IMG/VR virus record: IMGVR_UViG_3300036851_000272
Span: 1-64,000 of that record
DNA: 64,000 nt
Source of the DNA: a virus
Direction: 5' to 3' (one strand)
Positions 1 to 64,000 of the stretch are shown one piece after another. The position numbers were made by a program, and so were the translations under genes. The notes beneath the pieces were generated by a model. The model saw only the letters and a list, made by a program, of their open reading frames with translations. It made no database searches and had not been told where the DNA came from. Each line of letters opens with the position of its first letter. The first letter of the stretch is position 1.

Positions 1-3000
1 CCGTTCGGCAGGATCGCTCGGGAGGTTATTCAATTCTTGCCGCAACGTCAGTTCGATCGCCTTCCCGACGTAGTTCTTTCTGTCCCGATAGGCATCATCA
101 GTTTCGCCGGGATTCTGCCGCACGCTGGCGATTCCGATGTCCGAATTGATGATTTCCTTGAAGAGCGGATCTGTCCGCTCTTTCGCACGCGATGGCGTGA
201 ACGGATTGACCGCATTCCACCGGCTGGCATCCGGCTTGTTGCCGAGCACATCGGTCTGTGGCGGGAGTGTCCCCTTGATGCCGGGAAGCCGCGCTTTGAT
301 CCCGTGGAGCGCGGCACCGGCCATGCTGGCATGTTTCTCAGGGCCTTCTGGTTGCTCTGGATTCGTGACGGTGGCAATTTCGCTCACAAAGGTAGGTACC
401 AGACTCCCTGCCTTGTTGGCGATTAAACGATTGAACGACGCCGGATTCTCCAGCGCGTCAACGTTTTCCTTCATCGGAGACAGCATGGGCTGCTCCAGCA
501 TCGTCTTAGTAATTGCCAACCCAATGTTTCCGCCTCTTGTCAACTCGTCTTTGAGTGGCCGATCCGATTCCATTTGGAGTTGTGCTCCAACCGCAAAGAG
601 GATGCCGCCAGGAGCCATACTGGAGATTCTCAGCCAGTCATCTCCCACGGGGGATTTTACGGCTCCCGTGGTACGTCCGGCTGCCCTCTGCGCGTTAACT
701 TTGGACGGCTCTCGCTGTGTAGTTCCGGTCGCCAGTTTGTGTTTCGCGGCGTACCAGCCGATAGCCAATATTGCGGTACCTGACAACCCGCGTCCAATCG
801 CCTCGGAGATGACCTTCTGCGCGTTGAATGGGAGCTTGTTGCGGACGGAGTCGTAATACTCCAACATCGGGCGCGTTACCGTTCCGACGGGGCTGTAGTC
901 GATCGTGCGGTTCGTGATGTTGAAGGGGGTGCGCTTAAATGGTAGCTGAGTGTCTATGACTGTCTTGCCAATCGGTCCCAATCGTCCCCTGAACGCGGTG
1001 ACCGCATTTGATGCGGCATTCTCGTTGTTGAACGTTGCGAAGTCCGCGTATGCCACAGCCTCCACCGTCATCTTCTCGGTCGGATTCGCCACCAGTTCTT
1101 GGGCACGCTCGCCGAGTGATTTGGTAAGTGTGCCCGCCCGCTGCTCATTCAACGCCTGTACGCGGGCCTGCGCTTCCATCGAGCGCCGGAGCGAGTACAC
1201 CTTGAAAAGCTTATCCTCGGCTGCCAGCGTGCGGCCTTGTGCGTTGATGTATCCATTGACGAGCTTGTTGACTATCGGGCTGCTGCCTTTGTAGTTCCAT
1301 TCCCGGTGTAATTCCCCGCTGCTGCGGTCGGCTTCGCTTGTTCCATGTCGAAGGATTTCTCCCGCTTCGGTGACACCCTTTGACGCGGCCTCCATACCTG
1401 CCCGCACCACGGCTCCTGGATTGAATCCGGCTACTTCGCGCTTTTTTGAGCCGACCGAAATCGCCATGTCAGCCAGCGATGCCGGGATTCGCTTCATCTC
1501 CTCCATCGTTGCCATCGAGAGGCTTCCGCCAACGTTGCGTAGGTGGCTCTTGACGCCCATCAGCCCCATGCGCCAGAACATAACGGCGGTTTCGAGTCCC
1601 CCGTTCTCGCGCATCCTGGCGACAAGTTCAGCCAATTCCTGTTTTCTCTTGGCAACCTCAGCACGCAAGTCTTGGATCTCTGGATCTTCCTCAAATTTCA
1701 ATCGTTCTTCCGGTGTTACGCTTTGTGGCTTCTCTTGCAGGCTTCCTTTCAGGCCGGCCTTCAGCCGGGACTTGGCATCCGCAATCTCTTGCTCGCGCGT
1801 CCGAGCCTTTCGTGGAGAGCGTTTGCCAAGGGCACTGTTCAACTTGGATTCTGCACCTTGCGCCTCCGCTACTTTCGTGCGAACCGTCTTCAGGTGCCCC
1901 TCTGGAAGTTCGGCGCCGGGCGGCAGTCTCATGGAACGCTTCGCCTCGGCCAGCCACCAGTTCAGATCCAGCGTGTTATCCGCTGTCTGCCGGAACATCG
2001 CAAGGTTCCGGCCAGCTTCCGTGCGGTCGCCCGAGACTGTGGTGTAGTACTGTTTCCAGTCGCGCTCCATGCGCTCGCGCTTCGCATCGATCGGCGCGCG
2101 CTCTTCTGCCGTCAGTGCTGGATTGTCCAGTTCTTTGTCCAGCTTCACAAGTTCGCGATTCAGTGCGTTCGCACGCTCGCGAACAATGTGTCTGGCCCCG
2201 CGGGCTTCAATGCCTTGCTCCCTGGAAACGTCCATCACGTCTGCCGGATCGAGTTTCCGGCCGGCCGCAATAGCAGTGGCTTGCGGCTCAACCTCTTTCA
2301 CGAGTTCGCCACGCTCAGCCATGCCACGGATAGCGGGCCGCAGATACTGCTCCTCTTCCGGGCTCAGTGCCATGCGGCGGAAGTTGAGAAATTCCTCTTC
2401 GAGAGGCTTGGGCGGCTTCGCTTTGGGATTGACGCCGATGTCTACCGCCCCACGTTGTCCCTGAACTCGCCGAGACGAAGCCTCCGGCGCATTCCGGCGC
2501 GGGGGCGACGGCAAGCGTTCCATCTCCTGCGGAACACGAGCGCCTTCCGCAGTGGCATTCTCGGCGTACAGCTCTCTGAGTGCTATCTGATCCGGCTCTG
2601 TAAGTTCCGTTAGCCTCTTTCCTGTGGCGCGTTGCGCGAAGTCGTTGAGACGTGCTGCTTCTTCAGGTACGCCGCTCTCTGGAACCGCAACATTCTCTTT
2701 CGCCTGCTTCGCGGCTGATTGTGCTGCCCGCGTCTGCTCACCGCTCATCACGGGAGGCGCTTTAACAGCAGGTTTCTCAACAGGCTTTTCGATCCGATCT
2801 TTAACGGATGTTCCTCGCCGCAATCCCGCAAGCGGCAGCCCTACGAATGTCAGGTCCTTTGCGGCCTTGCCAACACTCTCAGGTGTGGTGTCTTTGATGG
2901 CTTCACCAGTGGACCTGATAGCCTCCGGGGCCATCGTCGCGGCAATGGCTGGCCCGACCACCTTGGGTGCCACCCGCGCCGCTGGGCCGAGCGCGGCAGT

Positions 3001-3480
3001 AGCGGCCATGCCGCCCGGACTCGTGAAGAAATCTATTGTTTCCGGTACGATCTTGCCATATTCGAGCGCGGCTCTGGCTCCCTTTATCAGGAGCTTGTCG
3101 AGAGGCTTGTCCCGCTTCTCTTCCGGTATTTTGTTGTATCGCTCCCGAATGCTTTTGACGCCACGCTCATACAACTCCGTGTTGGACGGCAAGCCTAAGC
3201 GTTTCTGCACAGGCTCCAGCAACTCAGGAGAAAATGCGGCGCCAGCGATAGCCTTCTGCGACTCGGGCGAGTACACCTGTTTCGACTCTTCCTCTGAAAG
3301 ATACTCGTTGTATGGGTCAGTTTTGGGATCGCGTGCGGGCCACGCTTCCGGTTCTGTAAAGTCCGCGTATTCCGGATACTTCTGCTTTGTCCGGCGACCA
3401 ACCTCAATGTCAGGCAGATCATCGTATGCGCCTGGATACTTGGCCTTAACGCGCTGTCCAAGATCAACAACAGTCGGCAT
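1..3480 (-). CDS. very large virion (ejection-type) protein, 3' end outside window
   Basis: The frame is open from an ATG at 3480 to the window edge (1160 codons, no stop), so the C-terminus is missing. The N-terminus has two copies of a short motif (LGQRVKAKYPGAYDDL and VGRRTKQKYPEYADF), which I know from the start of many large phage virion proteins. A hydrophobic Ala/Gly stretch follows around residues 155-200, then charged, helix-rich sequence. The block with MFWRMGLMGVKSHLRNVGG and LPFKRTPFNITNRTIDYSP resembles large polyvalent, phage-injected proteins. It is last in the late operon, where podoviruses place internal virion proteins. Ejection or cell-entry function is inferred; no lytic domain is visible in the part seen. 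Confidence 0.85.
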   Translation of the reverse strand, partial: MPTVVDLGQRVKAKYPGAYDDLPDIEVGRRTKQKYPEYADFTEPEAWPARDPKTDPYNEYLSEEESKQVYSPESQKAIAGAAFSPELLEPVQKRLGLPSNTELYERGVKSIRERYNKIPEEKRDKPLDKLLIKGARAALEYGKIVPETIDFFTSPGGMAATAALGPAARVAPKVVGPAIAATMAPEAIRSTGEAIKDTTPESVGKAAKDLTFVGLPLAGLRRGTSVKDRIEKPVEKPAVKAPPVMSGEQTRAAQSAAKQAKENVAVPESGVPEEAARLNDFAQRATGKRLTELTEPDQIALRELYAENATAEGARVPQEMERLPSPPRRNAPEASSRRVQGQRGAVDIGVNPKAKPPKPLEEEFLNFRRMALSPEEEQYLRPAIRGMAERGELVKEVEPQATAIAAGRKLDPADVMDVSREQGIEARGARHIVRERANALNRELVKLDKELDNPALTAEERAPIDAKRERMERDWKQYYTTVSGDRTEAGRNLAMFRQTADNTLDLNWWLAEAKRSMRLPPGAELPEGHLKTVRTKVAEAQGAESKLNSALGKRSPRKARTREQEIADAKSRLKAGLKGSLQEKPQSVTPEERLKFEEDPEIQDLRAEVAKRKQELAELVARMRENGGLETAVMFWRMGLMGVKSHLRNVGGSLSMATMEEMKRIPASLADMAISVGSKKREVAGFNPGAVVRAGMEAASKGVTEAGEILRHGTSEADRSSGELHREWNYKGSSPIVNKLVNGYINAQGRTLAAEDKLFKVYSLRRSMEAQARVQALNEQRAGTLTKSLGERAQELVANPTEKMTVEAVAYADFATFNNENAASNAVTAFRGRLGPIGKTVIDTQLPFKRTPFNITNRTIDYSPVGTVTRPMLEYYDSVRNKLPFNAQKVISEAIGRGLSGTAILAIGWYAAKHKLATGTTQREPSKVNAQRAAGRTTGAVKSPVGDDWLRISSMAPGGILFAVGAQLQMESDRPLKDELTRGGNIGLAITKTMLEQPMLSPMKENVDALENPASFNRLIANKAGSLVPTFVSEIATVTNPEQPEGPEKHASMAGAALHGIKARLPGIKGTLPPQTDVLGNKPDASRWNAVNPFTPSRAKERTDPLFKEIINSDIGIASVRQNPGETDDAYRDRKNYVGKAIELTLRQELNNLPSDPAER

Positions 3481-3481
3481 T

Positions 3482-4771
3482 TTATCGAAGCTTTAGCGGA
3501 TCGCTTGGGGCTTTAGACGTTCCACCCATGGATGCAGGGACAGGAACAGCATCATACGCGGAGCCTGCCGCGCTCCGCTGCTTTTTGGTTGCCGCTCCCC
3601 TTATCAGCTTTTGCAGTCTATCGATGATTTCTGCGCGGTGCTGGCTGATCTCGGGATCGTTCTGGTACGACTCCATCACATTTTTCAACGCCGATACCGG
3701 GCCGTTACCGCCACCCCGTTTGTCGTCGGCAAGGACTCGATTCACGAGCGCGTTGACTCGCGCATTTACCTGTGGAGTCGCATTCGGGTTGAGTTCAGCG
3801 GGTTGCCTGGGACGGGGCGCGGGGGGCTGCGCAAGCGGCTGCTCTGACATGCTGCTCGGGCTGTACTCCTTCCCACTCGGAAGCATCTGCTTGGGGATAT
3901 ACTCGCGCAGTCCTTCTCGTGTCGGAACCAACTTCCCCTTGATGGGGGTATTCGCAAATTTCCCTTTGGCTGTCCCGCCAGCGGTGGATTCCGCCTGTCC
4001 GCCAACTTCTTTCTTTCGCGATGCCTGGCGCTGGTCAAACTCTTCCTGTGAAATCTTACCTTCGTTCAGCAACCGTGTGTCGCGTTCAAGTCCGGCAACC
4101 GCAGTCCGCGGAGTCCCCTCCAGCCAGAGAAACGCATTCCTATTGGTGAGCGCCGCTGCCCTGTTCTGGGCCTCCTCGGGAGTGTAGAGCGGCTCCCCGT
4201 CGGCGTCCTTAGCCTCCATCATTTGCTTCAGAAATCCCTGGAACACTTCGTTCTGCGTCGGCTTGGCGGCTTTTGTGGTAGCGAGAGAGTCCGCTCTCGC
4301 GCCGCGCTCTCGCGCCTGCGCATCATAATTGCGCATCTGTGCGCCATGCAGTTGCCGTCTATCCTGAAACTCCGCCTGCTTCATTGCATCCTGTTCAGCC
4401 TGCCTGCGCATCTGCATCTGAAGCGCATCACGGTTTTGGCGATCTTCGGCCACAGCGTTCATTGCGCCGAGCACGCCGCGCGCGTTCTCTCCGCCATTGC
4501 TCGAAGCGCCCACCATTGCGCCACGCAGAATCTCCGGCAGCACGCCCTTTGTGAACTTGCCGAATCCAGACAGTCTGCCAGTGCGCTCCTCCGGCCCTGG
4601 GCGTGTCTCTTCAGGAGGCGGCAGTTCAATCGGCCCGTCGTCGCCAAATGGCACAGGGACTCCCGGCTGACGCTCCATGCGCGGCCCCGAATGCTCATAC
4701 TGTGCTTCACGGGCTCGTCCAGGTAGGCCCCCGATCATCTGGAGGATTTCGAGTATCTGCGCTCTTGTCAT
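3482..4771 (-). CDS. virion-associated protein, Pro-rich and coiled-coil (429 aa)
   Basis: I do not recognise a named family. The first 75 residues are Pro/Gly/Glu-rich, residues about 110-165 are Gln/Arg-rich and predicted helical, and the rest is polar with low complexity. It sits between the two largest late genes, one base from the gene downstream and two bases from the gene upstream, so it is probably co-translated with them. By position it is likely an internal or ejected virion component. It has no Cys motif and no membrane segment. Confidence 0.8.
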   Translation of the reverse strand: MTRAQILEILQMIGGLPGRAREAQYEHSGPRMERQPGVPVPFGDDGPIELPPPEETRPGPEERTGRLSGFGKFTKGVLPEILRGAMVGASSNGGENARGVLGAMNAVAEDRQNRDALQMQMRRQAEQDAMKQAEFQDRRQLHGAQMRNYDAQARERGARADSLATTKAAKPTQNEVFQGFLKQMMEAKDADGEPLYTPEEAQNRAAALTNRNAFLWLEGTPRTAVAGLERDTRLLNEGKISQEEFDQRQASRKKEVGGQAESTAGGTAKGKFANTPIKGKLVPTREGLREYIPKQMLPSGKEYSPSSMSEQPLAQPPAPRPRQPAELNPNATPQVNARVNALVNRVLADDKRGGGNGPVSALKNVMESYQNDPEISQHRAEIIDRLQKLIRGAATKKQRSAAGSAYDAVPVPASMGGTSKAPSDPLKLR

Positions 4772-4773
4772 AC

Positions 4774-7098
4774 TTACCCGGCCCTGCGCACTCTCAGGCT
4801 ACCGTCTGGCTGAATCTCTGAGGTGCTGTAATAGTCGTAGTTTCTCTGATTCGCCGAGTTGTTCGCTGGTGGACTGACGCGGTTGTAGATCGAATTGAAC
4901 ACTGAAGTCCAGGGGTTCTGCTGGCCCTGTTGTTGTGGAGATTGCTGCCAAGAGAAAGAATACGGAGATCCGCCTCCACCGCCTCCACCTTGCCCGCCAC
5001 CATACTGGTAGCCGCCAGTGAAACCGCCAGGACTCGGAGTGATCGCCGGGTTAAATGCTCCAGACACAATGTTTCCGGCGCCGGGAACTAGAAAATTCAG
5101 CCCCGCCGCTCCAGCTCCTACCAGCGCTCGCGTTCCCCAATTCCCTTGCCCCGCCTCGGTCGCCTGCGTCTGTCCGTAGTTGCGTGACGAAGTGTCCGCA
5201 AAGCCCCGCGCCTGATTCGCCGCTTCTCCCGCGCGACTCGCTTCCTGCGCGTACATCTGAGCAATGTTTCCCATCGCCGCATCACGGCGGCCGAGATTGG
5301 AGGAAACCCAATTGCTTCCCATGTTGTAGGCGAGATTGCGCACGTCCAGCGCCGTCAATTCCTCGCCGTTCTGCTCATGGAGAATGTCCGCCGCAGTCTG
5401 CCAGTCCTCTTGCTCCATCGCGCGATTCAGAGCAATCGCCTGGTTCTGCTGAGCCCTCAATTGCGTGGTCCGCGTCAACGCGGCGTCGCTATTCGCACGG
5501 GAATCAGAGGATCGGTTGAGATCAAGGGCGTTCACGTCGCCGGAGGAGCGGAGCAGTGTATCGCGATAGATATTCCCTTGCTCACGGCCAAGTGTGGTAT
5601 CCCGATCACTTTGCCCAGTCGCCAGATCCGCTTCGCGGTTGAACTGATTTTCGACGACGGCCCGCCCGCGGTCCTGCTCGTTCTGTGTCAGTGTTGCTTC
5701 GTTTGCCTGCCGCGTCACTTCCAGATTCATCTGCCGGGTGAGATCGCCGAGCGTCAATCCCTGCCGCTGAAGCATGGCATCCACGGCCTGCCGCTGCTGG
5801 TCGTCCAATTGCGTCAGGTCGAGGTTCTCGCGGTTCGCCAACTCAGACAATCCCGCGTCATCGAGCGCTCTTCGTAATGCGGTCTGGAGCCGCTCATTCC
5901 CTGCCAGTTCGCGCTCGCCGAGTCCGAGGGTCGTGTTCAACCGTCCCGTTCCGAGACGCTCCCTTGCAGTTTGCCCCGCCTGCCGTAACGTGTTGACGCG
6001 GTCAACGTTCTCTCCGGCAAACTTGGCACGGGAATCGTCCATCGCGACGGCCTGCTCTCCTTCGACTTCCCGCATGGCCGCCAAGTATTGCGGGTCCCCC
6101 GGATTTACCCCTGCACGCCGCAAGCGGGACGCTGTATTCGCCACCACGGGAGCCATTGAGCGGCCAACGCGCGCGGCAAGAGCATCGCCGGTAGGGCCAA
6201 GCTTCTGCGCATCCTCGATGGACTGTTGAAAGACATCGGCTGAAGACTCTCCAAGGTCTTCGTACGTGGAGGCCGTATCGCCCCGCATGTCGCGATAGGC
6301 ATTCCCGAGCGTGTTGATCAGGTTGCCGTAGGTGCTTTGATTCCCTGAGCGGATGTCGCCGAACGTTTCCCCTGACGCTCCCCGCAATCCTGCAAAAGTC
6401 GCATCAGTACGGTCCCCGGCATCGCTATACGTTTGATCGGAGTCGTCGATCAGCCCACGGGTTGTGTCCCCGCTACGGCTCGTAAGGTTTCGAAACGTCG
6501 AAGCGTTTCCGCCACGCAATCCAGTGTATGCATCGTTCAACGAACTGAGTAGACTGCGTCCGACGGTGGCGTTCTGCCCGCGCAGACCGCCGAACGTTTC
6601 GTTGGTGCCCGCCCGCATGCCTGTGTAGGCTTCGCCGGTATTGCGAAGAATGTCGCCTGCGGTTTCCTCGACACGACCCATCGCCCGCGTCGTCGTGTCG
6701 TTGATGTCGCCCTGGTTCGCCTCCTGCGTGCGGCCGATGTCGCCCGCCTGTTGGGAGAGATTTTCTTGAATCTGGCCCGTGACATTAGCAGCGGTTCCCG
6801 TTCGGGCGGCATTGAGATCGGAGATTGTGTTGAGCCGGCCGACACGCCCAGCAAGTGCCGCTTCGACACCCGGCATCACCTGTTGGCCGATTTGCCGAAT
6901 AACATCAGGCTCAGGCATGCCAGCCTCAAGTTGCTGGCGAGCGTAAGCGATGACCTGATCGCGCAGTTCTGCCGAGATCGCACCCGCATCGTGGGCACGG
7001 GTGAGATTGCGGATCATCTCGTCGAAGCTGTAAGCGCCTATCTCACGCTGAGCGCCGACTGCTTCGTTGTAGGCCGATGAGTTGGAAAAGGCCGGCAT
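4774..7098 (-). CDS. internal virion protein with 11-residue repeat array (774 aa)
   Basis: The ATG at 7098 is preferred over an upstream one at 7203 because GAGGG lies 5 bases before it. Residues about 126-290 form roughly fifteen units of exactly 11 residues, many ending in Thr/Ala plus Phe/Tyr (for example TGLRGGNASTF, AGLRGASGETF, GDIRSGNQSTY, GNLINTLGNAY). This periodicity is typical of hendecad coiled coils. Residues 290-600 are helical and Gln/Arg/Asp-rich; residues about 690-740 are Gly/Gln/Ser-rich. With its neighbours it probably makes the ejected core or internal tail proteins. It is not a tape-measure protein by context, since the tail genes are of podovirus type. Confidence 0.85.
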   Translation of the reverse strand: MPAFSNSSAYNEAVGAQREIGAYSFDEMIRNLTRAHDAGAISAELRDQVIAYARQQLEAGMPEPDVIRQIGQQVMPGVEAALAGRVGRLNTISDLNAARTGTAANVTGQIQENLSQQAGDIGRTQEANQGDINDTTTRAMGRVEETAGDILRNTGEAYTGMRAGTNETFGGLRGQNATVGRSLLSSLNDAYTGLRGGNASTFRNLTSRSGDTTRGLIDDSDQTYSDAGDRTDATFAGLRGASGETFGDIRSGNQSTYGNLINTLGNAYRDMRGDTASTYEDLGESSADVFQQSIEDAQKLGPTGDALAARVGRSMAPVVANTASRLRRAGVNPGDPQYLAAMREVEGEQAVAMDDSRAKFAGENVDRVNTLRQAGQTARERLGTGRLNTTLGLGERELAGNERLQTALRRALDDAGLSELANRENLDLTQLDDQQRQAVDAMLQRQGLTLGDLTRQMNLEVTRQANEATLTQNEQDRGRAVVENQFNREADLATGQSDRDTTLGREQGNIYRDTLLRSSGDVNALDLNRSSDSRANSDAALTRTTQLRAQQNQAIALNRAMEQEDWQTAADILHEQNGEELTALDVRNLAYNMGSNWVSSNLGRRDAAMGNIAQMYAQEASRAGEAANQARGFADTSSRNYGQTQATEAGQGNWGTRALVGAGAAGLNFLVPGAGNIVSGAFNPAITPSPGGFTGGYQYGGGQGGGGGGGSPYSFSWQQSPQQQGQQNPWTSVFNSIYNRVSPPANNSANQRNYDYYSTSEIQPDGSLRVRRAG

Positions 7099-7140
7099 GG
7101 CTACCCTCGTTCTTTCAGAATATTGGTGATAAAATAGAGC

Positions 7141-7175
7141 GAGCCGAGGAAGTGCTGAATACACTGCGTCGGCTC
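7141..7175. other. inverted repeat in the divergent gap
   Basis: A 7-bp perfect stem (GAGCCGA / TCGGCTC) with a 21-base loop lies between the start of the 774-aa virion gene and the oppositely oriented HNH gene. It could be a transcription or RNA-processing element. No T-run follows closely on either strand, so I do not call it a terminator. Confidence 0.4.
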
Positions 7176-7202
7176 TGACCACCGATCTACGAAGGAGATC
7201 CA

Positions 7203-7763
7203 ATGGCTAAGAAGCAGTTTATACCAATCCCTCATCTCAACGAAGCTGACGCCTGTCGATTTTGGAATAAAGTTGAACGTCGAGGAACACAGGAGTGTTG
7301 GCCATGGACAGCAGCGCTGATGAGTGGATATGGAGCATTTTTCATGAGCCGACCATGTCGATTCAACTTCAAATCCAGCCGTATAGCGTACTTTCTCGAA
7401 TACGGTCTTGACCCAAAAGAGTTGCTCGTGTGCCATCACTGTGATAATCCCAAGTGCTGCAATCCGAGTCACTTGTTTATCGGAACGAATGCCGACAACA
7501 CTGCTGACATGCTCGCTAAGGGACGGGCAAGCGTTAGCGACATGCATTGGACTAGAAGAATGCCGGAGCGGATTAACAGGGGGCCTCGTATGCCGTTCCC
7601 CGGCGAGAGTAATCATAATGCTAAATTGACTGAGGCTGCGGTCATAGAGATTCGCAGGAGACGCTCTGCGGGGGAGTCGCTCGCTAGTCTCGCCAAGGAG
7701 TATTCCGTCAGTATGAGTTTGATAAGCCATGTCGCCTTGAGAAGGAACTGGAAACACATCTGA
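7203..7763 (+). CDS. free-standing HNH homing-type endonuclease (186 aa)
   Basis: HNH_3-like nuclease: ECWPWTAALMSGYG near residue 30, then VCHHCDNPKCCNPSHLFIG with the paired Cys and His residues, then NADNTADMLAKGR, all typical of phage HNH homing endonucleases. The C-terminus (LTEAAVIEIRRRRSAGESLASLAKEYSVS) is a helix-turn-helix-like module as found in NUMOD-tailed enzymes. A strong AAGGAG lies 5 bases before the ATG. It is transcribed against the whole late operon and sits exactly between two genes, as expected for an intergenic homing element. It probably cuts DNA of related phages lacking the insert (inferred). Confidence 0.9.
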   Translation: MAKKQFIPIPHLNEADACRFWNKVERRGTQECWPWTAALMSGYGAFFMSRPCRFNFKSSRIAYFLEYGLDPKELLVCHHCDNPKCCNPSHLFIGTNADNTADMLAKGRASVSDMHWTRRMPERINRGPRMPFPGESNHNAKLTEAAVIEIRRRRSAGESLASLAKEYSVSMSLISHVALRRNWKHI

Positions 7764-7771
7764 GCGAGTCA

Positions 7772-8092
7772 CTAAAGGCGGGCATCAGGACCTCCCTTAT
7801 ATCGAGAGTGAACCGTCACACATATGAGCACTATGATGGCGATCGCGAGCGCACCACGGCTTGTCCATGTCATCCATACTCCAGGTGGTTTGAGAACTGC
7901 TCTCTGCACAAATCCAAACCCCATTCCCAGCCACTCCCCCAAATCCCTGATGGCGAGGCTGTAAAATACGCAGCCCAACATCCGCATCCGCCAATCCCCG
8001 CTTGTTGTCCAAAAGAGAAACCCTAGGAGCGCAGACCCGAGGATGGTGGTCGCCACAGTGAGAACCATCGCGATAAAGAAGAATGGGTTCAT
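7772..8092 (-). CDS. small membrane protein (106 aa), lysis candidate
   Basis: It has three hydrophobic stretches: residues 5-27, a weaker one around 40-65, and 78-97 (ALAIAIIVLICVTV). Its start overlaps the stop of the upstream gene as ATGA. It is one of several small membrane genes in the 7.8-12 kb block, where tailed phages often place holins and spanins. The holin role is a guess from size, topology and position. Confidence 0.75.
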   Translation of the reverse strand: MNPFFFIAMVLTVATTILGSALLGFLFWTTSGDWRMRMLGCVFYSLAIRDLGEWLGMGFGFVQRAVLKPPGVWMTWTSRGALAIAIIVLICVTVHSRYKGGPDARL

Positions 8093-8406
8093 TTTTCACG
8101 CCTGTCACGGGGGTCGGTGTAGTCGAATTTCTCTGGAACTTCGCGGGGCGGTTTATCTGGAGTTTCACGGGGACGGCGGTTAATTAAAATATCGAATCTT
8201 CGAATGAAGTCGGCATTGTTCGTGCGCTGCAATTCGTCACGCCGCTCCAGCGCCTTCAGAAACTCTTTGGTCAGTTCTCTGGAGTGCTGTTGGGCGTCTT
8301 CCATGGTCTTCACCATGAACGGCCACCCGAGCTTGTAGATGAACAGGCCGATGAACAGCAACGCCACTGTCGGCCAGCCGTATTGCATCCAATCTTTTAA
8401 TTCCAT
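8089..8406 (-). CDS. membrane-anchored helical protein (105 aa)
   Basis: One N-terminal membrane segment (residues about 11-33, VALLFIGLFIYKLGWPFMV) is followed by a charged helix (35-75) and a Pro/Arg-rich tail. This topology resembles inner-membrane spanins or holin-like phage proteins, though no family is certain. The gene abuts the upstream gene and overlaps the downstream one by 4 bases. Confidence 0.75.
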   Translation of the reverse strand: MELKDWMQYGWPTVALLFIGLFIYKLGWPFMVKTMEDAQQHSRELTKEFLKALERRDELQRTNNADFIRRFDILINRRPRETPDKPPREVPEKFDYTDPRDRREK

Positions 8407-8766
8407 TCATGGCTTTCCGTTTGGCGGTTTTTTGAACTGGAGCACAAGTCCCAAGGTTTGCAAAATGCCAAGCAGTATCCCGACGCCCTGACCCATCCCG
8501 CGCAGCGACGACATTTCGTTCTCCTGCGCCTGAAGCGCTCTGCGCAATTCCCGCTGCTCGTCCTGAAGAGTGCGGATTGCTTCCCGTGCTCCGTCCAGCT
8601 TGTTCTCGTGAACCTCCAGGCGTGCCTCTGTGGAGGCTCCGCGAGTTTGTCCCGTTCCGTGCGGCTGCATGAACGTGGTCACACTCACGCACAGGATGAT
8701 CACCACCACGAGGCTCAGGATTCGCACGATGGCGATAGCAAACTCGCGTTTGAGACGGTCGTCCAC
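8407..8766 (-). CDS. membrane protein with coiled coil between two membrane segments (119 aa)
   Basis: Residues about 12-34 (VRILSLVVVIILCVSVTTF) and 93-111 (GVGILLGILQTLGLVLQF) are hydrophobic, with a charged coiled coil (46-88) between them. Two helices around a coiled coil would leave the coil on one side of the membrane. It is part of the putative lysis block; exact function unknown. Confidence 0.75.
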   Translation of the reverse strand: MDDRLKREFAIAIVRILSLVVVIILCVSVTTFMQPHGTGQTRGASTEARLEVHENKLDGAREAIRTLQDEQRELRRALQAQENEMSSLRGMGQGVGILLGILQTLGLVLQFKKPPNGKP

Positions 8767-9291
8767 TCAGAGTTCCATCCACCACAGCGAAAACGGATTC
8801 ACCGGAGCCACCGCGCGGTAACGCTTGCCGTCCACGGTGACAATGCTCCCTTCGCCTGCGGCGAGAGCGTCCGAGTTCACAGCGAAGTACTTCCGGCCGA
8901 CACTGACGCGTCCGAATTCCGCCTTTGCTGCCACTTCCTCGGCCGGGATTGGTGCGCCGATAGGGGATACCGGACCGGCAGGAGGAGGAGGCGGATTGAG
9001 GAACTTGTCCCATGGGACGGACTGATGAGGCGCCTTTCCGTAGATTACCTGCACCTCATAGAGTGCGTTTGAGAAATCTCCGGTTTCAAGCATCGGATAG
9101 AGCACGTCGATGCACTGCTTAAGCGTTGATGTGGTGCCCTTCCAAATGATGTAGGCGCTGTCGTCCATGTCCACCACGGGTGTCAATTCGGCTGTCCTGT
9201 GCTGTTCCACCGTCTGGATCTCATGGATCGCCGTGATTCCGTTCAAGCGGAGGTAGCCGACGTACTTGTCAACAAATTGCGGTAGCGTCAT
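8767..9291 (-). CDS. late-operon protein of unknown function (174 aa)
   Basis: Not recognised. It has a soluble N-terminal domain (1-95), a Pro-rich linker (about 100-118, NPPPPPAGPVSPIGAPIPAE) and a small C-terminal region with an FGRVSVGRKYFAVN strand pattern. The start overlaps the preceding 47-aa gene as ATGA. Probably a virion or lysis accessory protein by position only. Confidence 0.7.
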   Translation of the reverse strand: MTLPQFVDKYVGYLRLNGITAIHEIQTVEQHRTAELTPVVDMDDSAYIIWKGTTSTLKQCIDVLYPMLETGDFSNALYEVQVIYGKAPHQSVPWDKFLNPPPPPAGPVSPIGAPIPAEEVAAKAEFGRVSVGRKYFAVNSDALAAGEGSIVTVDGKRYRAVAPVNPFSLWWMEL

Positions 9292-9431
9292 TCTGACTCT
9301 CTTTCTGTAAGTTCGTTGAGCAATTGCTGGCGCTCATGGTCGTTGAGCACACCCTTTTCGCTCAACGTTGTGATTAAATCTGCCAGTGTTTCCTTGATGG
9401 GGCGGACGGGATCAGGAGGTTTATCAGGCAT
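9288..9431 (-). CDS. small charged protein (47 aa)
   Basis: ATG at 9431; the stop overlaps the next start (ATGA at 9288-9291) and the start overlaps the upstream gene by 8 bases. The protein begins MPDKPPDPVRPIKETLADL and continues as a single charged helix. The exact coupling on both sides is the main evidence. Function unknown. Confidence 0.65.
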   Translation of the reverse strand: MPDKPPDPVRPIKETLADLITTLSEKGVLNDHERQQLLNELTERESE

Positions 9432-9765
9432 TCTTCCGCCCCCTCAACGCATCAGCCATGAGGTTCATCCTCAATCGACCGTCCTCGGATGGCCATTTCC
9501 TGTAGTTCTGTTGAGCTTCTACAAACTCCAACATTGGTGGCCTGATGCTCATTACCTTATTTACGTCGCAGTTGGATTGTAGATCACACAGGGCATGCAC
9601 GACTGGATCGTTTAGCCGGTCATCCGGCTTTCGCTTCTCTATATCGCACTGAACCAGAATCCGGCATGCGGTTATTACCGAGTCGATCAGTCCAATTATG
9701 ATTCCGTCTTTAGTTGCACAATCTGTCGGCATGGGCACTTGTTCTTGTTCTTCTTTGGATTGCAT
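9424..9765 (-). CDS. late-operon protein of unknown function (113 aa)
   Basis: Start chosen at ATG 9765, which overlaps the upstream stop (ATGA), rather than longer in-frame starts that run under the upstream gene. It contains six Cys within residues 1-70 (for example CATKDG, ITACRILVQCD, ALCDLQSNCD), so metal binding is possible. No family recognised. Confidence 0.65.
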   Translation of the reverse strand: MQSKEEQEQVPMPTDCATKDGIIIGLIDSVITACRILVQCDIEKRKPDDRLNDPVVHALCDLQSNCDVNKVMSIRPPMLEFVEAQQNYRKWPSEDGRLRMNLMADALRGRKNA

Positions 9766-10088
9766 CAGCCGTTCCCCTTCGTGACAACCACGCGGATCAC
9801 CTTCATACTTCCGCGCGGTTCGGTGCCGCGCTGATATGGGATTTGCGCATGATCCTGATACGGTAACCCGGTTTGTTCGCGCGGCCAATTCCATGAGGCC
9901 GCATGGTCTACTCCATTATGTTGGTAGTCCATCTCGACGTGGTATCGCGAGAAGGAGCCAGCCGGGGCGCTGGAGCTGATGTTGATCATCAGTCCGTCGC
10001 GGCCAAAATACTCATCATCTCCCTCGCCGCGCGTCCCGATCTGCTGCAAGTTCACCGTAACATCGTCAGGTCTGCAAATTTTCGCCAC
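9765..10088 (-). CDS. small beta-rich protein (107 aa)
   Basis: Begins with GTG, with GGGAG about 8 bases before it, and overlaps the upstream gene by 23 bases. The sequence alternates polar and hydrophobic residues (DDVTVNLQQIG, FSRYHVEMDYQHNG) and ends with VIRVVVTKGNG, so it is probably beta-rich. Not recognised; position suggests a minor virion protein. Confidence 0.65.
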   Translation of the reverse strand: MAKICRPDDVTVNLQQIGTRGEGDDEYFGRDGLMINISSSAPAGSFSRYHVEMDYQHNGVDHAASWNWPREQTGLPYQDHAQIPYQRGTEPRGSMKVIRVVVTKGNG

Positions 10089-10278
10089 GAAGCAACTCCC
10101 ATAATTGCTGAGCAGAGATTTCCTTCACGTCGCGCCCATAGTGGATAGCAATGGAGCCGTATCCGACAGTTCCCTTTTCGACAGCCTGCACGAGGATCGG
10201 TTCAAATCCGACAATGACAGTGGCATCCCCGATCTTTGTCTCCCTGCCGTCGTACAGGCAGAGGTTTAGCTTTCCCAT
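10066..10278 (-). CDS. small late-operon protein (70 aa)
   Basis: Starts MGKLNLCLYDGRETKIGDA. It is a compact soluble protein with no known motif. It overlaps the downstream gene by 23 bases and lies 4 bases after its upstream neighbour, so it is almost certainly cotranscribed. Function unknown. Confidence 0.6.
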   Translation of the reverse strand: MGKLNLCLYDGRETKIGDATVIVGFEPILVQAVEKGTVGYGSIAIHYGRDVKEISAQQLWELLRGENLQT

Positions 10279-10282
10279 GGCG

Positions 10283-11023
10283 CTACCCCGCGAATTGCGG
10301 CGGGCGCGGCGGTGGAGTGCCGATGCCGAGCACCATTTTCACCGCTTCCAGTTGCTCTTCAAAGCTCTTCGATGGGTCCTGCGCATCGCGAATGCGCTTG
10401 AGCGTGACGAATGCGGGCTCCGAGGACGCCGGAATTGAGACAACCGTGGGCTTGTAGAGTACGCGGAATTCCGAAATTCGGAACCACTGAAGCTTTCCGC
10501 TTTCCACGCGGAACCCGATGTCAGGTGGCATGCTCGGGTTCCCGTTGCCGGTGATGTAGCCGATTGGTGGCTCTTCGTTCGGTCCTGGGCCGATCTCCAT
10601 CCGCTGCGCTTCCTCATCCGAATACGCCCTCTCGATGAACAGTGGAACGTCGGCGTATTTGGTTGCGCGATATTCCACGATCAGATCCATCCATGGCCGA
10701 CTAACGAGTCCGATACCGGGCGTCGCCATGTCTTTGTTGGGCGCGGTAGCAAACTTCCCATCGGCGTTGCGCGCTGGGAAAATGCCCTTGAAGGCCCGCC
10801 CTTCGTACCAGAGCTTCAGGCCGGGGCGCGGCTCTTGATCGCGCCCCACATTGCCCTCACGCTTCATGTGCTCCCATGAGCCATAGGCGAAGTCGGCTGC
10901 GCGGAGCAAGCCTACGGCAAGCGCGGCGTTCCAATCGGAAACGAGCTTATCGGTCTGTTCCTTGGCGGGGTTGACCGGCTGGTTCCAAACATCCGGGTAA
11001 TCGTGAAAAATGCTGTCTTCCAT
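10283..11023 (-). CDS. late-operon protein of unknown function (246 aa)
   Basis: Strong AAGGAG 7 bases before the ATG. The sequence is rich in aromatic residues and Pro, with no membrane segment and no catalytic motif I recognise; the end is PTPPPRPP-like and flexible. The segment ADFAYGSWEHMKREGNVGRD is well structured in appearance. Candidate minor tail or head-associated protein by position. Confidence 0.7.
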   Translation of the reverse strand: MEDSIFHDYPDVWNQPVNPAKEQTDKLVSDWNAALAVGLLRAADFAYGSWEHMKREGNVGRDQEPRPGLKLWYEGRAFKGIFPARNADGKFATAPNKDMATPGIGLVSRPWMDLIVEYRATKYADVPLFIERAYSDEEAQRMEIGPGPNEEPPIGYITGNGNPSMPPDIGFRVESGKLQWFRISEFRVLYKPTVVSIPASSEPAFVTLKRIRDAQDPSKSFEEQLEAVKMVLGIGTPPPRPPQFAG

Positions 11024-11035
11024 TTCTAAATCTCC

Positions 11036-11317
11036 TTACTTCTCAATGATATTCGCAGCCGGTGCTAAGGGCTCGTCTTTTCGGGCTTCTGGCTTTAGCG
11101 CCACCGGCCTCACTGCCGCCGCATCGAGCGCAAATTTCCCGGCAAGCGCTGGCCCAACGATCACCATGAGGGCGCCGGCCTGCCGTGCCCACATCGGCAC
11201 AAGTTCGGTGATAAACTCCGGCATGACTTCAGTGAGGCCAGAGCCCGCCAGCGCCATGCCGACCGCTGTCATGAGTCCTGCTGCCGTAGTTCTGTCCACT
11301 ATCGCCTCATGGGCCAT
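11036..11317 (-). CDS. holin-like membrane protein (93 aa)
   Basis: Start chosen at ATG 11317, since a longer frame would run under the upstream gene. Two hydrophobic segments (about 13-27 and 44-65: GALMVIVGPALAGKFALDAA) are followed by a charged, Ala/Pro-rich cytoplasmic-type tail. Size and topology fit a class II holin, but sequence alone does not prove it. It overlaps the upstream membrane gene by 19 bases. Confidence 0.65.
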   Translation of the reverse strand: MAHEAIVDRTTAAGLMTAVGMALAGSGLTEVMPEFITELVPMWARQAGALMVIVGPALAGKFALDAAAVRPVALKPEARKDEPLAPAANIIEK

Positions 11318-11502
11318 AGGTTGATGCTTCCGCCACCGAGTTGCCGCGACACGAACACGAGAATGATGATCAGCAGGATCGCTCCGCAGATCCACAGGAC
11401 CGGCTGAGGAAGCTCGAATTTCTTGCACACGTAATACAATCCGCATCCCACGATTGCGAAGATTACGACGAGAATAAGTAACTGAATTAGTTGGTCTACC
11501 AT
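11299..11502 (-). CDS. small two-helix membrane protein (67 aa)
   Basis: Nearly all of residues 5-55 is hydrophobic, in two segments (LLILVVIFAIVGCGLYYV and PVLWICGAILLIIILVFV) joined by a short charged turn. This hairpin topology is typical of small holins or antiholins. AAAAGG lies upstream of the ATG. It forms a membrane-protein cluster with both neighbours. Confidence 0.7.
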   Translation of the reverse strand: MVDQLIQLLILVVIFAIVGCGLYYVCKKFELPQPVLWICGAILLIIILVFVSRQLGGGSINLWPMRR

Positions 11503-11518
11503 TTGTTGGCCTTTTCTT

Positions 11519-11632
11519 TCAAACGATCCCCAACCACCGCAAAGCCACCGCCAACAGAGTTACGGAGATGAGCGTAACGAAGAAGGCAAAGACGCTCCCA
11601 CGCCACTCACTTCGCGGTTTTGGCGGCAACAC
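11519..11632 (-). CDS. overlapping single-helix membrane peptide (37 aa)
   Basis: GTG start with AAGGAAG about 6 bases upstream. The first 8 codons overlap the end of the 133-aa gene in the +1 frame. The peptide has a basic start (VLPPKPRSEWRG), then one membrane helix (SVFAFFVTLISVTLLAVALRWLG). It is short, so chance cannot be excluded, but RBS, hydrophobicity and gap-filling position agree. Possibly a lysis accessory. Confidence 0.45.
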   Translation of the reverse strand: MLPPKPRSEWRGSVFAFFVTLISVTLLAVALRWLGIV

Positions 11633-12008
11633 CTGGCGCTTCCTTCTGTGGGCAAATACCGATCTTCGCGTCAAGCGTCACCTCGCATCCTTCGAGCCCG
11701 AGCGGCTTCAGTACCCGGCTGATCGCGGCCTGATACTCCTGCTCGGCCTTCTGCCGGTCTTGCGCCGCCTGGTTGATGTGCTGCTGAGCCTGCGCCTGAG
11801 TCGTCAGCTTCTTGTCCGACTCGATGAGCCTGGCTTGCAGCACCTTGGCGTTCGCAACGGCGATAGCGGCTTCATCCACGGGGCAAAGCTTCTTGGCTGT
11901 CGAAATGCACGGCAACTTCTCAAGTTCTGCCACCCTCTTGTTTTCTTCCGCGCTCAGCACGGTTCCGAGAATGATTGCGCCGATGAGCGCGAGTTTGTCG
12001 ATTTTCAT
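11607..12008 (-). CDS. exported coiled-coil protein (133 aa), spanin-like
   Basis: Start at ATG 12008 (AAAGGA upstream). Residues 1-20 (KIDKLALIGAIILGTVLSA) form a signal peptide or single anchor; the rest is a long charged/Gln coiled coil (about 50-105) with two Cys pairs. An anchored periplasmic coiled coil next to small membrane genes is the layout of an inner-membrane spanin, but the usual nested lipoprotein partner is not seen. Spanin role is inferred. Confidence 0.7.
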   Translation of the reverse strand: MKIDKLALIGAIILGTVLSAEENKRVAELEKLPCISTAKKLCPVDEAAIAVANAKVLQARLIESDKKLTTQAQAQQHINQAAQDRQKAEQEYQAAISRVLKPLGLEGCEVTLDAKIGICPQKEAPGVAAKTAK

Positions 12009-12016
12009 AAGTCCTT

Positions 12017-15000
12017 TCAGTCGCATGCCCATGCTCCATTGAGCCGCTTGGCGATAGCGCCGGTGCTCGATGCCGCACAGGTTGAACTGCCATGCGTACA
12101 GTCGCTGCAGAACCAGATGCTGCCGTTTGGTGTGAATCCTCCGCTGGCGAGCGTGTCCAAGTCGGACTTCGTTCGGCCTCGCTGGAATTCCAGCCCGCCG
12201 TAGGCGTTCATTTTGAACACATCTGTGGGAAATGCCGCGTTTTCCGCAGTGGCGAAACGCAGGCTCGATGTTGCGTTCGGACTCGATACAGCATCCGCGT
12301 AGCCGTCAATGCGAACAGCGAACAGATCGACAGCGTTCACTCGACCAGCCATGGTGAACGTTCCAAGCCGCATGCCAGCCGTCACGTCGCTGGGGGATGC
12401 GATAGTCCCACCAGCCCGGTAGATGTGCAAGCCCGCGCGATCCGTAGTGGCAGCGTTTCCGTATTCGCGCAAAAACACATTGAACCCGCCAGTCTCCTGG
12501 CTCTGCCACGTGGTCGTTCCAGTGTCAGCAATTGACAGAACATCCCACCCCTTCAGAAACGAATAGAGCCGCTCGGATCCACCATCCGCATACCATTCCC
12601 AGGCTTTCGAGGCTCCAGTGGTTCTGTCGTCGTTGAGGAAGCCGGCAAGCGACCCCTTGGATTCTACTGCCGTTCCGATCTTTGCTCGCAGTACGCCGCC
12701 TGTAGCGAAGCCGATATCGTCGGCTCCAACCCGGTACATGCCGGTGTTCACATCGGCAGAGAAGGAATAGGCCGGGGAGGTGACCGCACCATCCCGCGCC
12801 TGCATGTACGTATTGAAGAACCGGCCACGGTCGGTAAACCCACGGACATTGAGATTAGTGAACGGCAGGTTAGCAACCATGTCGTCGAGGCTACCTTCGA
12901 GTTCGGTCTCGCCAAAATTCGGGAGCCACAGGTTTCGGCCTTCGCTCTGGTTCTCGACCAGCGCGGAGTTGCTGAAACACATGTCACAGCGATTTGCGGC
13001 CGGCATATTGACGTAGTTGATAGGCTGAACCCGCCGCCAATCCTTACCACCAGATGTTCCACCGGGTCCGCCGAACTGCCCATGGCGAATCACGTTATTG
13101 TCGGAATAGCCCTCTTCGACTGCATAACTGCCGATTCCCATTCCGAACATGATTTTAAGATCGTCAATCTTGTTTGAGCACGTATCGGCTCCACCTTCCG
13201 GGTAAACCGCAGCAATGTCGTATCCTGACCAACGCATGCCGCTTGCCCGCTGGTGTGCCGGAGTGCCAATTACAATGTGCTGGATTAGGCTGTTGCAATT
13301 GAAGTAGTTCACCGAGGCGTTGGTTGTGTTCGACGTACGCATGTCAATGGCGAGAACGAAGCCGTTCACGCCAACGTTTCGCATACCGCCCGAAGTAACG
13401 TGCCGCCACTCGATCCCAACACCGGAGCCCGTTGTGCCGGTGGTAACCAGCGTGCCGGTGATTCCGCCCGAGTTCGCGACCGCTCCATCTACCTGGATGT
13501 TTTCGAGGTGGACGTTCGTGATCGGGCCAGCAACCCGAATAACAGGCTTACTTTTGTAGAGCTTAGGGGTGCAACCGGTGGAAAAAAACGTTCCGTTACC
13601 GACAGAGCCACGCAATTCGACGTTGTTCGCGTCAATTTTGCGTACCGTCCACGTGCCGTTCGCCGCGTTGTCATTCGAGCAGGAGCCATTTCGGCCAGCC
13701 TGGTCAATGGTTGCGAGATCCTGCGTCTCCAGCCCGTGGCTCGTGGCCGTAACAACAATCGGCGTAGCGTTCGTGATGCCGGTGATGGTGACTTCGCTGA
13801 GCCCAGTGGTGCTGATGGACTTGAACCGCGTAGCGCCCGTATAAGCCGCGCTTCCGCCGCTCGCATTAGTCAGTTCCCCTTTGCCGCATCCCCGTAAGGT
13901 GATCCCGTGCCGAGTCGATGCGGTTCCACCCACTGTCCCATTCCCCAACTCCAGCGCGTCAGAGAGGGCGATATCTCCACATGGAGCCTGCATCACGCCA
14001 CCAGTTGTTGGCAACGCGTCCCGGCAGGCCTGCATGGCAGCGAGATCATCAGTCGTTCCATCAGCCACGACGCCATAGCCGGAGCAGTGAAAGACTGTGC
14101 CGCCCTTGTCGTATGCCTTAAAGCCCTTCAGGGAGTCGGTGCCGATCAGGGCAGTGGCCGTGGGTGTTGTCGTTTGGACGGGATACCCGCCATCGATCTG
14201 AGTGCCTGCCGTGTTATTCCATCTAGGGACGAATCCAATTGTCGATGAGCCAGGGCCGGAAACAAACCCGCTACTGGCGACCGCGCATGTGAGCGTGCCG
14301 TTCGCCGCCACATCGGTGACGAATTGCCCGCCTGGGCACGCCGCGGGGTCACTGGCGAGCGCTGTGGCGGTTGCCGCTCGGCCAGTAAAGTTTCCGCTGT
14401 TGTCGAAGCTTGTTAGGTCGCCGCCTACTTGAGTCTGAAACTTCACTATATCGGTCGCACCTGCTGCACCCCTGCGAAAAAATGCAGTAACTACGTCGGT
14501 GGCTGGACCTATCACGAGAGTTTGAAATGATCCAGTGAATCCCGCAATGGACCCATCTGAGGTTCTTTGAACGATCGTGTTGTTTGTTGCCGCTGTGTCG
14601 TAGTCAACTCCGACGTTATCGACCGATCCTCCCGTGCTATTCCAGATGACTACATTCCCGCTTGTCGTGGCCCCAGTAACATTAACGTTTCCACCGCCAG
14701 CCGGGGCTGAGCACGTCAGATTACCGTTGGCCGCGATCGCGTTGGCGAACTCTCCGCCAGGGCAATCCGTGGGGTTCGCCGCCAGTGCTGTGGCCGTCGC
14801 GGCGTTCCCGTCCGTGAATAGAAACGTTTTGTTCGCGCCGTTCACTCCACCTTCCCAAGTATTCGCCGTGGAGTCGTACATGATGGAGCCGCTCGCCGTG
14901 GGAGCCGCGCCAGCGGCTGCCGGCACGATCAAAGAGGTAGCCGCCGCAAAACTCTGCGCGCCAGTGCTCCACGTGTTGGCGGCGTCGGTGTATGCCGTAG

Positions 15001-15439
15001 CCCCGAACTGACGGGCCTTTGACAGCGTGCTCGCCCAGGTGATGGTGTGCTGCGTCCCGGACGAAACGATGGTAACGTTCGTGTCGTTGACAAAGGTTTG
15101 AGTGGCGCTGGTCAACGTATTCAGCGAAGTGATCCCGCTGCCGCCGCCGCCAGCGCAGGTTACCCAATCGAGCACGGCGGCGCTGGACCAGCCGATGCAA
15201 TTACCGGCAGAACCGTCAGCAGCCGGAAGCTGCCAGATGATATTCGCCGCGATGCTGGCAGGGGCCTTGAAGCCAACGTAGTTCGTTGGTGTTGTGGCCT
15301 CGTAGAAGCGCAATTGTCCCACCGGGCTCTGCGTCGTTTCAGGCCGGATTGAAATCAGGCTCCGGTTGAACGACTGCCCGTGCAGTGCTGTGGCGATTAG
15401 AGAGTAGCCAAGCCAGTATCGAAGCCTACGCAATACCAT
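12017..15439 (-). CDS. tail spike / tail fibre protein (1140 aa)
   Basis: The ATG at 15439 has AGGAG 8 bases upstream, inside the end of the upstream gene. The N-terminus (residues 1-22, WLGYSLIATALHGQS) looks like a signal peptide, which is unusual for a fibre. Two related repeats follow, each ending in CPGG(E/Q)F...AANG(N/T)LTC (about residues 235 and 385). Residues about 420-800 start with GYGVVADGTTDDLAAMQAC, the classic entrance to a pectate-lyase-like beta-helix of tailspikes. The later VNTGMYRVGADDIGFATGG is common in fibre C-termini. It probably binds or degrades host surface polysaccharide. Confidence 0.9.
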   Translation of the reverse strand: MVLRRLRYWLGYSLIATALHGQSFNRSLISIRPETTQSPVGQLRFYEATTPTNYVGFKAPASIAANIIWQLPAADGSAGNCIGWSSAAVLDWVTCAGGGGSGITSLNTLTSATQTFVNDTNVTIVSSGTQHTITWASTLSKARQFGATAYTDAANTWSTGAQSFAAATSLIVPAAAGAAPTASGSIMYDSTANTWEGGVNGANKTFLFTDGNAATATALAANPTDCPGGEFANAIAANGNLTCSAPAGGGNVNVTGATTSGNVVIWNSTGGSVDNVGVDYDTAATNNTIVQRTSDGSIAGFTGSFQTLVIGPATDVVTAFFRRGAAGATDIVKFQTQVGGDLTSFDNSGNFTGRAATATALASDPAACPGGQFVTDVAANGTLTCAVASSGFVSGPGSSTIGFVPRWNNTAGTQIDGGYPVQTTTPTATALIGTDSLKGFKAYDKGGTVFHCSGYGVVADGTTDDLAAMQACRDALPTTGGVMQAPCGDIALSDALELGNGTVGGTASTRHGITLRGCGKGELTNASGGSAAYTGATRFKSISTTGLSEVTITGITNATPIVVTATSHGLETQDLATIDQAGRNGSCSNDNAANGTWTVRKIDANNVELRGSVGNGTFFSTGCTPKLYKSKPVIRVAGPITNVHLENIQVDGAVANSGGITGTLVTTGTTGSGVGIEWRHVTSGGMRNVGVNGFVLAIDMRTSNTTNASVNYFNCNSLIQHIVIGTPAHQRASGMRWSGYDIAAVYPEGGADTCSNKIDDLKIMFGMGIGSYAVEEGYSDNNVIRHGQFGGPGGTSGGKDWRRVQPINYVNMPAANRCDMCFSNSALVENQSEGRNLWLPNFGETELEGSLDDMVANLPFTNLNVRGFTDRGRFFNTYMQARDGAVTSPAYSFSADVNTGMYRVGADDIGFATGGVLRAKIGTAVESKGSLAGFLNDDRTTGASKAWEWYADGGSERLYSFLKGWDVLSIADTGTTTWQSQETGGFNVFLREYGNAATTDRAGLHIYRAGGTIASPSDVTAGMRLGTFTMAGRVNAVDLFAVRIDGYADAVSSPNATSSLRFATAENAAFPTDVFKMNAYGGLEFQRGRTKSDLDTLASGGFTPNGSIWFCSDCTHGSSTCAASSTGAIAKRLNGAWACD

Positions 15440-16077
15440 GCGTCATCTCCTGCGGGATCACCCGCCACTTTGCGGTATGAAAACGTTACCCAGGATAGAG
15501 TGTTTGCTGTGCCATCGAGCGCGGTCGTGGGCGCATTCTTGAATGATGCGTGCCATGATGGGACTCTCCCGCCGGTGCCGTCCTGCGCCAGGTAAAACGT
15601 CACGTCAAAACACGCCGACGGTGCGGGATTTAGAGGAATCGGGAACGACGCCGCGTTCATCGTGTAATTCATCGCAACCATGACGCCTCCCGCAATCTGC
15701 GCGGCGAACTTCCTAAAATCCGCCTCTGTGTCGTAGGCCAAAACCGCGAGCGGGCTTTCCAATCGGCTGACGGCATTATAAGTGGAGAGGAAAAACACCC
15801 GTCCCTTGAACATCTGAATTGCCCGCTGTCCGGGGGGCATTTCATACTCTGGCAATCCCGCGTCCTGATCGACACGCAGCCGGTAGTGCGTGAAGTTCTG
15901 TAAATCCGGCGCTTCCCATGTGAGCCAGCCGGGGAATGCCCCCTGAAAACTGAGCGGCACCTCCGGCCTCCGGGGATCGATGTTGGCAACTCGTTGCAAC
16001 ATCCTTCCTGTCGGGGTGCCCAGTGCCGATTCCAGCCGCAGTGGGGCGGGGTCAACTCTAACCTCATCGCTAGGCAT
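15397..16077 (-). CDS. tail-associated structural protein (226 aa)
   Basis: Lies between the nozzle-like and tailspike genes, overlapping both (8 and 43 bases). It begins MPSDEVRVDPAPLRLESALG and has a FTHYRLRVDQDAG segment suggestive of a fibronectin-like beta domain; the C-terminus is also beta-rich. No named family recognised. Position suggests a connector between nozzle and tailspike. Confidence 0.75.
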   Translation of the reverse strand: MPSDEVRVDPAPLRLESALGTPTGRMLQRVANIDPRRPEVPLSFQGAFPGWLTWEAPDLQNFTHYRLRVDQDAGLPEYEMPPGQRAIQMFKGRVFFLSTYNAVSRLESPLAVLAYDTEADFRKFAAQIAGGVMVAMNYTMNAASFPIPLNPAPSACFDVTFYLAQDGTGGRVPSWHASFKNAPTTALDGTANTLSWVTFSYRKVAGDPAGDDAWYCVGFDTGLATL

Positions 16078-18286
16078 TCCTGTTTTCTGTGTGCGCTATG
16101 GTCAACATCTGAGCCATGATTGCGCCGTAAAAGTTCGAAGCGAACGCGAGATCTCCCTCGAAGTCCGGTATTGAGAAATAGTCCCCGAAGTCGGCACTGT
16201 GCGAACGAACGGTGAACCCGAATTTCCACCAGCGATGATGCCGGAGCAGGAGTTTGGCCCGGTAGACATAGTCATACAGCTCCTGCTTGGTTTTCTCGAA
16301 TGCTAGTTGCGTTCCCGCTCCCGGAGTGACGGCGCCAACGAACCCGGTGAAGAACTCGGCGCTCACTGCCGGGACTAGCAGCGCCGGAGCTACCGCACCG
16401 TCTCCTACAATGTCCAAAAACGGAATCTCGAATCGCCTCGATGGATCTCCAAAATCCACCCAGTTGCTGATGTAGTATCCATTGGGCAATTCGGATGTCG
16501 TGAATGCCTGTGTGGTCGCCGATGTGAACACATCGTTCTTCGTATAGAGTTTGAACGAGTGGTCCGGTTGCCCGCCGATGCTATAGAGACCTGCTTTGTT
16601 GACGTTGTCTCCAGCGCCGATCACGCGGTACACGTTACCATCTCCGTCCGTCATATTGGCGTAGCAAGTGACAAGAGCATACGGCTCTGTTGTAGTTGTC
16701 ACCCCATTCCCGAAATCGTGGCAAAGGCACCGCTGCAAGCTATCGGAAAAGTAGTAGACCATCACCATATCAACGTTGTTCAGCGGATCATACTGATAGC
16801 CGATGCAGGAAACAAAAGTTCCAGGAGGGATTGTTCCGTCGTAGTCCGAGGAGAGAATCTCGACAGACTCGGTTCCCGGCCGCAAGATGGCGATTTGATT
16901 GTTCTGTGTCACCCAGCAGGTGCCGTGCCTCGTCTTGCACCACATGCGATTGCTGTTCGGAGTTCGGATGCCATGAGTATCGCTGACTGTTGCCCATTCG
17001 TGCGGGCCGTCCGCCTGTTGTCGCAGTAAACGCGTATGTGTCGGGCTGAATACACCACAACTGACTCCGTCAGGCGCCGGGAAAACAGTTACCGGGTACT
17101 GGCCACTTGGAACCTGCGATGCGGCATTTGGATCGAAAGACTCCAGTGGGTCCCCGAGAAAATTCTGATTTTTGCTGTCGCCGTCAGCCGCCGACCAGCC
17201 GACCGATGCCAGTTCGCGCTCGGTGTAGATGTATTCTACCGTTGTGGTTTCCGCCTGGCTTTTGTTTTTGAAGGGAGAAAGGATATAATAAATCCTCCCA
17301 TTGACGTAGCACATGGAAGCAACTGCGCGCGGCGGGTAATTTTTGGTCGGCATGCGATGGGTTGCGTCGAGTGTCCAGCCGTTATCGGTACCGGCTTCGA
17401 TGGAAAGACTAATGCCTGCCGGAATTCCGGCATCGGTAACGGACACCTTGAATGGCCCATCCAGTGTGCTGTTCAGGATGAGGTACGGCACGTCATATCC
17501 ATCCAAAGTTGCATAAAAGACGTAGTACAATTCAGCGGTCTCGGCGGCGGAATGGGTGACATAGTTGACAAAATTCAAACCACCGGCCAGGATCGTTCCG
17601 GTACCAGAAGATGGAGCCAGAGTGCCCAGACTGACACCGTTAGAGTAATGTTGCGTGGCTGAATTGAACAATCCAACGTAGATCTTGAGGGATGTCCCGA
17701 CTTTGTTGTTTCCCGCGCCGGCGTTGAACACGGCCAATGGGGTGCCTCCCTCGACCACTGGATACAGACCCCAATAGCGCACCTCTCCCGTAAGCGTTGT
17801 CGCGCTCGGACGCCACTGGCTCATAGCCGGAAAACTCGCCGTTCCCGAGGCGGCCGCCGCCCTGATTCCCAACCCATTTTTGTATACCACTGAATCGGGT
17901 AGCTCGGCGTAGGCGAGAGCGCTGGTGACATCGTCCCATGTGGCTAACAGCGCTTCGACAATCACGCTTTCATCGAGAGTGAATACGCCCGCATTGATCG
18001 AGAGCCGAATCAGTTTGACAGCCCCAAAGGAGTCCTCTAACTGGACCAGATTGTAACGGTACCCATACTGTTGCGTGATGGAGATCGGCATCAACTGAAT
18101 AATCTGCTGCGTGGAGATGGCCTGGACTCGCGCCTTGCGCCCGCCTGCCAGCCGCAGCCAGTTTCCCGGCATGACGGTCAGGTTCTGACAGAGGCTCGCC
18201 GATCCAGGTATCCGCTTCAGTGGATGATCGGCAGTATAGAGACCACCGAAGGCGAACTGTGTTGCTGGCTGAAGCTGCTTGCCCAT
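16070..18286 (-). CDS. tail nozzle-like protein (T7 gp12-type, 738 aa)
   Basis: The start (LKRIPGSASLCQNLTVMPGN...LRLAGGRKAR) matches the way podoviral tail tubular protein B / nozzle proteins begin: they list 'sources' and carry a GG-rich turn. Length is close to the T7 family (about 800 aa) and beta strands predominate throughout. The gene directly follows the adaptor-like gene, the same order as T7 gp11-gp12. Likely the end of the DNA channel; assignment is by pattern and order, not by alignment. Confidence 0.75.
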   Translation of the reverse strand: MGKQLQPATQFAFGGLYTADHPLKRIPGSASLCQNLTVMPGNWLRLAGGRKARVQAISTQQIIQLMPISITQQYGYRYNLVQLEDSFGAVKLIRLSINAGVFTLDESVIVEALLATWDDVTSALAYAELPDSVVYKNGLGIRAAAASGTASFPAMSQWRPSATTLTGEVRYWGLYPVVEGGTPLAVFNAGAGNNKVGTSLKIYVGLFNSATQHYSNGVSLGTLAPSSGTGTILAGGLNFVNYVTHSAAETAELYYVFYATLDGYDVPYLILNSTLDGPFKVSVTDAGIPAGISLSIEAGTDNGWTLDATHRMPTKNYPPRAVASMCYVNGRIYYILSPFKNKSQAETTTVEYIYTERELASVGWSAADGDSKNQNFLGDPLESFDPNAASQVPSGQYPVTVFPAPDGVSCGVFSPTHTRLLRQQADGPHEWATVSDTHGIRTPNSNRMWCKTRHGTCWVTQNNQIAILRPGTESVEILSSDYDGTIPPGTFVSCIGYQYDPLNNVDMVMVYYFSDSLQRCLCHDFGNGVTTTTEPYALVTCYANMTDGDGNVYRVIGAGDNVNKAGLYSIGGQPDHSFKLYTKNDVFTSATTQAFTTSELPNGYYISNWVDFGDPSRRFEIPFLDIVGDGAVAPALLVPAVSAEFFTGFVGAVTPGAGTQLAFEKTKQELYDYVYRAKLLLRHHRWWKFGFTVRSHSADFGDYFSIPDFEGDLAFASNFYGAIMAQMLTIAHTENRNA

Positions 18287-18934
18287 TTACCGGACGTAAC
18301 TCCGCCGCCCTCCCGTGGACTTATTCGGACTCTCGGCGATCCGGGCGATGTACTCGCCATATTCCTGCGCCGCCGACATGTAGCGGTCATCCTGGATGCC
18401 GAACCGCGTCATATAGATCTGTTTCCTGAGGCCCAACACGAGCCCCCACTGAAAGTCAGCGGGGATGTAGGGGTTTAGCTGCACGCTGGACGTATCGTCA
18501 GGGAACGGAATCATCCGGTCGTAGACTAGCGCCACGGTATAAGCTGTATCTGCGGGACAGTTGAAGAAAACACGCCGGAAAAGACTGCCGTCGAACTCCA
18601 GCATATAGCCGGTTGGCTTCCCCGCCGTGGTATTCGCCTTTGCGGCCATGATCCACGACTCGTCATCGCCAAAATAGGGCAACCCGGTATCGTAATCCGG
18701 CGCCAGCGCCACCTTCTTCATGTGGCGGAAATCGTCATTGTCGATATCGACAAATTGAGCCGCGGCCGCAAGGGGCCGGGCAACATGCCTGCGCGTCCAT
18801 GCGGGATAGCCCGCGTCGTGGAAGAATTCGTAGACTACCTTGTGCCGTAGAACAAACTTCAGGTTGGCTCCTGAAAGCTCAGCTGTGGAGATGCCGTCCA
18901 GGTCGGCAAAATTTTCAATCTCTGCCGTTGTCAT
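18287..18934 (-). CDS. head-to-tail adaptor-like protein (T7 gp11-type, 215 aa)
   Basis: Size and position (immediately before the nozzle gene) fit podoviral tail tubular protein A / adaptor. Sequence features include a helical N-terminal domain, LVYDRMIPFPDDTSS and a C-terminal helix (DDRYMSAAQEYGEYIARIAE) as expected for adaptors whose C-terminal helix docks into the portal. It abuts the nozzle gene and overlaps the glycosyltransferase stop as ATGA. Function inferred. Confidence 0.65.
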   Translation of the reverse strand: MTTAEIENFADLDGISTAELSGANLKFVLRHKVVYEFFHDAGYPAWTRRHVARPLAAAAQFVDIDNDDFRHMKKVALAPDYDTGLPYFGDDESWIMAAKANTTAGKPTGYMLEFDGSLFRRVFFNCPADTAYTVALVYDRMIPFPDDTSSVQLNPYIPADFQWGLVLGLRKQIYMTRFGIQDDRYMSAAQEYGEYIARIAESPNKSTGGRRSYVR

Positions 18935-19758
18935 GCGAGTTTCTTGAATGTCTCGGCAATGTTCACCGAGCGAAGTTTTTGCGTGGTTTTGGGAATGTAG
19001 TCCTTGATCCCGAACGGATAATCTCCCATGTGACCCACCGCAATCTCAGGATCTACAAGCACTTTTATGCCAAGCTGGATCAGCCGCGTCGAGAATCCGA
19101 TATCCTCGCCAAGTTGCCACTGTGCATCATCCACGGGATAATCGAAAATTCTGACAAAGGCATGTTCAGCATACAGGTGCCGCCGCTTTGCTTCGATGCG
19201 AGCGGCCTCTACCTCTATTTGAAATGGATTGACTTTCATGCGTCGAAAGGTGCGCTCGTTGTCCATCACCCAATCTTGAGCACTCAGGTAATGCTCGATC
19301 AGGCGCTCCACGGTGTCTTTGCGCAACGCCAGAAACGCGGCCCCAACGCCAAACTGGCCGATTGTAGGAGACCGATCTGGGTCCGCCGCATGCATACCTC
19401 GAATCTGATCCATGTGTACGAACTGATGAGCGTCCGGATCCCACGCTTTGAGAGCCAACTGAACGGGCTTGGAGCGTGTAGTACAGATACCGACCGCCAC
19501 TGGCGCCTCATGCCGTAAAATCTTCCAGATGGCGTCCGGCTCGGGCAACATATCGTCGTCGATCATAACGGCATAGTCCGCTACCGGGTTCATCTTGGCA
19601 AGCGCTTCATTGCGGGCGGCATGTAGCAGTGATGAGCCGTATGGGACCATTACCGTTTGCATGCCTTTCCGGTTTGCTTCAGATATGGCGGTAGATATGG
19701 CGGTAAAGCAATACGGGTTTGCTCCCCGGTACGTGGCTATCTGGATTTCAGCCTTCAC
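18931..19758 (-). CDS. GT-A fold glycosyltransferase, family 2-like (275 aa)
   Basis: Canonical GT-A signs: N-terminal Rossmann-like IQIATYRG, the metal-binding DxD (YAVMIDDDMLPEPDAIW, residues about 63-79), and an acceptor-side GEDIGFSTRLIQLGIKVLVD (about 228-247). An ED before a helix is typical of the catalytic base region. It sits in the middle of the structural operon, between a capsid-proximal gene and the adaptor, with ATGA overlaps on both sides. It probably transfers a sugar to a virion or host-surface target; the acceptor is unknown. Confidence 0.85.
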   Translation of the reverse strand: MKAEIQIATYRGANPYCFTAISTAISEANRKGMQTVMVPYGSSLLHAARNEALAKMNPVADYAVMIDDDMLPEPDAIWKILRHEAPVAVGICTTRSKPVQLALKAWDPDAHQFVHMDQIRGMHAADPDRSPTIGQFGVGAAFLALRKDTVERLIEHYLSAQDWVMDNERTFRRMKVNPFQIEVEAARIEAKRRHLYAEHAFVRIFDYPVDDAQWQLGEDIGFSTRLIQLGIKVLVDPEIAVGHMGDYPFGIKDYIPKTTQKLRSVNIAETFKKLA

Positions 19759-20156
19759 CGGGCCGCTTTCCCTGCCTGCTCCCGCTCCGCAATTTTCCTT
19801 AGCAGATCGTTTTGAACGGTCAACTCGCGAACCTTCTCTTCAAGAAGGGAGGTTTTATCGTTCGAGAGCTTCAGCTTGTCTTCGACGGACGTACTCAGTT
19901 CCAGATACCTGGCGTAGTCAATGATTTCATTCTCACCAGTAGCAACCCATATGTCCATAATGGCCTGCTCTTCAGGATCGTTTGTGATGTATCGTCCGAA
20001 TTTGCCGAACGGCTGGAAATGGGCTATTCGCTCGCCGAGCCGGTGAACCATTTTGTTTTCGTCCATCACCTGTTTCCCGAGAGTGAGGCGCACCACAGCC
20101 GTTCCGGAGGGATGAAAATACTGTTTCGCTTGAATCTGTTCTTGCACTGCCGTCAT
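19755..20156 (-). CDS. capsid-proximal small protein (133 aa)
   Basis: ATG at 20156 with AAGGA 8 bases upstream is better than a longer in-frame start at 20204, which lies in an intergenic hairpin. The N-terminal part (YFHPSGTAVVRLTLGKQVM) is mixed; residues 85-130 form a coiled coil (EDKLKLSNDKTSLLEEKVRE). Not recognised. Candidate decoration or assembly factor. Confidence 0.7.
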   Translation of the reverse strand: MTAVQEQIQAKQYFHPSGTAVVRLTLGKQVMDENKMVHRLGERIAHFQPFGKFGRYITNDPEEQAIMDIWVATGENEIIDYARYLELSTSVEDKLKLSNDKTSLLEEKVRELTVQNDLLRKIAEREQAGKAAR

Positions 20157-20174
20157 GTTGTTTTTCCTTGGTTT

Positions 20175-20204
20175 GTGCGGGCATGAATTACTCCACGCCC
20201 GCAC
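20175..20204 (-). other. RNA hairpin just after the capsid gene
   Basis: Perfect 8-bp GC-rich stem (GTGCGGGC / GCCCGCAC) with a 14-base loop, in the 69-base gap after the major capsid stop. No T-run follows, so it is more likely an mRNA-stabilising or processing element, or a partial terminator, than a full terminator. Placement right behind the most highly needed structural gene supports this. Confidence 0.5.
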
Positions 20205-20225
20205 CGTTATTCAGATAGGCAACGC

Positions 20226-21509
20226 TTACGACTGGTAATCGGTGACGTTGTAGAGTTTCGCGTGGCGTCCACCACCGGCAAGCCCGGAAGCTGAAGATGG
20301 ATTGGACCCGAATTTGATCTTGAAAGCGATCTCGGCGATGATCTGATCTACCTTTTTATCGTCGCCATTCTGCACCACGTCTTCCTGGAGCATGATGTTC
20401 CGGGAGCCGCCAGCGCCTTCGAGCCAGAGCATCTCGATCTCATCGAAGTCGAGTGAGAAGGCAACGCCAGCCATTCCCTGGCCAGCCGCCGAGGTGCCCG
20501 AGGTAGGTACGTAATCCTGGAGCATCCAGTCGGTGATCATCGCCCACGTGCCGTAGGGAGTCTCAACCTCCTGAATGTCCACACCGAACTTCTTCTCTCC
20601 GGGCCGGACCATGAGGAAGTTCGTTCCCCACATGTTGATCGCGGAGCGGATGCGTGGCGCGCAGACAAGCATGGCGCGCTTATTGCGGGCGTAGCGGAAA
20701 GACTGTTGGGCGAATCCGTCCAGGAAGATCTTGGGCGTCAGCACGCCGCCTGCGTTGGTAACGTTGCCGGATGCGCCGATGGCGTAATTGATGCCCATGG
20801 TCGAACGAATTGGCCGGCCATTGTCTCCTCCAGTGAGATCCTGCGATGGTTGTCCCCAGTAGAGCGCGGCGTTGAGTTGCTCCTTGAACTCGACCATCTT
20901 TTGGCGCTGAAGGCGTTTCCGCTCGTTGCCGGCATCGCCGTATTGTTTTGAAGCGATATAGGTGTTGGTCAGATCGAGGACGGCCTTGAAGATTTGCGTG
21001 TAGGTTGTTTTGTTGACCTGCGATTGATACTTTGCTGTCGGCAATACGCCACCTTCCTCATTGGCCGAGCCGATGAGGCGAAGTGCGCCATTAGCGCCGA
21101 TAGTGGCAACGGTAGACCCACCAAAGGCGCGCTTGACTGCAATGACCGTAGCGCCGATTGAAGTGACTCGAATCATTTCCGGCAACGCATTGGAGTCAAT
21201 GGCCTTGGGCACCATGAACACGTCGCCTTTTGCAAAAACAGTTCCGTCAACGACCGTCAGAGTTGTGTTCGCCACATCGTTAGTGGAAGTTGTAGATCCG
21301 TTTTGTCCCCAGCGGGCGATGTAGTCCTGCTCCAGCCATTCAATAACGGGAGTCTCGGTCTTTTGCTTGTGCTTCATCTGAAGCAAAAGCGTCAAGAGTG
21401 GTTTTTCGTTGGGCTCCAACTCCATGATCTCGTCGGTAATGTTGCGTACTAGACGATTATCGGTGGTGATGGCAGCGATTGTGCTTCTAACGCCAGTGGT
21501 TTGCGCCAT
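20226..21509 (-). CDS. major capsid protein (427 aa)
   Basis: The N-terminal arm (VRNITDEIMELEPNEKPLL) and the following PVIEWLEQDYIARW resemble capsid proteins of the DUF5309 / SU10-like HK97-fold type. Gene order portal, scaffold-like, capsid supports the call. A long helix lies around residues 180-215 (spine-like), and NAGGVLTPK (252-260) and VETPYGTWAMITD (315-327) are in the C-terminal half. Two other genes in the window match parts of this protein (see 30947-31360 and 28412-28843). Confidence 0.85.
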   Translation of the reverse strand: MAQTTGVRSTIAAITTDNRLVRNITDEIMELEPNEKPLLTLLLQMKHKQKTETPVIEWLEQDYIARWGQNGSTTSTNDVANTTLTVVDGTVFAKGDVFMVPKAIDSNALPEMIRVTSIGATVIAVKRAFGGSTVATIGANGALRLIGSANEEGGVLPTAKYQSQVNKTTYTQIFKAVLDLTNTYIASKQYGDAGNERKRLQRQKMVEFKEQLNAALYWGQPSQDLTGGDNGRPIRSTMGINYAIGASGNVTNAGGVLTPKIFLDGFAQQSFRYARNKRAMLVCAPRIRSAINMWGTNFLMVRPGEKKFGVDIQEVETPYGTWAMITDWMLQDYVPTSGTSAAGQGMAGVAFSLDFDEIEMLWLEGAGGSRNIMLQEDVVQNGDDKKVDQIIAEIAFKIKFGSNPSSASGLAGGGRHAKLYNVTDYQS

Positions 21510-21539
21510 GGCCTCTCCTGATTTCGGTTAGCGCCGGGA

Positions 21540-22748
21540 TCAACTGTGGAAAAGGTCCGACATTGGCATCCCGGAGGTGGAATGGGCATCCGCCCACTCA
21601 TTCGGTTTCTTGCCGGATATAGATCCGGCAGTGCGAGTCTTGCCAGTGTTCATCGACTGGCGTACCCGCTCTGTTTCCGTGGTCCGCTTTTCTTGCGTGC
21701 GGCCTTGCTCGATGAGTTCCTTCGCCTTGCCGGGGCTGAGCCCGGTATTTCGAGTTTGTTTATGAAACTTCGCCGCGAACCCGTAGATGTCGAAGTATTT
21801 TTGGGCTTGAACATCGGGAGAGTCCCCTGGCTTGATCATGTCCAACCACTCGGGGAAGGCTTTCATGATTCGGTTAAACGCATTATTCGGATACTTGCCA
21901 ACAGATCCGTCACTGTTGCGGATCTCGATGGTTCCTGTCTCCGGCTTGAAAAGCTCGTCAATCACGGGAGCGAAGGTTGTGCTCTCCGCCAACTTCGTCA
22001 GCGCCTTTCGGCTTGCCTGCTGGCTCTCCCGTTCCTGCCGTGTTTGCTGGAACGAGGTTTGCACATCGGTCAGTTCCTTCTGCTTAAAATCGCGCAGCGT
22101 TGCCTGAAGCATCGCTTCAAATTGCGGCAGCGCTTCGCGAACCACCATGCGTCGGAAACGTGCCTCCTGGATCTGCTGCACCACAGGATAGTTGCCAGCC
22201 TGTAACGCTTCAATTTCCTGCTGGTGGGACTGATCCCAGGTCTCCCACTTGTCGCCGATGTCACCGTAGGTCAGCCGCCCATTGTTGCCGTTATTGCCGT
22301 TATTCGGCGGAGCCTGATCGACTTTCAGTGGTAGAGCGGGCAGAGCCACGGGCGCCGGAGGCGCGAAGGAGGCGCGCAGCTTGTCGTACTCGGCCATCCA
22401 ATCATCCGCCAACGGCGCTGCCGCATCCGCCTTGAGTTTGTCAGCCGCCGCGATATCAGCCAGCATTTGGGCGATGGCCGGATTGGTTGGATCAACGCCG
22501 TAGCGTTTTGCCAGTTCTTGAATATGGGCGTCATCCGTTTGCGCAGCGCCGGGTTCTGTAACCTCCAAATCTTCGGTGGTCTCAGGTTGCGTGTCGATTC
22601 CGTCATCAACTGGCTGATCGCGCTCGCCCGCGCGCTCATCGGTGGCTATCCCCCTCAGTGCGTCGCCAGGTGCGGCAGCGGGGGTAGGCGGCGCGGTAGA
22701 AGGCGTTGCCGCTGCTGTTTGCGGGGCCGTTTGTGTGATTGCTTCCAT
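21540..22748 (-). CDS. capsid scaffold-like protein (402 aa)
   Basis: Immediately upstream of the capsid gene. The N-terminus (1-70) is Ala/Pro/Thr- and acid-rich and disordered; the middle (about 160-260) is highly charged and helical (DFKQKELTDVQTSFQQTRQE), and the C-terminus is basic. This low-complexity, acidic-to-basic helical design is typical of podoviral scaffolds. No protease motif is visible. Confidence 0.7.
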   Translation of the reverse strand: MEAITQTAPQTAAATPSTAPPTPAAAPGDALRGIATDERAGERDQPVDDGIDTQPETTEDLEVTEPGAAQTDDAHIQELAKRYGVDPTNPAIAQMLADIAAADKLKADAAAPLADDWMAEYDKLRASFAPPAPVALPALPLKVDQAPPNNGNNGNNGRLTYGDIGDKWETWDQSHQQEIEALQAGNYPVVQQIQEARFRRMVVREALPQFEAMLQATLRDFKQKELTDVQTSFQQTRQERESQQASRKALTKLAESTTFAPVIDELFKPETGTIEIRNSDGSVGKYPNNAFNRIMKAFPEWLDMIKPGDSPDVQAQKYFDIYGFAAKFHKQTRNTGLSPGKAKELIEQGRTQEKRTTETERVRQSMNTGKTRTAGSISGKKPNEWADAHSTSGMPMSDLFHS

Positions 22749-22760
22749 ACTTTCGGCTGG

Positions 22761-23030
22761 TTATTCCAGCGCTTCCTTTCGTTTGGCTACATATCTCTCG
22801 GAGAGTGAGCCGATTCTGGGAACGATTTCGGTCAAGGCCGCTCCGAAGCCGGCCCATTTCGCTGCCTCGTGGAACCGCTCGCTGGATACCGCCGCGATCA
22901 TCGAATTGAGCGCGTCCTGCTCCATAACCATCAGCACGTTGGCGAGAAACGTCATTAAATCCGAGTCTGCGTAGACGCTATGGGCTCTGGCGAGGTCGGT
23001 GTCGGTCAATTCGAGTTGTGCTTGAATCAT
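22761..23030 (-). CDS. small head-region protein (89 aa)
   Basis: All-helical, acidic start (MIQAQLELTDTDLARAHSVY), between portal and scaffold genes. Not recognised. Similar small helical proteins at this place often assist portal or scaffold assembly. Confidence 0.6.
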   Translation of the reverse strand: MIQAQLELTDTDLARAHSVYADSDLMTFLANVLMVMEQDALNSMIAAVSSERFHEAAKWAGFGAALTEIVPRIGSLSERYVAKRKEALE

Positions 23031-23158
23031 GCGAGCGTAATCTTGCTAAAATTAAATGGCGGATGCGAGTCCAAATGGCTGTGACACGGCCAGCCACGCG
23101 CCGTAAACGAATAGAGCGCTGGCTCTGCTCACAAGGCAACCAGAGACACGGCTGTAAA

Positions 23159-23213
23159 GCTGCAATCTTGCCACCGTAGCTTAGTGCCGTCGGTGGCTCT
23201 CGAGGATTGCAGC
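23159..23213 (-). other. nested stem-loop between portal gene and the next gene
   Basis: Two nested perfect stems: outer 9 bp (GCTGCAATC / GATTGCAGC) and inner 7 bp (GCCACCG / CGGTGGC) with a 14-base loop. It sits in the 204-base gap between the portal stop and the next start, otherwise without genes. No T-run follows. It could regulate expression of downstream scaffold and capsid genes, or be a small structured RNA. Confidence 0.5.
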
Positions 23214-23234
23214 CATGGTTTCATTCCCAAACTC

Positions 23235-25505
23235 TTACCCAAGCGGATTTTGTCCCCTCGATGCGGCGTAAGCGCCATCCTGGAGAATCTGTGCGGGAGG
23301 AGGCGGAGCTGGTAGCGCTCCCATGCCGTTCGGTTTCGGCGGTCCCATCGGGCTATTCATGGGCGCTCCACCCATCGGCGGTGGACCGGCGCCTGCTCCA
23401 GCCATGGGCGGCTGCCCACCGGGCATTGGTGGAGCCTGTGGCACTCCTAGAATCTCTTCGCCGGTCACTTGAATTCCTACGCTGGCAAAAATCTTGGCCT
23501 GCACGGAAGGTGGATACATTTCCGCCCTCACGTTGATGCTGAGCGACGGCTTCGGCTGCTGCGGTGGCGGGGGTGGCTGAGGCTTCGCGGCCCATTCGTT
23601 CAACTGATCGCCGAACCCGTGGGATTTGACGAGTTCCTCCCCCACCTTGCGCTGATCGAACACGTCTGGCCGGCTCAGACCTACCTGGGCGAGCTGGATT
23701 GCCCGCTGGGACTTCATCTCGTCATCGGCCGCGAGCGTCGAGCCCACCTCCACCATGATTTCGTAGGTATCGGCCTGAAACATCATGGGCTCGACCTGCG
23801 CCCACTGCGTTTTGATCGGATCTTCATCGCGGCTGTAATTCCGGTTGTAACGGCCAGGCTCGAACTCCGCCACATCCGTCATCTCGGAGCGGTTCAGCAG
23901 AAACATCATCTCGGCGTCCGGTTGAAGCGAGGTGAAGTTAAACATGTCAACCGCGCCCTTGGAAATGATGTCTCCGTTGAATGCCATGATCCGCGCGCCG
24001 GTAGCAGTTCTGCCCTGCTGCGGATCCACGTTCGCCGAAAGCGACATGTTGTTCTCGCCGGTTATCATCTGAAACATGCTCATGATGTGACCGAAGTTGT
24101 TAAGCCCGCTTGCGGCATGGGCGATCGCGGCCTGCTCCCCCTGGACCCATAGGTCATTCGGGCCGCTCATCTTGACCAGCCGGAATCCCGCGCCGCGCTT
24201 GATGATGTCCGGGTTTTCAAAGAATTCACGGGAAGTCGTGCCGATGAGCGGGCGCAGGATGTTGTACATCATCTGCCAGTACACGTTGACGTGCTTGTCG
24301 TGAAGCTGCTGGAGCCCGCGGAAGAAGCGCGGCAGAGACTCCCCGGGTCCGCCCAGGAGGTCATCGATGAGAATCAGTTCGGTGAAAGGAATCTTCCCTT
24401 CGAGATCGTAGGGAGCGTCGATCTCGCCGAGCCAGATATCATTCTCGGCCAGGAGCCGATACTTTCCTTTTTCTCCGGGAACGTGCTCTTCGAGAATAGT
24501 CCATTCGTTGGTGTTCTCGATGTTGTAGGAGCCGCCAAACTTCTGCCCGCTATAGGCCCGCTGGACCCATGCTCGAAAGTTCTGCCCGCTGCTCGCGCGG
24601 CTTCCCGTAACGCTCGCTGTACTCCAGTTCGGCTCGCTTCCCTTTGGGCGCTGGCGGAATAATTCCTCCACGCCGGGAGCAAACTCGGGAAAGGTCTTTA
24701 CCAGCTTTTCCAGCCATGGCTTGTCGCGCCGCCGCTCAACCTGGAAGTACTGCCCGGATTGGATACTGTCGGCATTTGGCTCCGGGTAGCAGTCCCCGAC
24801 GAAGAGCACTTCGGCCCGTGGTCCCTCGTACTTCTTGTACATGCGGGCAACTTTCAGCAGATTACCTTTACCCTGCTCGGCCATGAGGCGCTGCAATATC
24901 TCAAGCTGACTTTGCCCGATAGGACTGGGAGGAAGCTGCTGTTGCATTGCCTGTTGCTGATCTTGTTGGCCAAGTTGCGCGAGGGTGGCGCCTCCCGTCC
25001 ACTCCTTAATCGTGTCGCCATAGGCAAGATCGATCAGCGGCAGGTTCGCCGGTGCCATCTTTTCGTCAAACGGATCAATGCGTTTCCGGCTGGGGTAATC
25101 TTCAACGTCCCAGTACCAGCCGCGGACTGACCAGCCGAACGTTGAGCCCTGGCGGCAATGCTTTTTTTGCCACCGCTGGATACCGCCTTTGTCCCAGTCG
25201 TACATCAGCTTGCGGCTGATAAGCTCGGCCAGTTGATCGTCCTTGGAGCGGTACCGGATGTTCGGCGGCTGCGCGGTGATGCGATCCACCGTGCGATTCA
25301 CGTAGGACGTGGTGAGGGGCGTCCCGATACTGGTGAGCTCGAGGTCGTCCTTGCCTTTGTCGTCCTTCTCGGGATCGCGCTCGCAGCGGTAGGATTTGTA
25401 AACCTCCAGCCACTCGCCATAGTAGTTGGATTCCATCCAGCGAATCGAGGCGTCGTTGCGCTCTCGCATCTCGGAGGCGAGTTTTTGTTCAGCTGTCAGT
25501 GGCAT
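23235..25505 (-). CDS. portal protein (756 aa)
   Basis: Length and pattern fit large podoviral portal proteins: an N-terminal helical region (MRERNDASIRWMESNYYGEW), a PLTTSYVNRTVDRITAQPPNIRYR segment that is very typical of portals, a long central domain with LPRFFRGLQQLHDKHVNVYW, and a low-complexity Pro/Gly/Met tail after residue 650. Position between the terminase block and scaffold/capsid supports it. It forms the dodecameric DNA gate of the head. Confidence 0.9.
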   Translation of the reverse strand: MPLTAEQKLASEMRERNDASIRWMESNYYGEWLEVYKSYRCERDPEKDDKGKDDLELTSIGTPLTTSYVNRTVDRITAQPPNIRYRSKDDQLAELISRKLMYDWDKGGIQRWQKKHCRQGSTFGWSVRGWYWDVEDYPSRKRIDPFDEKMAPANLPLIDLAYGDTIKEWTGGATLAQLGQQDQQQAMQQQLPPSPIGQSQLEILQRLMAEQGKGNLLKVARMYKKYEGPRAEVLFVGDCYPEPNADSIQSGQYFQVERRRDKPWLEKLVKTFPEFAPGVEELFRQRPKGSEPNWSTASVTGSRASSGQNFRAWVQRAYSGQKFGGSYNIENTNEWTILEEHVPGEKGKYRLLAENDIWLGEIDAPYDLEGKIPFTELILIDDLLGGPGESLPRFFRGLQQLHDKHVNVYWQMMYNILRPLIGTTSREFFENPDIIKRGAGFRLVKMSGPNDLWVQGEQAAIAHAASGLNNFGHIMSMFQMITGENNMSLSANVDPQQGRTATGARIMAFNGDIISKGAVDMFNFTSLQPDAEMMFLLNRSEMTDVAEFEPGRYNRNYSRDEDPIKTQWAQVEPMMFQADTYEIMVEVGSTLAADDEMKSQRAIQLAQVGLSRPDVFDQRKVGEELVKSHGFGDQLNEWAAKPQPPPPPQQPKPSLSINVRAEMYPPSVQAKIFASVGIQVTGEEILGVPQAPPMPGGQPPMAGAGAGPPPMGGAPMNSPMGPPKPNGMGALPAPPPPAQILQDGAYAASRGQNPLG

Positions 25506-25571
25506 TGGAAAAAGCGGGACCGCGCGGTTCGGAGGAGGAGGGGCGCGGTCCCCAGGGTGGAAGGAATGAGA

Positions 25572-25967
25572 TTAGGCCCAGGTTCCCTCGCGGCCGGTGA
25601 GTACCCACTTGGTATCGCTGATTCCCGTCAGTTCAAGAAATGCAATATCGACATCGCCAGCGGTGGAATTGGCAAAGCTGGCTGCGCCATTGATCGTTGT
25701 TCCCGCCGATGCAGCCACTGTCAGTGTTGAGTTGTGCGCTTTGAAGATAAAGATTCGCATCCCCACCTTCGGAACGGGCAGCGTCAGCGTGATAGCCGCG
25801 CCGTTGGAAAATGCCTTGCCATATTCAGCAGCCAAGATCGTGTAGGACGCGGCTTTGGAGGTGATTCCGGTCCCGCCGGCGCTGCTGATTGTGTTGAGGC
25901 CGAATTTTGCGGCGTTGTCCGCCCGGACAAACGTATCACCGCAGCCCATTGTTGGAACTGATTGCAT
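25572..25967 (-). CDS. beta-structured head decoration or fibre-like protein (131 aa)
   Basis: Almost wholly beta: SYTILAAEYGKAFSNGAAIT then LPVPKVGMRIFIFKAHNS, a pattern common in small phage surface proteins encoded near capsid genes. It ends GISDTKWVLTGREGTW. Head fibre or decoration protein is the best guess; not proven. Confidence 0.65.
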   Translation of the reverse strand: MQSVPTMGCGDTFVRADNAAKFGLNTISSAGGTGITSKAASYTILAAEYGKAFSNGAAITLTLPVPKVGMRIFIFKAHNSTLTVAASAGTTINGAASFANSTAGDVDIAFLELTGISDTKWVLTGREGTWA

Positions 25968-25988
25968 TGTTCTTTCTCCCTTTGAAAA

Positions 25989-26732
25989 TCAATATCTTGG
26001 AATCGGAAGGTTGTTAGCCCGCAAGTGGGCCAGATACGCTTCGACGGCGGGTCCGCCCGCGCGCAACGCCGCCCTGAATTGGCTTTCGGATGCCATCGGC
26101 GTACCCGGCTGGCTGAATGATCCGCCGGATCGCGTGATAAATTGCCCCGGACTGCCTGGAAGCGCTACGTATCCCTCACCTGCCGGAGAGAATGGGCGTC
26201 CGTACGCATGCTGAAAATTCCCCGCGAAGTCGTTGGGATTGCCGGTATGTGTCTGCCCGGGGAACTGGTTCGGATCGTTCGCTCCCATCGCGGCGTACCG
26301 TGGGTCATATGGCGCTACAGCGGTGTTCGCTCCACCTGTAGGTCCAAAATCCTGGGCGTTCACCTGGGGTGCGTTCACGGATGGAGCGGTCGCGTAGGTT
26401 TGCGAATAGTAGTTCGGTGGAACGGGAGTGGGCTGCGGCCAATTCGGAGATTGGCCGGCGGAGTCAGGAATCCCAGGCGATGCCGCGGCCTGGCTGTTGT
26501 CCGCATTGAATTGTGGTGGCCCCCCGGGTAATCCAAGGCTCTGAAATGGCTGATTAGTGCCGCTAAATTCAAAGCTCCCCGGTTGAGCCGATGGAGTATC
26601 CTGCTGGCTACCAGCGGTTCGCGGGCGAGGAGCGTTGGGGTTATTGCTGGAGATGCGTTGCGGCGCTTGCCATGGGCGGCCTGATCGCAGCGTCCCGTAG
26701 CCGTAAACTTCACTGGGCATTCTAGGCTGCAC
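25989..26732 (-). CDS. low-complexity Pro/Gln/Gly-rich structural protein (247 aa)
   Basis: Start set at GTG 26732 because GAGGAG lies 7 bases before it; ATGs at 26753 and 26720 are alternatives without a good RBS. The protein is mostly disordered (Pro, Gln, Asn, Gly, Ser); residues about 180-245 look structured (YGRPFSPAGEGYVALPGS then ESQFRAALRAGGPAVEAYLA). It overlaps the end of the terminase nuclease gene. Function unknown. Confidence 0.65.
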   Translation of the reverse strand: MQPRMPSEVYGYGTLRSGRPWQAPQRISSNNPNAPRPRTAGSQQDTPSAQPGSFEFSGTNQPFQSLGLPGGPPQFNADNSQAAASPGIPDSAGQSPNWPQPTPVPPNYYSQTYATAPSVNAPQVNAQDFGPTGGANTAVAPYDPRYAAMGANDPNQFPGQTHTGNPNDFAGNFQHAYGRPFSPAGEGYVALPGSPGQFITRSGGSFSQPGTPMASESQFRAALRAGGPAVEAYLAHLRANNLPIPRY

Positions 26733-27708
26733 GTTGGTACTCCTCTGTGGCATGGCGTTCGTAGTAGACGAGGTTCGGACTAGTGGCGAGATAGCGGAGA
26801 AGGTCAAGCATGTGGCAGCGCGCCTCGACGCCTTCCTGTTTGAGTTCGCGCTCTTCGTTCATCCGCTTGGTGATTTTGTAGCGGTAGCTGAAAAATTCCA
26901 GGATCGTTTCAATACAGCGGTCGGAGATGTGCAGCCGCGTCCAGTTGCCCTTGAGATCGTGCTTGCGGGGGCGAAGCAGTTCCCTGACGGCGTCCTCACC
27001 CGCGCGGTGGCTTTTGTATGGGTCGCTGCATTCGATGCCATAGCGGTTGTAGCGCTCGGCGTAAGACTCCTCCACCTGGTTCTCGCCGGAGGCGCGGAAC
27101 GCTTTGCCTGCCTGGTCCATGAACCGCTCCATGATTTTCTCGCCGTCCGGCTTGCGACGGTAGATCCCGTAGCCGTCTGAAGTTGTGTCGCCATGCCACT
27201 CGATCTGATTGCCTTCCATGTGGGCGATCATCTCGACGTACTGGCCGACAAAGAATTCATTTTCTTCATCCCGGTCGGTCAATTGCTTGCGCTTGCCGTA
27301 GATCTTCGATTCCCAATTCTCCCGGTAGATGTACAAATCATTCCACGCATCTACGCCTATCCACATAAAGGCATGTGGAGTGCGGGGGTGCGGATCGATT
27401 GCCATGTAGCGGCACATACGCTTGGGGATCCGGTCGTGGCCGATGACGTGAACTTTGGGATCGAACGTTGGATAGACGCGCTGGCCGCTGAGTGCGTCGT
27501 AGTCAATCTCCATCTCGCGGCGAAAGAGAGCTTGGTTCGTATAACGTTTGCGTTCCAGTTCCAGCCGCTCTTCCGTCATCGTGGGATCGGCGGTGTAGTG
27601 CAGCCACACGACAGCGGCGCCGGTTTCGGGCGCGCGGCGGAGCATAACGCCGGGGCACGGGGTGGCAACGTCAAAATTGACGGGATCAAGGTAGCTGACA
27701 AGGCTCAT
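26722..27708 (-). CDS. terminase large subunit, nuclease half (328 aa)
   Basis: This is a stand-alone RNase H-fold terminase nuclease. The start region (VVWLHYTADP, REMEIDYDALSGQRVYP) matches the linker following the ATPase domain in large terminases. The three metal-binding acids are visible: RYMAIDPHP (D105), WHGDTTSDGYG (D174) and RCHMLDLLRYLA (D302). The ATPase half is a separate gene 1.4 kb upstream, with three genes between. It would cut concatemeric DNA during packaging, presumably by associating with the ATPase protein. Confidence 0.85.
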   Translation of the reverse strand: MSLVSYLDPVNFDVATPCPGVMLRRAPETGAAVVWLHYTADPTMTEERLELERKRYTNQALFRREMEIDYDALSGQRVYPTFDPKVHVIGHDRIPKRMCRYMAIDPHPRTPHAFMWIGVDAWNDLYIYRENWESKIYGKRKQLTDRDEENEFFVGQYVEMIAHMEGNQIEWHGDTTSDGYGIYRRKPDGEKIMERFMDQAGKAFRASGENQVEESYAERYNRYGIECSDPYKSHRAGEDAVRELLRPRKHDLKGNWTRLHISDRCIETILEFFSYRYKITKRMNEERELKQEGVEARCHMLDLLRYLATSPNLVYYERHATEEYQRAA

Positions 27709-28415
27709 TGAATCGCCAGCCTCATCTCTTGAAGCTCTTGGGACATGACAGCCGGGAATCCGCGCTCCCTGCGAAACGCCAGCAGGGCCTCACCGTATTC
27801 ATAGCGCTCCGGCGCGTTCTGCCGCTGGTACACTTCATCCACTTCGGCGGCGCTGCCGGGGGTCGTCGGATGCTCGTGGCGGAACATGATGTGTGGTGCG
27901 TTTACCACCACGCCGTCGGCTTCCGCGTGCTCAGTGAATTCGGCGTCGGAGTACATGCTCACATAGGAAGGGTGGAAGAGGTAGCCGATCTGCTCGTACC
28001 GGACGCGGTTCAGGATCTGGATGGTCAACAGGCCGCTGTGATCGGCGCTGCCGCCTGTCGAGACGCGCACCACGCAAGGCTTGTCGCCCCAGAGTTCCGG
28101 AATCTTGCGCAACGCCCAGTCCCACTCGTGGCAGGGGTAGATATCGTCGCTGATGACTACCAGCACGTGGCCAACGGCGCCCAGGGCAGCAACGTTGGTG
28201 GCATCGACCGAACATTTTGCCCAGTAATTCCACACAATTCGCGAGATCCCGTATTCGCTACGGTTTGGCACACATGTGCCATAGTCGAGAGCAACCACAT
28301 GCTCGATGCTCAGCGTCCCCGACGCCGCTTCCAGCCATTTGTCACGCGTCTTTGGCCACACCTCGGGCCGAGCCGACGGGTGGCAGAGCGAAAAGTCCGG
28401 GCGGGCAAGCTTCAT
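27705..28415 (-). CDS. glycosyltransferase-like protein inside the split terminase (236 aa)
   Basis: GT-A-like: ATNVAALGAVGHVLVVISDD (metal-binding Asp pair, about residues 72-91), then YPCHEWDWALRKIPELWG, and late conserved-looking SMYSDAEFTEHAEADG and FRHEHP. It resembles family-2 type enzymes and is a distant sibling of the glycosyltransferase at 18931-19758. ATGA overlaps on both sides tie it to the terminase transcript. Donor and acceptor unknown. Confidence 0.7.
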   Translation of the reverse strand: MKLARPDFSLCHPSARPEVWPKTRDKWLEAASGTLSIEHVVALDYGTCVPNRSEYGISRIVWNYWAKCSVDATNVAALGAVGHVLVVISDDIYPCHEWDWALRKIPELWGDKPCVVRVSTGGSADHSGLLTIQILNRVRYEQIGYLFHPSYVSMYSDAEFTEHAEADGVVVNAPHIMFRHEHPTTPGSAAEVDEVYQRQNAPERYEYGEALLAFRRERGFPAVMSQELQEMRLAIQ

Positions 28416-28843
28416 GTGTGATTAAGCAATCCTGCGCCCCAAAGTTTTGTGCAGGCCGGACAGAGCGCTGTCACAGGGAACAGGCATTGGTAGTCCTGCA
28501 TGTTGATCAGCTTCCCGGTTACTATTCCGTCAGGGGTAACGCTTAGGGCGCTCGTGCGCATATGCTCTTTAACGTCCGGTTCAGCGAACTTCTCGACCTG
28601 CGTCATCCAGACGCCGAACGGTGTAGTGATCTGGAGGTCATTCTCAACAAGATCAATCTGGAAAGGGGTTTCAGAACTACGCCGCCACTCAAAAAGAGCG
28701 GTTATCAGCGGAGGACTGCATTTCAGAATCTGTCGCGGCACCTCATCGAAGGAAACTATCTGGGCAAACCAGCCCATCATCTTTGGTGTCAAGATGCCGC
28801 CTGCATTCATAATCATCGGGTTGGCGATTTGCTCTGCCGTCAT
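28412..28843 (-). CDS. capsid-homologous C-terminal fragment protein (143 aa)
   Basis: Residues 13-80 align by eye with residues 252-324 of this phage's major capsid: NAGGILTPK against NAGGVLTPK, and QITTPFGVWM against EVETPYGTWAM with similar spacing. After that it diverges and ends with a Cys pair (LCPACTKLWG). It has its own start (AAGGAA upstream) and coupled stop, so it looks expressed. Whether it is a functional minor capsid-like protein or a relic of a second capsid gene is unclear. Confidence 0.75.
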   Translation of the reverse strand: MTAEQIANPMIMNAGGILTPKMMGWFAQIVSFDEVPRQILKCSPPLITALFEWRRSSETPFQIDLVENDLQITTPFGVWMTQVEKFAEPDVKEHMRTSALSVTPDGIVTGKLINMQDYQCLFPVTALCPACTKLWGAGLLNHT

Positions 28844-28905
28844 CTCTTATTTGTTTCCTTCAAGATAGGCTCGATTGGCGCAAGTTTTCCCCGGGGTGAA
28901 CGGCT

Positions 28906-29091
28906 TCATGGTGTTATTGCGCGATCGCGCACAATCAAACATTCTTCGATGGAGGAGCGCTCATCCACGGGTATCGAGGCTGCCGACACTAAATCCTCAC
29001 AGCCGGATTGATCTTCGGCGACATATCGGCGTTCGAAACCAACAGCGCGCTTAACAGCCTTGCCGCTTGGACAGTACAGTGTTGGATTCAC
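28906..29091 (-). CDS. small Cys-containing protein (61 aa)
   Basis: GTG start at 29091 overlaps the stop of the terminase ATPase gene (GTGA) and has AAGGAG 7 bases upstream; a longer frame exists but lies under the terminase gene. The protein begins VNPTLYCPSGKAVKRAVG and has three Cys. Unknown function; the first gene of the insertion that separates the terminase halves. Confidence 0.6.
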   Translation of the reverse strand: MNPTLYCPSGKAVKRAVGFERRYVAEDQSGCEDLVSAASIPVDERSSIEECLIVRDRAITP

Positions 29092-29828
29092 GCCGCTCTC
29101 TCCTTTGCCACAGGCCAATCACACGGCAGCGCGCTTTCCGTCGCCGTACGAAACCAGCCGGGGTACGCCGAACTCAGCGCCACGAGGTGCAGCGGCTTGG
29201 CGGCCAGCATAGTGTTGAAAATCTCCTCGCCGGCATCCATAAACGCCGCTTCGTCCATCACGAACGCCGTGGGGTGGAGCGACCGCGATTTATTCGGCTC
29301 GCCGGACAGGCCGACGCACCGGGACCCGTTCTCCATCTCGAAGTTGTCGTAAGCCTGCTCGAATGGAGGGACGCCGCGGCGGGTAGGCCAGCGGGCCTTC
29401 AACGCCGGGAGCGACTGATCGTACAGAGTTTTCACGTACTTGACATCGGTAAGCGCTTTATCCCGGTCCTGCGATTGAAAGACGAGCAATGTGGCGGGCC
29501 GGGTGAACATCATGTGAGCGAATATTGCCGAGACCAGCCAGGAGGCCATCATGGTACGGGACTTCTCTATAAAGAGGATGGGCTCAGCCATGATCAGGTC
29601 CATGATCGGCTGGAAATAGGGACGGTTCGGGAACGGCTTGTACGGGCTTACTCCCGGTGTTTTTTCCTGCTCGTCTACCGTTTTTGTGCAATTCATCAGC
29701 CAGAACAGCGGATCTTTGACCGCTCTCCGCGCATCCTTCTCCTCCAGCAACATCAATAACTCGGCGTCCTGCTGGGATTTGAAGGCCGCGTTGCTGGGCG
29801 TGCTCGATGATCTTGCGGTCGATCTCAT
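29088..29828 (-). CDS. terminase large subunit, ATPase half (up to 246 aa)
   Basis: Packaging ATPase: Walker A variant IEKSRTMMASW (about 87-97), Walker B TAFVMDEAAFMD (187-198) and the coupling motif LVALSSAYPGWF (215-226). It stops shortly after, where a normal large terminase would continue into the nuclease. The exact start is uncertain: ATG 29828 has a weak RBS and lies far inside the small-subunit frame; TTG 29756 or ATG 29753, just before LLEEKDARRAVKDPLFW, are better by homology. It powers DNA translocation into the head. Confidence 0.85.
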   Translation of the reverse strand: MRSTARSSSTPSNAAFKSQQDAELLMLLEEKDARRAVKDPLFWLMNCTKTVDEQEKTPGVSPYKPFPNRPYFQPIMDLIMAEPILFIEKSRTMMASWLVSAIFAHMMFTRPATLLVFQSQDRDKALTDVKYVKTLYDQSLPALKARWPTRRGVPPFEQAYDNFEMENGSRCVGLSGEPNKSRSLHPTAFVMDEAAFMDAGEEIFNTMLAAKPLHLVALSSAYPGWFRTATESALPCDWPVAKERAA

Positions 29829-30306
29829 CTTCGGAGAGTGTCGTGATTTGCACGCGGTGGTCGATATTCACTTCCACCTGGTCCGGCGCCGCCATGCCGT
29901 GCCATTCTGATGCCAGCTTTGCGAATTGCGCAATGGCCTTCCAGTCGTATTTTTTGTGAACGACCGGATTTCCGGCCTTGTCGAACAGATGGCCTTTTTT
30001 GCCCTTCAGGACTTCTTCGTCCTGTGCATCCAGCCCTTCGTTGACGCGCTGGATCACGCGAGCCATAGTCAGCCCAAGCATGTTGGCTTGCTTCTGAGCC
30101 TGCGTCTCGTACGCATCCCGTAGTGCTTGTTTGAAGTTGGTGGCTTCGGTTGCTACCCACTCGCAAACATGCTTGGGACTGAGTTCGTATTTCTTGCAAG
30201 TCTTGTTTACCCATCGATCCCACGCCGCCCCCTGGCCTGGCCGGTCGTCGTAGTGATCTTGAAGAACAAGCGCTCGAACACGTTCCGTGGCGTCCTGAGA
30301 CATCAC
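29584..30306 (-). CDS. terminase small subunit-like protein (up to 240 aa)
   Basis: Position just before the ATPase and the helical DNA-binding-type sequence (KKYELSPKHVCEWVATEATN, then MARVIQRVNEGLDAQ, then KYDWKAIAQFAKLASEWHG) fit a small terminase. The last 80 codons overlap the ATPase gene in another frame and read like out-of-frame coding sequence, so the true product may be shorter, or a programmed +1 shift may exist. The start overlaps the upstream zinc-protein stop (ATGA). Confidence 0.7.
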   Translation of the reverse strand: MMSQDATERVRALVLQDHYDDRPGQGAAWDRWVNKTCKKYELSPKHVCEWVATEATNFKQALRDAYETQAQKQANMLGLTMARVIQRVNEGLDAQDEEVLKGKKGHLFDKAGNPVVHKKYDWKAIAQFAKLASEWHGMAAPDQVEVNIDHRVQITTLSEDEIDRKIIEHAQQRGLQIPAGRRVIDVAGGEGCAESGQRSAVLADELHKNGRRAGKNTGSKPVQAVPEPSLFPADHGPDHG

Positions 30307-30599
30307 CCGAACCAGGGGTTACCTTTGACATTTTCCTTGGGGCGATAGTTGGCTTCGAGTGTCCAGCAGCCCTTGTCGGAATCCAGCCCAACTATCTTTT
30401 CACCTTCAGGCCCGACATAGTACCCACACCACTTGCACATCCATCGGCGCACCTTGCGCTTATCGTCGCCGTCCAGCCAGCCACCATGGGGCTTCCAAGT
30501 GCCGACGGCAGCACACTTGGGACACCGCAGCCGGTCCCGCATACCGATCAACCGGATGAAGTCGAAGAAGCAATGCTTTAGTGTCAACGAGAACGTCAT
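30303..30599 (-). CDS. zinc-ribbon protein (98 aa)
   Basis: Two Cys pairs, LRCPKCAAVG (about residue 26) and WMCKWCGYYVG (about 56), form a zinc ribbon, followed by a Trp/Asn tail (ANYRPKENVKGNPWFG). It directly precedes the terminase small subunit and is coupled to it (ATGA), so a DNA-related packaging role is plausible but unproven. Confidence 0.75.
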   Translation of the reverse strand: MTFSLTLKHCFFDFIRLIGMRDRLRCPKCAAVGTWKPHGGWLDGDDKRKVRRWMCKWCGYYVGPEGEKIVGLDSDKGCWTLEANYRPKENVKGNPWFG

Positions 30600-30602
30600 G
30601 CT

Positions 30603-30950
30603 TTATCCGAACATCCGCTCATCGGAGGGACCGGCCGCCATGCGCTCGGGATTCATCGCCTTCGGCGCATCCTCGCGGTCGAAGTCATCACAGACGTCGG
30701 AAATCGTGACAGGGTAGCCGCCGTGGAGACCGCACTTGCGCGCGGCGTAGTGCTCGCAGGAGCCGCAACTCTCGGTGGAGCTTCGCGCAGAGCGCAGGTT
30801 TGGAGGCTTGTCGCCCTCAGGCGCTGCTGTCTTCTCTTCCGCCAGTTCGGCGTCTTCCATGCGTCGGCGCAGAGTCTTGTGATTGGGACCGGCGATGTAG
30901 CCGCCGTTCTTCTTGCTGCGCTCGTAGACGGTGGTGACTTGCTGTCTCAT
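30603..30950 (-). CDS. Cys-cluster small protein (115 aa)
   Basis: ATG at 30950 overlaps the upstream stop (ATGA); longer forms run under that gene. Basic N-terminus (VYERSKKNGGYIAGPNHKTL) suggesting nucleic-acid binding, then a Cys cluster SCGSCEHYAARKCGLHGG ... DVCDDFD, a pattern seen in many small phage proteins. Function unknown. Confidence 0.65.
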   Translation of the reverse strand: MRQQVTTVYERSKKNGGYIAGPNHKTLRRRMEDAELAEEKTAAPEGDKPPNLRSARSSTESCGSCEHYAARKCGLHGGYPVTISDVCDDFDREDAPKAMNPERMAAGPSDERMFG

Positions 30951-31360
30951 TGTTCGACTCCGCCCAAAGCTTCGTTTCCGATGTAACGCAAGGCAGCTCC
31001 CACAGACAGGTGCGGCCAAGCGTTATCCCCAATGCGCCGCAGCTTGACGTAATCTCCGTAAGTTTCCACCGCACGGAGCAGATCGGGAGGCCGCATGTCC
31101 ATGATGGGACGCGGGACTATAAACACGTCGCCTATTTTCATGAGCGATGGATCGCTGAGTGCGTAAGTGTCTCCCGACATAACGCTTTTTACTTCTGCCC
31201 AGCGAGAAATGTAATCCTCTTCGTGCCACTCAATCAGGGGCGATTTCTCGCTTCGCTTTGGACCTGCCGGCAAAATCTGCGCGGCAGAGAGAACCTTTGC
31301 CTTAACGGCAATTCCAGCTCCGCAAAGCGCGGCAAACCAAGATCGGCGCGATAATTTCAT
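30947..31360 (-). CDS. capsid-homologous N-terminal fragment with Tat-like leader (137 aa)
   Basis: Residues 40-137 align by eye with residues 53-157 of the major capsid: SPLIEWHEEDYISRW against TPVIEWLEQDYIARW, IGDVFIVPR against KGDVFMVPK, and GAALRYIGNEALGGVE against GALRLIGSANEEGGVL. The capsid N-arm is replaced by a leader KLSRRSWFAALCGAGIAVKA, with twin Arg followed by a hydrophobic stretch, resembling a Tat signal. Start and stop are coupled to neighbours (ATGA). It may be exported or membrane-held; function unknown. Confidence 0.75.
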   Translation of the reverse strand: MKLSRRSWFAALCGAGIAVKAKVLSAAQILPAGPKRSEKSPLIEWHEEDYISRWAEVKSVMSGDTYALSDPSLMKIGDVFIVPRPIMDMRPPDLLRAVETYGDYVKLRRIGDNAWPHLSVGAALRYIGNEALGGVEQ

Positions 31361-32040
31361 GCAACCTCCTGTTTCACGGCACAGCGCCGAAGGACGGTGA
31401 GGCCGTTGTTATTTTCGTAGTGGTGCTCAAGCTCCCAGCCGTTGCCAATCAGCTCCTCGATGGGCTTCCAGATGCCCTCGCCGCCGTCGTCCCCCACCTT
31501 GCCATTGGTCACAGTGTCGTGGAAAATAACATGGCCGGTACAGCGGTGCAGATGCGCGGCAAGCTCGGCGCGGACGTGTTTCTCGTTGTGGAGCGTATCG
31601 ACAAATAGAATGTCAAACCCCATTGAGCCAGGCGCGGAATAACAAGAATCCTGCCTGGAAGCTATCCAGTGATCGCTTTCGATCTTTTTCAGTCCCTCGT
31701 TCAGATGGCTCCAATCGATGTCCACCGATATCAGCAGTGCAGGCTTAGCGGCCAGAAACGCTGAAGTGCTCTTTCCCTCGCGAACGCCAAGTTCCAAGAT
31801 CCGGCAGTTTTTGTAAGACTCCGCGATCCGTCGCAACGTCGGCAGGTGCTCGTGGATATCGCAATAGCCAGGCGGATTGCAGAACTGCTCATAGATCTGC
31901 TCGATAGTCATGGATGCTACGGCTGTCAATTGGACCCCTCCGCGCCACCGAAGACTGTGGCCATGCAGATTGCCTTCAGAATCGCGAATCACCGGCATAC
32001 CCGAAGCCATAAGATGAACCGCTAAAGATTCTGAAATCAC
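31357..32040 (-). CDS. class I SAM-dependent methyltransferase (227 aa)
   Basis: Start at GTG 32040, which overlaps the upstream stop (GTGA) and follows GAGGGG. Rossmann SAM-binding loop: RILELGVREGKSTSAFLA (motif I), LISVDIDWSH (motif II acid), then FDILFVDTLHNEKHVRAELAAH and VIFHDTVT. This is the Methyltransf_24 / CmcI-like small-molecule or sugar methyltransferase pattern. With two glycosyltransferases in the same operon it may methylate a glycan (inferred). Confidence 0.8.
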   Translation of the reverse strand: MISESLAVHLMASGMPVIRDSEGNLHGHSLRWRGGVQLTAVASMTIEQIYEQFCNPPGYCDIHEHLPTLRRIAESYKNCRILELGVREGKSTSAFLAAKPALLISVDIDWSHLNEGLKKIESDHWIASRQDSCYSAPGSMGFDILFVDTLHNEKHVRAELAAHLHRCTGHVIFHDTVTNGKVGDDGGEGIWKPIEELIGNGWELEHHYENNNGLTVLRRCAVKQEVA

Positions 32041-32369
32041 TCCGACCCCTCTATCCCGCCAAGCGCGTAGCACACATGTCCCGATGGCAGCATTTGCTCC
32101 TTGCACTGCCCGTAGTCCTGCGGCAGCAGTGGCACCGAGTGCGCCGAGAGCCCCCGCAGGTACGCGCGCCGGATGCGTTTCGCCCGCCGCGTCTCCACCA
32201 AATCGAAGTGTTGCGCATTCGCGCGCACCACCTCGTGATCGGCGAATCCGTAAAGCTTTGGCTCAGAGTTTGAGTCGGCCGTTTTAGGCCAGTAGATGGG
32301 AACTTGTTGATTTTCCAAGGAGGGATGCGGGGATAAGGTAAGTCGCCCCGGCGACTGCGGGATGTTCAA
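32037..32369 (-). CDS. first gene of the late operon, unknown (110 aa)
   Basis: Only start in frame is TTG 32369, without a clear RBS and only 4 bases after the proposed -10 box, so the true start is uncertain. The body (VPIYWPKTADS, YGFADHEVVRANAQHFDLVE, then RRAKRIRRAYLRGLSAHSVP) is a soluble, basic protein. Coupled to the methyltransferase (GTGA). Not recognised. Confidence 0.6.
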   Translation of the reverse strand: MNIPQSPGRLTLSPHPSLENQQVPIYWPKTADSNSEPKLYGFADHEVVRANAQHFDLVETRRAKRIRRAYLRGLSAHSVPLLPQDYGQCKEQMLPSGHVCYALGGIEGSE

Positions 32370-32373
32370 CTCT

Positions 32374-32403
32374 GTTGTACTTCAAGGGAAGGAAGTAAGT
32401 CAA
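32374..32403 (-). promoter_or_regulatory. putative late-operon promoter
   Basis: TTGACT, 18-base spacer, TACAAC reading leftward in front of the whole late operon. The -35 is close to consensus and directly abuts the palindromes at 32404-32430. It is the only promoter-like match I found for the 32-kb late unit. Confidence 0.45.
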
Positions 32404-32430
32404 CAGCAAAATTTTGCTGAACACTGTTCA
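32404..32430. promoter_or_regulatory. two adjoining perfect palindromes (operator candidates)
   Basis: A 16-bp perfect palindrome (CAGCAAAATTTTGCTG, 32404-32419) overlaps a 13-bp one (TGAACACTGTTCA, 32418-32430). They lie just upstream of the leftward late promoter, in the gap between divergent genes. Dimeric repressor or activator sites are the natural reading; which regulator binds is unknown. Confidence 0.6.
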
Positions 32431-32456
32431 CAAACTAAACATGATAAGCTGTACTT

Positions 32457-32639
32457 ATGGTGGAAGCACTTCAGGAACGTTTCAATAAAGACGTCGCCGC
32501 GAAGCTCGACGCGCGGCGTCTCACCCGCCAGCTGCCCTGCCGGTCGCTCCAGTGCCCCGTGTGCGGCTGCTATTACGTGCCGGATGCGGATTCAGCTTCG
32601 GGTATCTGCGGTTTCTGCGCGGTTTCGCTGGTGGCTTGA
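32457..32639 (+). CDS. small zinc-ribbon protein (60 aa)
   Basis: Starts MVEALQERFNKDVAAKLD; then QCPVCGCYY ... GICGFCA gives a CxxC-x(16)-CxxC zinc ribbon. There is no obvious RBS. It diverges from the late operon across the palindromes, so it may be a regulator acting on that switch. The 3' end overlaps a converging small gene. Confidence 0.5.
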   Translation: MVEALQERFNKDVAAKLDARRLTRQLPCRSLQCPVCGCYYVPDADSASGICGFCAVSLVA

Positions 32640-32743
32640 TCTTCGGCTGCTGCCAGAGCTTCTAAAATCTTCATGTCGGCTTCGCTGTAGATCTCGACGT
32701 AGAACCCGTGGCGTAAATAGCGGCGAAAAATTGGTTGAATCAT
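32573..32743 (-). CDS. small helical protein, converging overlap (56 aa)
   Basis: AGGA lies 7 bases before ATG 32743. The sequence (FRRYLRHGFYVEIYSEADMK then ILEALAAAEDQ) looks like real protein. Its 3' part overlaps the opposite-strand zinc-ribbon gene by 67 bases, so only one of the two may be real, or both. A TTG start at 32809 would add a hydrophobic leader. Confidence 0.45.
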   Translation of the reverse strand: MIQPIFRRYLRHGFYVEIYSEADMKILEALAAAEDQATSETAQKPQIPEAESASGT

Positions 32744-32853
32744 TCCGCATCCTGTGAACCTCTTCCAGAACATCCATGCATACGCGGCGAGCCCAGGCAC
32801 TAATGCCAAGACCGGCGTCCACTAGGGAACTTGCAATTCAAAGAAACTCCGCA

Positions 32854-33148
32854 TCACTTAAACCTCTCTTTATGCTCCCTAATTGTTCGACACGTCGCAT
32901 CCAGCGCCCGCACTTCCTCCGGGCTCATCAGCTTCAGCCGCGGGAAATGCGAATACGGCATCTCTGCCGGGATCGGCACGCAGAGCACTTGCCCGCCAGG
33001 ATTCACTCCATGGCGATGCGCCTCAACCACGGCTTCCTCAAGACTCCCTCAAGACTCCCTCAAGACTCCCAACGTTCGGAACGATGCAAACGCCGCGGCA
33101 TTTATCCGTTGTCTCATCAGCGAAAGAAAGCCACCAGTCTTGCTTCAC
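32854..33148 (-). pseudogene. gene frameshifted by a triplicated 11-bp repeat
   Basis: GTG at 33148 overlaps the upstream stop (GTGA) with AAGAGG before it. Reading gives KQDWWLSFADETTDKCRGVC, then IVPNVGSLE..., where three copies of an 11-bp unit shift the frame to an early stop. With one unit the frame continues into EEAVVEAHRHGVNPGGQVLC ... LMSPEEVRALDATC ... HKERFK and a stop at 32854 (about 90 aa). Four units would also restore the frame. It may be phase-variable, or a simple mutation or sequencing error. Confidence 0.75.
33038..33070. repeat. three tandem 11-bp repeats
   Basis: TCAAGACTCCC repeated three times without interruption inside the coding frame described above. One or four units keep the frame, two or three break it. 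Confidence 0.95.
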
Positions 33149-33972
33149 TTGAACCTCTTGTCGAACTCCGCCAGCGCCGCGTCCGCAAACTCGGCGCACC
33201 TGGAATTACAAATATGGACAGTATCGCCGGGTACTCGCTCCCAATCCACGCCTACGAACACCTCCCGCCAGAACGCGCGCCGCTCATGCTCCATCATTGA
33301 CGCATGCCCCGTTGCTTCACAAGCTGGCAGCCCCGAGAGCCCCTCCATAGCCGCACCAGCAAGCCCCGTCGCCGTTCGCCCTGTTGCATCCGCGAGAGGC
33401 CCTGCGTACCGCACTCGCTTTCCGCAGGCTTCGCAGGTGTCGGTTTCCCCAGCCTGCGTCTCTGGGCAGCGGCACCACTCAATCCCGGTCGCCGTACGCG
33501 GCTGGAAACTAGGAACGCGCCGAAACGCTTCCGCCAAATTCATCCGATCTTCAGTATTACCGTACAACACGCCGCTCGCTGTCCCCGGCAATTTCTCCAT
33601 CTCTACCACCGCTTCCCTAAAGTTCAAATCACCTTCCCTGTACGCGTTTAGTATCCCGCCAGGTGTGTGCTGAAAACCAATCTTCAGCCCTGCCGGCTTG
33701 TTCCTCAGCAACTCTAATCCCTCGGCCACCTGAGCGATTACGTCGCCCCAGTCTACTTCCGCAGTCCCGCGCGGCTTGCTAAGCTCTACAACCCCACAGC
33801 AATTAAAGCAAATTCTCGATCCATCATTGGATGGTGGACTGGGATTCCGATAACCGCATTCACACCACTTCCCCGTCGAGAGCGGATGCCCTATCTTTAC
33901 CTGAACCTTTTCTTCGGCAACCTCTGTAGCGGCCTCCGCCAGTGCCTGATCCGCATTCCTTAAATAACTCAC
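33145..33972 (-). CDS. double zinc-ribbon protein (275 aa)
   Basis: GTG start with AAGGAGGG 5 bases upstream. Two Cys clusters: KWCECGYRNP ... RICFNCCGV (about 36-60) and EWCRCPETQAGETDTCEACG (about 165-184). A middle motif, GGILNAYREGDLNFREAVVEM, recurs in the small gene at 49435-49743. The end (HICNSRCAEFADAALAEFDK) adds two more Cys. Probably a metal-binding regulatory or DNA-associated protein; no family recognised. Confidence 0.75.
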   Translation of the reverse strand: MSYLRNADQALAEAATEVAEEKVQVKIGHPLSTGKWCECGYRNPSPPSNDGSRICFNCCGVVELSKPRGTAEVDWGDVIAQVAEGLELLRNKPAGLKIGFQHTPGGILNAYREGDLNFREAVVEMEKLPGTASGVLYGNTEDRMNLAEAFRRVPSFQPRTATGIEWCRCPETQAGETDTCEACGKRVRYAGPLADATGRTATGLAGAAMEGLSGLPACEATGHASMMEHERRAFWREVFVGVDWERVPGDTVHICNSRCAEFADAALAEFDKRFK

Positions 33973-34336
33973 AGTTCCCTCCTTTTTTACTTCATCAAGA
34001 GCGAGCCGTCAGCGAGCGTCCCCGCGCTTTGCGAAGCCTCCAACAGGCCAGCAAAACACAACATACCACCCTCCTACCTCCAACCGCAGTCCATTGACAC
34101 AGTGCCTCGACAACTTCAACGCATCCCCCACTCCAGAGCTGCTCCACGCCCAGTGGAACCCCATCACATCCAAACTTCGCCAAGTCCTCTGATCCGGCAA
34201 CGCTACTCGCCTGTATTGCATGCTCCCAGTCTAATCCCGATCACACCAATACCAAAACCCTGCATCATTCGCCTTCACATTTGCATATTACGCAACCGCT
34301 TCGACACGTTTGAATTTTACAATCGCTACACTTGGA

Positions 34337-34360
34337 GGGTACCTAAATTCGCAGGTACCC
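34337..34360. other. perfect 8-8-8 inverted repeat
   Basis: GGGTACCT, 8-base spacer, AGGTACCC, followed by a C/G-run segment (CCCTCCCTCGGCGCGGGGGTGGGG). Could be a protein-binding site or transcription terminator; no T-run follows. Confidence 0.5.
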
Positions 34361-34461
34361 CCCTCCCTCGGCGCGGGGGTGGGGTAGCGAAGGCCGGCAT
34401 ACCCGGGGGCTGACTCGCGAGAAGGCACATTATCACGAGCATGAATTGCTCACATACACTA

Positions 34462-34476
34462 GCTACCAGTGGTAGC
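34462..34476. promoter_or_regulatory. 15-bp palindrome, operator candidate
   Basis: GCTACC AGT GGTAGC: 6-bp arms around a 3-base centre, about 80 bases beyond the 3' end of the excisionase-like gene. Typical size for a dimeric regulator site. Confidence 0.45.
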
Positions 34477-34554
34477 AGGTGTACTCTGTAAGTGCAACAA
34501 AACACACCACATGCGCGTAAGCTGAACTAACTACAAAAATGGTAATAGGCAATT

Positions 34555-34809
34555 TTAAGCTGCTTTTGCTGTGTTCTGCTGTGAAGGCTTGAAACCGCAA
34601 CGTTCAGGTATAACAGGGGTGCCGGTGTAGATGGGCATCAGTTCTGAGAGGCGAACACGAATACAGCCAGTACGACCGTAGGCTTGGATAACACCTAGTT
34701 TTATCCAACGATAGATGGTCTCACGGCGGATCGAGCAAAAACGGCAAGCTTCCTTGACAGACATGAAGCGGTCGACAACGGGATTGGGCTTAGCGGCAGG
34801 CTTAGCCAT
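34555..34809 (-). CDS. excisionase-like MerR/HTH_17 DNA-binding protein A (84 aa)
   Basis: VDRFMSVKEACRFCSIRRET then IYRWIKLGVIQAYGR then IRVRLSELM is the helix-turn-helix of Xis/MerR-like small proteins. ATG 34809 is chosen because it sits 9 bases after a good -10 box, giving a leaderless mRNA; upstream in-frame starts lie within the promoter. Together with integrase A (40061) or B (49943) it may control excision, or act as a transcription regulator. Confidence 0.75.
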   Translation of the reverse strand: MAKPAAKPNPVVDRFMSVKEACRFCSIRRETIYRWIKLGVIQAYGRTGCIRVRLSELMPIYTGTPVIPERCGFKPSQQNTAKAA

Positions 34810-34818
34810 TTCAGCCCA

Positions 34819-34848
34819 ATTGTACAGCGAATCTGTCAACGTGTGCAA
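34819..34848 (-). promoter_or_regulatory. promoter for the excisionase-like gene, leaderless
   Basis: TTGCAC, 18 bases, TACAAT; the -10 ends 9 bases before the ATG at 34809, so the transcript should start at or next to the start codon. Confidence 0.6.
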
Positions 34849-34901
34849 ATTTGAGGCTACTGGAGCGATTGCGAACGTGCGGGATAGCGGAGCAAGGCGC
34901 G

Positions 34902-35021
34902 ATGCGGTTTGAAGCGCTGGCGGCCATGCGGTTGGGCGGCAGCGGGCAAATGTGGGAGTTTGTGGGAGCGGGTGTGTGGAAGTTTAAGCAGGGAAGCTTG
35001 GGCTGGTTCGGAGGAATGTAA
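34902..35021 (+). CDS. putative short leader ORF (39 aa)
   Basis: ATG 34902 with AAGG five bases upstream; begins MRFEALAAMRLGGSGQMWEF, Gly/Trp-rich. Its stop codon lies in the loop of a 12-bp hairpin (34989-35038) upstream of the next gene, which suggests a translated leader. It may also be a chance ORF. Confidence 0.35.
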   Translation: MRFEALAAMRLGGSGQMWEFVGAGVWKFKQGSLGWFGGM

Positions 35022-35038
35022 GCGGGCAAGCTTCCCTG
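34989..35038 (+). promoter_or_regulatory. 12-bp stem-loop in leader
   Basis: Perfect CAGGGAAGCTTG / CAAGCTTCCCTG with a 26-base loop, 40 bases before the next gene. The loop contains the stop of the short upstream ORF. Attenuation or a protein-binding site are possible. Confidence 0.5.
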
Positions 35039-35077
35039 TGGTATGGCCCAAGGTGGCCTACAGTATAACGGCAAAAC

Positions 35078-35389
35078 GTGAATGTGGGAAAATGTTTTAT
35101 TGTGGAGCTGATCCGGAGAGACGGAACGCGATTGCAGATCTGCCGTGAGCATCGGGAGACGTACCAGGGGAAGGTGTGTCCGAAGTGTAAAGCCGTGAAG
35201 GAGCAGGCACGGTTAGATCACATCAAGACCATGAAGCGGCACGGGTACGTTAAGGTGGGCCGTAAATGGGAACTTGGGCCGCCGAGGGCGAACAATCCGC
35301 ATACGTGGAGAGAGAAGGAGTGGGCAGAGGCGCGGGAGAATGCTCACAGGTATGGGATTTTCGCGCCTGGGGTGATTCGTGAAGCGTAA
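35078..35389 (+). CDS. zinc-finger-type small protein (103 aa)
   Basis: VELIRRDGTRLQICREHRET then GKVCPKCKAVKEQ gives a Cys-His / CxxC cluster. The rest is basic and Trp-rich (KVGRKWELGPPRANNPHTWR). GTG 35078 lies 8 bases behind TATAAC, again suggesting a leaderless start; GTG 35105 is an alternative. Likely DNA- or RNA-binding and encoded with the next gene. Confidence 0.6.
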   Translation: MNVGKCFIVELIRRDGTRLQICREHRETYQGKVCPKCKAVKEQARLDHIKTMKRHGYVKVGRKWELGPPRANNPHTWREKEWAEARENAHRYGIFAPGVIREA

Positions 35390-35861
35390 AACTCTCAATA
35401 CTCTCTTCGTGGAACATGTCTGTGTTCCACTTAGTGGAAACACTTGGCGTTCCACTTGGTATGGGATGCTGCCAGCTTGCGTGCTCATGGACGGCCGGCT
35501 GAAGTGGATCGACAGGACCGTTTTCGGGATGATTGCGCTAGGCGTGCCGAAGAATAAGCACAAGTACGATCCTGTGATGGTTGGGGCTCGATGGATAGGT
35601 AAAGCCCTTGGAATTTCTCACACTACGGTGAATCGGTCGATACGGCGCCTGATTAAGTTCGGGCATTTGACTAGGACCGGAGTGAGGGGACAGAGGACGA
35701 CGTACGAGTTCACGTCTTGGGTGTTTCGGGAAGTGGATCGCCGGGGAGATGGGGAAATTCGCGTAACTGGAGCATCAGGTGTTCCACTTAACGTGGGTAT
35801 AGTTCCTGACAGCGTCGCTCCTGTGAAGCGAGTCCCAAAGAAGCGGGCGTGTACTGGCTGA
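35379..35861 (+). CDS. winged-helix DNA-binding protein (160 aa)
   Basis: RWIGKALGISHTTVNRSIRR then LIKFGHLTRTGVRGQRTTYE is a winged-helix fold (recognition helix then wing) as in phage replication initiators and helix-turn-helix regulators. GGGGTG precedes the GTG start, which overlaps the upstream gene by 11 bases. The mix suggests a replication-initiation or regulatory role; cannot choose between them. Confidence 0.7.
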   Translation: MKRKTLNTLFVEHVCVPLSGNTWRSTWYGMLPACVLMDGRLKWIDRTVFGMIALGVPKNKHKYDPVMVGARWIGKALGISHTTVNRSIRRLIKFGHLTRTGVRGQRTTYEFTSWVFREVDRRGDGEIRVTGASGVPLNVGIVPDSVAPVKRVPKKRACTG

Positions 35862-35950
35862 GAGCACGTGGCAGCGGTTCAACGAGGCGGAGCGATGGGC
35901 GGCGTTAGCACTCAGCCCTTAATCGGGCCTGTACTAACCGCTCCTTCGGC

Positions 35951-36238
35951 TCAGTCGCCACTGACTTCATAGAAGTACGCGACCTTTGGATTATTGTCTT
36001 TGATTCCAACTGCTTCCAGCCTTGCTGAATACTCAGACCTGCTGAGTGGCCTGATGATTGTCAGAACTATTGACGAATTGCAATCTTTTAGGATGAGAAT
36101 GGACGAGACAGGGAGGAAGTGGTCCAGTGCGATCGCGGGATTCAAGCCAGCTGCTGCATAAGCTTGTCCCAATTCTTCAAGCGACGTGTAAGCGTCAATC
36201 CAGTTCAGCCATTCAGTAATCGGTGGCAATGCTGTCAT
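35951..36238 (-). CDS. small unknown protein (95 aa)
   Basis: Starts MTALPPITEWLNWIDAYTSL; acidic, soluble, mixed helix and strand, ends FYEVSGD. Last gene of a five-gene minus-strand unit linked by ATGA/GTGA overlaps that starts at 37259. Not recognised. Confidence 0.65.
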   Translation of the reverse strand: MTALPPITEWLNWIDAYTSLEELGQAYAAAGLNPAIALDHFLPVSSILILKDCNSSIVLTIIRPLSRSEYSARLEAVGIKDNNPKVAYFYEVSGD

Positions 36239-36555
36239 GTCACTTCGGCTCCTTCAACCTTAAACTTGCCACAGTAGCACTCGGTCGCGTCCTTGCCGAT
36301 CCAGTAGTGCTGTGGAGGATCGCATTGGGGATTGGTGACGGCTGGAGGCGTGTGTGATACGGTCGGCGTCATACCATGCCACTCTGGTTCCTTCGGCTTG
36401 TCCAACATCTCGCGGAGCATGAGGGCGATGGCGAGGTTGGACTTAGCGATAGAGCGAAGCTGGTGCCAGTTCTGAAAGAATCCCCAAACATCGTTGAGTC
36501 TCTCTGTAGACCCTGCGATCAGCTCATCCACTTGGCGACGCTGTTCGTCTGTCAT
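36235..36555 (-). CDS. small unknown protein with late Cys pair (106 aa)
   Basis: Helical N-terminus (MTDEQRRQVDELIAGSTERL), a Pro/Thr-rich middle, and a C-terminal YWIGKDATECYCGKFKVEG with a CxC pair. Coupled on both sides. Function unknown. Confidence 0.65.
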   Translation of the reverse strand: MTDEQRRQVDELIAGSTERLNDVWGFFQNWHQLRSIAKSNLAIALMLREMLDKPKEPEWHGMTPTVSHTPPAVTNPQCDPPQHYWIGKDATECYCGKFKVEGAEVT

Positions 36556-36686
36556 GGCTTTTTAATGGTCTCCCACATTTCGCGGGCTATCTGGTGAGCA
36601 TCCAGGTACGCAAGGGTGATGTTGCGCCTTGCTAGGATTATAATCAACAGATTAGCGATATCGTCCTGCTTTTGGTTAGTGTTCAT
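36552..36686 (-). CDS. small helical protein (44 aa)
   Basis: ATG 36686 overlaps the stop of the 28-aa gene before it (ATGA). Begins MNTNQKQDDIANLLIIILAR with a hydrophobic stretch that could be a core helix or membrane helix. A longer frame to 36788 runs under the upstream genes and is rejected. Confidence 0.6.
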   Translation of the reverse strand: MNTNQKQDDIANLLIIILARRNITLAYLDAHQIAREMWETIKKP

Positions 36687-36769
36687 AAGCTCTCCATCCT
36701 GCACGCGCGCTTGTGAACGATCATCTCGCGCTGCCCGTACAGTCCTCCACAGTAAGGGCATATCACCAT
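36683..36769 (-). CDS. 28-aa C2HC zinc-finger microprotein
   Basis: Starts MVICPYCGGLYGQREMIVHK and ends with a Cys and ESL: the CxxC-x(12)-H-x(3)-C pattern of a single zinc finger. ATG overlaps the end of the GIY-YIG gene, and the stop overlaps the next ATG (ATGA), so it fills the gap exactly. Could bind nucleic acid or a protein partner. Confidence 0.6.
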   Translation of the reverse strand: MVICPYCGGLYGQREMIVHKRACRMESL

Positions 36770-37077
36770 ACTGTGGCCTCACGACCAAAGAGATTAAGCG
36801 CGGCTATGTCTGCTCCTAATTCAGTAGACCAGCGATAATATTCACCAATGAACTCATGGCTAGTCCTAAGTTTCGCATGGAGTTCATGCTCGAATAGCCG
36901 ATCCCTGTTCAGGTACCCGAATATTTCCGTACCGCCCTGTAGTTCCTCCCATGGAGGCATTTTGGTAGTTCGGTAAGGATAAGCCTTTCTTGACGCAGCC
37001 AACACGCCGATACGCTTCTTGGGACAAACACTACAGCCGATCTTGACCCAATGTCCAAACCGCACAGCGTATATCAC
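36763..37077 (-). CDS. GIY-YIG / T5orf172-like nuclease domain protein (104 aa)
   Basis: IYAVRFGHWVKIGCSVCPKK holds the GIY-YIG-type first strands (Y..VKIG), then an Arg helix, and LFEHELHAKLRTSHEFIGEY has the Glu and the GEYYRW end that define the T5orf172 family. GTG start with GGAGGACAA upstream overlaps the preceding stop. A similar gene exists at 58967-59404. Probably a small nuclease with regulatory or homing background. Confidence 0.7.
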   Translation of the reverse strand: MIYAVRFGHWVKIGCSVCPKKRIGVLAASRKAYPYRTTKMPPWEELQGGTEIFGYLNRDRLFEHELHAKLRTSHEFIGEYYRWSTELGADIAALNLFGREATVW

Positions 37078-37259
37078 TTGTCCTCCTTCGGCCGGCCGCT
37101 GCCCGCGCGGGCTCCGCCAACCACAAGCGGCTCGAGTCCGACCGCTTTGCGCAAGTAGCCAGGTGCGCTCAGTTTTTCCGCATTCGCAAGCGCAAGAATC
37201 GCTTTTTTCTCACTTTTTGAGACTAGCACTCGAATTACTTCTCGTTTAGTTTCAACCAT
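37074..37259 (-). CDS. ribbon-helix-helix regulator (61 aa)
   Basis: VIRVLVSKSEKKAILALANA then EKLSAPGYLRKAVGLEPLV is the ribbon-helix-helix pattern (strand, two helices) of Arc/MobC-like DNA binders, followed by a basic GGARAGSGRPKEDK tail. ATG 37259 sits 8 bases after a -10 box, giving a leaderless mRNA. It is first in a leftward operon and faces a strong rightward promoter, so it may act as a switch repressor. Confidence 0.7.
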   Translation of the reverse strand: MVETKREVIRVLVSKSEKKAILALANAEKLSAPGYLRKAVGLEPLVVGGARAGSGRPKEDK

Positions 37260-37267
37260 TTGAAGCC

Positions 37268-37297
37268 ATTTTACCACACAATTCACAAATCGCGCAA
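37268..37297 (-). promoter_or_regulatory. leftward promoter of the ribbon-helix-helix gene, leaderless
   Basis: TTGCGC, 18 bases, TAAAAT; the -10 ends 8 bases before the start codon. Same layout as the 34.8-kb promoter. Confidence 0.55.
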
Positions 37298-37305
37298 GAT
37301 TTTTG

Positions 37306-37333
37306 TTGACATGAGAATCAAACGTGCTATGCT
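37306..37333 (+). promoter_or_regulatory. strong rightward promoter
   Basis: Perfect -35 TTGACA, 16-base spacer, -10 TATGCT. It starts about 9 bases beyond the leftward promoter and would read into the 37.7-41 kb operon that ends with integrase A, with a leader of roughly 360 bases. Confidence 0.6.
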
Positions 37334-37517
37334 GGTTTTGCGGACGGAAACGGAAAAGCAAACCGGACGCAGCCTGGCGAGGAAAAACGCAGAGCGGCGC
37401 GAGCCGACAACAATCCACGGCTGGTCGAGTAGCCGTTGCTCTTTCACAATCGAGTGGCTTCCGGGAATGCAGGCCGGGACGGCCCTGAGACGTCGGCTGG
37501 AAACCGGAGGGGAGAGA

Positions 37518-37691
37518 GTGAAATGGGGTACTTTGGGATACTTTTTACCCCAAAGTATCCCAAAACCGAGTACCCCAAAATTGACAAACGCATGGGCGCT
37601 GAGTGACACGGCGTTCATGCTTCCCCGAATCGAAGGCGCTTCGGAGGGACGCTCCCGCATTTACCCCGAATCGAAGGGGACTGATCGATAG
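37518..37691 (+). CDS. possible leader ORF over a giant hairpin (57 aa)
   Basis: GTG with GGAGGGGAGAGA just upstream; begins VKWGTLGYFLPQSIPKPSTP. The coding sequence runs through the large hairpin at 37525-37576, so translation would melt it, and it ends in the first repeat module before the next gene. Plausible leader peptide, but chance remains possible. Confidence 0.3.
   Translation: MKWGTLGYFLPQSIPKPSTPKLTNAWALSDTAFMLPRIEGASEGRSRIYPESKGTDR
37525..37576 (+). promoter_or_regulatory. 20-bp nested stem-loop in the mRNA leader
   Basis: GGGGTAC + TTTGGGATACTTT on the left pairs with AAAGTATCCCAAA + GTACCCC on the right, interrupted only by a 5-base bulge and closed by a 7-base loop. It is the strongest hairpin I found in the window. 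Attenuator, processing site or terminator followed by AAAATTG; no proper T-run. Confidence 0.65.
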
Positions 37692-37700
37692 AAAGGAAAA
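37664..37700 (+). repeat. hairpin-RBS module, copy 1
   Basis: CCCCGAATCGAAGGGG (4-bp stem, 8-base loop), then ACTGATCGATAGAAAGGA and the start codon of the next gene. A partial, damaged copy (CCCCGAATCGAAGGCGC) lies at about 37623. Confidence 0.75.
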
Positions 37701-37701
37701 T

Positions 37702-37911
37702 ATGACAGACGAACAACACGAAACGCTGGAGACTTTGAAATACACCGGATCGACGACGGTTCGCGTGTATGGAGACGGAAGCTGGCTCAGTCCGGCGGAT
37801 GCCACGCGGACACAGAGCGACGATGGGTCTGTCGTCGCGGTCTGGACTGGACGAAAATACAAGGTCCGGGCGTGGACCTTGCGGAATTTCTATCGTCGGG
37901 AGGTCAAGTAA
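37702..37911 (+). CDS. small unknown protein (69 aa)
   Basis: ATG 37702 is preceded by AGAAAGGA from the hairpin-RBS module, so longer frames are rejected. Beta-rich with VRVYGDGSWLS and VVAVWTGRKYKVRAWTLRNF. First of a series of small genes leading to integrase A. Function unknown. Confidence 0.65.
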   Translation: MTDEQHETLETLKYTGSTTVRVYGDGSWLSPADATRTQSDDGSVVAVWTGRKYKVRAWTLRNFYRREVK

Positions 37912-38193
37912 ATGAAATCCGGACAGGATAAAATGCTCCACTTGAACGAAACCGGGTTGTTCCAGGTCGCGATGCGAAAGGCCCGGTACGGCCATCGAGA
38001 TTGGATAGTTTGGCGTGACAGGTCCGGCGTCCAGTACGCAGATGTCAAATCCTTGGAATCTGTAAAACGTTGCTTGTTGGACGTTGGCACCAAAGGCAAC
38101 TGGTCGCTGGTGTGTTCGGGTGGTACCCCAATGAAGGGGTTCTGGTGGCTCGGAATCAACCTGCTTGCGCAAATGAAGCGAGGAATGTATTAA
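37912..38193 (+). CDS. small unknown protein (93 aa)
   Basis: Directly abuts the preceding gene. Trp- and basic-rich (MRKARYGHRDWIVWRDRSGV); two Cys. Not recognised; operon context only. Confidence 0.6.
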   Translation: MKSGQDKMLHLNETGLFQVAMRKARYGHRDWIVWRDRSGVQYADVKSLESVKRCLLDVGTKGNWSLVCSGGTPMKGFWWLGINLLAQMKRGMY

Positions 38194-38496
38194 ATGAGCA
38201 CTTCCAAGCGCAAGCCACACGCGGATTTCGCCGGATACGTTGCCGAACTCCGCAACCCCTATAGCGGCGGTCACACTATAATCTTGGACTGCAAGCGCGC
38301 GGCGGACGAAGGAACGCCACTGGTGGAGGACTATAAGCTGGAAGGTGGCCGGTATCAGACGCTTTGCAACGAGCATGCTTTCATCAATCACTCCACCAAT
38401 ATGCAAACAGCACGCGAGTGTATGAAAGATCCCACAACGTTCTGTTCGGAGTGCCGCATCCTTGCTGGCGAAGCAACCCGCGAGAGCGAAGAGTGA
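38194..38496 (+). CDS. small Cys/His protein (100 aa)
   Basis: Contains YQTLCNEHAFINHSTNMQTA then RECMKDPTTFCSECRIL, a likely zinc site. Abuts the gene before. The DNA just past its stop repeats the 3' end of the gene at 38576-38869, showing local duplication. Confidence 0.6.
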   Translation: MSTSKRKPHADFAGYVAELRNPYSGGHTIILDCKRAADEGTPLVEDYKLEGGRYQTLCNEHAFINHSTNMQTARECMKDPTTFCSECRILAGEATRESEE

Positions 38497-38516
38497 AATA
38501 CTGACCGACACCGATT

Positions 38517-38536
38517 AGCGCGGGTAGGCCCGCGCT
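38517..38536 (+). other. 8-bp perfect hairpin before repeat module 2
   Basis: AGCGCGGG TAGG CCCGCGCT, a 4-base loop, immediately in front of the CCCC...GGGG module. Possibly a processing or attenuation element. Confidence 0.55.
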
Positions 38537-38575
38537 CCCCAATACGAAGGGGACTGATCGATAGAAAGGATTTTT
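38537..38575 (+). repeat. hairpin-RBS module, copy 2
   Basis: CCCCAATACGAAGGGG, then ACTGATCGATAGAAAGGA and the next ATG. Near identical to copies 1 and 3. Confidence 0.75.
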
Positions 38576-38869
38576 ATGAATCAAATAGCAGAGGCAATCA
38601 AGCTCACCAACGACCCGCAGAACGACCCCATCTATCAAGGTGCTCGGGACTGGAATGTGGAAATACTCTACGAAGAGCTGCCGTCCTTGCGCTTCATGTT
38701 GCGCGGCGGGTACATCCCGGAAGCGCCATCCTTTGATCTCATCGCGCAATTGCGCAGACAGGTGGAACAATACGGCGTGCCGGTGCACCCGGATTGCTCA
38801 GTGCGAGTTGGGGTTGGCGGGTATTTTAGGCTGGATAATGGAAGCGAAATACTTATCGACACCGATTAA
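38576..38869 (+). CDS. small unknown protein (97 aa)
   Basis: MNQIAEAIKLTNDPQNDPIY start, mixed helix/strand, ends FRLDNGSEILIDTD. RBS from repeat module 2. The 3' coding end has a duplicate remnant after the preceding gene. Confidence 0.65.
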   Translation: MNQIAEAIKLTNDPQNDPIYQGARDWNVEILYEELPSLRFMLRGGYIPEAPSFDLIAQLRRQVEQYGVPVHPDCSVRVGVGGYFRLDNGSEILIDTD

Positions 38870-38884
38870 AAGCCCGATAGCGCT

Positions 38885-38927
38885 CCCCGAATCGAAGGGG
38901 ACTGATCGCAAAAGGAGAAACACTACT
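38885..38927 (+). repeat. hairpin-RBS module, copy 3
   Basis: CCCCGAATCGAAGGGG, then ACTGATCGCAAAAGGAGAAA and the next ATG. The loop equals copy 1; the RBS half differs slightly. Confidence 0.75.
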
Positions 38928-39134
38928 ATGGCACTGAAAGAAATCGGACAGGCACAATACGTGGCCGGCCCATCAAAAACATTCCGCTCGGAGGGATCTG
39001 GCTACTGGAAATGGTCGAGTGGCGAACTAGTGCCAACGACCAACGGTGGAGGTCACATCGAACAAATACCCGGCGCTAAGGCGCTGGTCTTTGTCAATCG
39101 CGACAATGGCAAAGTGTACGTGCAGGAGGATTGA
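38928..39134 (+). CDS. small beta-rich protein (68 aa)
   Basis: AAAGGAG upstream. Begins MALKEIGQAQYVAGPSKTFR, then YWKWSSGELVPTTNGGG and KALVFVNRDNGKVYVQE, a beta-hairpin-rich fold. Unknown. Confidence 0.6.
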   Translation: MALKEIGQAQYVAGPSKTFRSEGSGYWKWSSGELVPTTNGGGHIEQIPGAKALVFVNRDNGKVYVQED

Positions 39135-39162
39135 GCCGCTACTGCGGCAGGAGAAATCGGCT

Positions 39163-39600
39163 ATGCCGGGCAAAAGCGCTACTTCCGCCATTCACACACG
39201 CCGACAGGGATCGCTCAGATCCGACTCAGCGCCGCGCTACGGCGTGTTCGACCGCGATCCCCGCCCGGTGTTCGCCTACGCGTTGCACTGTGCGTTTCGC
39301 CGCTACCAGTGGCTCTACGACGTGGCGGGATGGAAGGATTTTAAGCAGCAGGTGTCGATGGCCTGCTGCGGGCAGAGCACCGAGACACGCGGCGACAGGT
39401 ATCGCCTTTCTCGCGCCGTGGATCGCGCCTGCTACGCGATGGCGCGGGATTGGGGATTCTGCCGCCCCTCAGCAGGTTTGAGGAGAGGTAGAACGGGTCA
39501 CTGGAAACTGGTGGCCGATGAGTTGGTGGACCGATATTTTCAAGGAGAAGAAAAATGCAACACTTTATCGGCCGATGGGCCGTCGATCATGGCATGCTGA
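39163..39600 (+). CDS. unknown basic protein (145 aa)
   Basis: ATG 39163 has AGGAG 9 bases upstream. The middle (FAYALHCAFRRYQWLYDVAG, then RYRLSRAVDRACYAMARDWG) is helical, Arg- and aromatic-rich. It overlaps the next gene by 46 bases. Maybe nucleic-acid binding. Confidence 0.6.
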   Translation: MPGKSATSAIHTRRQGSLRSDSAPRYGVFDRDPRPVFAYALHCAFRRYQWLYDVAGWKDFKQQVSMACCGQSTETRGDRYRLSRAVDRACYAMARDWGFCRPSAGLRRGRTGHWKLVADELVDRYFQGEEKCNTLSADGPSIMAC

Positions 39601-40064
39601 TCGAAGCGGCACCGGGCTCGGGCAGGTTTTATGTGTTCGACGGTTCTGAAGCCAACACGGGCCAGAACCACGAAGGCCCGATGTTTAAGTTCGCTGCGCA
39701 GGCGTGGCGCGAGAAGAACTTTCAGCCGCATCCTCACGCCGGAGATCCGGTTTTCGTGAAGATCTCGTGGCGAGCCGTCGAGAAACGCGGATGGGCAGCG
39801 CACCGCCCAAAGATCGCGCCGGAGATCCGTGTGTCGCCTCTCAAAAGTGCGTATCTCACGGGCGATCTGGAGCGTCCTCTGGACGACATCATACTCACGA
39901 CCGAACAGCCCGCGCACAATGCGTGCATGCGACTCGGCGAATCGCTCTGGTTGGCGCTCGTGATCGATGAACCAGTCGAGAAGTATGAGCCGCTGGATGC
40001 AAACGATATCAATCGCCTGCTGTCGCCAGAGGCGATCTGGAATCCAGCGGTAGGCGAAGCATGA
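39555..40064 (+). CDS. unknown protein upstream of integrase A (169 aa)
   Basis: GGAGAAG before the ATG; begins MQHFIGRWAVDHGMLIEAAP. Contains RVSPLKSAYLTGDLERPLDD and a C-terminal acidic helix. Its stop overlaps the integrase start (ATGA), so the two are coupled. No family recognised. Confidence 0.65.
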   Translation: MQHFIGRWAVDHGMLIEAAPGSGRFYVFDGSEANTGQNHEGPMFKFAAQAWREKNFQPHPHAGDPVFVKISWRAVEKRGWAAHRPKIAPEIRVSPLKSAYLTGDLERPLDDIILTTEQPAHNACMRLGESLWLALVIDEPVEKYEPLDANDINRLLSPEAIWNPAVGEA

Positions 40065-40957
40065 CAGCCCTCGCGCCTCTCCCCTCGATCGAAACGCGGC
40101 TGATCGCGCTCGTCTGTGATGCTGTATCAAGCCCAGCCAGCAAGCGCGCGTACAAAGCGTGCCTAGGCACGTTCCTCGGCTTCTGCAAGGCTCAGGGGCA
40201 CGCGCTCAACCGGGAGGCTGTCCAGGCCTACCGGAGCCATCTCGAAGCGTTGGGGAAGCGCGGAGCCACGATAAACCAGCATCTGGCGGCCATAAAGGCG
40301 TTTGCAAAAGAGGCGAAGTTTGCCGGAGCCATCACCGCTGAGGAGTTTGAGGGGATTCGCGAGGTGAAATCCATCCCGATCCGCGGCCAACATTGCGGCG
40401 TCTGGCTGGACAAAGACCAAATGCTCGAGCTGCTCGCGGCGCCGGATCAAGCCACGCTAATCGGCCGGCGCGATTTCGTTCTGTTAAGCATCCTGCTGGG
40501 TGCCGGGTTGCGCCGAACGGAAGCCGTGGGGCTCGCCTGCGATCAGATTCAGACGAGAGACGGCGTGCTCTGCATCGTCAACTGCCTCGGGAAAGGCAAG
40601 AGACTGCGTTCCGTGCCCCTCCCCCGGTTCTGCTGGCAGGCTGTGCGCCAGTGGATAGTGGAGATAGGCGGCAGTGGCCCGCTCCTACGCTCGATTAACC
40701 GCTTCGGCGAGATCAACGGAAGCCTCGACGATGACAGCGTGCGGTATATCGTCGTGGGGTACGCTAAACGCTTGGGGTTCGAAGGGCTTGCGCCGCACAG
40801 TTGCCGGAGAAGTTACGCCCATGCCTGCCTCAAAGGTGGGGCTGATCTTAACGAAATCCGCCTCGCGCTCGGCCACTCTTCACTGAGCACGACCACCAGA
40901 TACATGGGCGATGGGCTCAATCTGAAGGATTCGATTGCGGAGAAACTGGGGTTGTAG
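40061..40957 (+). CDS. tyrosine recombinase A (298 aa)
   Basis: Complete tyrosine recombinase: N-terminal SAM-like core-binding domain (about 10-100) and catalytic residues R151 (GAGLRRTE), K around 178-180 (LGKGKR), H246-x-x-R249 (PHSCRRSY), H272 (LGHSS) and Y281 (TTTRYMGDG). It lacks the AP2-type arm-binding domain of integrase B, so it looks more Xer- or transposon-like. May act as phage integrase, resolvase or in a switch. Coupled to the upstream gene. Confidence 0.9.
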   Translation: MTALAPLPSIETRLIALVCDAVSSPASKRAYKACLGTFLGFCKAQGHALNREAVQAYRSHLEALGKRGATINQHLAAIKAFAKEAKFAGAITAEEFEGIREVKSIPIRGQHCGVWLDKDQMLELLAAPDQATLIGRRDFVLLSILLGAGLRRTEAVGLACDQIQTRDGVLCIVNCLGKGKRLRSVPLPRFCWQAVRQWIVEIGGSGPLLRSINRFGEINGSLDDDSVRYIVVGYAKRLGFEGLAPHSCRRSYAHACLKGGADLNEIRLALGHSSLSTTTRYMGDGLNLKDSIAEKLGL

Positions 40958-40967
40958 CGGAGGCAGA

Positions 40968-41054
40968 TCATGAACGTCTTGCTTTCTCGAATACTATGCC
41001 TATGCCGAATCCGCCGAGAAATGCGATTATGACCACGAAGACATCGTAATTCAT
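40968..41054 (-). CDS. 28-aa membrane microprotein
   Basis: ATG overlaps the stop of the upstream 69-aa gene (ATGA). Begins MNYDVFVVIIAFLGGFGIGI, one membrane helix then a basic KARRS end. It is the last gene of the 18-kb early operon and converges on integrase A. Gap-filling and coupling are the evidence. Confidence 0.5.
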   Translation of the reverse strand: MNYDVFVVIIAFLGGFGIGIVFEKARRS

Positions 41055-41260
41055 AGCTTCGGCTCCGTTTCTGCCAGGGCTCTCTTTGCGCCGAGGATCG
41101 TGTCCAGTAGGCTTAAGGTGCCGTTCTTATCCAAACCATCAATGATCGCCTTTAGCGCCTTCCTACAAGGATCTTCAGCGATGATCGTACTCAGCGCGTA
41201 CACCGTCTGCTCCAGCCTCCTGATGCGCTCCGCTACGTCGCGGGCTTCCAGTTCGCTCAT
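41051..41260 (-). CDS. small helical protein (69 aa)
   Basis: ATG 41260 overlaps the upstream stop (ATGA). SELEARDVAERIRRLEQTVY is a coiled-coil-type helix. Unknown function. Confidence 0.6.
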   Translation of the reverse strand: MSELEARDVAERIRRLEQTVYALSTIIAEDPCRKALKAIIDGLDKNGTLSLLDTILGAKRALAETEPKL

Positions 41261-41472
41261 GGGCTCACTATCCTCCATTCGTCTGCGCAATCCCGCTGCA
41301 ATCTCCTCCGGTTTGGGCCTCGCGACAACTCCGCTTTGCACGTCCCCTCCATCCCTAGCGGCCCAACAGATTCCCACTGTACGCCGCGGTAGATGATGTA
41401 GCGCGGCCAGCCGTGGGCGTCCACCGCAACATACAGGTCACCGTGCTTTTTCCAGTGCAGTTTAAGTTTCAT
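41257..41472 (-). CDS. small beta-type protein (71 aa)
   Basis: MKLKLHWKKHGDLYVAVDAH then WPRYIIYRGVQWESVG look like a small beta sheet; ends in DEWRIVSP. Coupled on both sides. Unknown. Confidence 0.6.
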   Translation of the reverse strand: MKLKLHWKKHGDLYVAVDAHGWPRYIIYRGVQWESVGPLGMEGTCKAELSRGPNRRRLQRDCADEWRIVSP

Positions 41473-41729
41473 CGCGTGCCCGCCTTCCCGCCAGTCGTGC
41501 CGATGCAGCCCATGGGCTCTAGCTGGAGTCTCTGTTTCGCCGCATTGTGATATTTCTCCAGCGCTATAGCTTCCTCGGCTCGCATCTCTGCCGTACGCCT
41601 CTCGATCACGCCCTCGGCAAGCCGCTCCACTTGGCTGAACTTGTCCCGAACGTACGCGGAATCCTCAGCGGTCCACATGCGCCCTTCAGCTGAGGCGAGA
41701 TATTCGTAAAGTGTCGTCAAGTCGATCAT
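41469..41729 (-). CDS. small helical protein (86 aa)
   Basis: MIDLTTLYEYLASAEGRMWT followed by charged helices; no motif. Coupled by ATGA overlaps. Confidence 0.6.
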   Translation of the reverse strand: MIDLTTLYEYLASAEGRMWTAEDSAYVRDKFSQVERLAEGVIERRTAEMRAEEAIALEKYHNAAKQRLQLEPMGCIGTTGGKAGTR

Positions 41730-41926
41730 CGCGCCTCCCTGAGTCTCTCGATTTCCTGCCGAAGCACCACTACTGTGCCTTCCAGCGCCTCTACGCGAAG
41801 CTGGAGTGTCGCATCAGGCTCTGGTTCCACCTGGACTACCGCGCGTTGCTGGCACTTCTCCAATGCTTGGCGAATACGCTCATTCTCGCTGTACCGCTGC
41901 CGTTCGGCGGCCACCGATTGTTTCAT
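41726..41926 (-). CDS. coiled-coil small protein (66 aa)
   Basis: Nearly all coiled coil: residues 1-30 and 45-66 (QLRVEALEGTVVVLRQEIER). Unknown; operon coupling supports it. Confidence 0.6.
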   Translation of the reverse strand: MKQSVAAERQRYSENERIRQALEKCQQRAVVQVEPEPDATLQLRVEALEGTVVVLRQEIERLREAR

Positions 41927-42120
41927 AGCAGCCCCTGTACGGCATCGCCAGCCGCGCTCATCTTCCCGTCACGTGCTGGCGCCTGAGCGGGAAGCGGCGG
42001 CAGGCAGGTGCAGCGCCGCCTGCATGCATACGGCACGCCGTTGCGAATCACATCAGGCATCGGCTTCCAGCCTGTGCCGTCGCACTCTTGGCATTTTGCT
42101 ATGATGCTTCTTGTTTCCAT
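41923..42120 (-). CDS. DnaJ-type zinc-finger small protein (65 aa)
   Basis: IIAKCQECDGTGWKPM with CxxCxGxG and a second RRRCTC form a DnaJ-like zinc motif, often found in phage replication or protein-folding helpers. The start overlaps the replication-region gene by 22 bases. Confidence 0.65.
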   Translation of the reverse strand: METRSIIAKCQECDGTGWKPMPDVIRNGVPYACRRRCTCLPPLPAQAPARDGKMSAAGDAVQGLL

Positions 42121-42677
42121 ACTGTCCTCTCGAATTGCCGGAGTATTTGCTCCCTGCGCTCAAGATCTTGAGACGTTGCGAACTCAGTGCAAATTCGCCT
42201 GAAATTTTTCTGCATAGCAGGCAAAGCCGCGCAGACCGCATTCCAACGCCGGTGCTGTTCGGCCCGGCGTGGCACGCTTGGGTCCGAAGGCGCCTCAAGC
42301 AGCCGTGGCTCAATCTCGCCCAAGAGCCTGCGCGCTCCAGTGGTGATCTGCTTGTACTGCTGACTCGCAGTGATCGCCCGGTTTTCGATCTGCACCTCAA
42401 GTGTCCCGCCGAATCCCTGCATGTCGGCTGACCGGCCATCCGCAGGCATCCACCGCTGTGACACCATAGCGCGGAGAGCCATCGGCCCGGGCCACTCATT
42501 GAAGTGCTCCACCATGGCGCACCCAAGCCAGTCGGCCTGCTCGGGAGTTGTGACCATCTGTGCAATGAGCTGCATGATTCCATCGCGTGTCAGTGTGTCG
42601 GTAGGGAAGAATTTCAGAACACTCATCCTTCCGACAGCTTGCAGTATCGCGCTTTCAAATGGGGATAATTTATTCAT
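42099..42677 (-). CDS. replication-region protein, helicase-loader candidate (192 aa)
   Basis: Immediately after the initiator-like gene, as for phage P/DnaC-type partners. Helical: MSVLKFFPTDTLTRDGIMQL, VEHFNEWPGPMALRAMVSQR. There is no Walker motif, so it is not an AAA+ loader. Role inferred from position only. Confidence 0.55.
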   Translation of the reverse strand: MNKLSPFESAILQAVGRMSVLKFFPTDTLTRDGIMQLIAQMVTTPEQADWLGCAMVEHFNEWPGPMALRAMVSQRWMPADGRSADMQGFGGTLEVQIENRAITASQQYKQITTGARRLLGEIEPRLLEAPSDPSVPRRAEQHRRWNAVCAALPAMQKNFRRICTEFATSQDLERREQILRQFERTVWKQEAS

Positions 42678-42683
42678 TGGTGT

Positions 42684-43511
42684 TCACTCTTTGCCTTCAT
42701 TCCTTCTTCTTGCCACAAAGATCTGCGCTGCCACCATCGTCGGGCTGCTTTCCAGCTTCTCTTGTGCCCTTCTCGCAGAATCTGAGGCAACGCGAGGACG
42801 TTGCCACTTTTTCTCATCGAGATAATTATTCGGCAGGGCTGGCGGCCGCACCTCAACTGCATTCGGGTCGCGAACACGGATATCTTTCACCGCCAAAAGT
42901 CTTTGCTCAAAATCAAGATCCCGCCAAGCGTATGCAGCTCTGCTCCATGCTTTTTCCCCGACATCAAACACGCCACGCTCAGTACAGGCTGTTCTAAACT
43001 CGACAAACTGCAAGCCAGTTGATACCAAAGTCTCGCGCGCGGAATTGTTTCTCTGAACAGAACTTTCAGAAGAAGAATCAGAGTCAGAAGCCAGAAGGAC
43101 CTTTAGATCTACCTTTGGGGCACCTTTGTTCTCACCTTTTGGCTGACCTTTAAAGGTCGGACTCCCACCGCCACGCTTCCCAGCTTCCGAACACTTTGCC
43201 CTCTTGGACTCGTCGCGAACCATCCGACGCGAGAATACAGACCCGTCCGCTGCGCGGACGGCGACCCCTGCGTCGAGCAGCTCTCGCAGAAAAACCAGGT
43301 TGCAGGTGGTGTCACCTCGGACGGCCGCAGCGATCTTATGATCGGTCCACGAAATACCGTTCGTTTTGAACACTCCCACCTCCCGCATCTCATGCAAAAG
43401 ACACAAAGCGTCGATCCAGAAAGCGCGGGCCCCAGGCGAGCACGCGTTCAGCTCCGGATCAGTCAACCAATCACTGGGATAGAACTTAAACCACGGAAGT
43501 CGGCTGCTCAT
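42684..43511 (-). CDS. replication initiator-like protein (275 aa)
   Basis: Begins SRLPWFKFYPSDWLTDPELN, a typical start of DUF1376 / phage O-like replication proteins, followed by a winged-helix-like region (ISWTDHKIAAAVRGDTTC) up to residue 100. A low-complexity Ser/Lys/Asp linker (110-160) and a C-terminal domain follow. Coupled to the upstream HNH gene (ATGA). Probably binds the origin or recruits host helicase. Confidence 0.65.
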   Translation of the reverse strand: MSSRLPWFKFYPSDWLTDPELNACSPGARAFWIDALCLLHEMREVGVFKTNGISWTDHKIAAAVRGDTTCNLVFLRELLDAGVAVRAADGSVFSRRMVRDESKRAKCSEAGKRGGGSPTFKGQPKGENKGAPKVDLKVLLASDSDSSSESSVQRNNSARETLVSTGLQFVEFRTACTERGVFDVGEKAWSRAAYAWRDLDFEQRLLAVKDIRVRDPNAVEVRPPALPNNYLDEKKWQRPRVASDSARRAQEKLESSPTMVAAQIFVARRRNEGKE

Positions 43512-44209
43512 TTCGCGCTGGCAAAAGCCTTCCTTCTCTTGGCAGCGAATTCCTCATCGTTGATGTCGCATCCAAGATCCTGCATTGCGGAAATCCAGCC
43601 GTGACAGTTAGTGCACGCAGCCCTCAAGGTTTCAAAATGTAGATAGTCTTCTCCCAAGTGCTTGTATGTGGTGTGGTGTACTTCTAGTGGAACCTCTGAA
43701 GCGAGGCAGTAAAAGCATCTGAATTTATCACGCACGAAAACTATCTGGCGGATCGTCCTCCAGTAGGTAGAGCCCAGGAACCGCGCGTACGGCAGCGCCT
43801 TGAGTCGTCTCCTTAGCTCGTGGCGATCCACTCCGTCGAGATCAGCCCGGAAGCGGAATGCTGCGCAGTGCGCATCTTCCCTGGCATAACTAGCGGATGG
43901 CTGGTAGTCACATAAATAGCCGATGAGAGTATAACTTGCGGCTTGAATGGCTTGCGCTGAGGCAGCGCTTAGTGGCACAATCTCATTGCTGTGCGTCACG
44001 CATGGCACCAGCCCATCACCGGCTTGGCCTGATAAACGAGGCCGGTGGTGGGTTTCCCTTTCTGTAGTGTGTCCTCTACCTTTGGTGGGACACGGGGCCG
44101 GGTTACCGACCCCTAGAAAGGTGTACCGCCAGAGGCAGCGCCCGTAGCTAGCGGGCACCTCAATAGTGCCATCTTTCCACGTTTCCGTCAATAAAAAAGT
44201 GATTTGCAT
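43508..44209 (-). CDS. HNH nuclease 1 (233 aa)
   Basis: C-terminal HNH: FVRDKFRCFYCLASEVPLEV then HHTTYKHLGEDYLHFETLRA then ACTNCH, with two CxxC pairs and the HH. The first 80 residues are odd (Pro/Cys/Arg-rich, PCPTKGRGHTTERETHH) and the true start may be internal. A second HNH gene follows upstream in the operon. May act as homing or recombination nuclease. Confidence 0.75.
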   Translation of the reverse strand: MQITFLLTETWKDGTIEVPASYGRCLWRYTFLGVGNPAPCPTKGRGHTTERETHHRPRLSGQAGDGLVPCVTHSNEIVPLSAASAQAIQAASYTLIGYLCDYQPSASYAREDAHCAAFRFRADLDGVDRHELRRRLKALPYARFLGSTYWRTIRQIVFVRDKFRCFYCLASEVPLEVHHTTYKHLGEDYLHFETLRAACTNCHGWISAMQDLGCDINDEEFAAKRRKAFASAK

Positions 44210-44233
44210 CTACCCTGTTTTCAGTCACATAGA

Positions 44234-44252
44234 AAAATGTTTAGAACATTTT
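44234..44252. promoter_or_regulatory. AT-rich inverted repeat between two HNH genes
   Basis: AAAATGTT TAG AACATTTT, perfect 8-bp arms and a 3-base centre, in the 76-base gap. Possible operator or mRNA hairpin. Confidence 0.45.
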
Positions 44253-44285
44253 CGCGTGTCGATGATGTCGTCTATTTCCCGCCAT

Positions 44286-44789
44286 TTACGTGCATTTTTG
44301 ATACCCCAACCGATCTTGCGAAGTAATACGCCGATGGCACTCTTCGCAGACCGCGCGAAGCTCAAAAAGCGGCTCATTCCCAACGTGCGCGTACGTTGTA
44401 TGGTGCACCTGGGTTGCTTTGCGTAAGCCGCAAGCCTCGCATCGTCCCTTCGCACGAGCGAGTACGGCTTTTCTCTTTTTTCCCCACTCTGGCGATTGCA
44501 GGTAGCTGTTGTACCATCCCCACCACCTCTTTTCTTCTGCGATCCTTTGCAACTCATATTGCCGGCTGCGCTCTGCCCATTCGCGCTCTCTTCTTTCACG
44601 ATCGGCACGCGTTTCCAGAACTTTGGCGCAGGCGCGGCAAGTATATTCAGCGGTGGAAGGTATACGCTCCCCGGGACACTCTGAAAGTCGCTTTCCGCAA
44701 AGCGTTCTGTCCCCATCCTCGTGGATAATGTGAACTTGCCCCGGCCCCCACTGATGCGATTGGGCCTTCCAGTAGCCGCTACTTTTCAT
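44286..44789 (-). CDS. HNH nuclease 2 with N-terminal Cys motif (167 aa)
   Basis: N-terminal DGDRTLCGKRLSECPG and TCRACAKVLE (zinc site), a charged coiled helix (60-90), then HNH: RAKGRCEACGLRKATQVHHT then TYAHVGNEPLFELRAVCEEC then HRR. It shares the HHTTY-AHxG style with HNH nuclease 1. Could have arisen by duplication. Confidence 0.75.
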   Translation of the reverse strand: MKSSGYWKAQSHQWGPGQVHIIHEDGDRTLCGKRLSECPGERIPSTAEYTCRACAKVLETRADRERREREWAERSRQYELQRIAEEKRWWGWYNSYLQSPEWGKKRKAVLARAKGRCEACGLRKATQVHHTTYAHVGNEPLFELRAVCEECHRRITSQDRLGYQKCT

Positions 44790-44808
44790 TACCGCGCACT
44801 CTTTTCAT

Positions 44809-44940
44809 TTACGTGCTTTCTCCTTCACCCAACCACTCCATTTCGCTGGGCTTGATTCCCAGCCAGCCATCAGAGCCGATCACAGCGACGGCGCCGGGCG
44901 ATTCGCGATCTGTTAAATGTCCACCACCACCGACTTTCAT
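44809..44940 (-). CDS. Gly-rich small protein (43 aa)
   Basis: GGAGG 8 bases before the ATG, which overlaps the rusA stop (ATGA). Begins MKVGGGGHLTDRESPGAVAV. Coupling and RBS make it convincing. Function unknown. Confidence 0.6.
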   Translation of the reverse strand: MKVGGGGHLTDRESPGAVAVIGSDGWLGIKPSEMEWLGEGEST

Positions 44941-45353
44941 CCCGAAACCTCCCTGATTCGAATCCGTGCCCCTGGCACATCTAGTGCCATTTCTCCCTCG
45001 TTTGGATACACCTTTCCGGCGTACAACTGGATTACTCGTGCATCATCCTCAAACGCCCCCGCCTGTTTTAGGGCGTCCAACGTTGAGCGGATCAACTTGT
45101 CGATATCAGGCTTTCGGTCAGGATGGGTAATGCGTTTCTTCGGCGCACTCTTTGGCTTTGGGAGCGTGAATTGCAGCAGAACGGAGACCGGGCCTTTGAT
45201 TATCTCTGCCCGCTCTTCGATAAATGCCCACTTAACCGCTTCCGTCCATGGCTTCACCTTCGCTGAGGACTCGATCATAATGCCACGCCCTACGTGGCGC
45301 TTCGATCCTTTGGGCGCCGGAGTGCCTATCACAACAAACTCTGTCATCTCCAC
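44937..45353 (-). CDS. rusA: RusA family Holliday-junction resolvase (138 aa)
   Basis: GTPAPKGSKRHVGRGI at the start and the catalytic KPDIDKLIRSTLDALKQAGA (D83, D85) with FEDDARVIQL (acid pair about 103-104) and K114 (YAGKVYP) are the RusA signature; length is typical. It resolves branched DNA during recombination or packaging, in line with the RecT module upstream in the same operon. Confidence 0.9.
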   Translation of the reverse strand: MEMTEFVVIGTPAPKGSKRHVGRGIMIESSAKVKPWTEAVKWAFIEERAEIIKGPVSVLLQFTLPKPKSAPKKRITHPDRKPDIDKLIRSTLDALKQAGAFEDDARVIQLYAGKVYPNEGEMALDVPGARIRIREVSG

Positions 45354-45372
45354 TCCCTTCGCGCGGCTGCTT

Positions 45373-45738
45373 TCAGGAACCGCAACGCCGCCTGCTCCAG
45401 CGTTCTGCTGCGTCGGCCTCTTCGCGGGCAGCGTCTAGCATTCGATCCAGCTTTAGCAGACTCCTAGTTTCAGCGAGAGCTGTTAATTGGTCCCAGCGGT
45501 CGATGTATGGTTTCCAATTTGGGTATGCACGCGCCACGCGTCCCAGTGGCGGTCGCCATTCAGGGACTAGATATATGAGTGCGCGGCATCTCCCAAAATC
45601 TTCGGAGTTCCATGGTGGTTCGCAAAGGTACGGCGCACGTGGAATCTTGAGCATGGCGCAAGCAATCGCCTCGGAGCTAGCCCCACTCTCGCCGCTCAGC
45701 AGCCACTCAAGCACTCGTCGTTGAATTGGCTTACTCAC
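45373..45738 (-). CDS. unknown helical protein (121 aa)
   Basis: GTG start overlapping the upstream gene's end. Begins with a winged-helix-like QRRVLEWLLSGESGASSEAI then ACAMLKIPR, so possibly DNA-binding; the end is charged and helical. No clear family. Confidence 0.6.
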   Translation of the reverse strand: MSKPIQRRVLEWLLSGESGASSEAIACAMLKIPRAPYLCEPPWNSEDFGRCRALIYLVPEWRPPLGRVARAYPNWKPYIDRWDQLTALAETRSLLKLDRMLDAAREEADAAERWSRRRCGS

Positions 45739-45889
45739 GGCGGTCTTCCTCGTTGTGTCGCTCCATTGCGAGTGCCAACACCTCTTCCAGCCATGGAATT
45801 TGCATTTCGACGAAGTCCAGCTTTATGGTGTAGCCTTTATTGCGGATATGTAGATACGCATGGTTACGCGGAAGTTTTTTTTGCTCCAT
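45731..45889 (-). CDS. small protein (52 aa)
   Basis: GGAGG upstream and start overlapping the preceding stop (TGATG). Begins MEQKKLPRNHAYLHIRNKGY; ends in an acidic/basic helix. Overlaps the next gene by 8 bases. Unknown. Confidence 0.6.
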   Translation of the reverse strand: MEQKKLPRNHAYLHIRNKGYTIKLDFVEMQIPWLEEVLALAMERHNEEDRRE

Positions 45890-46272
45890 CACTTCGCCTC
45901 CTTGATCGCAGCCAGCAAATCCTCAAGCGAGGCGTGCGGCGGCCCAACCGGCGTGCCGAAAGGAAACGCGAGCACCGGGCGCAACACCCACATCTCGGCG
46001 TTCTTCATGGCCCAAGTGGTGCCGTCGACGTGGACCCATGAGCGGTCCAGGAGTTCGCGGAGCCGTGCGATCTCTTCGCGCAGTAGTTTTGTCTCGCGTC
46101 CAGCGAATTCAGGCTTTAGACCGGCTGATCCAGCACTCGGCATGCGTTCCATTTCCGCATACGTCGGGCTTGGGCGTGGGCGCATTGAGCAATTGCCGGG
46201 AACGCACCCCTCGGCGACGGACGCGGCCAACGGCCAGCCGCACACTTCACACCGGGCAACATCAGCGCTCAT
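45889..46272 (-). CDS. Cys-pair protein with coiled coil (127 aa)
   Basis: ATG 46272 overlaps the upstream stop (ATGA). CEVCGWPLAASVAEGCVPGN is a likely zinc site; residues 60-82 form a helix. Unknown. Confidence 0.6.
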   Translation of the reverse strand: MSADVARCEVCGWPLAASVAEGCVPGNCSMRPRPSPTYAEMERMPSAGSAGLKPEFAGRETKLLREEIARLRELLDRSWVHVDGTTWAMKNAEMWVLRPVLAFPFGTPVGPPHASLEDLLAAIKEAK

Positions 46273-46682
46273 GTCTTCGGCTCCTCCTTTGCGAGCTTGC
46301 GCAGCCACACCCCAAGCCCAAATGCGGTTGAATATTTAGGTTGGTCCTCGCCAGTGGTAAATGTTGGGATTTCTCCTAAGCGCTCCGCCGCCTCCAGCAG
46401 CGCGGTCTTGCGAACCTCGGCATCATGCGTGGCCAAAGCGCCAACATGATCGCGGAGCGCTGCATCTGCGATACATTGCGGACATTGGCAGGTATTGTGT
46501 GGACAGCGCCCCCGACTTTTAATGTCGAGATCCTTCATCGTGCGCAACGCCAACTCCAGGGCAGCCGCGCGGTTCTCGGCAGCTTCGATCTCAGCGGCCA
46601 ACGCCTCGATGAGCGGCAATTTTGCTTTAGTGTGGATATGCGCCTCGAACAACTCGCGGACTCGCTCAATCGCGGATTTCAT
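46269..46682 (-). CDS. repeat-family protein, intact copy (137 aa)
   Basis: Start at ATG 46682, with GGAGG 6 bases upstream. Begins MKSAIERVRELFEAHIHTKA, contains a Cys cluster (RCPHNTCQCPQCI) and ends LRKLAKEEPKT. A damaged relative lies at 47525-47664 with the same start and end. Unknown function. Confidence 0.65.
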   Translation of the reverse strand: MKSAIERVRELFEAHIHTKAKLPLIEALAAEIEAAENRAAALELALRTMKDLDIKSRGRCPHNTCQCPQCIADAALRDHVGALATHDAEVRKTALLEAAERLGEIPTFTTGEDQPKYSTAFGLGVWLRKLAKEEPKT

Positions 46683-46818
46683 CGTCATCCTCCAGTTCGC
46701 CAGCATAATCCACGGTGTCGAAGTGCTCGGCTATGTGGCATCGACAGGCGCAATCCTGGTACGTACAAGAGCCGCAACAGCGGTCTGCACATTCGGGGCT
46801 GACGGTGTTTCTATTCAT
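46666..46818 (-). CDS. Cys-rich small protein (50 aa)
   Basis: ATG 46818 overlaps the upstream stop (ATGA). ECADRCCGSCTYQDCACRCH has seven Cys and is surely metal-binding; the end GELEDDDEIRD is repeated in DNA after the gene at 47697. Unknown. Confidence 0.6.
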   Translation of the reverse strand: MNRNTVSPECADRCCGSCTYQDCACRCHIAEHFDTVDYAGELEDDDEIRD

Positions 46819-47147
46819 CTCCGCTCCTTTCCGAGCGCTTCTTTGATGAAGGGACACGTCACCTCTGGCAGCTCGCCCACTATGCCGTTCCTGATCCACT
46901 CGGCCATTGCGTACGATTCCGAAGCGGAATACTGCTCGGAATGACTGAGCCCGTGAATCAAGATGCGCTTTAGCGCTGAGCGGAGACGTGCGATTTCAGC
47001 ATCCTTCTCGCTAGCTACAACTTCCAAGGCATTTGAAATATCCTGCAACAGTTCTCGACTTCGCGTTGTTCCATCAGCTTTTAGCCAATTGGACTGGTAC
47101 TTGTTATAGACCTCACTGGCGCGTTTTTCTGCCCATGCTTCAGCCAT
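46815..47147 (-). CDS. helical protein (110 aa)
   Basis: ATG 47147 overlaps the upstream stop. ASEVYNKYQSNWLKADGTTR, then a coiled-coil, then a YSASESYAMAEWIRNGIVGE segment. Unknown. Confidence 0.6.
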   Translation of the reverse strand: MAEAWAEKRASEVYNKYQSNWLKADGTTRSRELLQDISNALEVVASEKDAEIARLRSALKRILIHGLSHSEQYSASESYAMAEWIRNGIVGELPEVTCPFIKEALGKERR

Positions 47148-47532
47148 TCTCCTCCTCCTTCCCGAGCACCTCGGCAGCTCGCCTGCAATCGCCAATAGTG
47201 GCCCACTCTCCCGGAATATCGTAAGCGGGCAGATACCAAATGGCCGCATCATTAGAAACTTCCTCAGGAGGGAACATTTTGCCGTGCTCCGCAAACGGCT
47301 TCAACGACTCTCGCAGCCGTTCCACCTCAGATTGGAGGCGTGCGTTCTCGGCTCGCACAACGCCTAGGCCCCTGAGCGCCTCTTGCGCGATTTCGGCGTC
47401 CTTGGCGCGGATCTCGGCGGCTATCGCCTGGATGACACTTTCGCGTATAGTTATGCCGCCCGCCATGTGGCGATCCATCGCGCCCTCGTGGATCTCTCGC
47501 GCCTGTTCGAGTGCTGCGTTTTCGTCAGGCAT
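47140..47532 (-). CDS. coiled-coil protein (130 aa)
   Basis: ATG 47532 has GGAGGAG 5 bases upstream, inside the remnant gene in front. Long coiled coil (10-85) and a C-terminal WATIGDCRRAAEVLGKEEEN. Unknown function. A longer open frame to 47700 is an artefact of the damaged gene upstream. Confidence 0.6.
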   Translation of the reverse strand: MPDENAALEQAREIHEGAMDRHMAGGITIRESVIQAIAAEIRAKDAEIAQEALRGLGVVRAENARLQSEVERLRESLKPFAEHGKMFPPEEVSNDAAIWYLPAYDIPGEWATIGDCRRAAEVLGKEEENG

Positions 47533-47664
47533 TCGGCTCCTCCTCTGCGAGTTCGCGTAGCCACGCTTCTCGGCAGCTTCGATCTCATCCGCCAGCGCCA
47601 GATGAAGTGAGCAGGCCATGTTCGTCTTGAAGATCTCGCGGACTCGCTCAATCGCGGATTTCAT
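47525..47664 (-). pseudogene. internally deleted relative of the 46269 gene
   Basis: Starts MKSAIERVREIFKTNMACSL (compare MKSAIERVRELFEAH) and carries the same GGAGGATGACG RBS and EIEAAEKR; the next bases match, in another frame, the end of the intact copy (WLRELAEEEPNA against WLRKLAKEEPKT). A deletion of the middle with frame loss explains this. It now fuses in frame with the following gene. Confidence 0.65.
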
Positions 47665-47696
47665 CGTCATCCTCCAGTTCGTCAGTTTCCTCGGCC

Positions 47697-47933
47697 TCAA
47701 CCTTTGCGTTCCACTTGTCTAGTTCCTTCCTGTGTCATCATTCGGCCATTGATCATTTGGCCACCTGGACAAATCCTGGGTCCCAATGGCAACGCGTTCC
47801 ACTTCAGCGACTTACGCGCCGCCTCTATTGCTGAATAGAGCACCATGCCATCCCTTAGTTCAACGAAGACGGTCACGGTCATATCCACCTTAGCGACCAC
47901 GTATTCATCAGGCGGCTTAGGAGTTCGTTTCAC
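47697..47933 (-). CDS. small protein with an altered 3' end (78 aa)
   Basis: MKRTPKPPDEYVVAKVDMTV then EAARKSLKWNA. An 11-bp direct repeat (AAGTGGAACGC) flanks 77 bases; removing one repeat and the insert would join KWNA to KVEAEETDELEDDDEIRD, the same ending as the 46666 gene. So the present C-terminus is probably secondary. Coupled to the gene upstream. Confidence 0.6.
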   Translation of the reverse strand: MKRTPKPPDEYVVAKVDMTVTVFVELRDGMVLYSAIEAARKSLKWNALPLGPRICPGGQMINGRMMTQEGTRQVERKG

Positions 47934-48313
47934 AAGCGCCTCCCGTCAGGCTGGACTGATTTGCGCACCGACCGCGCCAGCTTCTTCAGCACCAAGTCGT
48001 AGTTCTTATGCAGCTTGATCCCCGCCAGGGAACATGCCGCCCAAACTGCGTCGGGATTGGGCAGCTGACCCTTTGCCAAGAGAAGCCGCACGTTGATGTT
48101 TGTCCAACCGACTACAGCAAGGTAGCCGTTGCAGGCATACATATCAGCCTCTGTCGAGTGATGACATGCCATAATCGGACGAAATGCATCACCTTCGCCG
48201 ACTGTGTCCTTGAGCCCGCAAGCCTTCTCATGGCTGTAGCGCGGAATAACAATAGCGTCTTTGTCAACCCGCCAAGGGCAGGTGGCGCATGGCAGCATGG
48301 AGTCACTCGCCAT
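47930..48313 (-). CDS. DUF6283-like Cys protein (127 aa)
   Basis: Start MASDSMLPCATCPWRVDKDA with CATCPWR and later IMACHHSTEADMYACNGYLA matches the small DUF6283 family (CxxCPWR ... C-H-x ... C) seen in phages. Metal binding is likely, function unknown. Coupled (TGATG). Confidence 0.65.
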   Translation of the reverse strand: MASDSMLPCATCPWRVDKDAIVIPRYSHEKACGLKDTVGEGDAFRPIMACHHSTEADMYACNGYLAVVGWTNINVRLLLAKGQLPNPDAVWAACSLAGIKLHKNYDLVLKKLARSVRKSVQPDGRRL

Positions 48314-48951
48314 CACTTCTCCTCGTTTGCCAGATACCGCTTCCACTCCTCCGGCGTGATCTTCCGGCGCTCATTGAAAGCCGTATAAATCTCTTCCGCC
48401 GCCTCTTCGCAATGCCAATCCTTCTTCGCCGCCAGATAGTTCAGTACCCGCAGTGCATGGACGGCCCGCACCTTCCATCTGTCCCAGCACCAGTTCCCGT
48501 AGCCGTAGGTGTAGTCGAGGACCGGGACGACGATGCGACCCACGCGGAGCCCATCGCCGCCTTCCACGTTTGGAACCGTCCATTTGGGTGGCTTCGCGCT
48601 GCCGCAGGTGATCGACCCACCCACCAAATTCACATCATGCACATTGGCAAAGTCGAAGCGCCCGGTGAAGGACCCGCTGTCCGGGTCATTGCAGCAAAGC
48701 TCAAGATTAAGAGCCAAGCCACGTGGCAAACACCTCCCGTTGTGGACTCGCGGACAGTCCGAGCATTCCCCCTTGGGGCATTCATCGCACTCAGCGGGAT
48801 ACATTTTCTTAGAACTTTTGCGCCGCAGGCAGCCATTGCAAACGAGCTCGAATGGTCCCGAGAAAACGAATTGGCACTCGTGCTTTTCCTCAACGTTCTT
48901 GAGGTAGACTTTGCCGATCACAAACACCTCCCGTTGTGCCGGTTCGCTCAT
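48313..48951 (-). CDS. Cys-rich protein (212 aa)
   Basis: Fourteen Cys, for example VCNGCLRRKSS, AECDECPKGECSDCPRVHNG, LCCNDP. The C-terminal third is basic and helical (KKDWHCEEAAEEIYTAFNE). Probably multi-zinc; family not recognised. Confidence 0.6.
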   Translation of the reverse strand: MSEPAQREVFVIGKVYLKNVEEKHECQFVFSGPFELVCNGCLRRKSSKKMYPAECDECPKGECSDCPRVHNGRCLPRGLALNLELCCNDPDSGSFTGRFDFANVHDVNLVGGSITCGSAKPPKWTVPNVEGGDGLRVGRIVVPVLDYTYGYGNWCWDRWKVRAVHALRVLNYLAAKKDWHCEEAAEEIYTAFNERRKITPEEWKRYLANEEK

Positions 48952-49250
48952 GCAACACCTGCCTTCTCAAGGTCCGTTCCCAGGAGCGAGATTTCCAGTA
49001 GTAGCACGCCATAGAGTTGATTCTCCGCATCTTGCACGGCTTTTGGGTCTGCCGAGGCTGCGATTATCTCGCCGCAACGATCGGCTTCGGCCGATAGCCG
49101 AATCAGCATCTTTATGCGCTCACTCTTCAGCTTTCGTGCGAAAACTCCCCGCGCCGCTTCCGCCAAGTCGGTAAGGCTATTCAGGATTACGCCGTCGGGC
49201 GGGTCGCTCTTGATCCGCATCGAATTCACGTACCAGAGAGATCTGATCAT
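48948..49250 (-). CDS. helical protein (100 aa)
   Basis: ATG 49250 has GGAGG 8 bases upstream and ends the longest non-coding gap of the early operon. Helical with DLAEAARGVFARKLKSERIK. Unknown. Confidence 0.6.
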   Translation of the reverse strand: MIRSLWYVNSMRIKSDPPDGVILNSLTDLAEAARGVFARKLKSERIKMLIRLSAEADRCGEIIAASADPKAVQDAENQLYGVLLLEISLLGTDLEKAGVA

Positions 49251-49434
49251 GATCGGCACCTCCAAATGTGCCGCCGTGTGCCGCGCGGAGCGTTGTACGA
49301 TGCCGCCAGATGTGAAACGTCGCGACAGATGCCGCCCAATGTGTTGAAAATACAGCGGACGCCGGTGGATGGCGGAAGGGAAGGCGGGTTCGATTCCCGA
49401 AACACTTTGCGGCAACCGCTCCCGTAACCCGTTG
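49251..49434. other. 184-bp gap with a tRNA-3'-end-like segment, attP candidate
   Basis: The only gap above 150 bases in the 18-kb early operon. At 49384-49407 GCGGGTTCGATTCCCGA reads like a tRNA T-arm, followed by AACACTT, which pairs 6 of 7 with a 5' segment at 49339-49345. There is no proper D-arm and no U33, so it is not a working tRNA. Such tRNA 3' fragments are typical att cores, and integrase B ends 0.5 kb away. Confidence 0.45.
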
Positions 49435-49743
49435 TCATAGGCCACTTTCAACCGTTGCATTTTCTGCAACAGTTGCCTCGGATGTGCCAGATTGTGGCTC
49501 CGCGGCTACCGGCGTGGTTTCCGTCGCGCCTCTTACGGATCGTGGTATCCTTCTCGGTATCTTCTTTGCACGCAGTGAATAGGGCTCTGGACCACTACCA
49601 TTGTTCCATCGAACGCATGGTTCAGTAGCGGCTAGCGTTACCCCTCGCTGCGCCCACAGATCGATTGCCGTTACTGCCTCGTCAAATGTAATGCCTCCCT
49701 CGCGATACGCGGTCAGGATGCCGACAGGTGACAGTCTTGTCAT
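49435..49743 (-). CDS. small protein with shared GIL-AYREG motif (102 aa)
   Basis: ATG 49743 overlaps the upstream stop (ATGA). MTRLSPVGILTAYREGGITF shares GIL(T/N)AYREG..F.EAV with the 275-aa zinc protein at 33145. The C-terminal half is low-complexity. Unknown. Confidence 0.6.
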   Translation of the reverse strand: MTRLSPVGILTAYREGGITFDEAVTAIDLWAQRGVTLAATEPCVRWNNGSGPEPYSLRAKKIPRRIPRSVRGATETTPVAAEPQSGTSEATVAENATVESGL

Positions 49744-49946
49744 ACCATTCCAGCCTTTGCTTCTATCGCAAGCACGGAAATTCGCCACGACTCACGGCCA
49801 GTGGCTACGGTGATCGAGGCGACCGGAAAGCCGTGGCTATCCATCAAGGCGCAATACCTTACCTGCCCGTCAGTGACGCAGCGTTGATAGCAGCGCCATG
49901 CCATCCAAATAAACTTTAGATCGTTAAGTAAGCCCAGCTTCGTCAC
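49740..49946 (-). CDS. small protein (68 aa)
   Basis: GTG 49946 overlaps the integrase B stop (GTGA) with GGGAGGAG upstream. Begins VTKLGLLNDLKFIWMAWRCY. Unknown. Confidence 0.6.
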   Translation of the reverse strand: MTKLGLLNDLKFIWMAWRCYQRCVTDGQVRYCALMDSHGFPVASITVATGRESWRISVLAIEAKAGMV

Positions 49947-51076
49947 TTCTTTCTCCTCCCGATCAAATCCGCCCAAGTCCCCGCCGCCTTGTCGTTATCG
50001 GACGGCAACGCATGCGCGTAGATCTTGAGCGTGGTGTACGGATCGCAGTGCCCCAGGCGCTCGCTGACAACAGGAATCGGCGTACCGTTCGCGATCAGCA
50101 AAGAGCCGTGCGAGTGTCGAAGTATATGGAGCCCGACATGCGGCAGCTTCAGCTTGCGCCCCAACTCCAGCACTACCTTACTCAGGTAGTTCGGTCCCAC
50201 GTAGCCGCCATCCGGTCGCGCGAAGATCAGATCCATCCGCTTGTAATCCGCACCGAACATCGCTGCCTGTTGCTCCTGCGTCTGCCGATGCATCCGCAGC
50301 ACTTCGATGGTCGCCGGATCCAGCTTGATCGGCTTCCGGTCGTCGTTGCCTTCCTTCGTGCTCTTCTCAGCGATGCCCTTCCCGGTTACCACGATGGCTC
50401 TGTGAATGCGGATCGTGCCAGCCATCCAATCGAGATCGGCCCATCGCAGAGCCAGCAGTTCACCGCGTCTGGCGCCGGTTGCTGCGGCTAGGCGAATCAC
50501 GGGCCCAAACCACCGGCCGTCTGCCGCCCGCATGTACTCGTTCACCTGATCCGGCTCGAGCGCGCCCTTCGCTGGTTTACGCACTTTCGGCAACTCGCAG
50601 CCAGCAGCCGGATTAAACGGAATCAGCTTCCGGCGAACCGCGACGGCGAGCGCGGCATGGATGCAGCCGTGGATGTTGTGGACCGTCTTCGCGCTCAGAT
50701 CGGATTCCTTGCGGGCCTCCAGGTACGCTTCCTCCAACGCAACCGCCGTGAGGTCGTAAAGCTTCGTGCTGCCGAGTCGCGAGGTCACGTGGCGCACGGC
50801 TCCCGAATAGGCCGCGAATGTAGTGGGCGACCGGTCCGGCTCAATCTTGTGCTTCAGCCACCACTCGATAAATTCGGCAAGCGTGGCGTCGCTGTTCTTC
50901 ACAGCTTGGTTTGCGCGGAGCCGGTTTACCTGCTGGTTCACCCAATCCTCGGCTTCGCGCTTCTTTGCGAACCCGGCTTGGCTCAGACGCTCGCGTTTCT
51001 TGCCGGGGAGTTCCACTTGCCCGCGCCAGCGCTTGCCGCCCCCCTTGAGTTTGTAGGCGAAAACGGTGCCTCTCAT
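49943..51076 (-). CDS. int: phage integrase B, tyrosine recombinase (377 aa)
   Basis: AP2-like arm-binding N-terminus (KRWRGQVELPGKKRERLSQA), core-binding domain (65-160) and catalytic residues R203/204 (GARRGEL), K241 (STKEGND), H317-x-x-R320 (HILRHSH), H343 (LGH) and Y353 (LKIYAHALP). Full length for a temperate phage integrase. Neighbours: coupled to the gene before, an excisionase-like gene 0.4 kb upstream and an attP-like element 0.5 kb downstream. Good candidate for lysogenic integration. Confidence 0.95.
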   Translation of the reverse strand: MRGTVFAYKLKGGGKRWRGQVELPGKKRERLSQAGFAKKREAEDWVNQQVNRLRANQAVKNSDATLAEFIEWWLKHKIEPDRSPTTFAAYSGAVRHVTSRLGSTKLYDLTAVALEEAYLEARKESDLSAKTVHNIHGCIHAALAVAVRRKLIPFNPAAGCELPKVRKPAKGALEPDQVNEYMRAADGRWFGPVIRLAAATGARRGELLALRWADLDWMAGTIRIHRAIVVTGKGIAEKSTKEGNDDRKPIKLDPATIEVLRMHRQTQEQQAAMFGADYKRMDLIFARPDGGYVGPNYLSKVVLELGRKLKLPHVGLHILRHSHGSLLIANGTPIPVVSERLGHCDPYTTLKIYAHALPSDNDKAAGTWADLIGRRKK

Positions 51077-51504
51077 GACCGCACCGCCTCTTTGGCTTTA
51101 GCTAGCGCCTGTATCAACGGAAGTTGGCGGATAGCCCAATCCGAGAAGTGATCATTGCTTGTGTTTCTGACAAGCATCCCAGCGTCGATCATTTTCAACA
51201 ACGTTTCGAGCGCTGTCAGAACCGCTGAGAACTCTGCCTTGATGTGACGGTAGGCCTGTCCGGGATACTCCCAGTCGCCGTAATTCGGACTCCGCGCCAC
51301 AATAATCTCATCCCAGAGCTTTTGGAGAGCATGGCCGCAGGCATCATTTGAAACAACCTCTGCGAGTTCATCGCACAGCTCTTTGCCGATCCGCTCCGCC
51401 CTCCGAGAGTCGAACACTTGTTCGTGCGGGAGCGGGTCCCAGCACATGCTGGCCGCACCGAGCGCCACGTGAATCTTCGATACGATGTCTTCGTTGAGCT
51501 TCAT
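51073..51504 (-). CDS. helical unknown protein (143 aa)
   Basis: ATG 51504 overlaps the excisionase-like stop (ATGA). Contains DACGHALQKLWDEIIVARSP and a helical end (QLPLIQALAKAKEAVRS). Sits between xis-like and int genes. Unknown. Confidence 0.6.
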   Translation of the reverse strand: MKLNEDIVSKIHVALGAASMCWDPLPHEQVFDSRRAERIGKELCDELAEVVSNDACGHALQKLWDEIIVARSPNYGDWEYPGQAYRHIKAEFSAVLTALETLLKMIDAGMLVRNTSNDHFSDWAIRQLPLIQALAKAKEAVRS

Positions 51505-51731
51505 GCGCGGTATGTTACCCCAGTTTCCGGGAAGGCTGCGACGGGTGTTGGCTTCCCCGGCTTTCCCGCGTTTGCCAGCCACGCCGCGATTGACGCTCGC
51601 GGGATGACGTAGCGCGTGCCCAGCTTGTAGCAGGGGATCGTGCCTGACCGCAGGCCCTCGTACGCGTGATGCTCGCTGACGCCGAGGAGGCCGGCGAGTT
51701 CGCGAACTGTGTAGGTTAAGCGTTGCTCCAT
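51501..51731 (-). CDS. excisionase-like HTH_17 protein B (76 aa)
   Basis: TVRELAGLLGVSEHHAYEGL then RSGTIPCYKLGTRYVIPRAS is a clear MerR/HTH_17 excisionase-type fold. ATG 51731 overlaps the upstream stop. It is near integrase B and probably partners with it. Confidence 0.75.
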   Translation of the reverse strand: MEQRLTYTVRELAGLLGVSEHHAYEGLRSGTIPCYKLGTRYVIPRASIAAWLANAGKPGKPTPVAAFPETGVTYRA

Positions 51732-52042
51732 CACTTCTCCGCTTTCTCTGTTTCCTTTATCCGCGCGGCGAAAAACTCGCTGGCTTCTGCTGGTGTCATC
51801 GCGTCCACCTGCTGCCAAAAAGCCACGTCTTCTAACGCTTCGGTTCTCAGCGCCACGACAGCGTCGAGATTAGATCCGTAGATGCATCGCAGGAGCCTCT
51901 TGCAGTCGGTAACTATGAATCTACCTTTGAGCACTTCCGGAACTTTCTTTTCCTGTATGAGCCGCAGTGATAGCATCGTGCTCTGGATAGCTTTGTCCAG
52001 CCATTCCGGCTGGTCGATTCTTACGTACACTTTTCTGCTCAC
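51731..52042 (-). CDS. small unknown protein (103 aa)
   Basis: GTG 52042 overlaps the upstream stop (GTGA). SRKVYVRIDQPEWLDKAIQS, then a helical end (ASEFFAARIKETEKAE). Unknown. Confidence 0.6.
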   Translation of the reverse strand: MSRKVYVRIDQPEWLDKAIQSTMLSLRLIQEKKVPEVLKGRFIVTDCKRLLRCIYGSNLDAVVALRTEALEDVAFWQQVDAMTPAEASEFFAARIKETEKAEK

Positions 52043-52236
52043 GGCTTCGCCCAATCCCGCACCACGTCATCCAGCGAAATGCCGGAGAACCTCGCGATGA
52101 GTAGCGCCTCGCGAAGCCGGTCTTCGGCCAAACGAAGTGCAAGATAGTAAGGGGACGCAAAATATTTCCCGTCTGCCTCCCAGGTTTCGGCAAGCTTCTG
52201 CAATTCGGCCAGCGTGATTGTGGTGGCTTCAGGCAC
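52039..52236 (-). CDS. small helical protein (65 aa)
   Basis: MPEATTITLAELQKLAETWE followed by ALRLAEDRLREALLIARFSG. Overlaps the next upstream gene by 8 bases. Unknown. Confidence 0.6.
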   Translation of the reverse strand: MPEATTITLAELQKLAETWEADGKYFASPYYLALRLAEDRLREALLIARFSGISLDDVVRDWAKP

Positions 52237-52441
52237 TTTGCGCCGCCTTCTTTGCCGGTCGCCCGCGCTTCGGCTTCTCTAATCGCGCTCGAAGCTCCTC
52301 GGCTTCATCGATCACGGCGCTCACGATACTCAGCGTGTCCATGTTGATGCCGCCTTCCACGAGCACCATGAGATCCGCGCGCTGGTCGGCATTCAAACTC
52401 ATCACGAATTTTGTCAACTGGCGTCTATTCTCGTTTGCCAT
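52229..52441 (-). CDS. small basic-tailed helical protein (70 aa)
   Basis: MANENRRQLTKFVMSLNADQ and a C-terminal RLEKPKRGRPAKKA with an AT-hook-like RGRP core, so DNA binding is plausible. Overlaps the nuclease gene by 17 bases. Confidence 0.6.
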   Translation of the reverse strand: MANENRRQLTKFVMSLNADQRADLMVLVEGGINMDTLSIVSAVIDEAEELRARLEKPKRGRPAKKAAQSA

Positions 52442-53504
52442 CTGTCTCCACCTTTCGGTCGTCCTGCTTCAGGCTCGGGGCTACTGAGCGCATTTCGATC
52501 ACTGGCCCTAGTCGCTTACGAACCTCGCGTTTCGCTTCGTCCCATGTGCATCCGTGATGCTCGCGGTACTGCTTCTCCAGTTCTCCGAATGTCACTCGGC
52601 AGGAGTCCGCATACTGTTGAGGCGTAATCCACTCTCCGAGCAGGTTGAATCCAGTCATCACGTCGGTGACGTGCGCCCTATCCGAATTCGGCTCCAGTAT
52701 CCAGCCGGGGATCTCTCCGCCATGTGAGATAATGGCTCGCGCCGCGTCGCGGATTCGCTTGATAGCGGGCTCCGCAAGCTTCGCGGCGGTCAGCAGTAGC
52801 GCCATCTTTTGAGGTACTGGCGCTATGTCCCTAGAGACCAATTCGATCATCACCTGGGACTCGGGGCACCGCTCGGTCCCGCTGGCCGGACAGAAGCGGC
52901 AGGCTTGCGGCGATGGCGTTCGCGGGGCGCCCATCGGCTCCGCCGCCTCGCGAATCGACACGATGTCCTTTATCGCCCGGTCGATGTCCTCTCGGGTATA
53001 CCGGCAAAGCGTTGGCTCATTCGAAACCCGAGGCTGAATGATCGCAACATAGATATCCTCGACGGTCGGCTTGATGCGACCGCTCAGAACAGCCAGCACT
53101 GCATAGGTGCGTATCTGGAGATTGCTCTCCGCGTCTTCCACGTCGCCCCGGCCAAACTTGTAGTCAACAGAGAGCGCCATCTTCTCGCTGGTTGCCAGGA
53201 AGTCGGTCTTTCCACTGACTCCGATACGCAGCGCCTTGTAGAAGACTTCCTTTTGCCGCAACACCTTGTCTTGGCCGAAAAGTCGCGTCATCAGCTTCTC
53301 GCGAATCTCGATAGCCCGGTTGACTGTTGAGATCTGTTCGCCGGTCAACACGTCTTCGTCCCACCGCTCAACCTCGCACGCCTTATGCAGCAAGGTCCCT
53401 TCGTCAGCCTCTGGCGAGGACTGGTACGGGATACCCTCGCACGCCCAGTGGCTGCCGCAGCAGAGCGCCGTTCTCTCCAGATTGGAAGCACGGATTAGAA
53501 TCAC
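52425..53504 (-). CDS. PD-(D/E)XK nuclease, DUF2800-like (359 aa)
   Basis: The typical DUF2800 opening (IRASNLERTALCCGSHWACEG, then SSPEADEGTLLHKACE), the nuclease core GKTDFLATSEKMALSVDYKF (D..(E/D)xK) and a Cys cluster CRFCPASGTERCP as in AddB/Cas4-like iron-sulfur nucleases. Coupled to recT, so likely the exonuclease partner for single-strand annealing recombination. Confidence 0.8.
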   Translation of the reverse strand: MILIRASNLERTALCCGSHWACEGIPYQSSPEADEGTLLHKACEVERWDEDVLTGEQISTVNRAIEIREKLMTRLFGQDKVLRQKEVFYKALRIGVSGKTDFLATSEKMALSVDYKFGRGDVEDAESNLQIRTYAVLAVLSGRIKPTVEDIYVAIIQPRVSNEPTLCRYTREDIDRAIKDIVSIREAAEPMGAPRTPSPQACRFCPASGTERCPESQVMIELVSRDIAPVPQKMALLLTAAKLAEPAIKRIRDAARAIISHGGEIPGWILEPNSDRAHVTDVMTGFNLLGEWITPQQYADSCRVTFGELEKQYREHHGCTWDEAKREVRKRLGPVIEMRSVAPSLKQDDRKVETDGKRE

Positions 53505-54487
53505 CGCTTCTTTCTCCCGTCCGATACCGCCGCGTTTGGCTCCGTGCCAAACAGCGTTCCGCCACTCGCGCCGCCACTCGCTGCCTGTCGCTCTACTTCT
53601 TGCCTCGCGGCCTCATCTCTGTCTGCTTTTGCCATCTCATCTTCAAGGCTCTGCGTCACCGGCTCGTCGGGCTCCTCGCCGGCCGCGATCAGTTCTCCTA
53701 CGAGATCTCCGCCCGAAGGACGGATGAAGAGCGGGCGGCTGACAACTGCCGCGGCTACCTCTTCAAGTTGGTCGTCGTCGCGCATCTCGGCATCCCGGAA
53801 TTCTGGCGAGAGATTCAGCATCTTCGAGTGGCGCCGGAAGGCTGTCTTCTTCGCCATCTCGTGATAGTCTGTGACCCATGGACCATTGTTCGCGGCTTTG
53901 CTGCGTTTTCGGATGGCGTCGATCTCCTCCTTGGACATCACGCAAGAGGTTTCGCCGCCCCCCACCATCCGAACGTGCGAATAAGCGGCATACATTGCAC
54001 CACGGGGTTTTTTGAAGTCAATCTTGTGCTTCTGCACCAGTCCGCGGTCATACTCGAACTCGTCGTTCTCGCAAACTACGTCGGCAAAAGGTGGCTGCGC
54101 AAGCTGTCCGCTCCGGTATGCCAGTTCCGCCAATCCCTTGTAATCGATGATGAGCTGGCATTCCATCTCGTCGTGCCACTTCCCAGAGGCATCTTTCCAG
54201 TTCCGCTTGAAGGGGATCAGGTGCGCCCTCCGCCCATCCGGCTCCAGTCCGTACATGGACAGGTCCATCAGGCACTTGAGCACCGAAGACGCGGTACACT
54301 CAGCGAGTTTCGGAGTGCGCGTCAAGGCCGCTATAGAGATACGCACGAAGCGGTCGGGGCTCATGTGTCGCGGAAGCGCCTGTGCGATGGCGACTTTGAA
54401 ATCGTCAGCGCCAAGTACCTCCTTGAGCGTTCGCAGTTTAGGCGGCGTCGCGGCCGCTGTTTGTTGTGTTTGTAATTCTGCTGCCAT
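53501..54487 (-). CDS. recT: RecT-type single-strand annealing protein (328 aa)
   Basis: TPKLAECTASSVLKCLMDLS, MYGLEPDGRRAHLIPFKRN and CQLIIDYKGLAELAYRSGQL are hallmark RecT motifs, followed by the acidic/disordered C-terminus usual in this family. Coupled to the nuclease gene (ATGA) as an annealing module with RusA further downstream. Confidence 0.9.
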   Translation of the reverse strand: MAAELQTQQTAAATPPKLRTLKEVLGADDFKVAIAQALPRHMSPDRFVRISIAALTRTPKLAECTASSVLKCLMDLSMYGLEPDGRRAHLIPFKRNWKDASGKWHDEMECQLIIDYKGLAELAYRSGQLAQPPFADVVCENDEFEYDRGLVQKHKIDFKKPRGAMYAAYSHVRMVGGGETSCVMSKEEIDAIRKRSKAANNGPWVTDYHEMAKKTAFRRHSKMLNLSPEFRDAEMRDDDQLEEVAAAVVSRPLFIRPSGGDLVGELIAAGEEPDEPVTQSLEDEMAKADRDEAARQEVERQAASGGASGGTLFGTEPNAAVSDGRKKR

Positions 54488-54689
54488 TTTTCCTCTTCCA
54501 ATTTCTGCGGAAATGATCCGCTATTCGCTGACTCCGCGCCAGCTTTTTCTTCAGCCACCCCGGCGACTCTGGTGGGTCCTCTTGCGCGCAATCCCCAAGG
54601 TGCGCCCACCGCTCGAAGTACGTCGCGTCGAACCGGATCGGACGATACTCGCCAACCTCATCGCGCTCGAAGCCGGGATGGTTGCTCAC
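54438..54689 (-). CDS. small basic protein (83 aa)
   Basis: Overlaps recT by 50 bases. MSNHPGFERDEVGEYRPIRF then WLKKKLARSQRIADHFRRNW, basic C-terminus. May help DNA binding; not recognised. Confidence 0.6.
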   Translation of the reverse strand: MSNHPGFERDEVGEYRPIRFDATYFERWAHLGDCAQEDPPESPGWLKKKLARSQRIADHFRRNWKRKNGSRITNTTNSGRDAA

Positions 54690-54922
54690 TGGAGTCTCCC
54701 ATGAGCCGCAGTTCCTAATATCTCGACAATGGTCTCAGCGTTAGCCTTGTCAAGAATCGCGGCAGCGGCCACCAAATGGCACGCGGCGGCAGGCCCAGAC
54801 TCCTCATCGTAAAGCTCAATAATTTCGTCTCCGATCGCCAGCAATAAATCTCCAATCGACACATCAAGCGTTTTGACGATCTCGCGGGCGCGTTGCTTGG
54901 CTACCGTCTCACGCGCCGTCAT
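54686..54922 (-). CDS. small helical protein (78 aa)
   Basis: MTARETVAKQRAREIVKTLD, then VSIGDLLLAIGDEIIELYDE. Coupled by ATGA. Unknown. Confidence 0.6.
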   Translation of the reverse strand: MTARETVAKQRAREIVKTLDVSIGDLLLAIGDEIIELYDEESGPAAACHLVAAAAILDKANAETIVEILGTAAHGRLQ

Positions 54923-55260
54923 CGCGACAACGCCAGTGTTCCGTCGGCCCGCTCTTCCTTTAGCCGCTTCGTCGCCTGCTTACTCCGCGGGCACCTCTCG
55001 CATAACAACCACGTCGGCACGTGCTTCCACTCGCCGGAGCGCCAGCACACCTCGTGCAACCCCAGGGACGCGTTGCATAGGACGCACTCGCGATAGGAGC
55101 ACCTGGGGCAGATCACCCGGGAGCAGCCAGCGCATCGAAGCCCCTGTAGTGTCGCTGGCGCGCAATCCGTGTCGCAGCCGATGCACAGCTCGGGCTTATG
55201 GGCGCGGATTATGCCGCGCCCTTCGCTGGCTTGGCGGGCGATCACGTCATCGCGAGTCAT
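54919..55260 (-). CDS. Cys-rich, B-box/RING-like protein (113 aa)
   Basis: CIGCDTDCAPATLQGLRCAGC then VICPRCSYRECVLCNASL and CERCPRSK: many CxxC pairs giving two or three zinc sites. Unknown function, coupled in the operon. Confidence 0.65.
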   Translation of the reverse strand: MTRDDVIARQASEGRGIIRAHKPELCIGCDTDCAPATLQGLRCAGCSRVICPRCSYRECVLCNASLGLHEVCWRSGEWKHVPTWLLCERCPRSKQATKRLKEERADGTLALSR

Positions 55261-55625
55261 GACTTCTCTCCGTTGAGCGCTTTAGCGATCCTCTCCGCGC
55301 GAAGCCGAAGCCTGTCCGCCACCATCCATTGGTGGCATTCTCGCAACGCCGCCCGCAAGCGCTCGGCATCCTCCCGCGCCTCAACCAGGTTCTCAATCAG
55401 CGCCTTGTAATCTCCCGAATTCAAAATGTGATAACTGCGGCCATTGAAGTTGATCACTACGGCTTTGCCGCTGTAGCCAATTTCCTTCAACACCGCATCC
55501 ACCTCAACCGCGGCTCGCGCCATCTCGATCAAATCCCGGACGGCATATGACGACGCGTCGATGCTGTCGGAACGCTCCAGGTAGAGCTTTTCGAGCCTGT
55601 CGAGTTCTGCGGGTGCTAGTATCAT
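55257..55625 (-). CDS. helical protein (122 aa)
   Basis: LDRLEKLYLERSDSIDASSY, then YHILNSGDYKALIENLVEAR and a charged coiled coil. Unknown. Confidence 0.6.
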   Translation of the reverse strand: MILAPAELDRLEKLYLERSDSIDASSYAVRDLIEMARAAVEVDAVLKEIGYSGKAVVINFNGRSYHILNSGDYKALIENLVEAREDAERLRAALRECHQWMVADRLRLRAERIAKALNGEKS

Positions 55626-55659
55626 TTACGTGCTTCTGATGCGTCGCGGGGAGTGAGGT

Positions 55660-56478
55660 TCATGGCTTTCCGATAAGAACCGCGCCACACGCTTCTTTGA
55701 TCTGCTCCATCACGGAATCGAACGCCCTTCGCTCCACTGCCGAATGCCGCCAGAGCGAGTACCACATCGAAAGCTTGCCGCTGGAGATGCGATACCGGAG
55801 ACGAGCCTCCACCTCGATGCGCTTCATTCCCTCAAAGACCGGGATCGCGATCGTGAACCGCTCTGGCACCTGCAAGGTTCCCCCGCCCGCCGTTGCGGCA
55901 GTGTCTTTCCTGTAGGCAAACCGCACGTCGCCGTTGTCGAGCCGCACAGCGCTGTCAAAGGCTGATGTCTCATTCGCCTCCAGCGTGCGCGCGACTTCGA
56001 GCATCGTGGCAACAGCAGGCTTGACGACATCCGGCGCGTTGTCTTCGATGAAGAGCGCCATCGCCGCTTGAGCCATTGGCTTGTCGTTAGACTCGGTCCA
56101 CGTCTGCCACTCTTCGGTGTGCTTCAGTTGAAGCGTGGCCGTGTGTGTTCCCCAGCGTGGAGCCTCTGGCTCGTGGTAGTCCAGCACCGCGAGAAACCGA
56201 TACGCGTCTCGGTCGCCGAAGATGCGGGATGCCGGATCGTGGAAGAGGTTCCAGTATTCGATCAGCGACGCCGGGTCCAGAAGGGTGACGGCTTGCTTCG
56301 TGCGGTGCGGACGCTCAGCGTAATCGTTGTAGATCAGATTGGCCAGCGAGCCGACGGTATAGTTGGGAGGGAGCACGACAAACGGGTGCGTTCCGTCCTC
56401 CACGGTTTCCGGTTGAGAGTTTGCTTTCGCGAGCGCTGCATGGTCTTTCAACGCCTGGGTGATATCGAGATCAGCCAT
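55660..56478 (-). CDS. DUF2303 family protein (272 aa)
   Basis: Matches the DUF2303 layout: HPFVVLPPNYTVGSLANLIY early, PHRTKQAVTLLDPASLIEYW, and a C-terminal VEARLRYRISSGKLSMWYSL. Phages often carry it beside recombination genes; the biochemical role is not known. Confidence 0.75.
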   Translation of the reverse strand: MADLDITQALKDHAALAKANSQPETVEDGTHPFVVLPPNYTVGSLANLIYNDYAERPHRTKQAVTLLDPASLIEYWNLFHDPASRIFGDRDAYRFLAVLDYHEPEAPRWGTHTATLQLKHTEEWQTWTESNDKPMAQAAMALFIEDNAPDVVKPAVATMLEVARTLEANETSAFDSAVRLDNGDVRFAYRKDTAATAGGGTLQVPERFTIAIPVFEGMKRIEVEARLRYRISSGKLSMWYSLWRHSAVERRAFDSVMEQIKEACGAVLIGKP

Positions 56479-56794
56479 TGGTTTTTACCTGCCTTCCTTC
56501 GTAGAGATCTTCCTGGCCGGGCGGGTTGCGGCAGAGTTCTCCTTCGTCGCTGACAAAGGCGAGACTCTTTCCCGGCTGGAGCGCGGGTTTCTTTACCTCG
56601 CAATTCCAGTCGAGCCCGACCATGATTACCTCACCTTTACTGTTGTATTTGTCTGGTGTCACCGTGACCTTCAGCGTCAAGGTGCCCTTTGCCTTCAAAT
56701 CGAGAATCGCGGTAAGCAGTTCGCGGTACCGCTCATCGAGCGTGTGAACTACTCCGCCGTCTTGCGCATCGGTCAACGCGTTTAGAAAGCTCAC
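56471..56794 (-). CDS. small unknown protein (107 aa)
   Basis: GTG start overlaps the upstream stop (GTGA). KGTLTLKVTVTPDKYNSKGE suggests beta structure; ends EGRQVKTNG. Frequently seen directly upstream of DUF2303 genes by layout, but I cannot name it. Confidence 0.6.
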   Translation of the reverse strand: MSFLNALTDAQDGGVVHTLDERYRELLTAILDLKAKGTLTLKVTVTPDKYNSKGEVIMVGLDWNCEVKKPALQPGKSLAFVSDEGELCRNPPGQEDLYEGRQVKTNG

Positions 56795-56916
56795 TTTGTT
56801 TCTCTTTTCAAATCTCCTGCCGCCAGTCCGACGCGTTCATTTCCCCGAAGCAATCCACGCCAACGTGCGACAAGCTTGCGGTCTCTCAAACATCTCTGCC
56901 GATCCAGAAACGTCAC
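56791..56916 (-). CDS. 41-aa basic protein
   Basis: GTG right after the upstream stop with AAGGGG before it; stop overlaps the next GTG (GTGA). Begins VTFLDRQRCLRDRKLVARWR. It fills the gap exactly between two genes. Unknown. Confidence 0.5.
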   Translation of the reverse strand: MTFLDRQRCLRDRKLVARWRGLLRGNERVGLAAGDLKRETK

Positions 56917-57354
56917 TCAACACCCCTTCATCACGAGCCCGAACGTCACCATCGTCACGAACGCGGCGTATGCCGCCGCCACCCACAGGCACCGACGAAG
57001 CCCATAGTTCAGCCGGTTCTCCCGGCACGCGGCTTTCAGTTGCGTCTGAAGCTCATCGTTCTGATCGCGCAACTCCTCGACCAAGCCCCGCTGGTACGCC
57101 ACCTCCATGCGGTCTCGCGCTGCCGCATCATTGGCCTTGCGGATGGCCGCTGCCACCACGTCAGCCGGTGGGCCCGCCATCTCCTCGACGAATTGCTGCC
57201 GCGCCGTGTTTACGCGGCGACAGACGATGCCTGCCGGTGACCAGCGTAGTTCCGTAGCATTGGGATACGCCAAGCGATCAGCCGCCAAGCGCTCGCATTC
57301 AAGGATGTCGGCTGGACCGAGCAATTCTTCAATTTTGAATTCCCGTTCTTTCAT
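56917..57354 (-). CDS. C-terminally membrane-anchored helical protein (145 aa)
   Basis: ATG 57354 overlaps the upstream stop (TGATG). Helical body with a coiled coil (85-115) and a C-terminal membrane segment (WVAAAYAAFVTMVTFGLVM). Unknown. Confidence 0.6.
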   Translation of the reverse strand: MKEREFKIEELLGPADILECERLAADRLAYPNATELRWSPAGIVCRRVNTARQQFVEEMAGPPADVVAAAIRKANDAAARDRMEVAYQRGLVEELRDQNDELQTQLKAACRENRLNYGLRRCLWVAAAYAAFVTMVTFGLVMKGC

Positions 57355-57680
57355 CACTTCACCTCCGCTAAAGATGCAGGGGCACCCGTGTGTGCAATGG
57401 CGCCCCTGCCACAAGGAGGAAGACTCGCGTCTTCGTTCGGTTCACAACCTCGATCGATCTTGTACATGAGGCGCAGCGCTACCAACTCGTTAGCCCGAAG
57501 CTTCAGAATGTCGCGCTTCGCATCGGCAATCCGATCCTGATACGCGGCGTCGGCAAGGAGCCGCACAGCAGCCAGGCGCTTCCCTCTGGGCGTGCGCAAA
57601 CTGATCCAGATCGCGGCGCGCCAGAGGAAAAAGCACACGGCGCTGGAATGGGCAAAGGTGGTGATGATGTCGAGCGTCAT
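57354..57680 (-). CDS. small membrane-associated protein (108 aa)
   Basis: ATG 57680 overlaps the upstream stop (ATGA). N-terminal hydrophobic segment TTFAHSSAVCFFLWRAAIWI, then a basic helix (YQDRIADAKRDILKLRANEL). Unknown. Confidence 0.55.
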   Translation of the reverse strand: MTLDIITTFAHSSAVCFFLWRAAIWISLRTPRGKRLAAVRLLADAAYQDRIADAKRDILKLRANELVALRLMYKIDRGCEPNEDASLPPCGRGAIAHTGAPASLAEVK

Positions 57681-57844
57681 TCGTAATCTTCCTCCTTCTC
57701 TGCACACTCTGAACACAGATCGGAGACCCCGCTGCCGTCACATTCGGTACAAGTTTCTAGGTCCTCTTCGGGATAGCTGTTAGTGGGCATCATGACTTGT
57801 CCCAACCCGCGACAAGCCCCGCATGAAACGCAAGTGCAACTCAT
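57677..57844 (-). CDS. DnaJ-like double zinc motif protein (55 aa)
   Basis: SCTCVSCGACRGLGQVMMPT then TCTECDGSGVSDLCSECAEK: CxxCxGxG-type repeats as in DnaJ zinc domains. ATG 57844 overlaps the upstream stop. Confidence 0.65.
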   Translation of the reverse strand: MSCTCVSCGACRGLGQVMMPTNSYPEEDLETCTECDGSGVSDLCSECAEKEEDYE

Positions 57845-58137
57845 GCAGCACCTCCCGTTTTGCGCCCGTTGTAGAGGCTCCAAATGAACGCGCGAAACGA
57901 ACGCTCTTGGTGGGCGATGGCTCGCATCAGTGCAAGCTTACGGCCCACCTCCCGCTTAAATGTGTCATCCACGCTGCATAGCGCTTTTGCAGCGCAGTAG
58001 GACTCCCACTGTCCTTGGTGGAATTCTTCGACGCACGCTCGCGTGCATCGCTTTGACAACGGCGCGTATCCCGGGCCGTGCTGAAACACGATGCGGTACC
58101 GCTCGCCCTCGAACTCGCCTTCCATTCGCCCGTTCAT
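57841..58137 (-). CDS. small basic protein (98 aa)
   Basis: RMEGEFEGERYRIVFQHGPG and a helical, basic C-terminus (AHQERSFRAFIWSLYNGRKT). Coupled. Unknown. Confidence 0.6.
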   Translation of the reverse strand: MNGRMEGEFEGERYRIVFQHGPGYAPLSKRCTRACVEEFHQGQWESYCAAKALCSVDDTFKREVGRKLALMRAIAHQERSFRAFIWSLYNGRKTGGAA

Positions 58138-58412
58138 ACTTCCCCTTTCGCCTTGGCGATAGCGGCCTTGGCGCGTACGCCGAAGCCGTCGAAGCGCTCA
58201 GTCTCGTCAATGAGGCTCGTATCGTAGCTCGCAATCACGCGCATGAGTATTGCGGAGGCTGCCAGCGTTTCCTCCAGCGCTTCGAGCAAATCTGATCGCT
58301 CTGCCAACACGGCCTTTAGTGCGGCTGTATCGTTGTCGCTGAGATCCCACGTGTCGTGGCCTTCGGCCATCATCTCTACGCGGGCGAGTTGCTCTTGAAA
58401 AGTTTCGCTCAT
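58134..58412 (-). CDS. small helical protein (92 aa)
   Basis: ATG 58412 overlaps the upstream stop (ATGA). MSETFQEQLARVEMMAEGHD; AEGHDTWDLSDNDTAALKAV. Unknown. Confidence 0.6.
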   Translation of the reverse strand: MSETFQEQLARVEMMAEGHDTWDLSDNDTAALKAVLAERSDLLEALEETLAASAILMRVIASYDTSLIDETERFDGFGVRAKAAIAKAKGEV

Positions 58413-58573
58413 GCACTCCTCCACGCCAGCGCGATTGCCGCCACGACGATTGCGAGCGCACTGAGAAACACGGCGAGAAATACGGCGACGTCCACCAGTG
58501 TGCTTATACGACTGCCGCCGGTGTTTCGGCGGCAGTCGCCACGGCGTTGGGAACCGGACCATTGGAGGCTCAT
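58409..58573 (-). CDS. 54-aa single-helix membrane protein
   Basis: ATGA overlaps at both ends. Polar/basic start (MSLQWSGSQRRGDCRRNTGG), then one membrane helix (LVDVAVFLAVFLSALAIVVA). Unknown early membrane protein. Confidence 0.6.
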   Translation of the reverse strand: MSLQWSGSQRRGDCRRNTGGSRISTLVDVAVFLAVFLSALAIVVAAIALAWRSA

Positions 58574-58731
58574 GCAGTTCTCCGCAAAGATTCGATGCGC
58601 CCGTATAGTCCGGGCAGTTCTGCGAGAATCCCGGCTGTCCGCCTCAGGATCTTATCGGTGTACCTCAAGAGCCTGCGCAATTCGCGACGTCGAGACTCGC
58701 GCCTCTGCCGCTTTGTTTGTCGGCGGTTCAT
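58570..58731 (-). CDS. 53-aa highly basic protein
   Basis: ATGA overlaps at both ends. MNRRQTKRQRRESRRRELRR: extremely Arg-rich start followed by a helix. Likely nucleic-acid binding. Confidence 0.6.
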   Translation of the reverse strand: MNRRQTKRQRRESRRRELRRLLRYTDKILRRTAGILAELPGLYGRIESLRRTA

Positions 58732-58970
58732 GCCGTGTCTCCGTTCATCTCTACTTTTAGAACGCCCCTACGAATACCCTGCGTCAACAGCGCCTGGCAC
58801 ATATGTGTAACTTTTGATGGCTTAATCTCAAAAACCGCAGCTACTTGAGCCCCACCTATTTCCCCTCGGGACCAAGCCAGTGCCACCTCAACGCGCTCAG
58901 TAGAGAATTCATTGGGGACATGGATTCTCCTTTTCCGCCCAAGCACCTGCGCCTGTTCAAGGAGCGTCAT
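58728..58970 (-). CDS. helix-turn-helix protein (80 aa)
   Basis: VEVALAWSRGEIGGAQVAAV then FEIKPSKVTHMCQALLTQGI looks like an HTH/winged helix. Early in the operon; likely regulator. Coupled (ATGA). Confidence 0.6.
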   Translation of the reverse strand: MTLLEQAQVLGRKRRIHVPNEFSTERVEVALAWSRGEIGGAQVAAVFEIKPSKVTHMCQALLTQGIRRGVLKVEMNGDTA

Positions 58971-59404
58971 GCCGCGCCTCGGGCTTGTTTACGCGCCAGC
59001 TTCTCCAGGTGATCATCAATCACCTCGGGGAGCACGCCCTGCAGGGTTAATCCGGCCCCTTTGACGATGGCGTTCCATCGGTATCGCTGGAGATCCGGAA
59101 CGCGAATGGTCACCGGAACTGTACAGTTTTTCAGTTCCGGCATTGCCGTGATTAGGGGCAAAGCGGCGATTGCAGACTTTAGGTCTTGGGTATACCGAAA
59201 CCATTCGCGAGAATGTCGGAGAGTCGCGAAGCGCCAATGAAACTCGCGCTCTGTCGCTAAGTCTCCGTCAATGTAGCCGAGGAATTTAGACCCGCTGCCA
59301 AGGGGATCGCTATATCGAATAGCGGCAACCCGCTGGGCCACGTCAGTACTGAATCCGATCTTTACCAAGCGACGGGATGGGCAGAGAAGAAAATACACGC
59401 TCAT
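58967..59404 (-). CDS. GIY-YIG/T5orf172-like protein with C-terminal helix domain (145 aa)
   Basis: SVYFLLCPSRRLVKIGFSTD then VAQRVAAIRYSDP, then TEREFHWRFATLRHSREWFR carry the GIY-YIG-type strand pair, Arg and Glu. The C-terminal third (RVPDLQRYRWNAIVKGAGLT) could be a separate DNA-binding part. Second gene of the early operon. Related to 36763-37077. Confidence 0.65.
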   Translation of the reverse strand: MSVYFLLCPSRRLVKIGFSTDVAQRVAAIRYSDPLGSGSKFLGYIDGDLATEREFHWRFATLRHSREWFRYTQDLKSAIAALPLITAMPELKNCTVPVTIRVPDLQRYRWNAIVKGAGLTLQGVLPEVIDDHLEKLARKQARGAA

Positions 59405-59595
59405 GTCGGCTCGCCTCCATTCTTCAGCCGTTTCAGATGCTCCCTGAAAGCAGCTTGACCGAAAGCCTGAAGGGATATCTTGGCCCGGATCAGGTGCATC
59501 TGGACCGCTTCTTTCTCCCTGGAAGGAATTCGGAACTTCACGAATTCCTCCGCCCGCCTATTGCGTTTTTCGTGATCTTGTGACATGGTGGACAT
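59401..59595 (-). CDS. first gene of the early operon, ribbon-helix-helix-like (64 aa)
   Basis: EEFVKFRIPSREKEAVQMHL then IRAKISLQAFGQAAFREHLK fits a ribbon-helix-helix repressor. Only about 7 bases separate the predicted transcription start from the ATG (near-leaderless), and there is no RBS. Probably autoregulates the early promoter. Confidence 0.6.
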   Translation of the reverse strand: MSTMSQDHEKRNRRAEEFVKFRIPSREKEAVQMHLIRAKISLQAFGQAAFREHLKRLKNGGEPT

Positions 59596-59608
59596 GTGAT
59601 CTGATGCG

Positions 59609-59638
59609 ATCTTACGCTATTTGGGTCTAAGTAGTCAA
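59609..59638 (-). promoter_or_regulatory. early-operon promoter
   Basis: TTGACT, 18 bases, TAAGAT. Drives about 18 kb leftward. Its -10 ends 13 bases before the first ATG. Confidence 0.6.
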
Positions 59639-59673
59639 GTAGAATCAGACACCCGAAAGGAAATATTTTTGCG

Positions 59674-59967
59674 ATGGTCAAGTCGGCCGAACCAAAACCC
59701 GAGCCACGGTCCATAAAGCTTCACCCCGCCACGCTCAGGGCAATGCAGCACGAGTGTGCGGACACAGGCCTCACTTTAATGGCCTTGATCGATCAGATGT
59801 GGGAAGCATACAGGCGACTTCCGGCGCGGGAAAAAGGAAGTGCGATTCCAGCCAATGCAGACATGCCCCCAAACCTGGGAGCGGTACTCTTAGAAATAGC
59901 TATAAATCCACGGGCCGGTGAAGAGATTCTTGCTGAGATGATGATCAAACATGCGAAAAGGCGTTGA
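59674..59967 (+). CDS. ribbon-helix-helix-like protein (97 aa)
   Basis: RSIKLHPATLRAMQHECADT then GLTLMALIDQMWEAYRRLP is a strand plus two helices like RHH/ParD-type DNA binders. GAAAGGAAA upstream of the ATG. Faces away from the early operon promoter. First gene of a three-gene unit with the next two. Confidence 0.6.
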   Translation: MVKSAEPKPEPRSIKLHPATLRAMQHECADTGLTLMALIDQMWEAYRRLPAREKGSAIPANADMPPNLGAVLLEIAINPRAGEEILAEMMIKHAKRR

Positions 59968-60424
59968 CATTTTGGGACGCCGGGCGCATCATGCCTGCAT
60001 GCTCCCCGGCCCCGAGGTTTTTATCACGGTCGAAGAACTTGCTCTGACCGCAGATTACGTCGCAGCCGCAGATAAAGCCGTGGAGCTCGTCTGGGCCAAA
60101 ATGCTGGTCGGAGCGAAGCCGCCAAGTGGCAACCTGACCGAGAAGCAACTGCGCATCATATTAAGGCACGCACAGAGGCTCTTCCGGGAAAACCCGGCCA
60201 AATTCAACCTGCCGTGGGAGCTGATTAAATGGCTCTGGTGGCATGTCGGGGAGATCGCACAGGAGAAACTCGACGCCCTGGACTCAGAGGGCCGCTGGGA
60301 CTGCTACTGGAGGGTAAAGTGGAGTAATGTGGCTCTGCGTATACACCTTGTCTGGGTCGCGGCCACATGGCCGCGCCACGCTCCCGAGATTTCCTCTATC
60401 TATTCCCGCCTGCCCCCAGAATGA
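59951..60424 (+). CDS. unknown helical protein (157 aa)
   Basis: Overlaps the RHH gene by 17 bases and the membrane gene by 4 (ATGA). Helices with LTEKQLRIILRHAQRLFREN and Trp-rich WELIKWLWWHVGEIAQEKLD. Start may be ATG 59999. Family not recognised. Confidence 0.55.
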   Translation: MRKGVDILGRRAHHACMLPGPEVFITVEELALTADYVAAADKAVELVWAKMLVGAKPPSGNLTEKQLRIILRHAQRLFRENPAKFNLPWELIKWLWWHVGEIAQEKLDALDSEGRWDCYWRVKWSNVALRIHLVWVAATWPRHAPEISSIYSRLPPE

Positions 60425-61137
60425 AGTACACGATTTGGACGCTAATGTACGTCGGACTGTTCGCCAGACTCCTGGCCTTCGGTTGTATGTGGCGTCGCGA
60501 ATTGCTCGCAAAGTACATTTTCCTGACGCTGTTTCTCGTGCTCGGCAGCGTTCGCACTGGCGTGCTGTTGTACTTGCGCCACACCGATCAGCGAGCCTAC
60601 GCGGCATTCCACTCCGCCAGCGCGGACGCCATGTTCCTGGTGCACCTGGGACTCGTACTGGAGGCTCTCGTAATGCTTGCCAGGCACCACCCGAACTCCG
60701 CGGTGTTCGCGGCCGGCGGGTACGCGTTCCTCGGTATCATGTCGGCAGCGCTGGCGAGCCTCACAGCGAACCTCGGCGCATCAGGCACCGCCGACGTGCG
60801 GGTGAGTCTCGCGATCCGCATATATGCCGTGGCGTTTTTGATCTGTCTCGGCTGTACGCTCCTGTTTCTTCGCCAGTTCAAGCGGATCAAAATACGGGCG
60901 AACGTTCGGACGCACTGCTACATCCTCTACGCGATGTTCGTTCTGGTGGCGGCCGGTAGTGGTCTCGTCGCCTCCAAGAGCAGCCTGACGATTACTGGGA
61001 TAGGTATGATCCTTCTGGTGTGTGCCGATATTGTGACGGGCTCCGCATGGGCTTACTGGATGCGGCCGAAGGGGGAGGAGTTGATCCAACCCCCTCCGTT
61101 ACGCCGCACGCTTAATGAGATCGAAGGCCGCGCCTAG
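60421..61137 (+). CDS. seven-helix membrane protein (238 aa)
   Basis: Seven hydrophobic segments, e.g. WTLMYVGLFARLLAFGCMW, YIFLTLFLVLGSVRTGVLLY and ITGIGMILLVCADIVTGSAW; loops are short and basic. ATG 60421 overlaps the upstream stop. Not recognised; possibly a cargo (superinfection or lysogenic conversion) protein. Confidence 0.7.
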   Translation: MKYTIWTLMYVGLFARLLAFGCMWRRELLAKYIFLTLFLVLGSVRTGVLLYLRHTDQRAYAAFHSASADAMFLVHLGLVLEALVMLARHHPNSAVFAAGGYAFLGIMSAALASLTANLGASGTADVRVSLAIRIYAVAFLICLGCTLLFLRQFKRIKIRANVRTHCYILYAMFVLVAAGSGLVASKSSLTITGIGMILLVCADIVTGSAWAYWMRPKGEELIQPPPLRRTLNEIEGRA

Positions 61138-61307
61138 CGGACGCTGGGAGGTCCACCGCCGCCCTGGCCTGGAGGCAGGTCCGGATCGCAGAACGGCGGT
61201 GCGCAGGGTGGATCTTCAAAGAAGAGCGTACCGATGTAGTTCGATTGTTTCGCGGTCAACGCGAGAGCGCTGAGCGTCAGTAATCCAGCAAGTATAAGTC
61301 TTTTCAT
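61134..61307 (-). CDS. small secreted protein (57 aa)
   Basis: AAAGG 8 bases upstream of ATG. Signal peptide MKRLILAGLLTLSALALTA, then a Pro/Gly/Cys-rich mature part (PPCAPPFCDPDLPPGQGGGG). Overlaps the 3' end of the membrane protein gene on the other strand. Unknown. Confidence 0.6.
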   Translation of the reverse strand: MKRLILAGLLTLSALALTAKQSNYIGTLFFEDPPCAPPFCDPDLPPGQGGGGPPSVR

Positions 61308-61392
61308 TTGGTTAGCCTTTCAGGTTATTTGGGCCGATGCCCATTGGTTGACTGTACCAGCTTTTATTTCGTGTCTGAGTGTCTGTTTCTAC

Positions 61393-61421
61393 TTGACTGC
61401 TGGAGAGATTAGGCGTAAGAT
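61393..61421 (+). promoter_or_regulatory. plus-strand promoter
   Basis: TTGACT, 17 bases, TAAGAT: the same boxes as the early-operon promoter at 59.6 kb. No gene follows within 300 bases. Confidence 0.5.
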
Positions 61422-61769
61422 TTCTTCCAGCGCGCCTGTCTATGGCGATCCGCTGGCAGGTACAAGGTACGCCGCGCTGAGCAAGTGTAGATTACTAACC
61501 GCGTACTGAAAGCTGAGAAGAAACCGGAATGGCAAACGTCATCTACCGGAATGACTGCTGGACAAGAGCTTAGTAAACTCGATCCAGTACGGATCCGCAG
61601 CGACGGAATGCGGAGTTCCAAGAGCCAATTCAAAGCCTTTCTCTTTTGCATCGCATTGCTCTGAAGACGGAGCGCAGCTGGAAGAACCGAAAGACGGTAC
61701 CGGAGAAAAGAGGTATTGCTTAAAATGAGAAACGATGCAAGAATGAAGCTGTCTACTCAGCTTATAGGG

Positions 61770-61826
61770 ACGCCGAGCACTTTACTACTTGAGGCTAACG
61801 CTTCTTGGCTCGGCGTTTCGCTTTTT
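61770..61826 (+). terminator. terminator-like hairpin
   Basis: 9-bp perfect stem ACGCCGAGC / GCTCGGCGT around a 29-base loop, followed by TTTCGCTTTTT. Terminates the possible RNA starting near 61428. The long loop makes it a weaker case. Confidence 0.45.
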
Positions 61827-61890
61827 GGGAGGCTGAGATGATGATTGCAATTTCCCAATATTGGGCGTAAGCTGTCGAAACGGAGGAAGC

Positions 61891-62622
61891 ATGATCAGCG
61901 CATTAGAATTTGAGATTCTGCGGAGAGCGTACCCGCAGGCGCCGGACAAGGTGGACGGCAGCGCGTACGCTGGGAAGTCAAAGCTTGCGGTATTGATGGG
62001 GCCGGGATTCTTTGACGAGATCCGCGGCAAGGACGTGGTGGATTTTGGCTGTGGCTCTGGAAGGGAAGCGCTCGAAATGGCGCAGGCCGGAGCCGCAAGC
62101 GTGATCGGACTCGATATTCAAGAAAGCCTGTTAGTCGAAGCACGAGAGCGTTGCGCGGGGTATCGCAATATCGACTTTCGTACTCCTGGACATCGTGTTC
62201 AGGCCGATGTTGTAGTATCCATTGATTCCTTCGAGCACTTCGCCAACCCCCAGATAGTGCTGGCGAGCATGTGGAACGCGCTAAAGCCAGGAGGGAAGAT
62301 TATGGTGTCCTTCGGCCCCACATGGTACCACCCGCTCGGTGGCCACCTGTTCAGCGTGTTCCCCTGGGCGCACCTGCTGTTCACCGAGAAGGCGCTCATC
62401 CGCTGGCGCTCCACGTTCAAGACTGACGGAGCAACCCGTTTCTCCGAGTGCGCCGGAGGGCTGAACAAGATGACCATCGCGCGATTCGAGCGACTAGTGG
62501 CCGCGAGCCCGCTAAAACTAGAGAAACTGGAGTGCGTGCCGATTCGACGACTGGAGCGACTGCATAATCGGCTGACACGGGAGTTCACCACTGCCATTGT
62601 GCGGTGCACGCTCGCAACATGA
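61891..62622 (+). CDS. SAM-dependent methyltransferase (243 aa)
   Basis: GGAGGAAGC before the ATG. Motif I DVVDFGCGSGREALEMAQAG, IGLDIQESLLVEAR (SAM acid), VVVSIDSFEHFANPQIVLAS and LKPGGKIMVSFGP form a class I Methyltransf_11-type core; the C-terminal half has FGPTWYHPLGGHLFSVFPWA. Similar enzymes often modify glycans or lipids. Different from the late-operon methyltransferase. Confidence 0.85.
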   Translation: MISALEFEILRRAYPQAPDKVDGSAYAGKSKLAVLMGPGFFDEIRGKDVVDFGCGSGREALEMAQAGAASVIGLDIQESLLVEARERCAGYRNIDFRTPGHRVQADVVVSIDSFEHFANPQIVLASMWNALKPGGKIMVSFGPTWYHPLGGHLFSVFPWAHLLFTEKALIRWRSTFKTDGATRFSECAGGLNKMTIARFERLVAASPLKLEKLECVPIRRLERLHNRLTREFTTAIVRCTLAT

Positions 62623-62646
62623 AAAAGGCCCCGGTTTCCCGAGGCC
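62622..62646 (-). terminator. intrinsic terminator after the minus-strand right-end genes
   Basis: On the minus strand GGCCTCGG-GAAA-CCGGGGCC (8-bp stem with one G-U and a GNRA-type tetraloop) followed by TTTTT. It ends the unit coming from 64 kb; the plus-strand version has a mismatch. Confidence 0.75.
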
Positions 62647-62683
62647 CATTCGTCGGCGATGGCACGGCTCGTACCCCGCGAAA

Positions 62684-63253
62684 TTATGGTGGATCGTGCG
62701 TCCAATAGGCCAGAAACACAATATCCTCAGCGCCGAATGGCCGGTACGTGGGAACCGTCATAACAATCTCTTTTGGCGTGGCCGTGTTAGGCGTCACGAT
62801 ATCTACGGTACCGCCTCCAACTTGACCGGACTTGAAGAACGCCAACACCAATGTGTTCGGAGCAGGCGTGTACTTCAAAATGAGCAGTTGAGTCGAAGTG
62901 AAGGCAGGAAGTGCCGGATTGAGATTAGCCGATTCTTTCACCATTCGTGGAAGGCTAGCTGGAGTTGCAGCAGGTGGCGGGGGAGTCGCCGCTTCGATTG
63001 TGTCGGTGGCGAGATTGATCACTAGGCCCTTGCCGATGTTGAGGCACCGCACCACGTAGAAGTTAGCCGCCCCAATTGTCACAGGGACTTTGACTGGAAC
63101 GCGAGCGACGCCGTTGAACGGACACCCTTTCTCCAGCAGATCGATCGTTCCCTGTGTCTGCGCATGCGCGGCGACGGCGAGGCAAAAAGCGAAGGCCACC
63201 CGCGCGAACGCAGGGTGGTCCATAGGTCGTGGTGTTTCTCTTTTATGCCTCAT
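62684..63253 (-). CDS. secreted protein of unknown function (189 aa)
   Basis: ATG 63253 overlaps the preceding stop; ATG 63223 is an alternative. Signal peptide FARVAFAFCLAVAAHAQ with AHAQ cleavage. Mature part has two likely beta domains, including VPVKVPVTIGAANFYVVRCL and KSGQVGGGTVDIVTPNT, and a Pro-rich linker between. Perhaps a surface or conversion factor. Confidence 0.65.
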   Translation of the reverse strand: MRHKRETPRPMDHPAFARVAFAFCLAVAAHAQTQGTIDLLEKGCPFNGVARVPVKVPVTIGAANFYVVRCLNIGKGLVINLATDTIEAATPPPPAATPASLPRMVKESANLNPALPAFTSTQLLILKYTPAPNTLVLAFFKSGQVGGGTVDIVTPNTATPKEIVMTVPTYRPFGAEDIVFLAYWTHDPP

Positions 63254-63471
63254 CTGCAATTATAGCCTCTCATCTCTATCTCAGCACGAAGCCGGTCAAT
63301 CTCTTCAGATAGTTGCCGAGTCGTCAAATTCATATCGTTCGATGAGATACCCCAAACGTTCAGCACTTCCCGGCGCAGACTGGTAACCTCATCTCGCAGG
63401 CGTACGCGATTGGCTTTCATCCAAGTGGTGACTGCGATTGAAAGTGCTGTTTTGGTATTCATACCATTCAT
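63250..63471 (-). CDS. small coiled-coil protein (73 aa)
   Basis: MNTKTALSIAVTTWMKANRV start, then coiled-coil (RLRDEVTSLRREVLNVWGIS and SEEIDRLRAEIEMRG). Coupled to the secreted protein gene. Unknown. Confidence 0.55.
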   Translation of the reverse strand: MNGMNTKTALSIAVTTWMKANRVRLRDEVTSLRREVLNVWGISSNDMNLTTRQLSEEIDRLRAEIEMRGYNCR

Positions 63472-63495
63472 GGCGCCAGAAAAGCCTGCGTGGGC

Positions 63496-63747
63496 TCAAG
63501 CCCGCGAAGCCATTTCGAATCGGCTGGAGATATTGGACTTGTTGAATTTTCTGTAGTTGATGAACATACAGTCCCCCAATTCCAAGAACAGCAGCCGAAC
63601 GCGGCCCCAGTAGGAGTAAGTTTTATACTGGCCGGTATAGTATCGCCGATCTTTCCCCAAGACTTGCGCCTGCTTCCATTTACCAGGGTAGTGCCGGATT
63701 GCAAGGCCGGAAACCGCTTTCGTTTCAGTGGTGCTCATACTCTTCAT
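63496..63747 (-). CDS. small basic protein (83 aa)
   Basis: ATG 63747 overlaps the upstream stop (ATGA). Begins MKSMSTTETKAVSGLAIRHY, Tyr/Arg-rich (DRRYYTGQYKTYSYWGR). Unknown. Confidence 0.55.
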   Translation of the reverse strand: MKSMSTTETKAVSGLAIRHYPGKWKQAQVLGKDRRYYTGQYKTYSYWGRVRLLFLELGDCMFINYRKFNKSNISSRFEMASRA

Positions 63748-64000
63748 GGTGTCAGATACGCCTGCGTAACGCCACCTGTTTCTCGATACCACGTCGGAGC
63801 GGCCCCGGCCACCAGCGGCACTACATGCGTTGTCGAGCTTGAGTAAGCCGTGGGCGAACTGAAAGTTGGAGAGGCGCTACGCTCCCCCGTACGCGCCGTC
63901 GAATAGCTGATGGGCACGCTACGGTCGCTGCCCGCCGCTTGTGTCGAGAACTCGAACGGGCGGATCTGTGTGCCGCAGGCTACCTGGCCCCAGACTTTCG
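63744..64000 (-). CDS. C-terminal part of a Ser/Thr-rich protein, start outside window
   Basis: Frame open from the window end to the stop at 63744 (85 codons). Ser/Thr-rich, e.g. SVPISYSTARTGERSASPTF and SSPTAYSSSTTHVVPLVAGA, ending TWYRETGGVTQAYLTP. Looks like an exported or structural protein. Coupled to the next gene (ATGA). Confidence 0.55.
   Translation of the reverse strand, partial: KVWGQVACGTQIRPFEFSTQAAGSDRSVPISYSTARTGERSASPTFSSPTAYSSSTTHVVPLVAGAAPTWYRETGGVTQAYLTP

Follow-up and report, generated by a model that had tools for sequence, protein, structure and literature searches.

Two genes homologous to separate parts of the major capsid protein in the head and packaging region of an SU10-type phage

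Introduction

Why should a phage carry, in addition to the gene for its major capsid protein (MCP), two further genes that each resemble a different part of that same protein, and are these genes capsid debris or proteins with a role of their own? The question is raised by two reading frames in the 64,000-nucleotide stretch analyzed here (the window), which comprises bases 1-64000 of the 68,421-bp (68.4-kb) IMG/VR record IMGVR_UViG_3300036851_000272. The ends of the record have an exact 127-bp direct repeat in common, so the phage genome is probably complete. The phage is probably temperate, since two tyrosine integrases (40061-40957 and 49943-51076, on opposite strands) are encoded together with an excisionase-like HTH gene. 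The structural genes are carried on the minus strand. The early region also contains a 141-bp direct repeat (46563-46703 and 47559-47685, ~77% identity), and near-identical short repeats of 24-34 bp that adjoin gene starts or ends are located at 37664-37697, 38537-38570 and 38885-38908.

The MCP and the two genes in question, termed N-like and C-like herein, are encoded as follows, and both of the latter reading frames are present where the initial annotation had placed them:

20226..21509, minus strand: MCP, 427 aa, SU10_MCP family (PF17236, 2.9e-36)
30947..31360, minus strand: N-like gene, 137 aa, a 34-aa leader and a domain homologous to MCP 48-155 by sequence alignment
28412..28843, minus strand: C-like gene, 143 aa, with homology to MCP 246-322 over residues 7-79 by sequence alignment, and a tail after these

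Homology of the two proteins to the capsid protein

The MCP is a clear member of the SU10_MCP family (PF17236; 125.9 bits against a cut-off of 24.1), although it is only about 22-25% identical to its aligned homologs, and with even its MCP so divergent the phage is nearly an orphan. Matches of the two smaller proteins to MCP residues ~53-157 and ~252-324 had been noted by eye, and alignment substantiates both. The N-like protein aligns with MCP residues 48-155 with 36 of 109 identities (33%; BLASTP E=5e-15) and the C-like protein with residues 246-322 with 26 of 81 (32%; E=8e-11). Their Smith-Waterman scores of 134 and 103, respectively, compare with maxima of 55 and 53 among 2000 shuffled sequences each, so that 0/2000 shuffles reach the score of either fragment. 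The record is metagenomic and no close relatives of the phage were found, which gives chance similarity or an assembly artefact some foothold, but with such E-values and shuffle results, clean gene junctions and frames, and terminal repeats at the ends of the record, this explanation is extremely improbable.

SU10-type MCPs have an HK97 fold with an N-arm, P-domain, E-loop and A-domain (PMC9509320), and the nearest solved relative by sequence of the MCP studied here is the capsid protein of Vibrio phage VP1 (PDB 9in6). The predicted (AlphaFold) model of the MCP is poor (pLDDT 36) and is usable for mapping at the level of secondary structure only, where residues 67-147 contain six strands, 162-217 a pair of long helices, and 259-327 a helix-strand-helix-two-strand unit. 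From the order of strands and helices in this model, we infer that the N-like protein is the counterpart of the MCP E-loop barrel, and the order of elements likewise suggests that the C-like protein corresponds to a core segment of the A-domain (axial domain). The model predicted for the N-like protein is confident over residues 51-131 (pLDDT block means of 78-88) and its capsid part is predicted to be a six-stranded barrel whose strands follow the order of those in MCP 67-147, an agreement that is not independent as the model was built from an alignment containing the MCP. A Foldseek search of this model against 350,542 PDB chains gave the SU10-type MCP 9in6_M as the top match (E=3.9e-3), with unrelated small barrels ranked close behind and unrelated ATPases at E ~1e-2. 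The top match is consistent with homology to the MCP but is by itself no proof, since small beta-barrels are common and the MCP sequence contributed to the model.

Neither protein unites in a single chain the N-arm, E-loop, spine helix/P-domain and A-domain of an HK97-fold capsid subunit, and both are without the N-arm, the spine and most of the P-domain. Their homology to the phage's own MCP is that expected of capsid-derived accessory paralogs. Neither matches the SU10_MCP model (PF17236) at E<=1; they score weakly against an SU10_MCP-type profile only once the phage's own MCP is included. No match to Pfam or NCBIfam was found for either protein.

Copies and relatives

When each fragment and the complete MCP were searched against all six frames of the whole record, only the MCP, N-like and C-like loci were recovered. 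The spine region, which the initial annotation had reported as missing from both fragments, has no second copy or remnant outside the MCP gene anywhere in the record at E<=10. Beyond the record, neither protein has a match among 50,697 phage records or any similarity to known defense families. Scans of IMG/VR for exact peptides of the N-like protein, the C-like protein, the MCP and the putative portal gave no relatives, and looser MCP and fragment patterns together with degenerate DNA patterns, run against contigs of IMG/VR and GTDB, matched a single distant MCP (28%) and nothing related to the fragments. Among eight SU10-type phages used for comparison, no MCP fragments are present within the ~16-20 kb stretches around the MCP, and each whole record yields one MCP with the SU10_MCP family model. 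The finding is thus based on one genome, and retention of the fragments over the long term is seen in no ortholog.

Gene context and the divided terminase

The N-like gene is upstream of the terminase block, between a gene for a methyltransferase-like protein and a small Cys-rich gene, and the C-like gene is within the block. The surrounding genes are:

31357..32106, minus strand: methyltransferase-like protein (Methyltransf_24, 2.2e-6), with a 4-nt overlap with the N-like start
29584..30306, minus strand: putative TerS, assigned by position only, with a 245 bp overlap with the TerL-N reading frame
29088..29828, minus strand: ATPase half of TerL (TerL-N; phrog_2, 7.7e-5)
28906..29091, minus strand: small ORF of 61 aa with a GTG start overlapping the TerL-N stop and a weak coding signal
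28847..28909, minus strand: ORF of 20 aa, its start overlapping the stop of the 61-aa ORF
27705..28415, minus strand: glycosyltransferase-like protein (phrog_14945, 2e-8), its start overlapping the C-like stop
26722..27708, minus strand: nuclease half of TerL (phrog_6672, 1.2e-4)

The initial annotation had described the terminase block as interrupted, and the C-like gene indeed lies between the ATPase and nuclease halves of TerL. Together the two halves comprise 574 aa and are colinear with intact TerLs of ~420-550 aa, the ATPase half ending after the coupling motif. They are separated by a 1.38-kb stretch with four ORFs (the 61-aa ORF, the 20-aa ORF, the C-like gene and the glycosyltransferase-like gene), and from this location the C-like gene belongs to an inserted cassette. 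An intron was considered as the cause of the split and rejected, as there was no Rfam match and no known intron family was detected; the divided TerL may represent a packaging motor that is split by nature or one that has been disrupted. In the overlap of TerS and TerL-N (29584-29828), the codon signal favors the TerL frame from about TerL residue 17 on, and this overlap suggests an earlier end of TerS, an unusual overlap, or a frameshift. A perfect 14-nt palindrome, TGCGCGATCGCGCA, is located at 28918-28931 within the 61-aa ORF just upstream of the C-like gene.

Clean ribosome-binding sites or ATGA coupling had been attributed to both fragment genes. This holds for the N-like gene, which has an AGGAGG ribosome-binding site and is joined to the gene on either side by a 4-nt ATGA overlap, but only in part for the C-like gene, which has a weak site of its own (AAGGA ~12 nt upstream), starts 3 nt after the 20-aa ORF, and has one 4-nt overlap, that of its stop with the start of the glycosyltransferase-like gene. 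A resemblance between the start of the C-like protein and that of the protein encoded after the MCP was dismissed as chance, as it was tied with that of an unrelated gene pair.

Maintained genes or remnants of a broken capsid gene

The initial annotation considered the two genes to be expressed rather than decayed, and intact frames, codon usage and codon-position constraint all support maintained coding genes over debris. In both genes the codon-usage signal is the strongest of the six frames in the annotated frame and usage is phage-like. In protein-guided alignments with the MCP, identities at codon positions 1, 2 and 3 are 0.50, 0.57 and 0.32 for N-like and 0.47, 0.55 and 0.29 for C-like, where chance third-position identity is 0.25-0.28 and where the alignment procedure raises identity at positions 1 and 2 to some extent without being able to reduce it at position 3. 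Simulated neutral decay to equal protein identity gave ~0.6 at all three positions, with the third never below 0.41-0.46. As position 3 is near chance while positions 1 and 2 are conserved, synonymous sites are saturated and the proteins were constrained for most of their divergence. Neither gene therefore has the equal divergence at the three positions or the disrupted frames of a decaying pseudogene. The open frames are in themselves supportive but weak, as copies decaying neutrally still lacked stops in 8.5% and 12.8% of cases, which is why the codon-position test carries the weight. Judged from these sequence comparisons, long neutral decay is excluded for both genes, though a gene that had kept its function until a short time ago and was then truncated would give the same picture.

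Such recent breakage by recombination, of a second full-length capsid gene that was duplicated or acquired from another phage, would leave the two genes as functionless remnants. It would explain why they represent two separate, non-overlapping segments, in colinear order, of a single protein. The terminase block around them has itself undergone rearrangement, and the constraint on codon positions could have been inherited from a time when the gene was full-length. The tail of the C-like protein also points this way, with KLINMQDYQ weakly resembling the MCP C-terminus KLYNVTDYQ over nine residues (shuffle p ~0.015); if this match is real, the C-like protein originated from a larger C-terminal part of the MCP. 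However, no spine or other remnant is present at E<=10, both frames are intact, the gene junctions are compact, and the resemblance to the wider family argues otherwise for the N-like protein. Compared with eight other SU10-type MCPs, the E-loop segment of the MCP has a mean z of 8.4 but the N-like protein only 0.5, when a recently working capsid gene should have kept this resemblance. Hence the N-like protein looks like an old, repurposed duplicate of the MCP of this lineage under different constraint. The same test is uninformative for the C-like protein (1.3, versus 1.8 for the matching MCP segment) as that segment is itself weakly conserved, and a concentration of fragment identities at family-conserved sites was tested for and the enrichment was not significant. 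On balance, recent breakage is unlikely.

Possible functions of the two proteins

The initial annotation had suggested minor capsid components, size-control factors, decoys, or proteins interfering with the capsids of other phages. We tentatively propose that the N-like and C-like genes are MCP-derived, single-sub-domain genes that are kept as accessory modulators of capsid assembly, the reading we favor although we would put it at somewhat less than an even chance. A duplicate of the lineage's own MCP would have given rise to both genes and been reduced to single sub-domains, the E-loop beta-barrel in N-like and the axial (A) domain core in C-like, both retained as protein-coding genes of the head/packaging operon. 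Their operon position suggests that they would be expressed late, alongside the head genes. In the assembled capsid the E-loop of an MCP subunit contacts the neighboring subunit and the A-domain is at the center of the capsomer. Given the place of the two genes among late head genes and their mimicry of these two MCP-MCP contact surfaces, binding to the MCP or to capsomers at E-loop or A-domain contacts seems the most likely activity, and we hold this with moderate to low confidence. By such binding they may modulate lattice growth, completion of the vertex or portal site, or maturation, taking part in assembly as accessory factors and not as subunits of the shell.

The leader of the N-like protein does not sit easily with a role in assembly, as its Tat-like SRRSWF motif would suggest a membrane or exported location. 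Both proteins might have left capsid biology, N-like as an exported or membrane-anchored barrel protein and C-like as a small protein of the zinc-binding type. The N-like leader is moderately hydrophobic (maximum hydropathy of 1.73 over 13 residues) with a helix predicted at low confidence at residues 6-26, and the C-like tail, with Cys119, Cys127 and Cys130, contains a CxxC motif and is missing from the MCP. Yet two lysines break the hydrophobic stretch of the leader, nothing similar to it occurs in the 50,697 phage records, and the lack of Pfam or NCBIfam matches also speaks against a departure of this kind, which we regard as improbable.

Just as improbable, in our view, is that the free domains serve as decoys or in interference, occupying a capsid sensor of the host but leaving it untriggered, or poisoning the capsids of competing phages. 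Bacterial immunity is known to be triggered by major capsid proteins (CapRel-SJ46; PMC9712102), a capsid homolog can redirect the assembly of another phage (Ccm; PMC8569155), and for a temperate phage interference during superinfection could pay. Nevertheless, the position in a late packaging operon suggests expression once MCP synthesis has begun, similarity to any known defense protein is absent, and a domain mimic could equally trigger the sensor.

Relation to known capsid paralogs and implications

As candidate accessory modulators of assembly, the two proteins can be compared with several known systems. The SU10-type MCPs (PF17236; SU10 gp9, PMC9509320; VP1, 9in6) include the MCP of this phage, from which both fragments derive, but each fragment represents one sub-domain and neither matches the family model. 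The T4 vertex protein gp24 is similarly paralogous to the MCP of its own phage and is thought to stem from duplication and divergence (PMC9958956), but it has a full HK97 fold and replaces the MCP at vertices, whereas neither fragment can serve as a shell subunit. Ccm of SaPIbov5 is likewise an MCP homolog and alters assembly by joining the lattice (PMC8569155), but it is near full-length, satellite-encoded and occupies pentamers, in contrast to the single, phage-encoded domains described here. TcaP and Sid are external capsid scaffolds, small accessory proteins that act on coat-protein assembly (PMC10945586); with no sequence link shown here they may be functional analogs, although they are satellite-encoded and not described as derived from MCP domains, while the fragments are phage-encoded and MCP-derived.

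In the open-access literature searched there is no case of single-domain pieces of a phage's own MCP as separate genes. To our knowledge, capsid-domain mimics are not known as a class from phages. That free-standing copies of the E-loop barrel and the A-domain are dedicated regulators or decoys of capsid assembly is, in our view, rather unlikely. Full-length capsid paralogs and satellite-encoded redirectors of capsids are already known, but if single-domain genes derived from a phage's own MCP are kept in its packaging operon, HK97-fold domains would be recyclable as small regulators or decoys, and the two proteins would provide a simple probe of how E-loop and A-domain contacts control assembly, which may also connect to the sensing of capsids by bacterial immunity.
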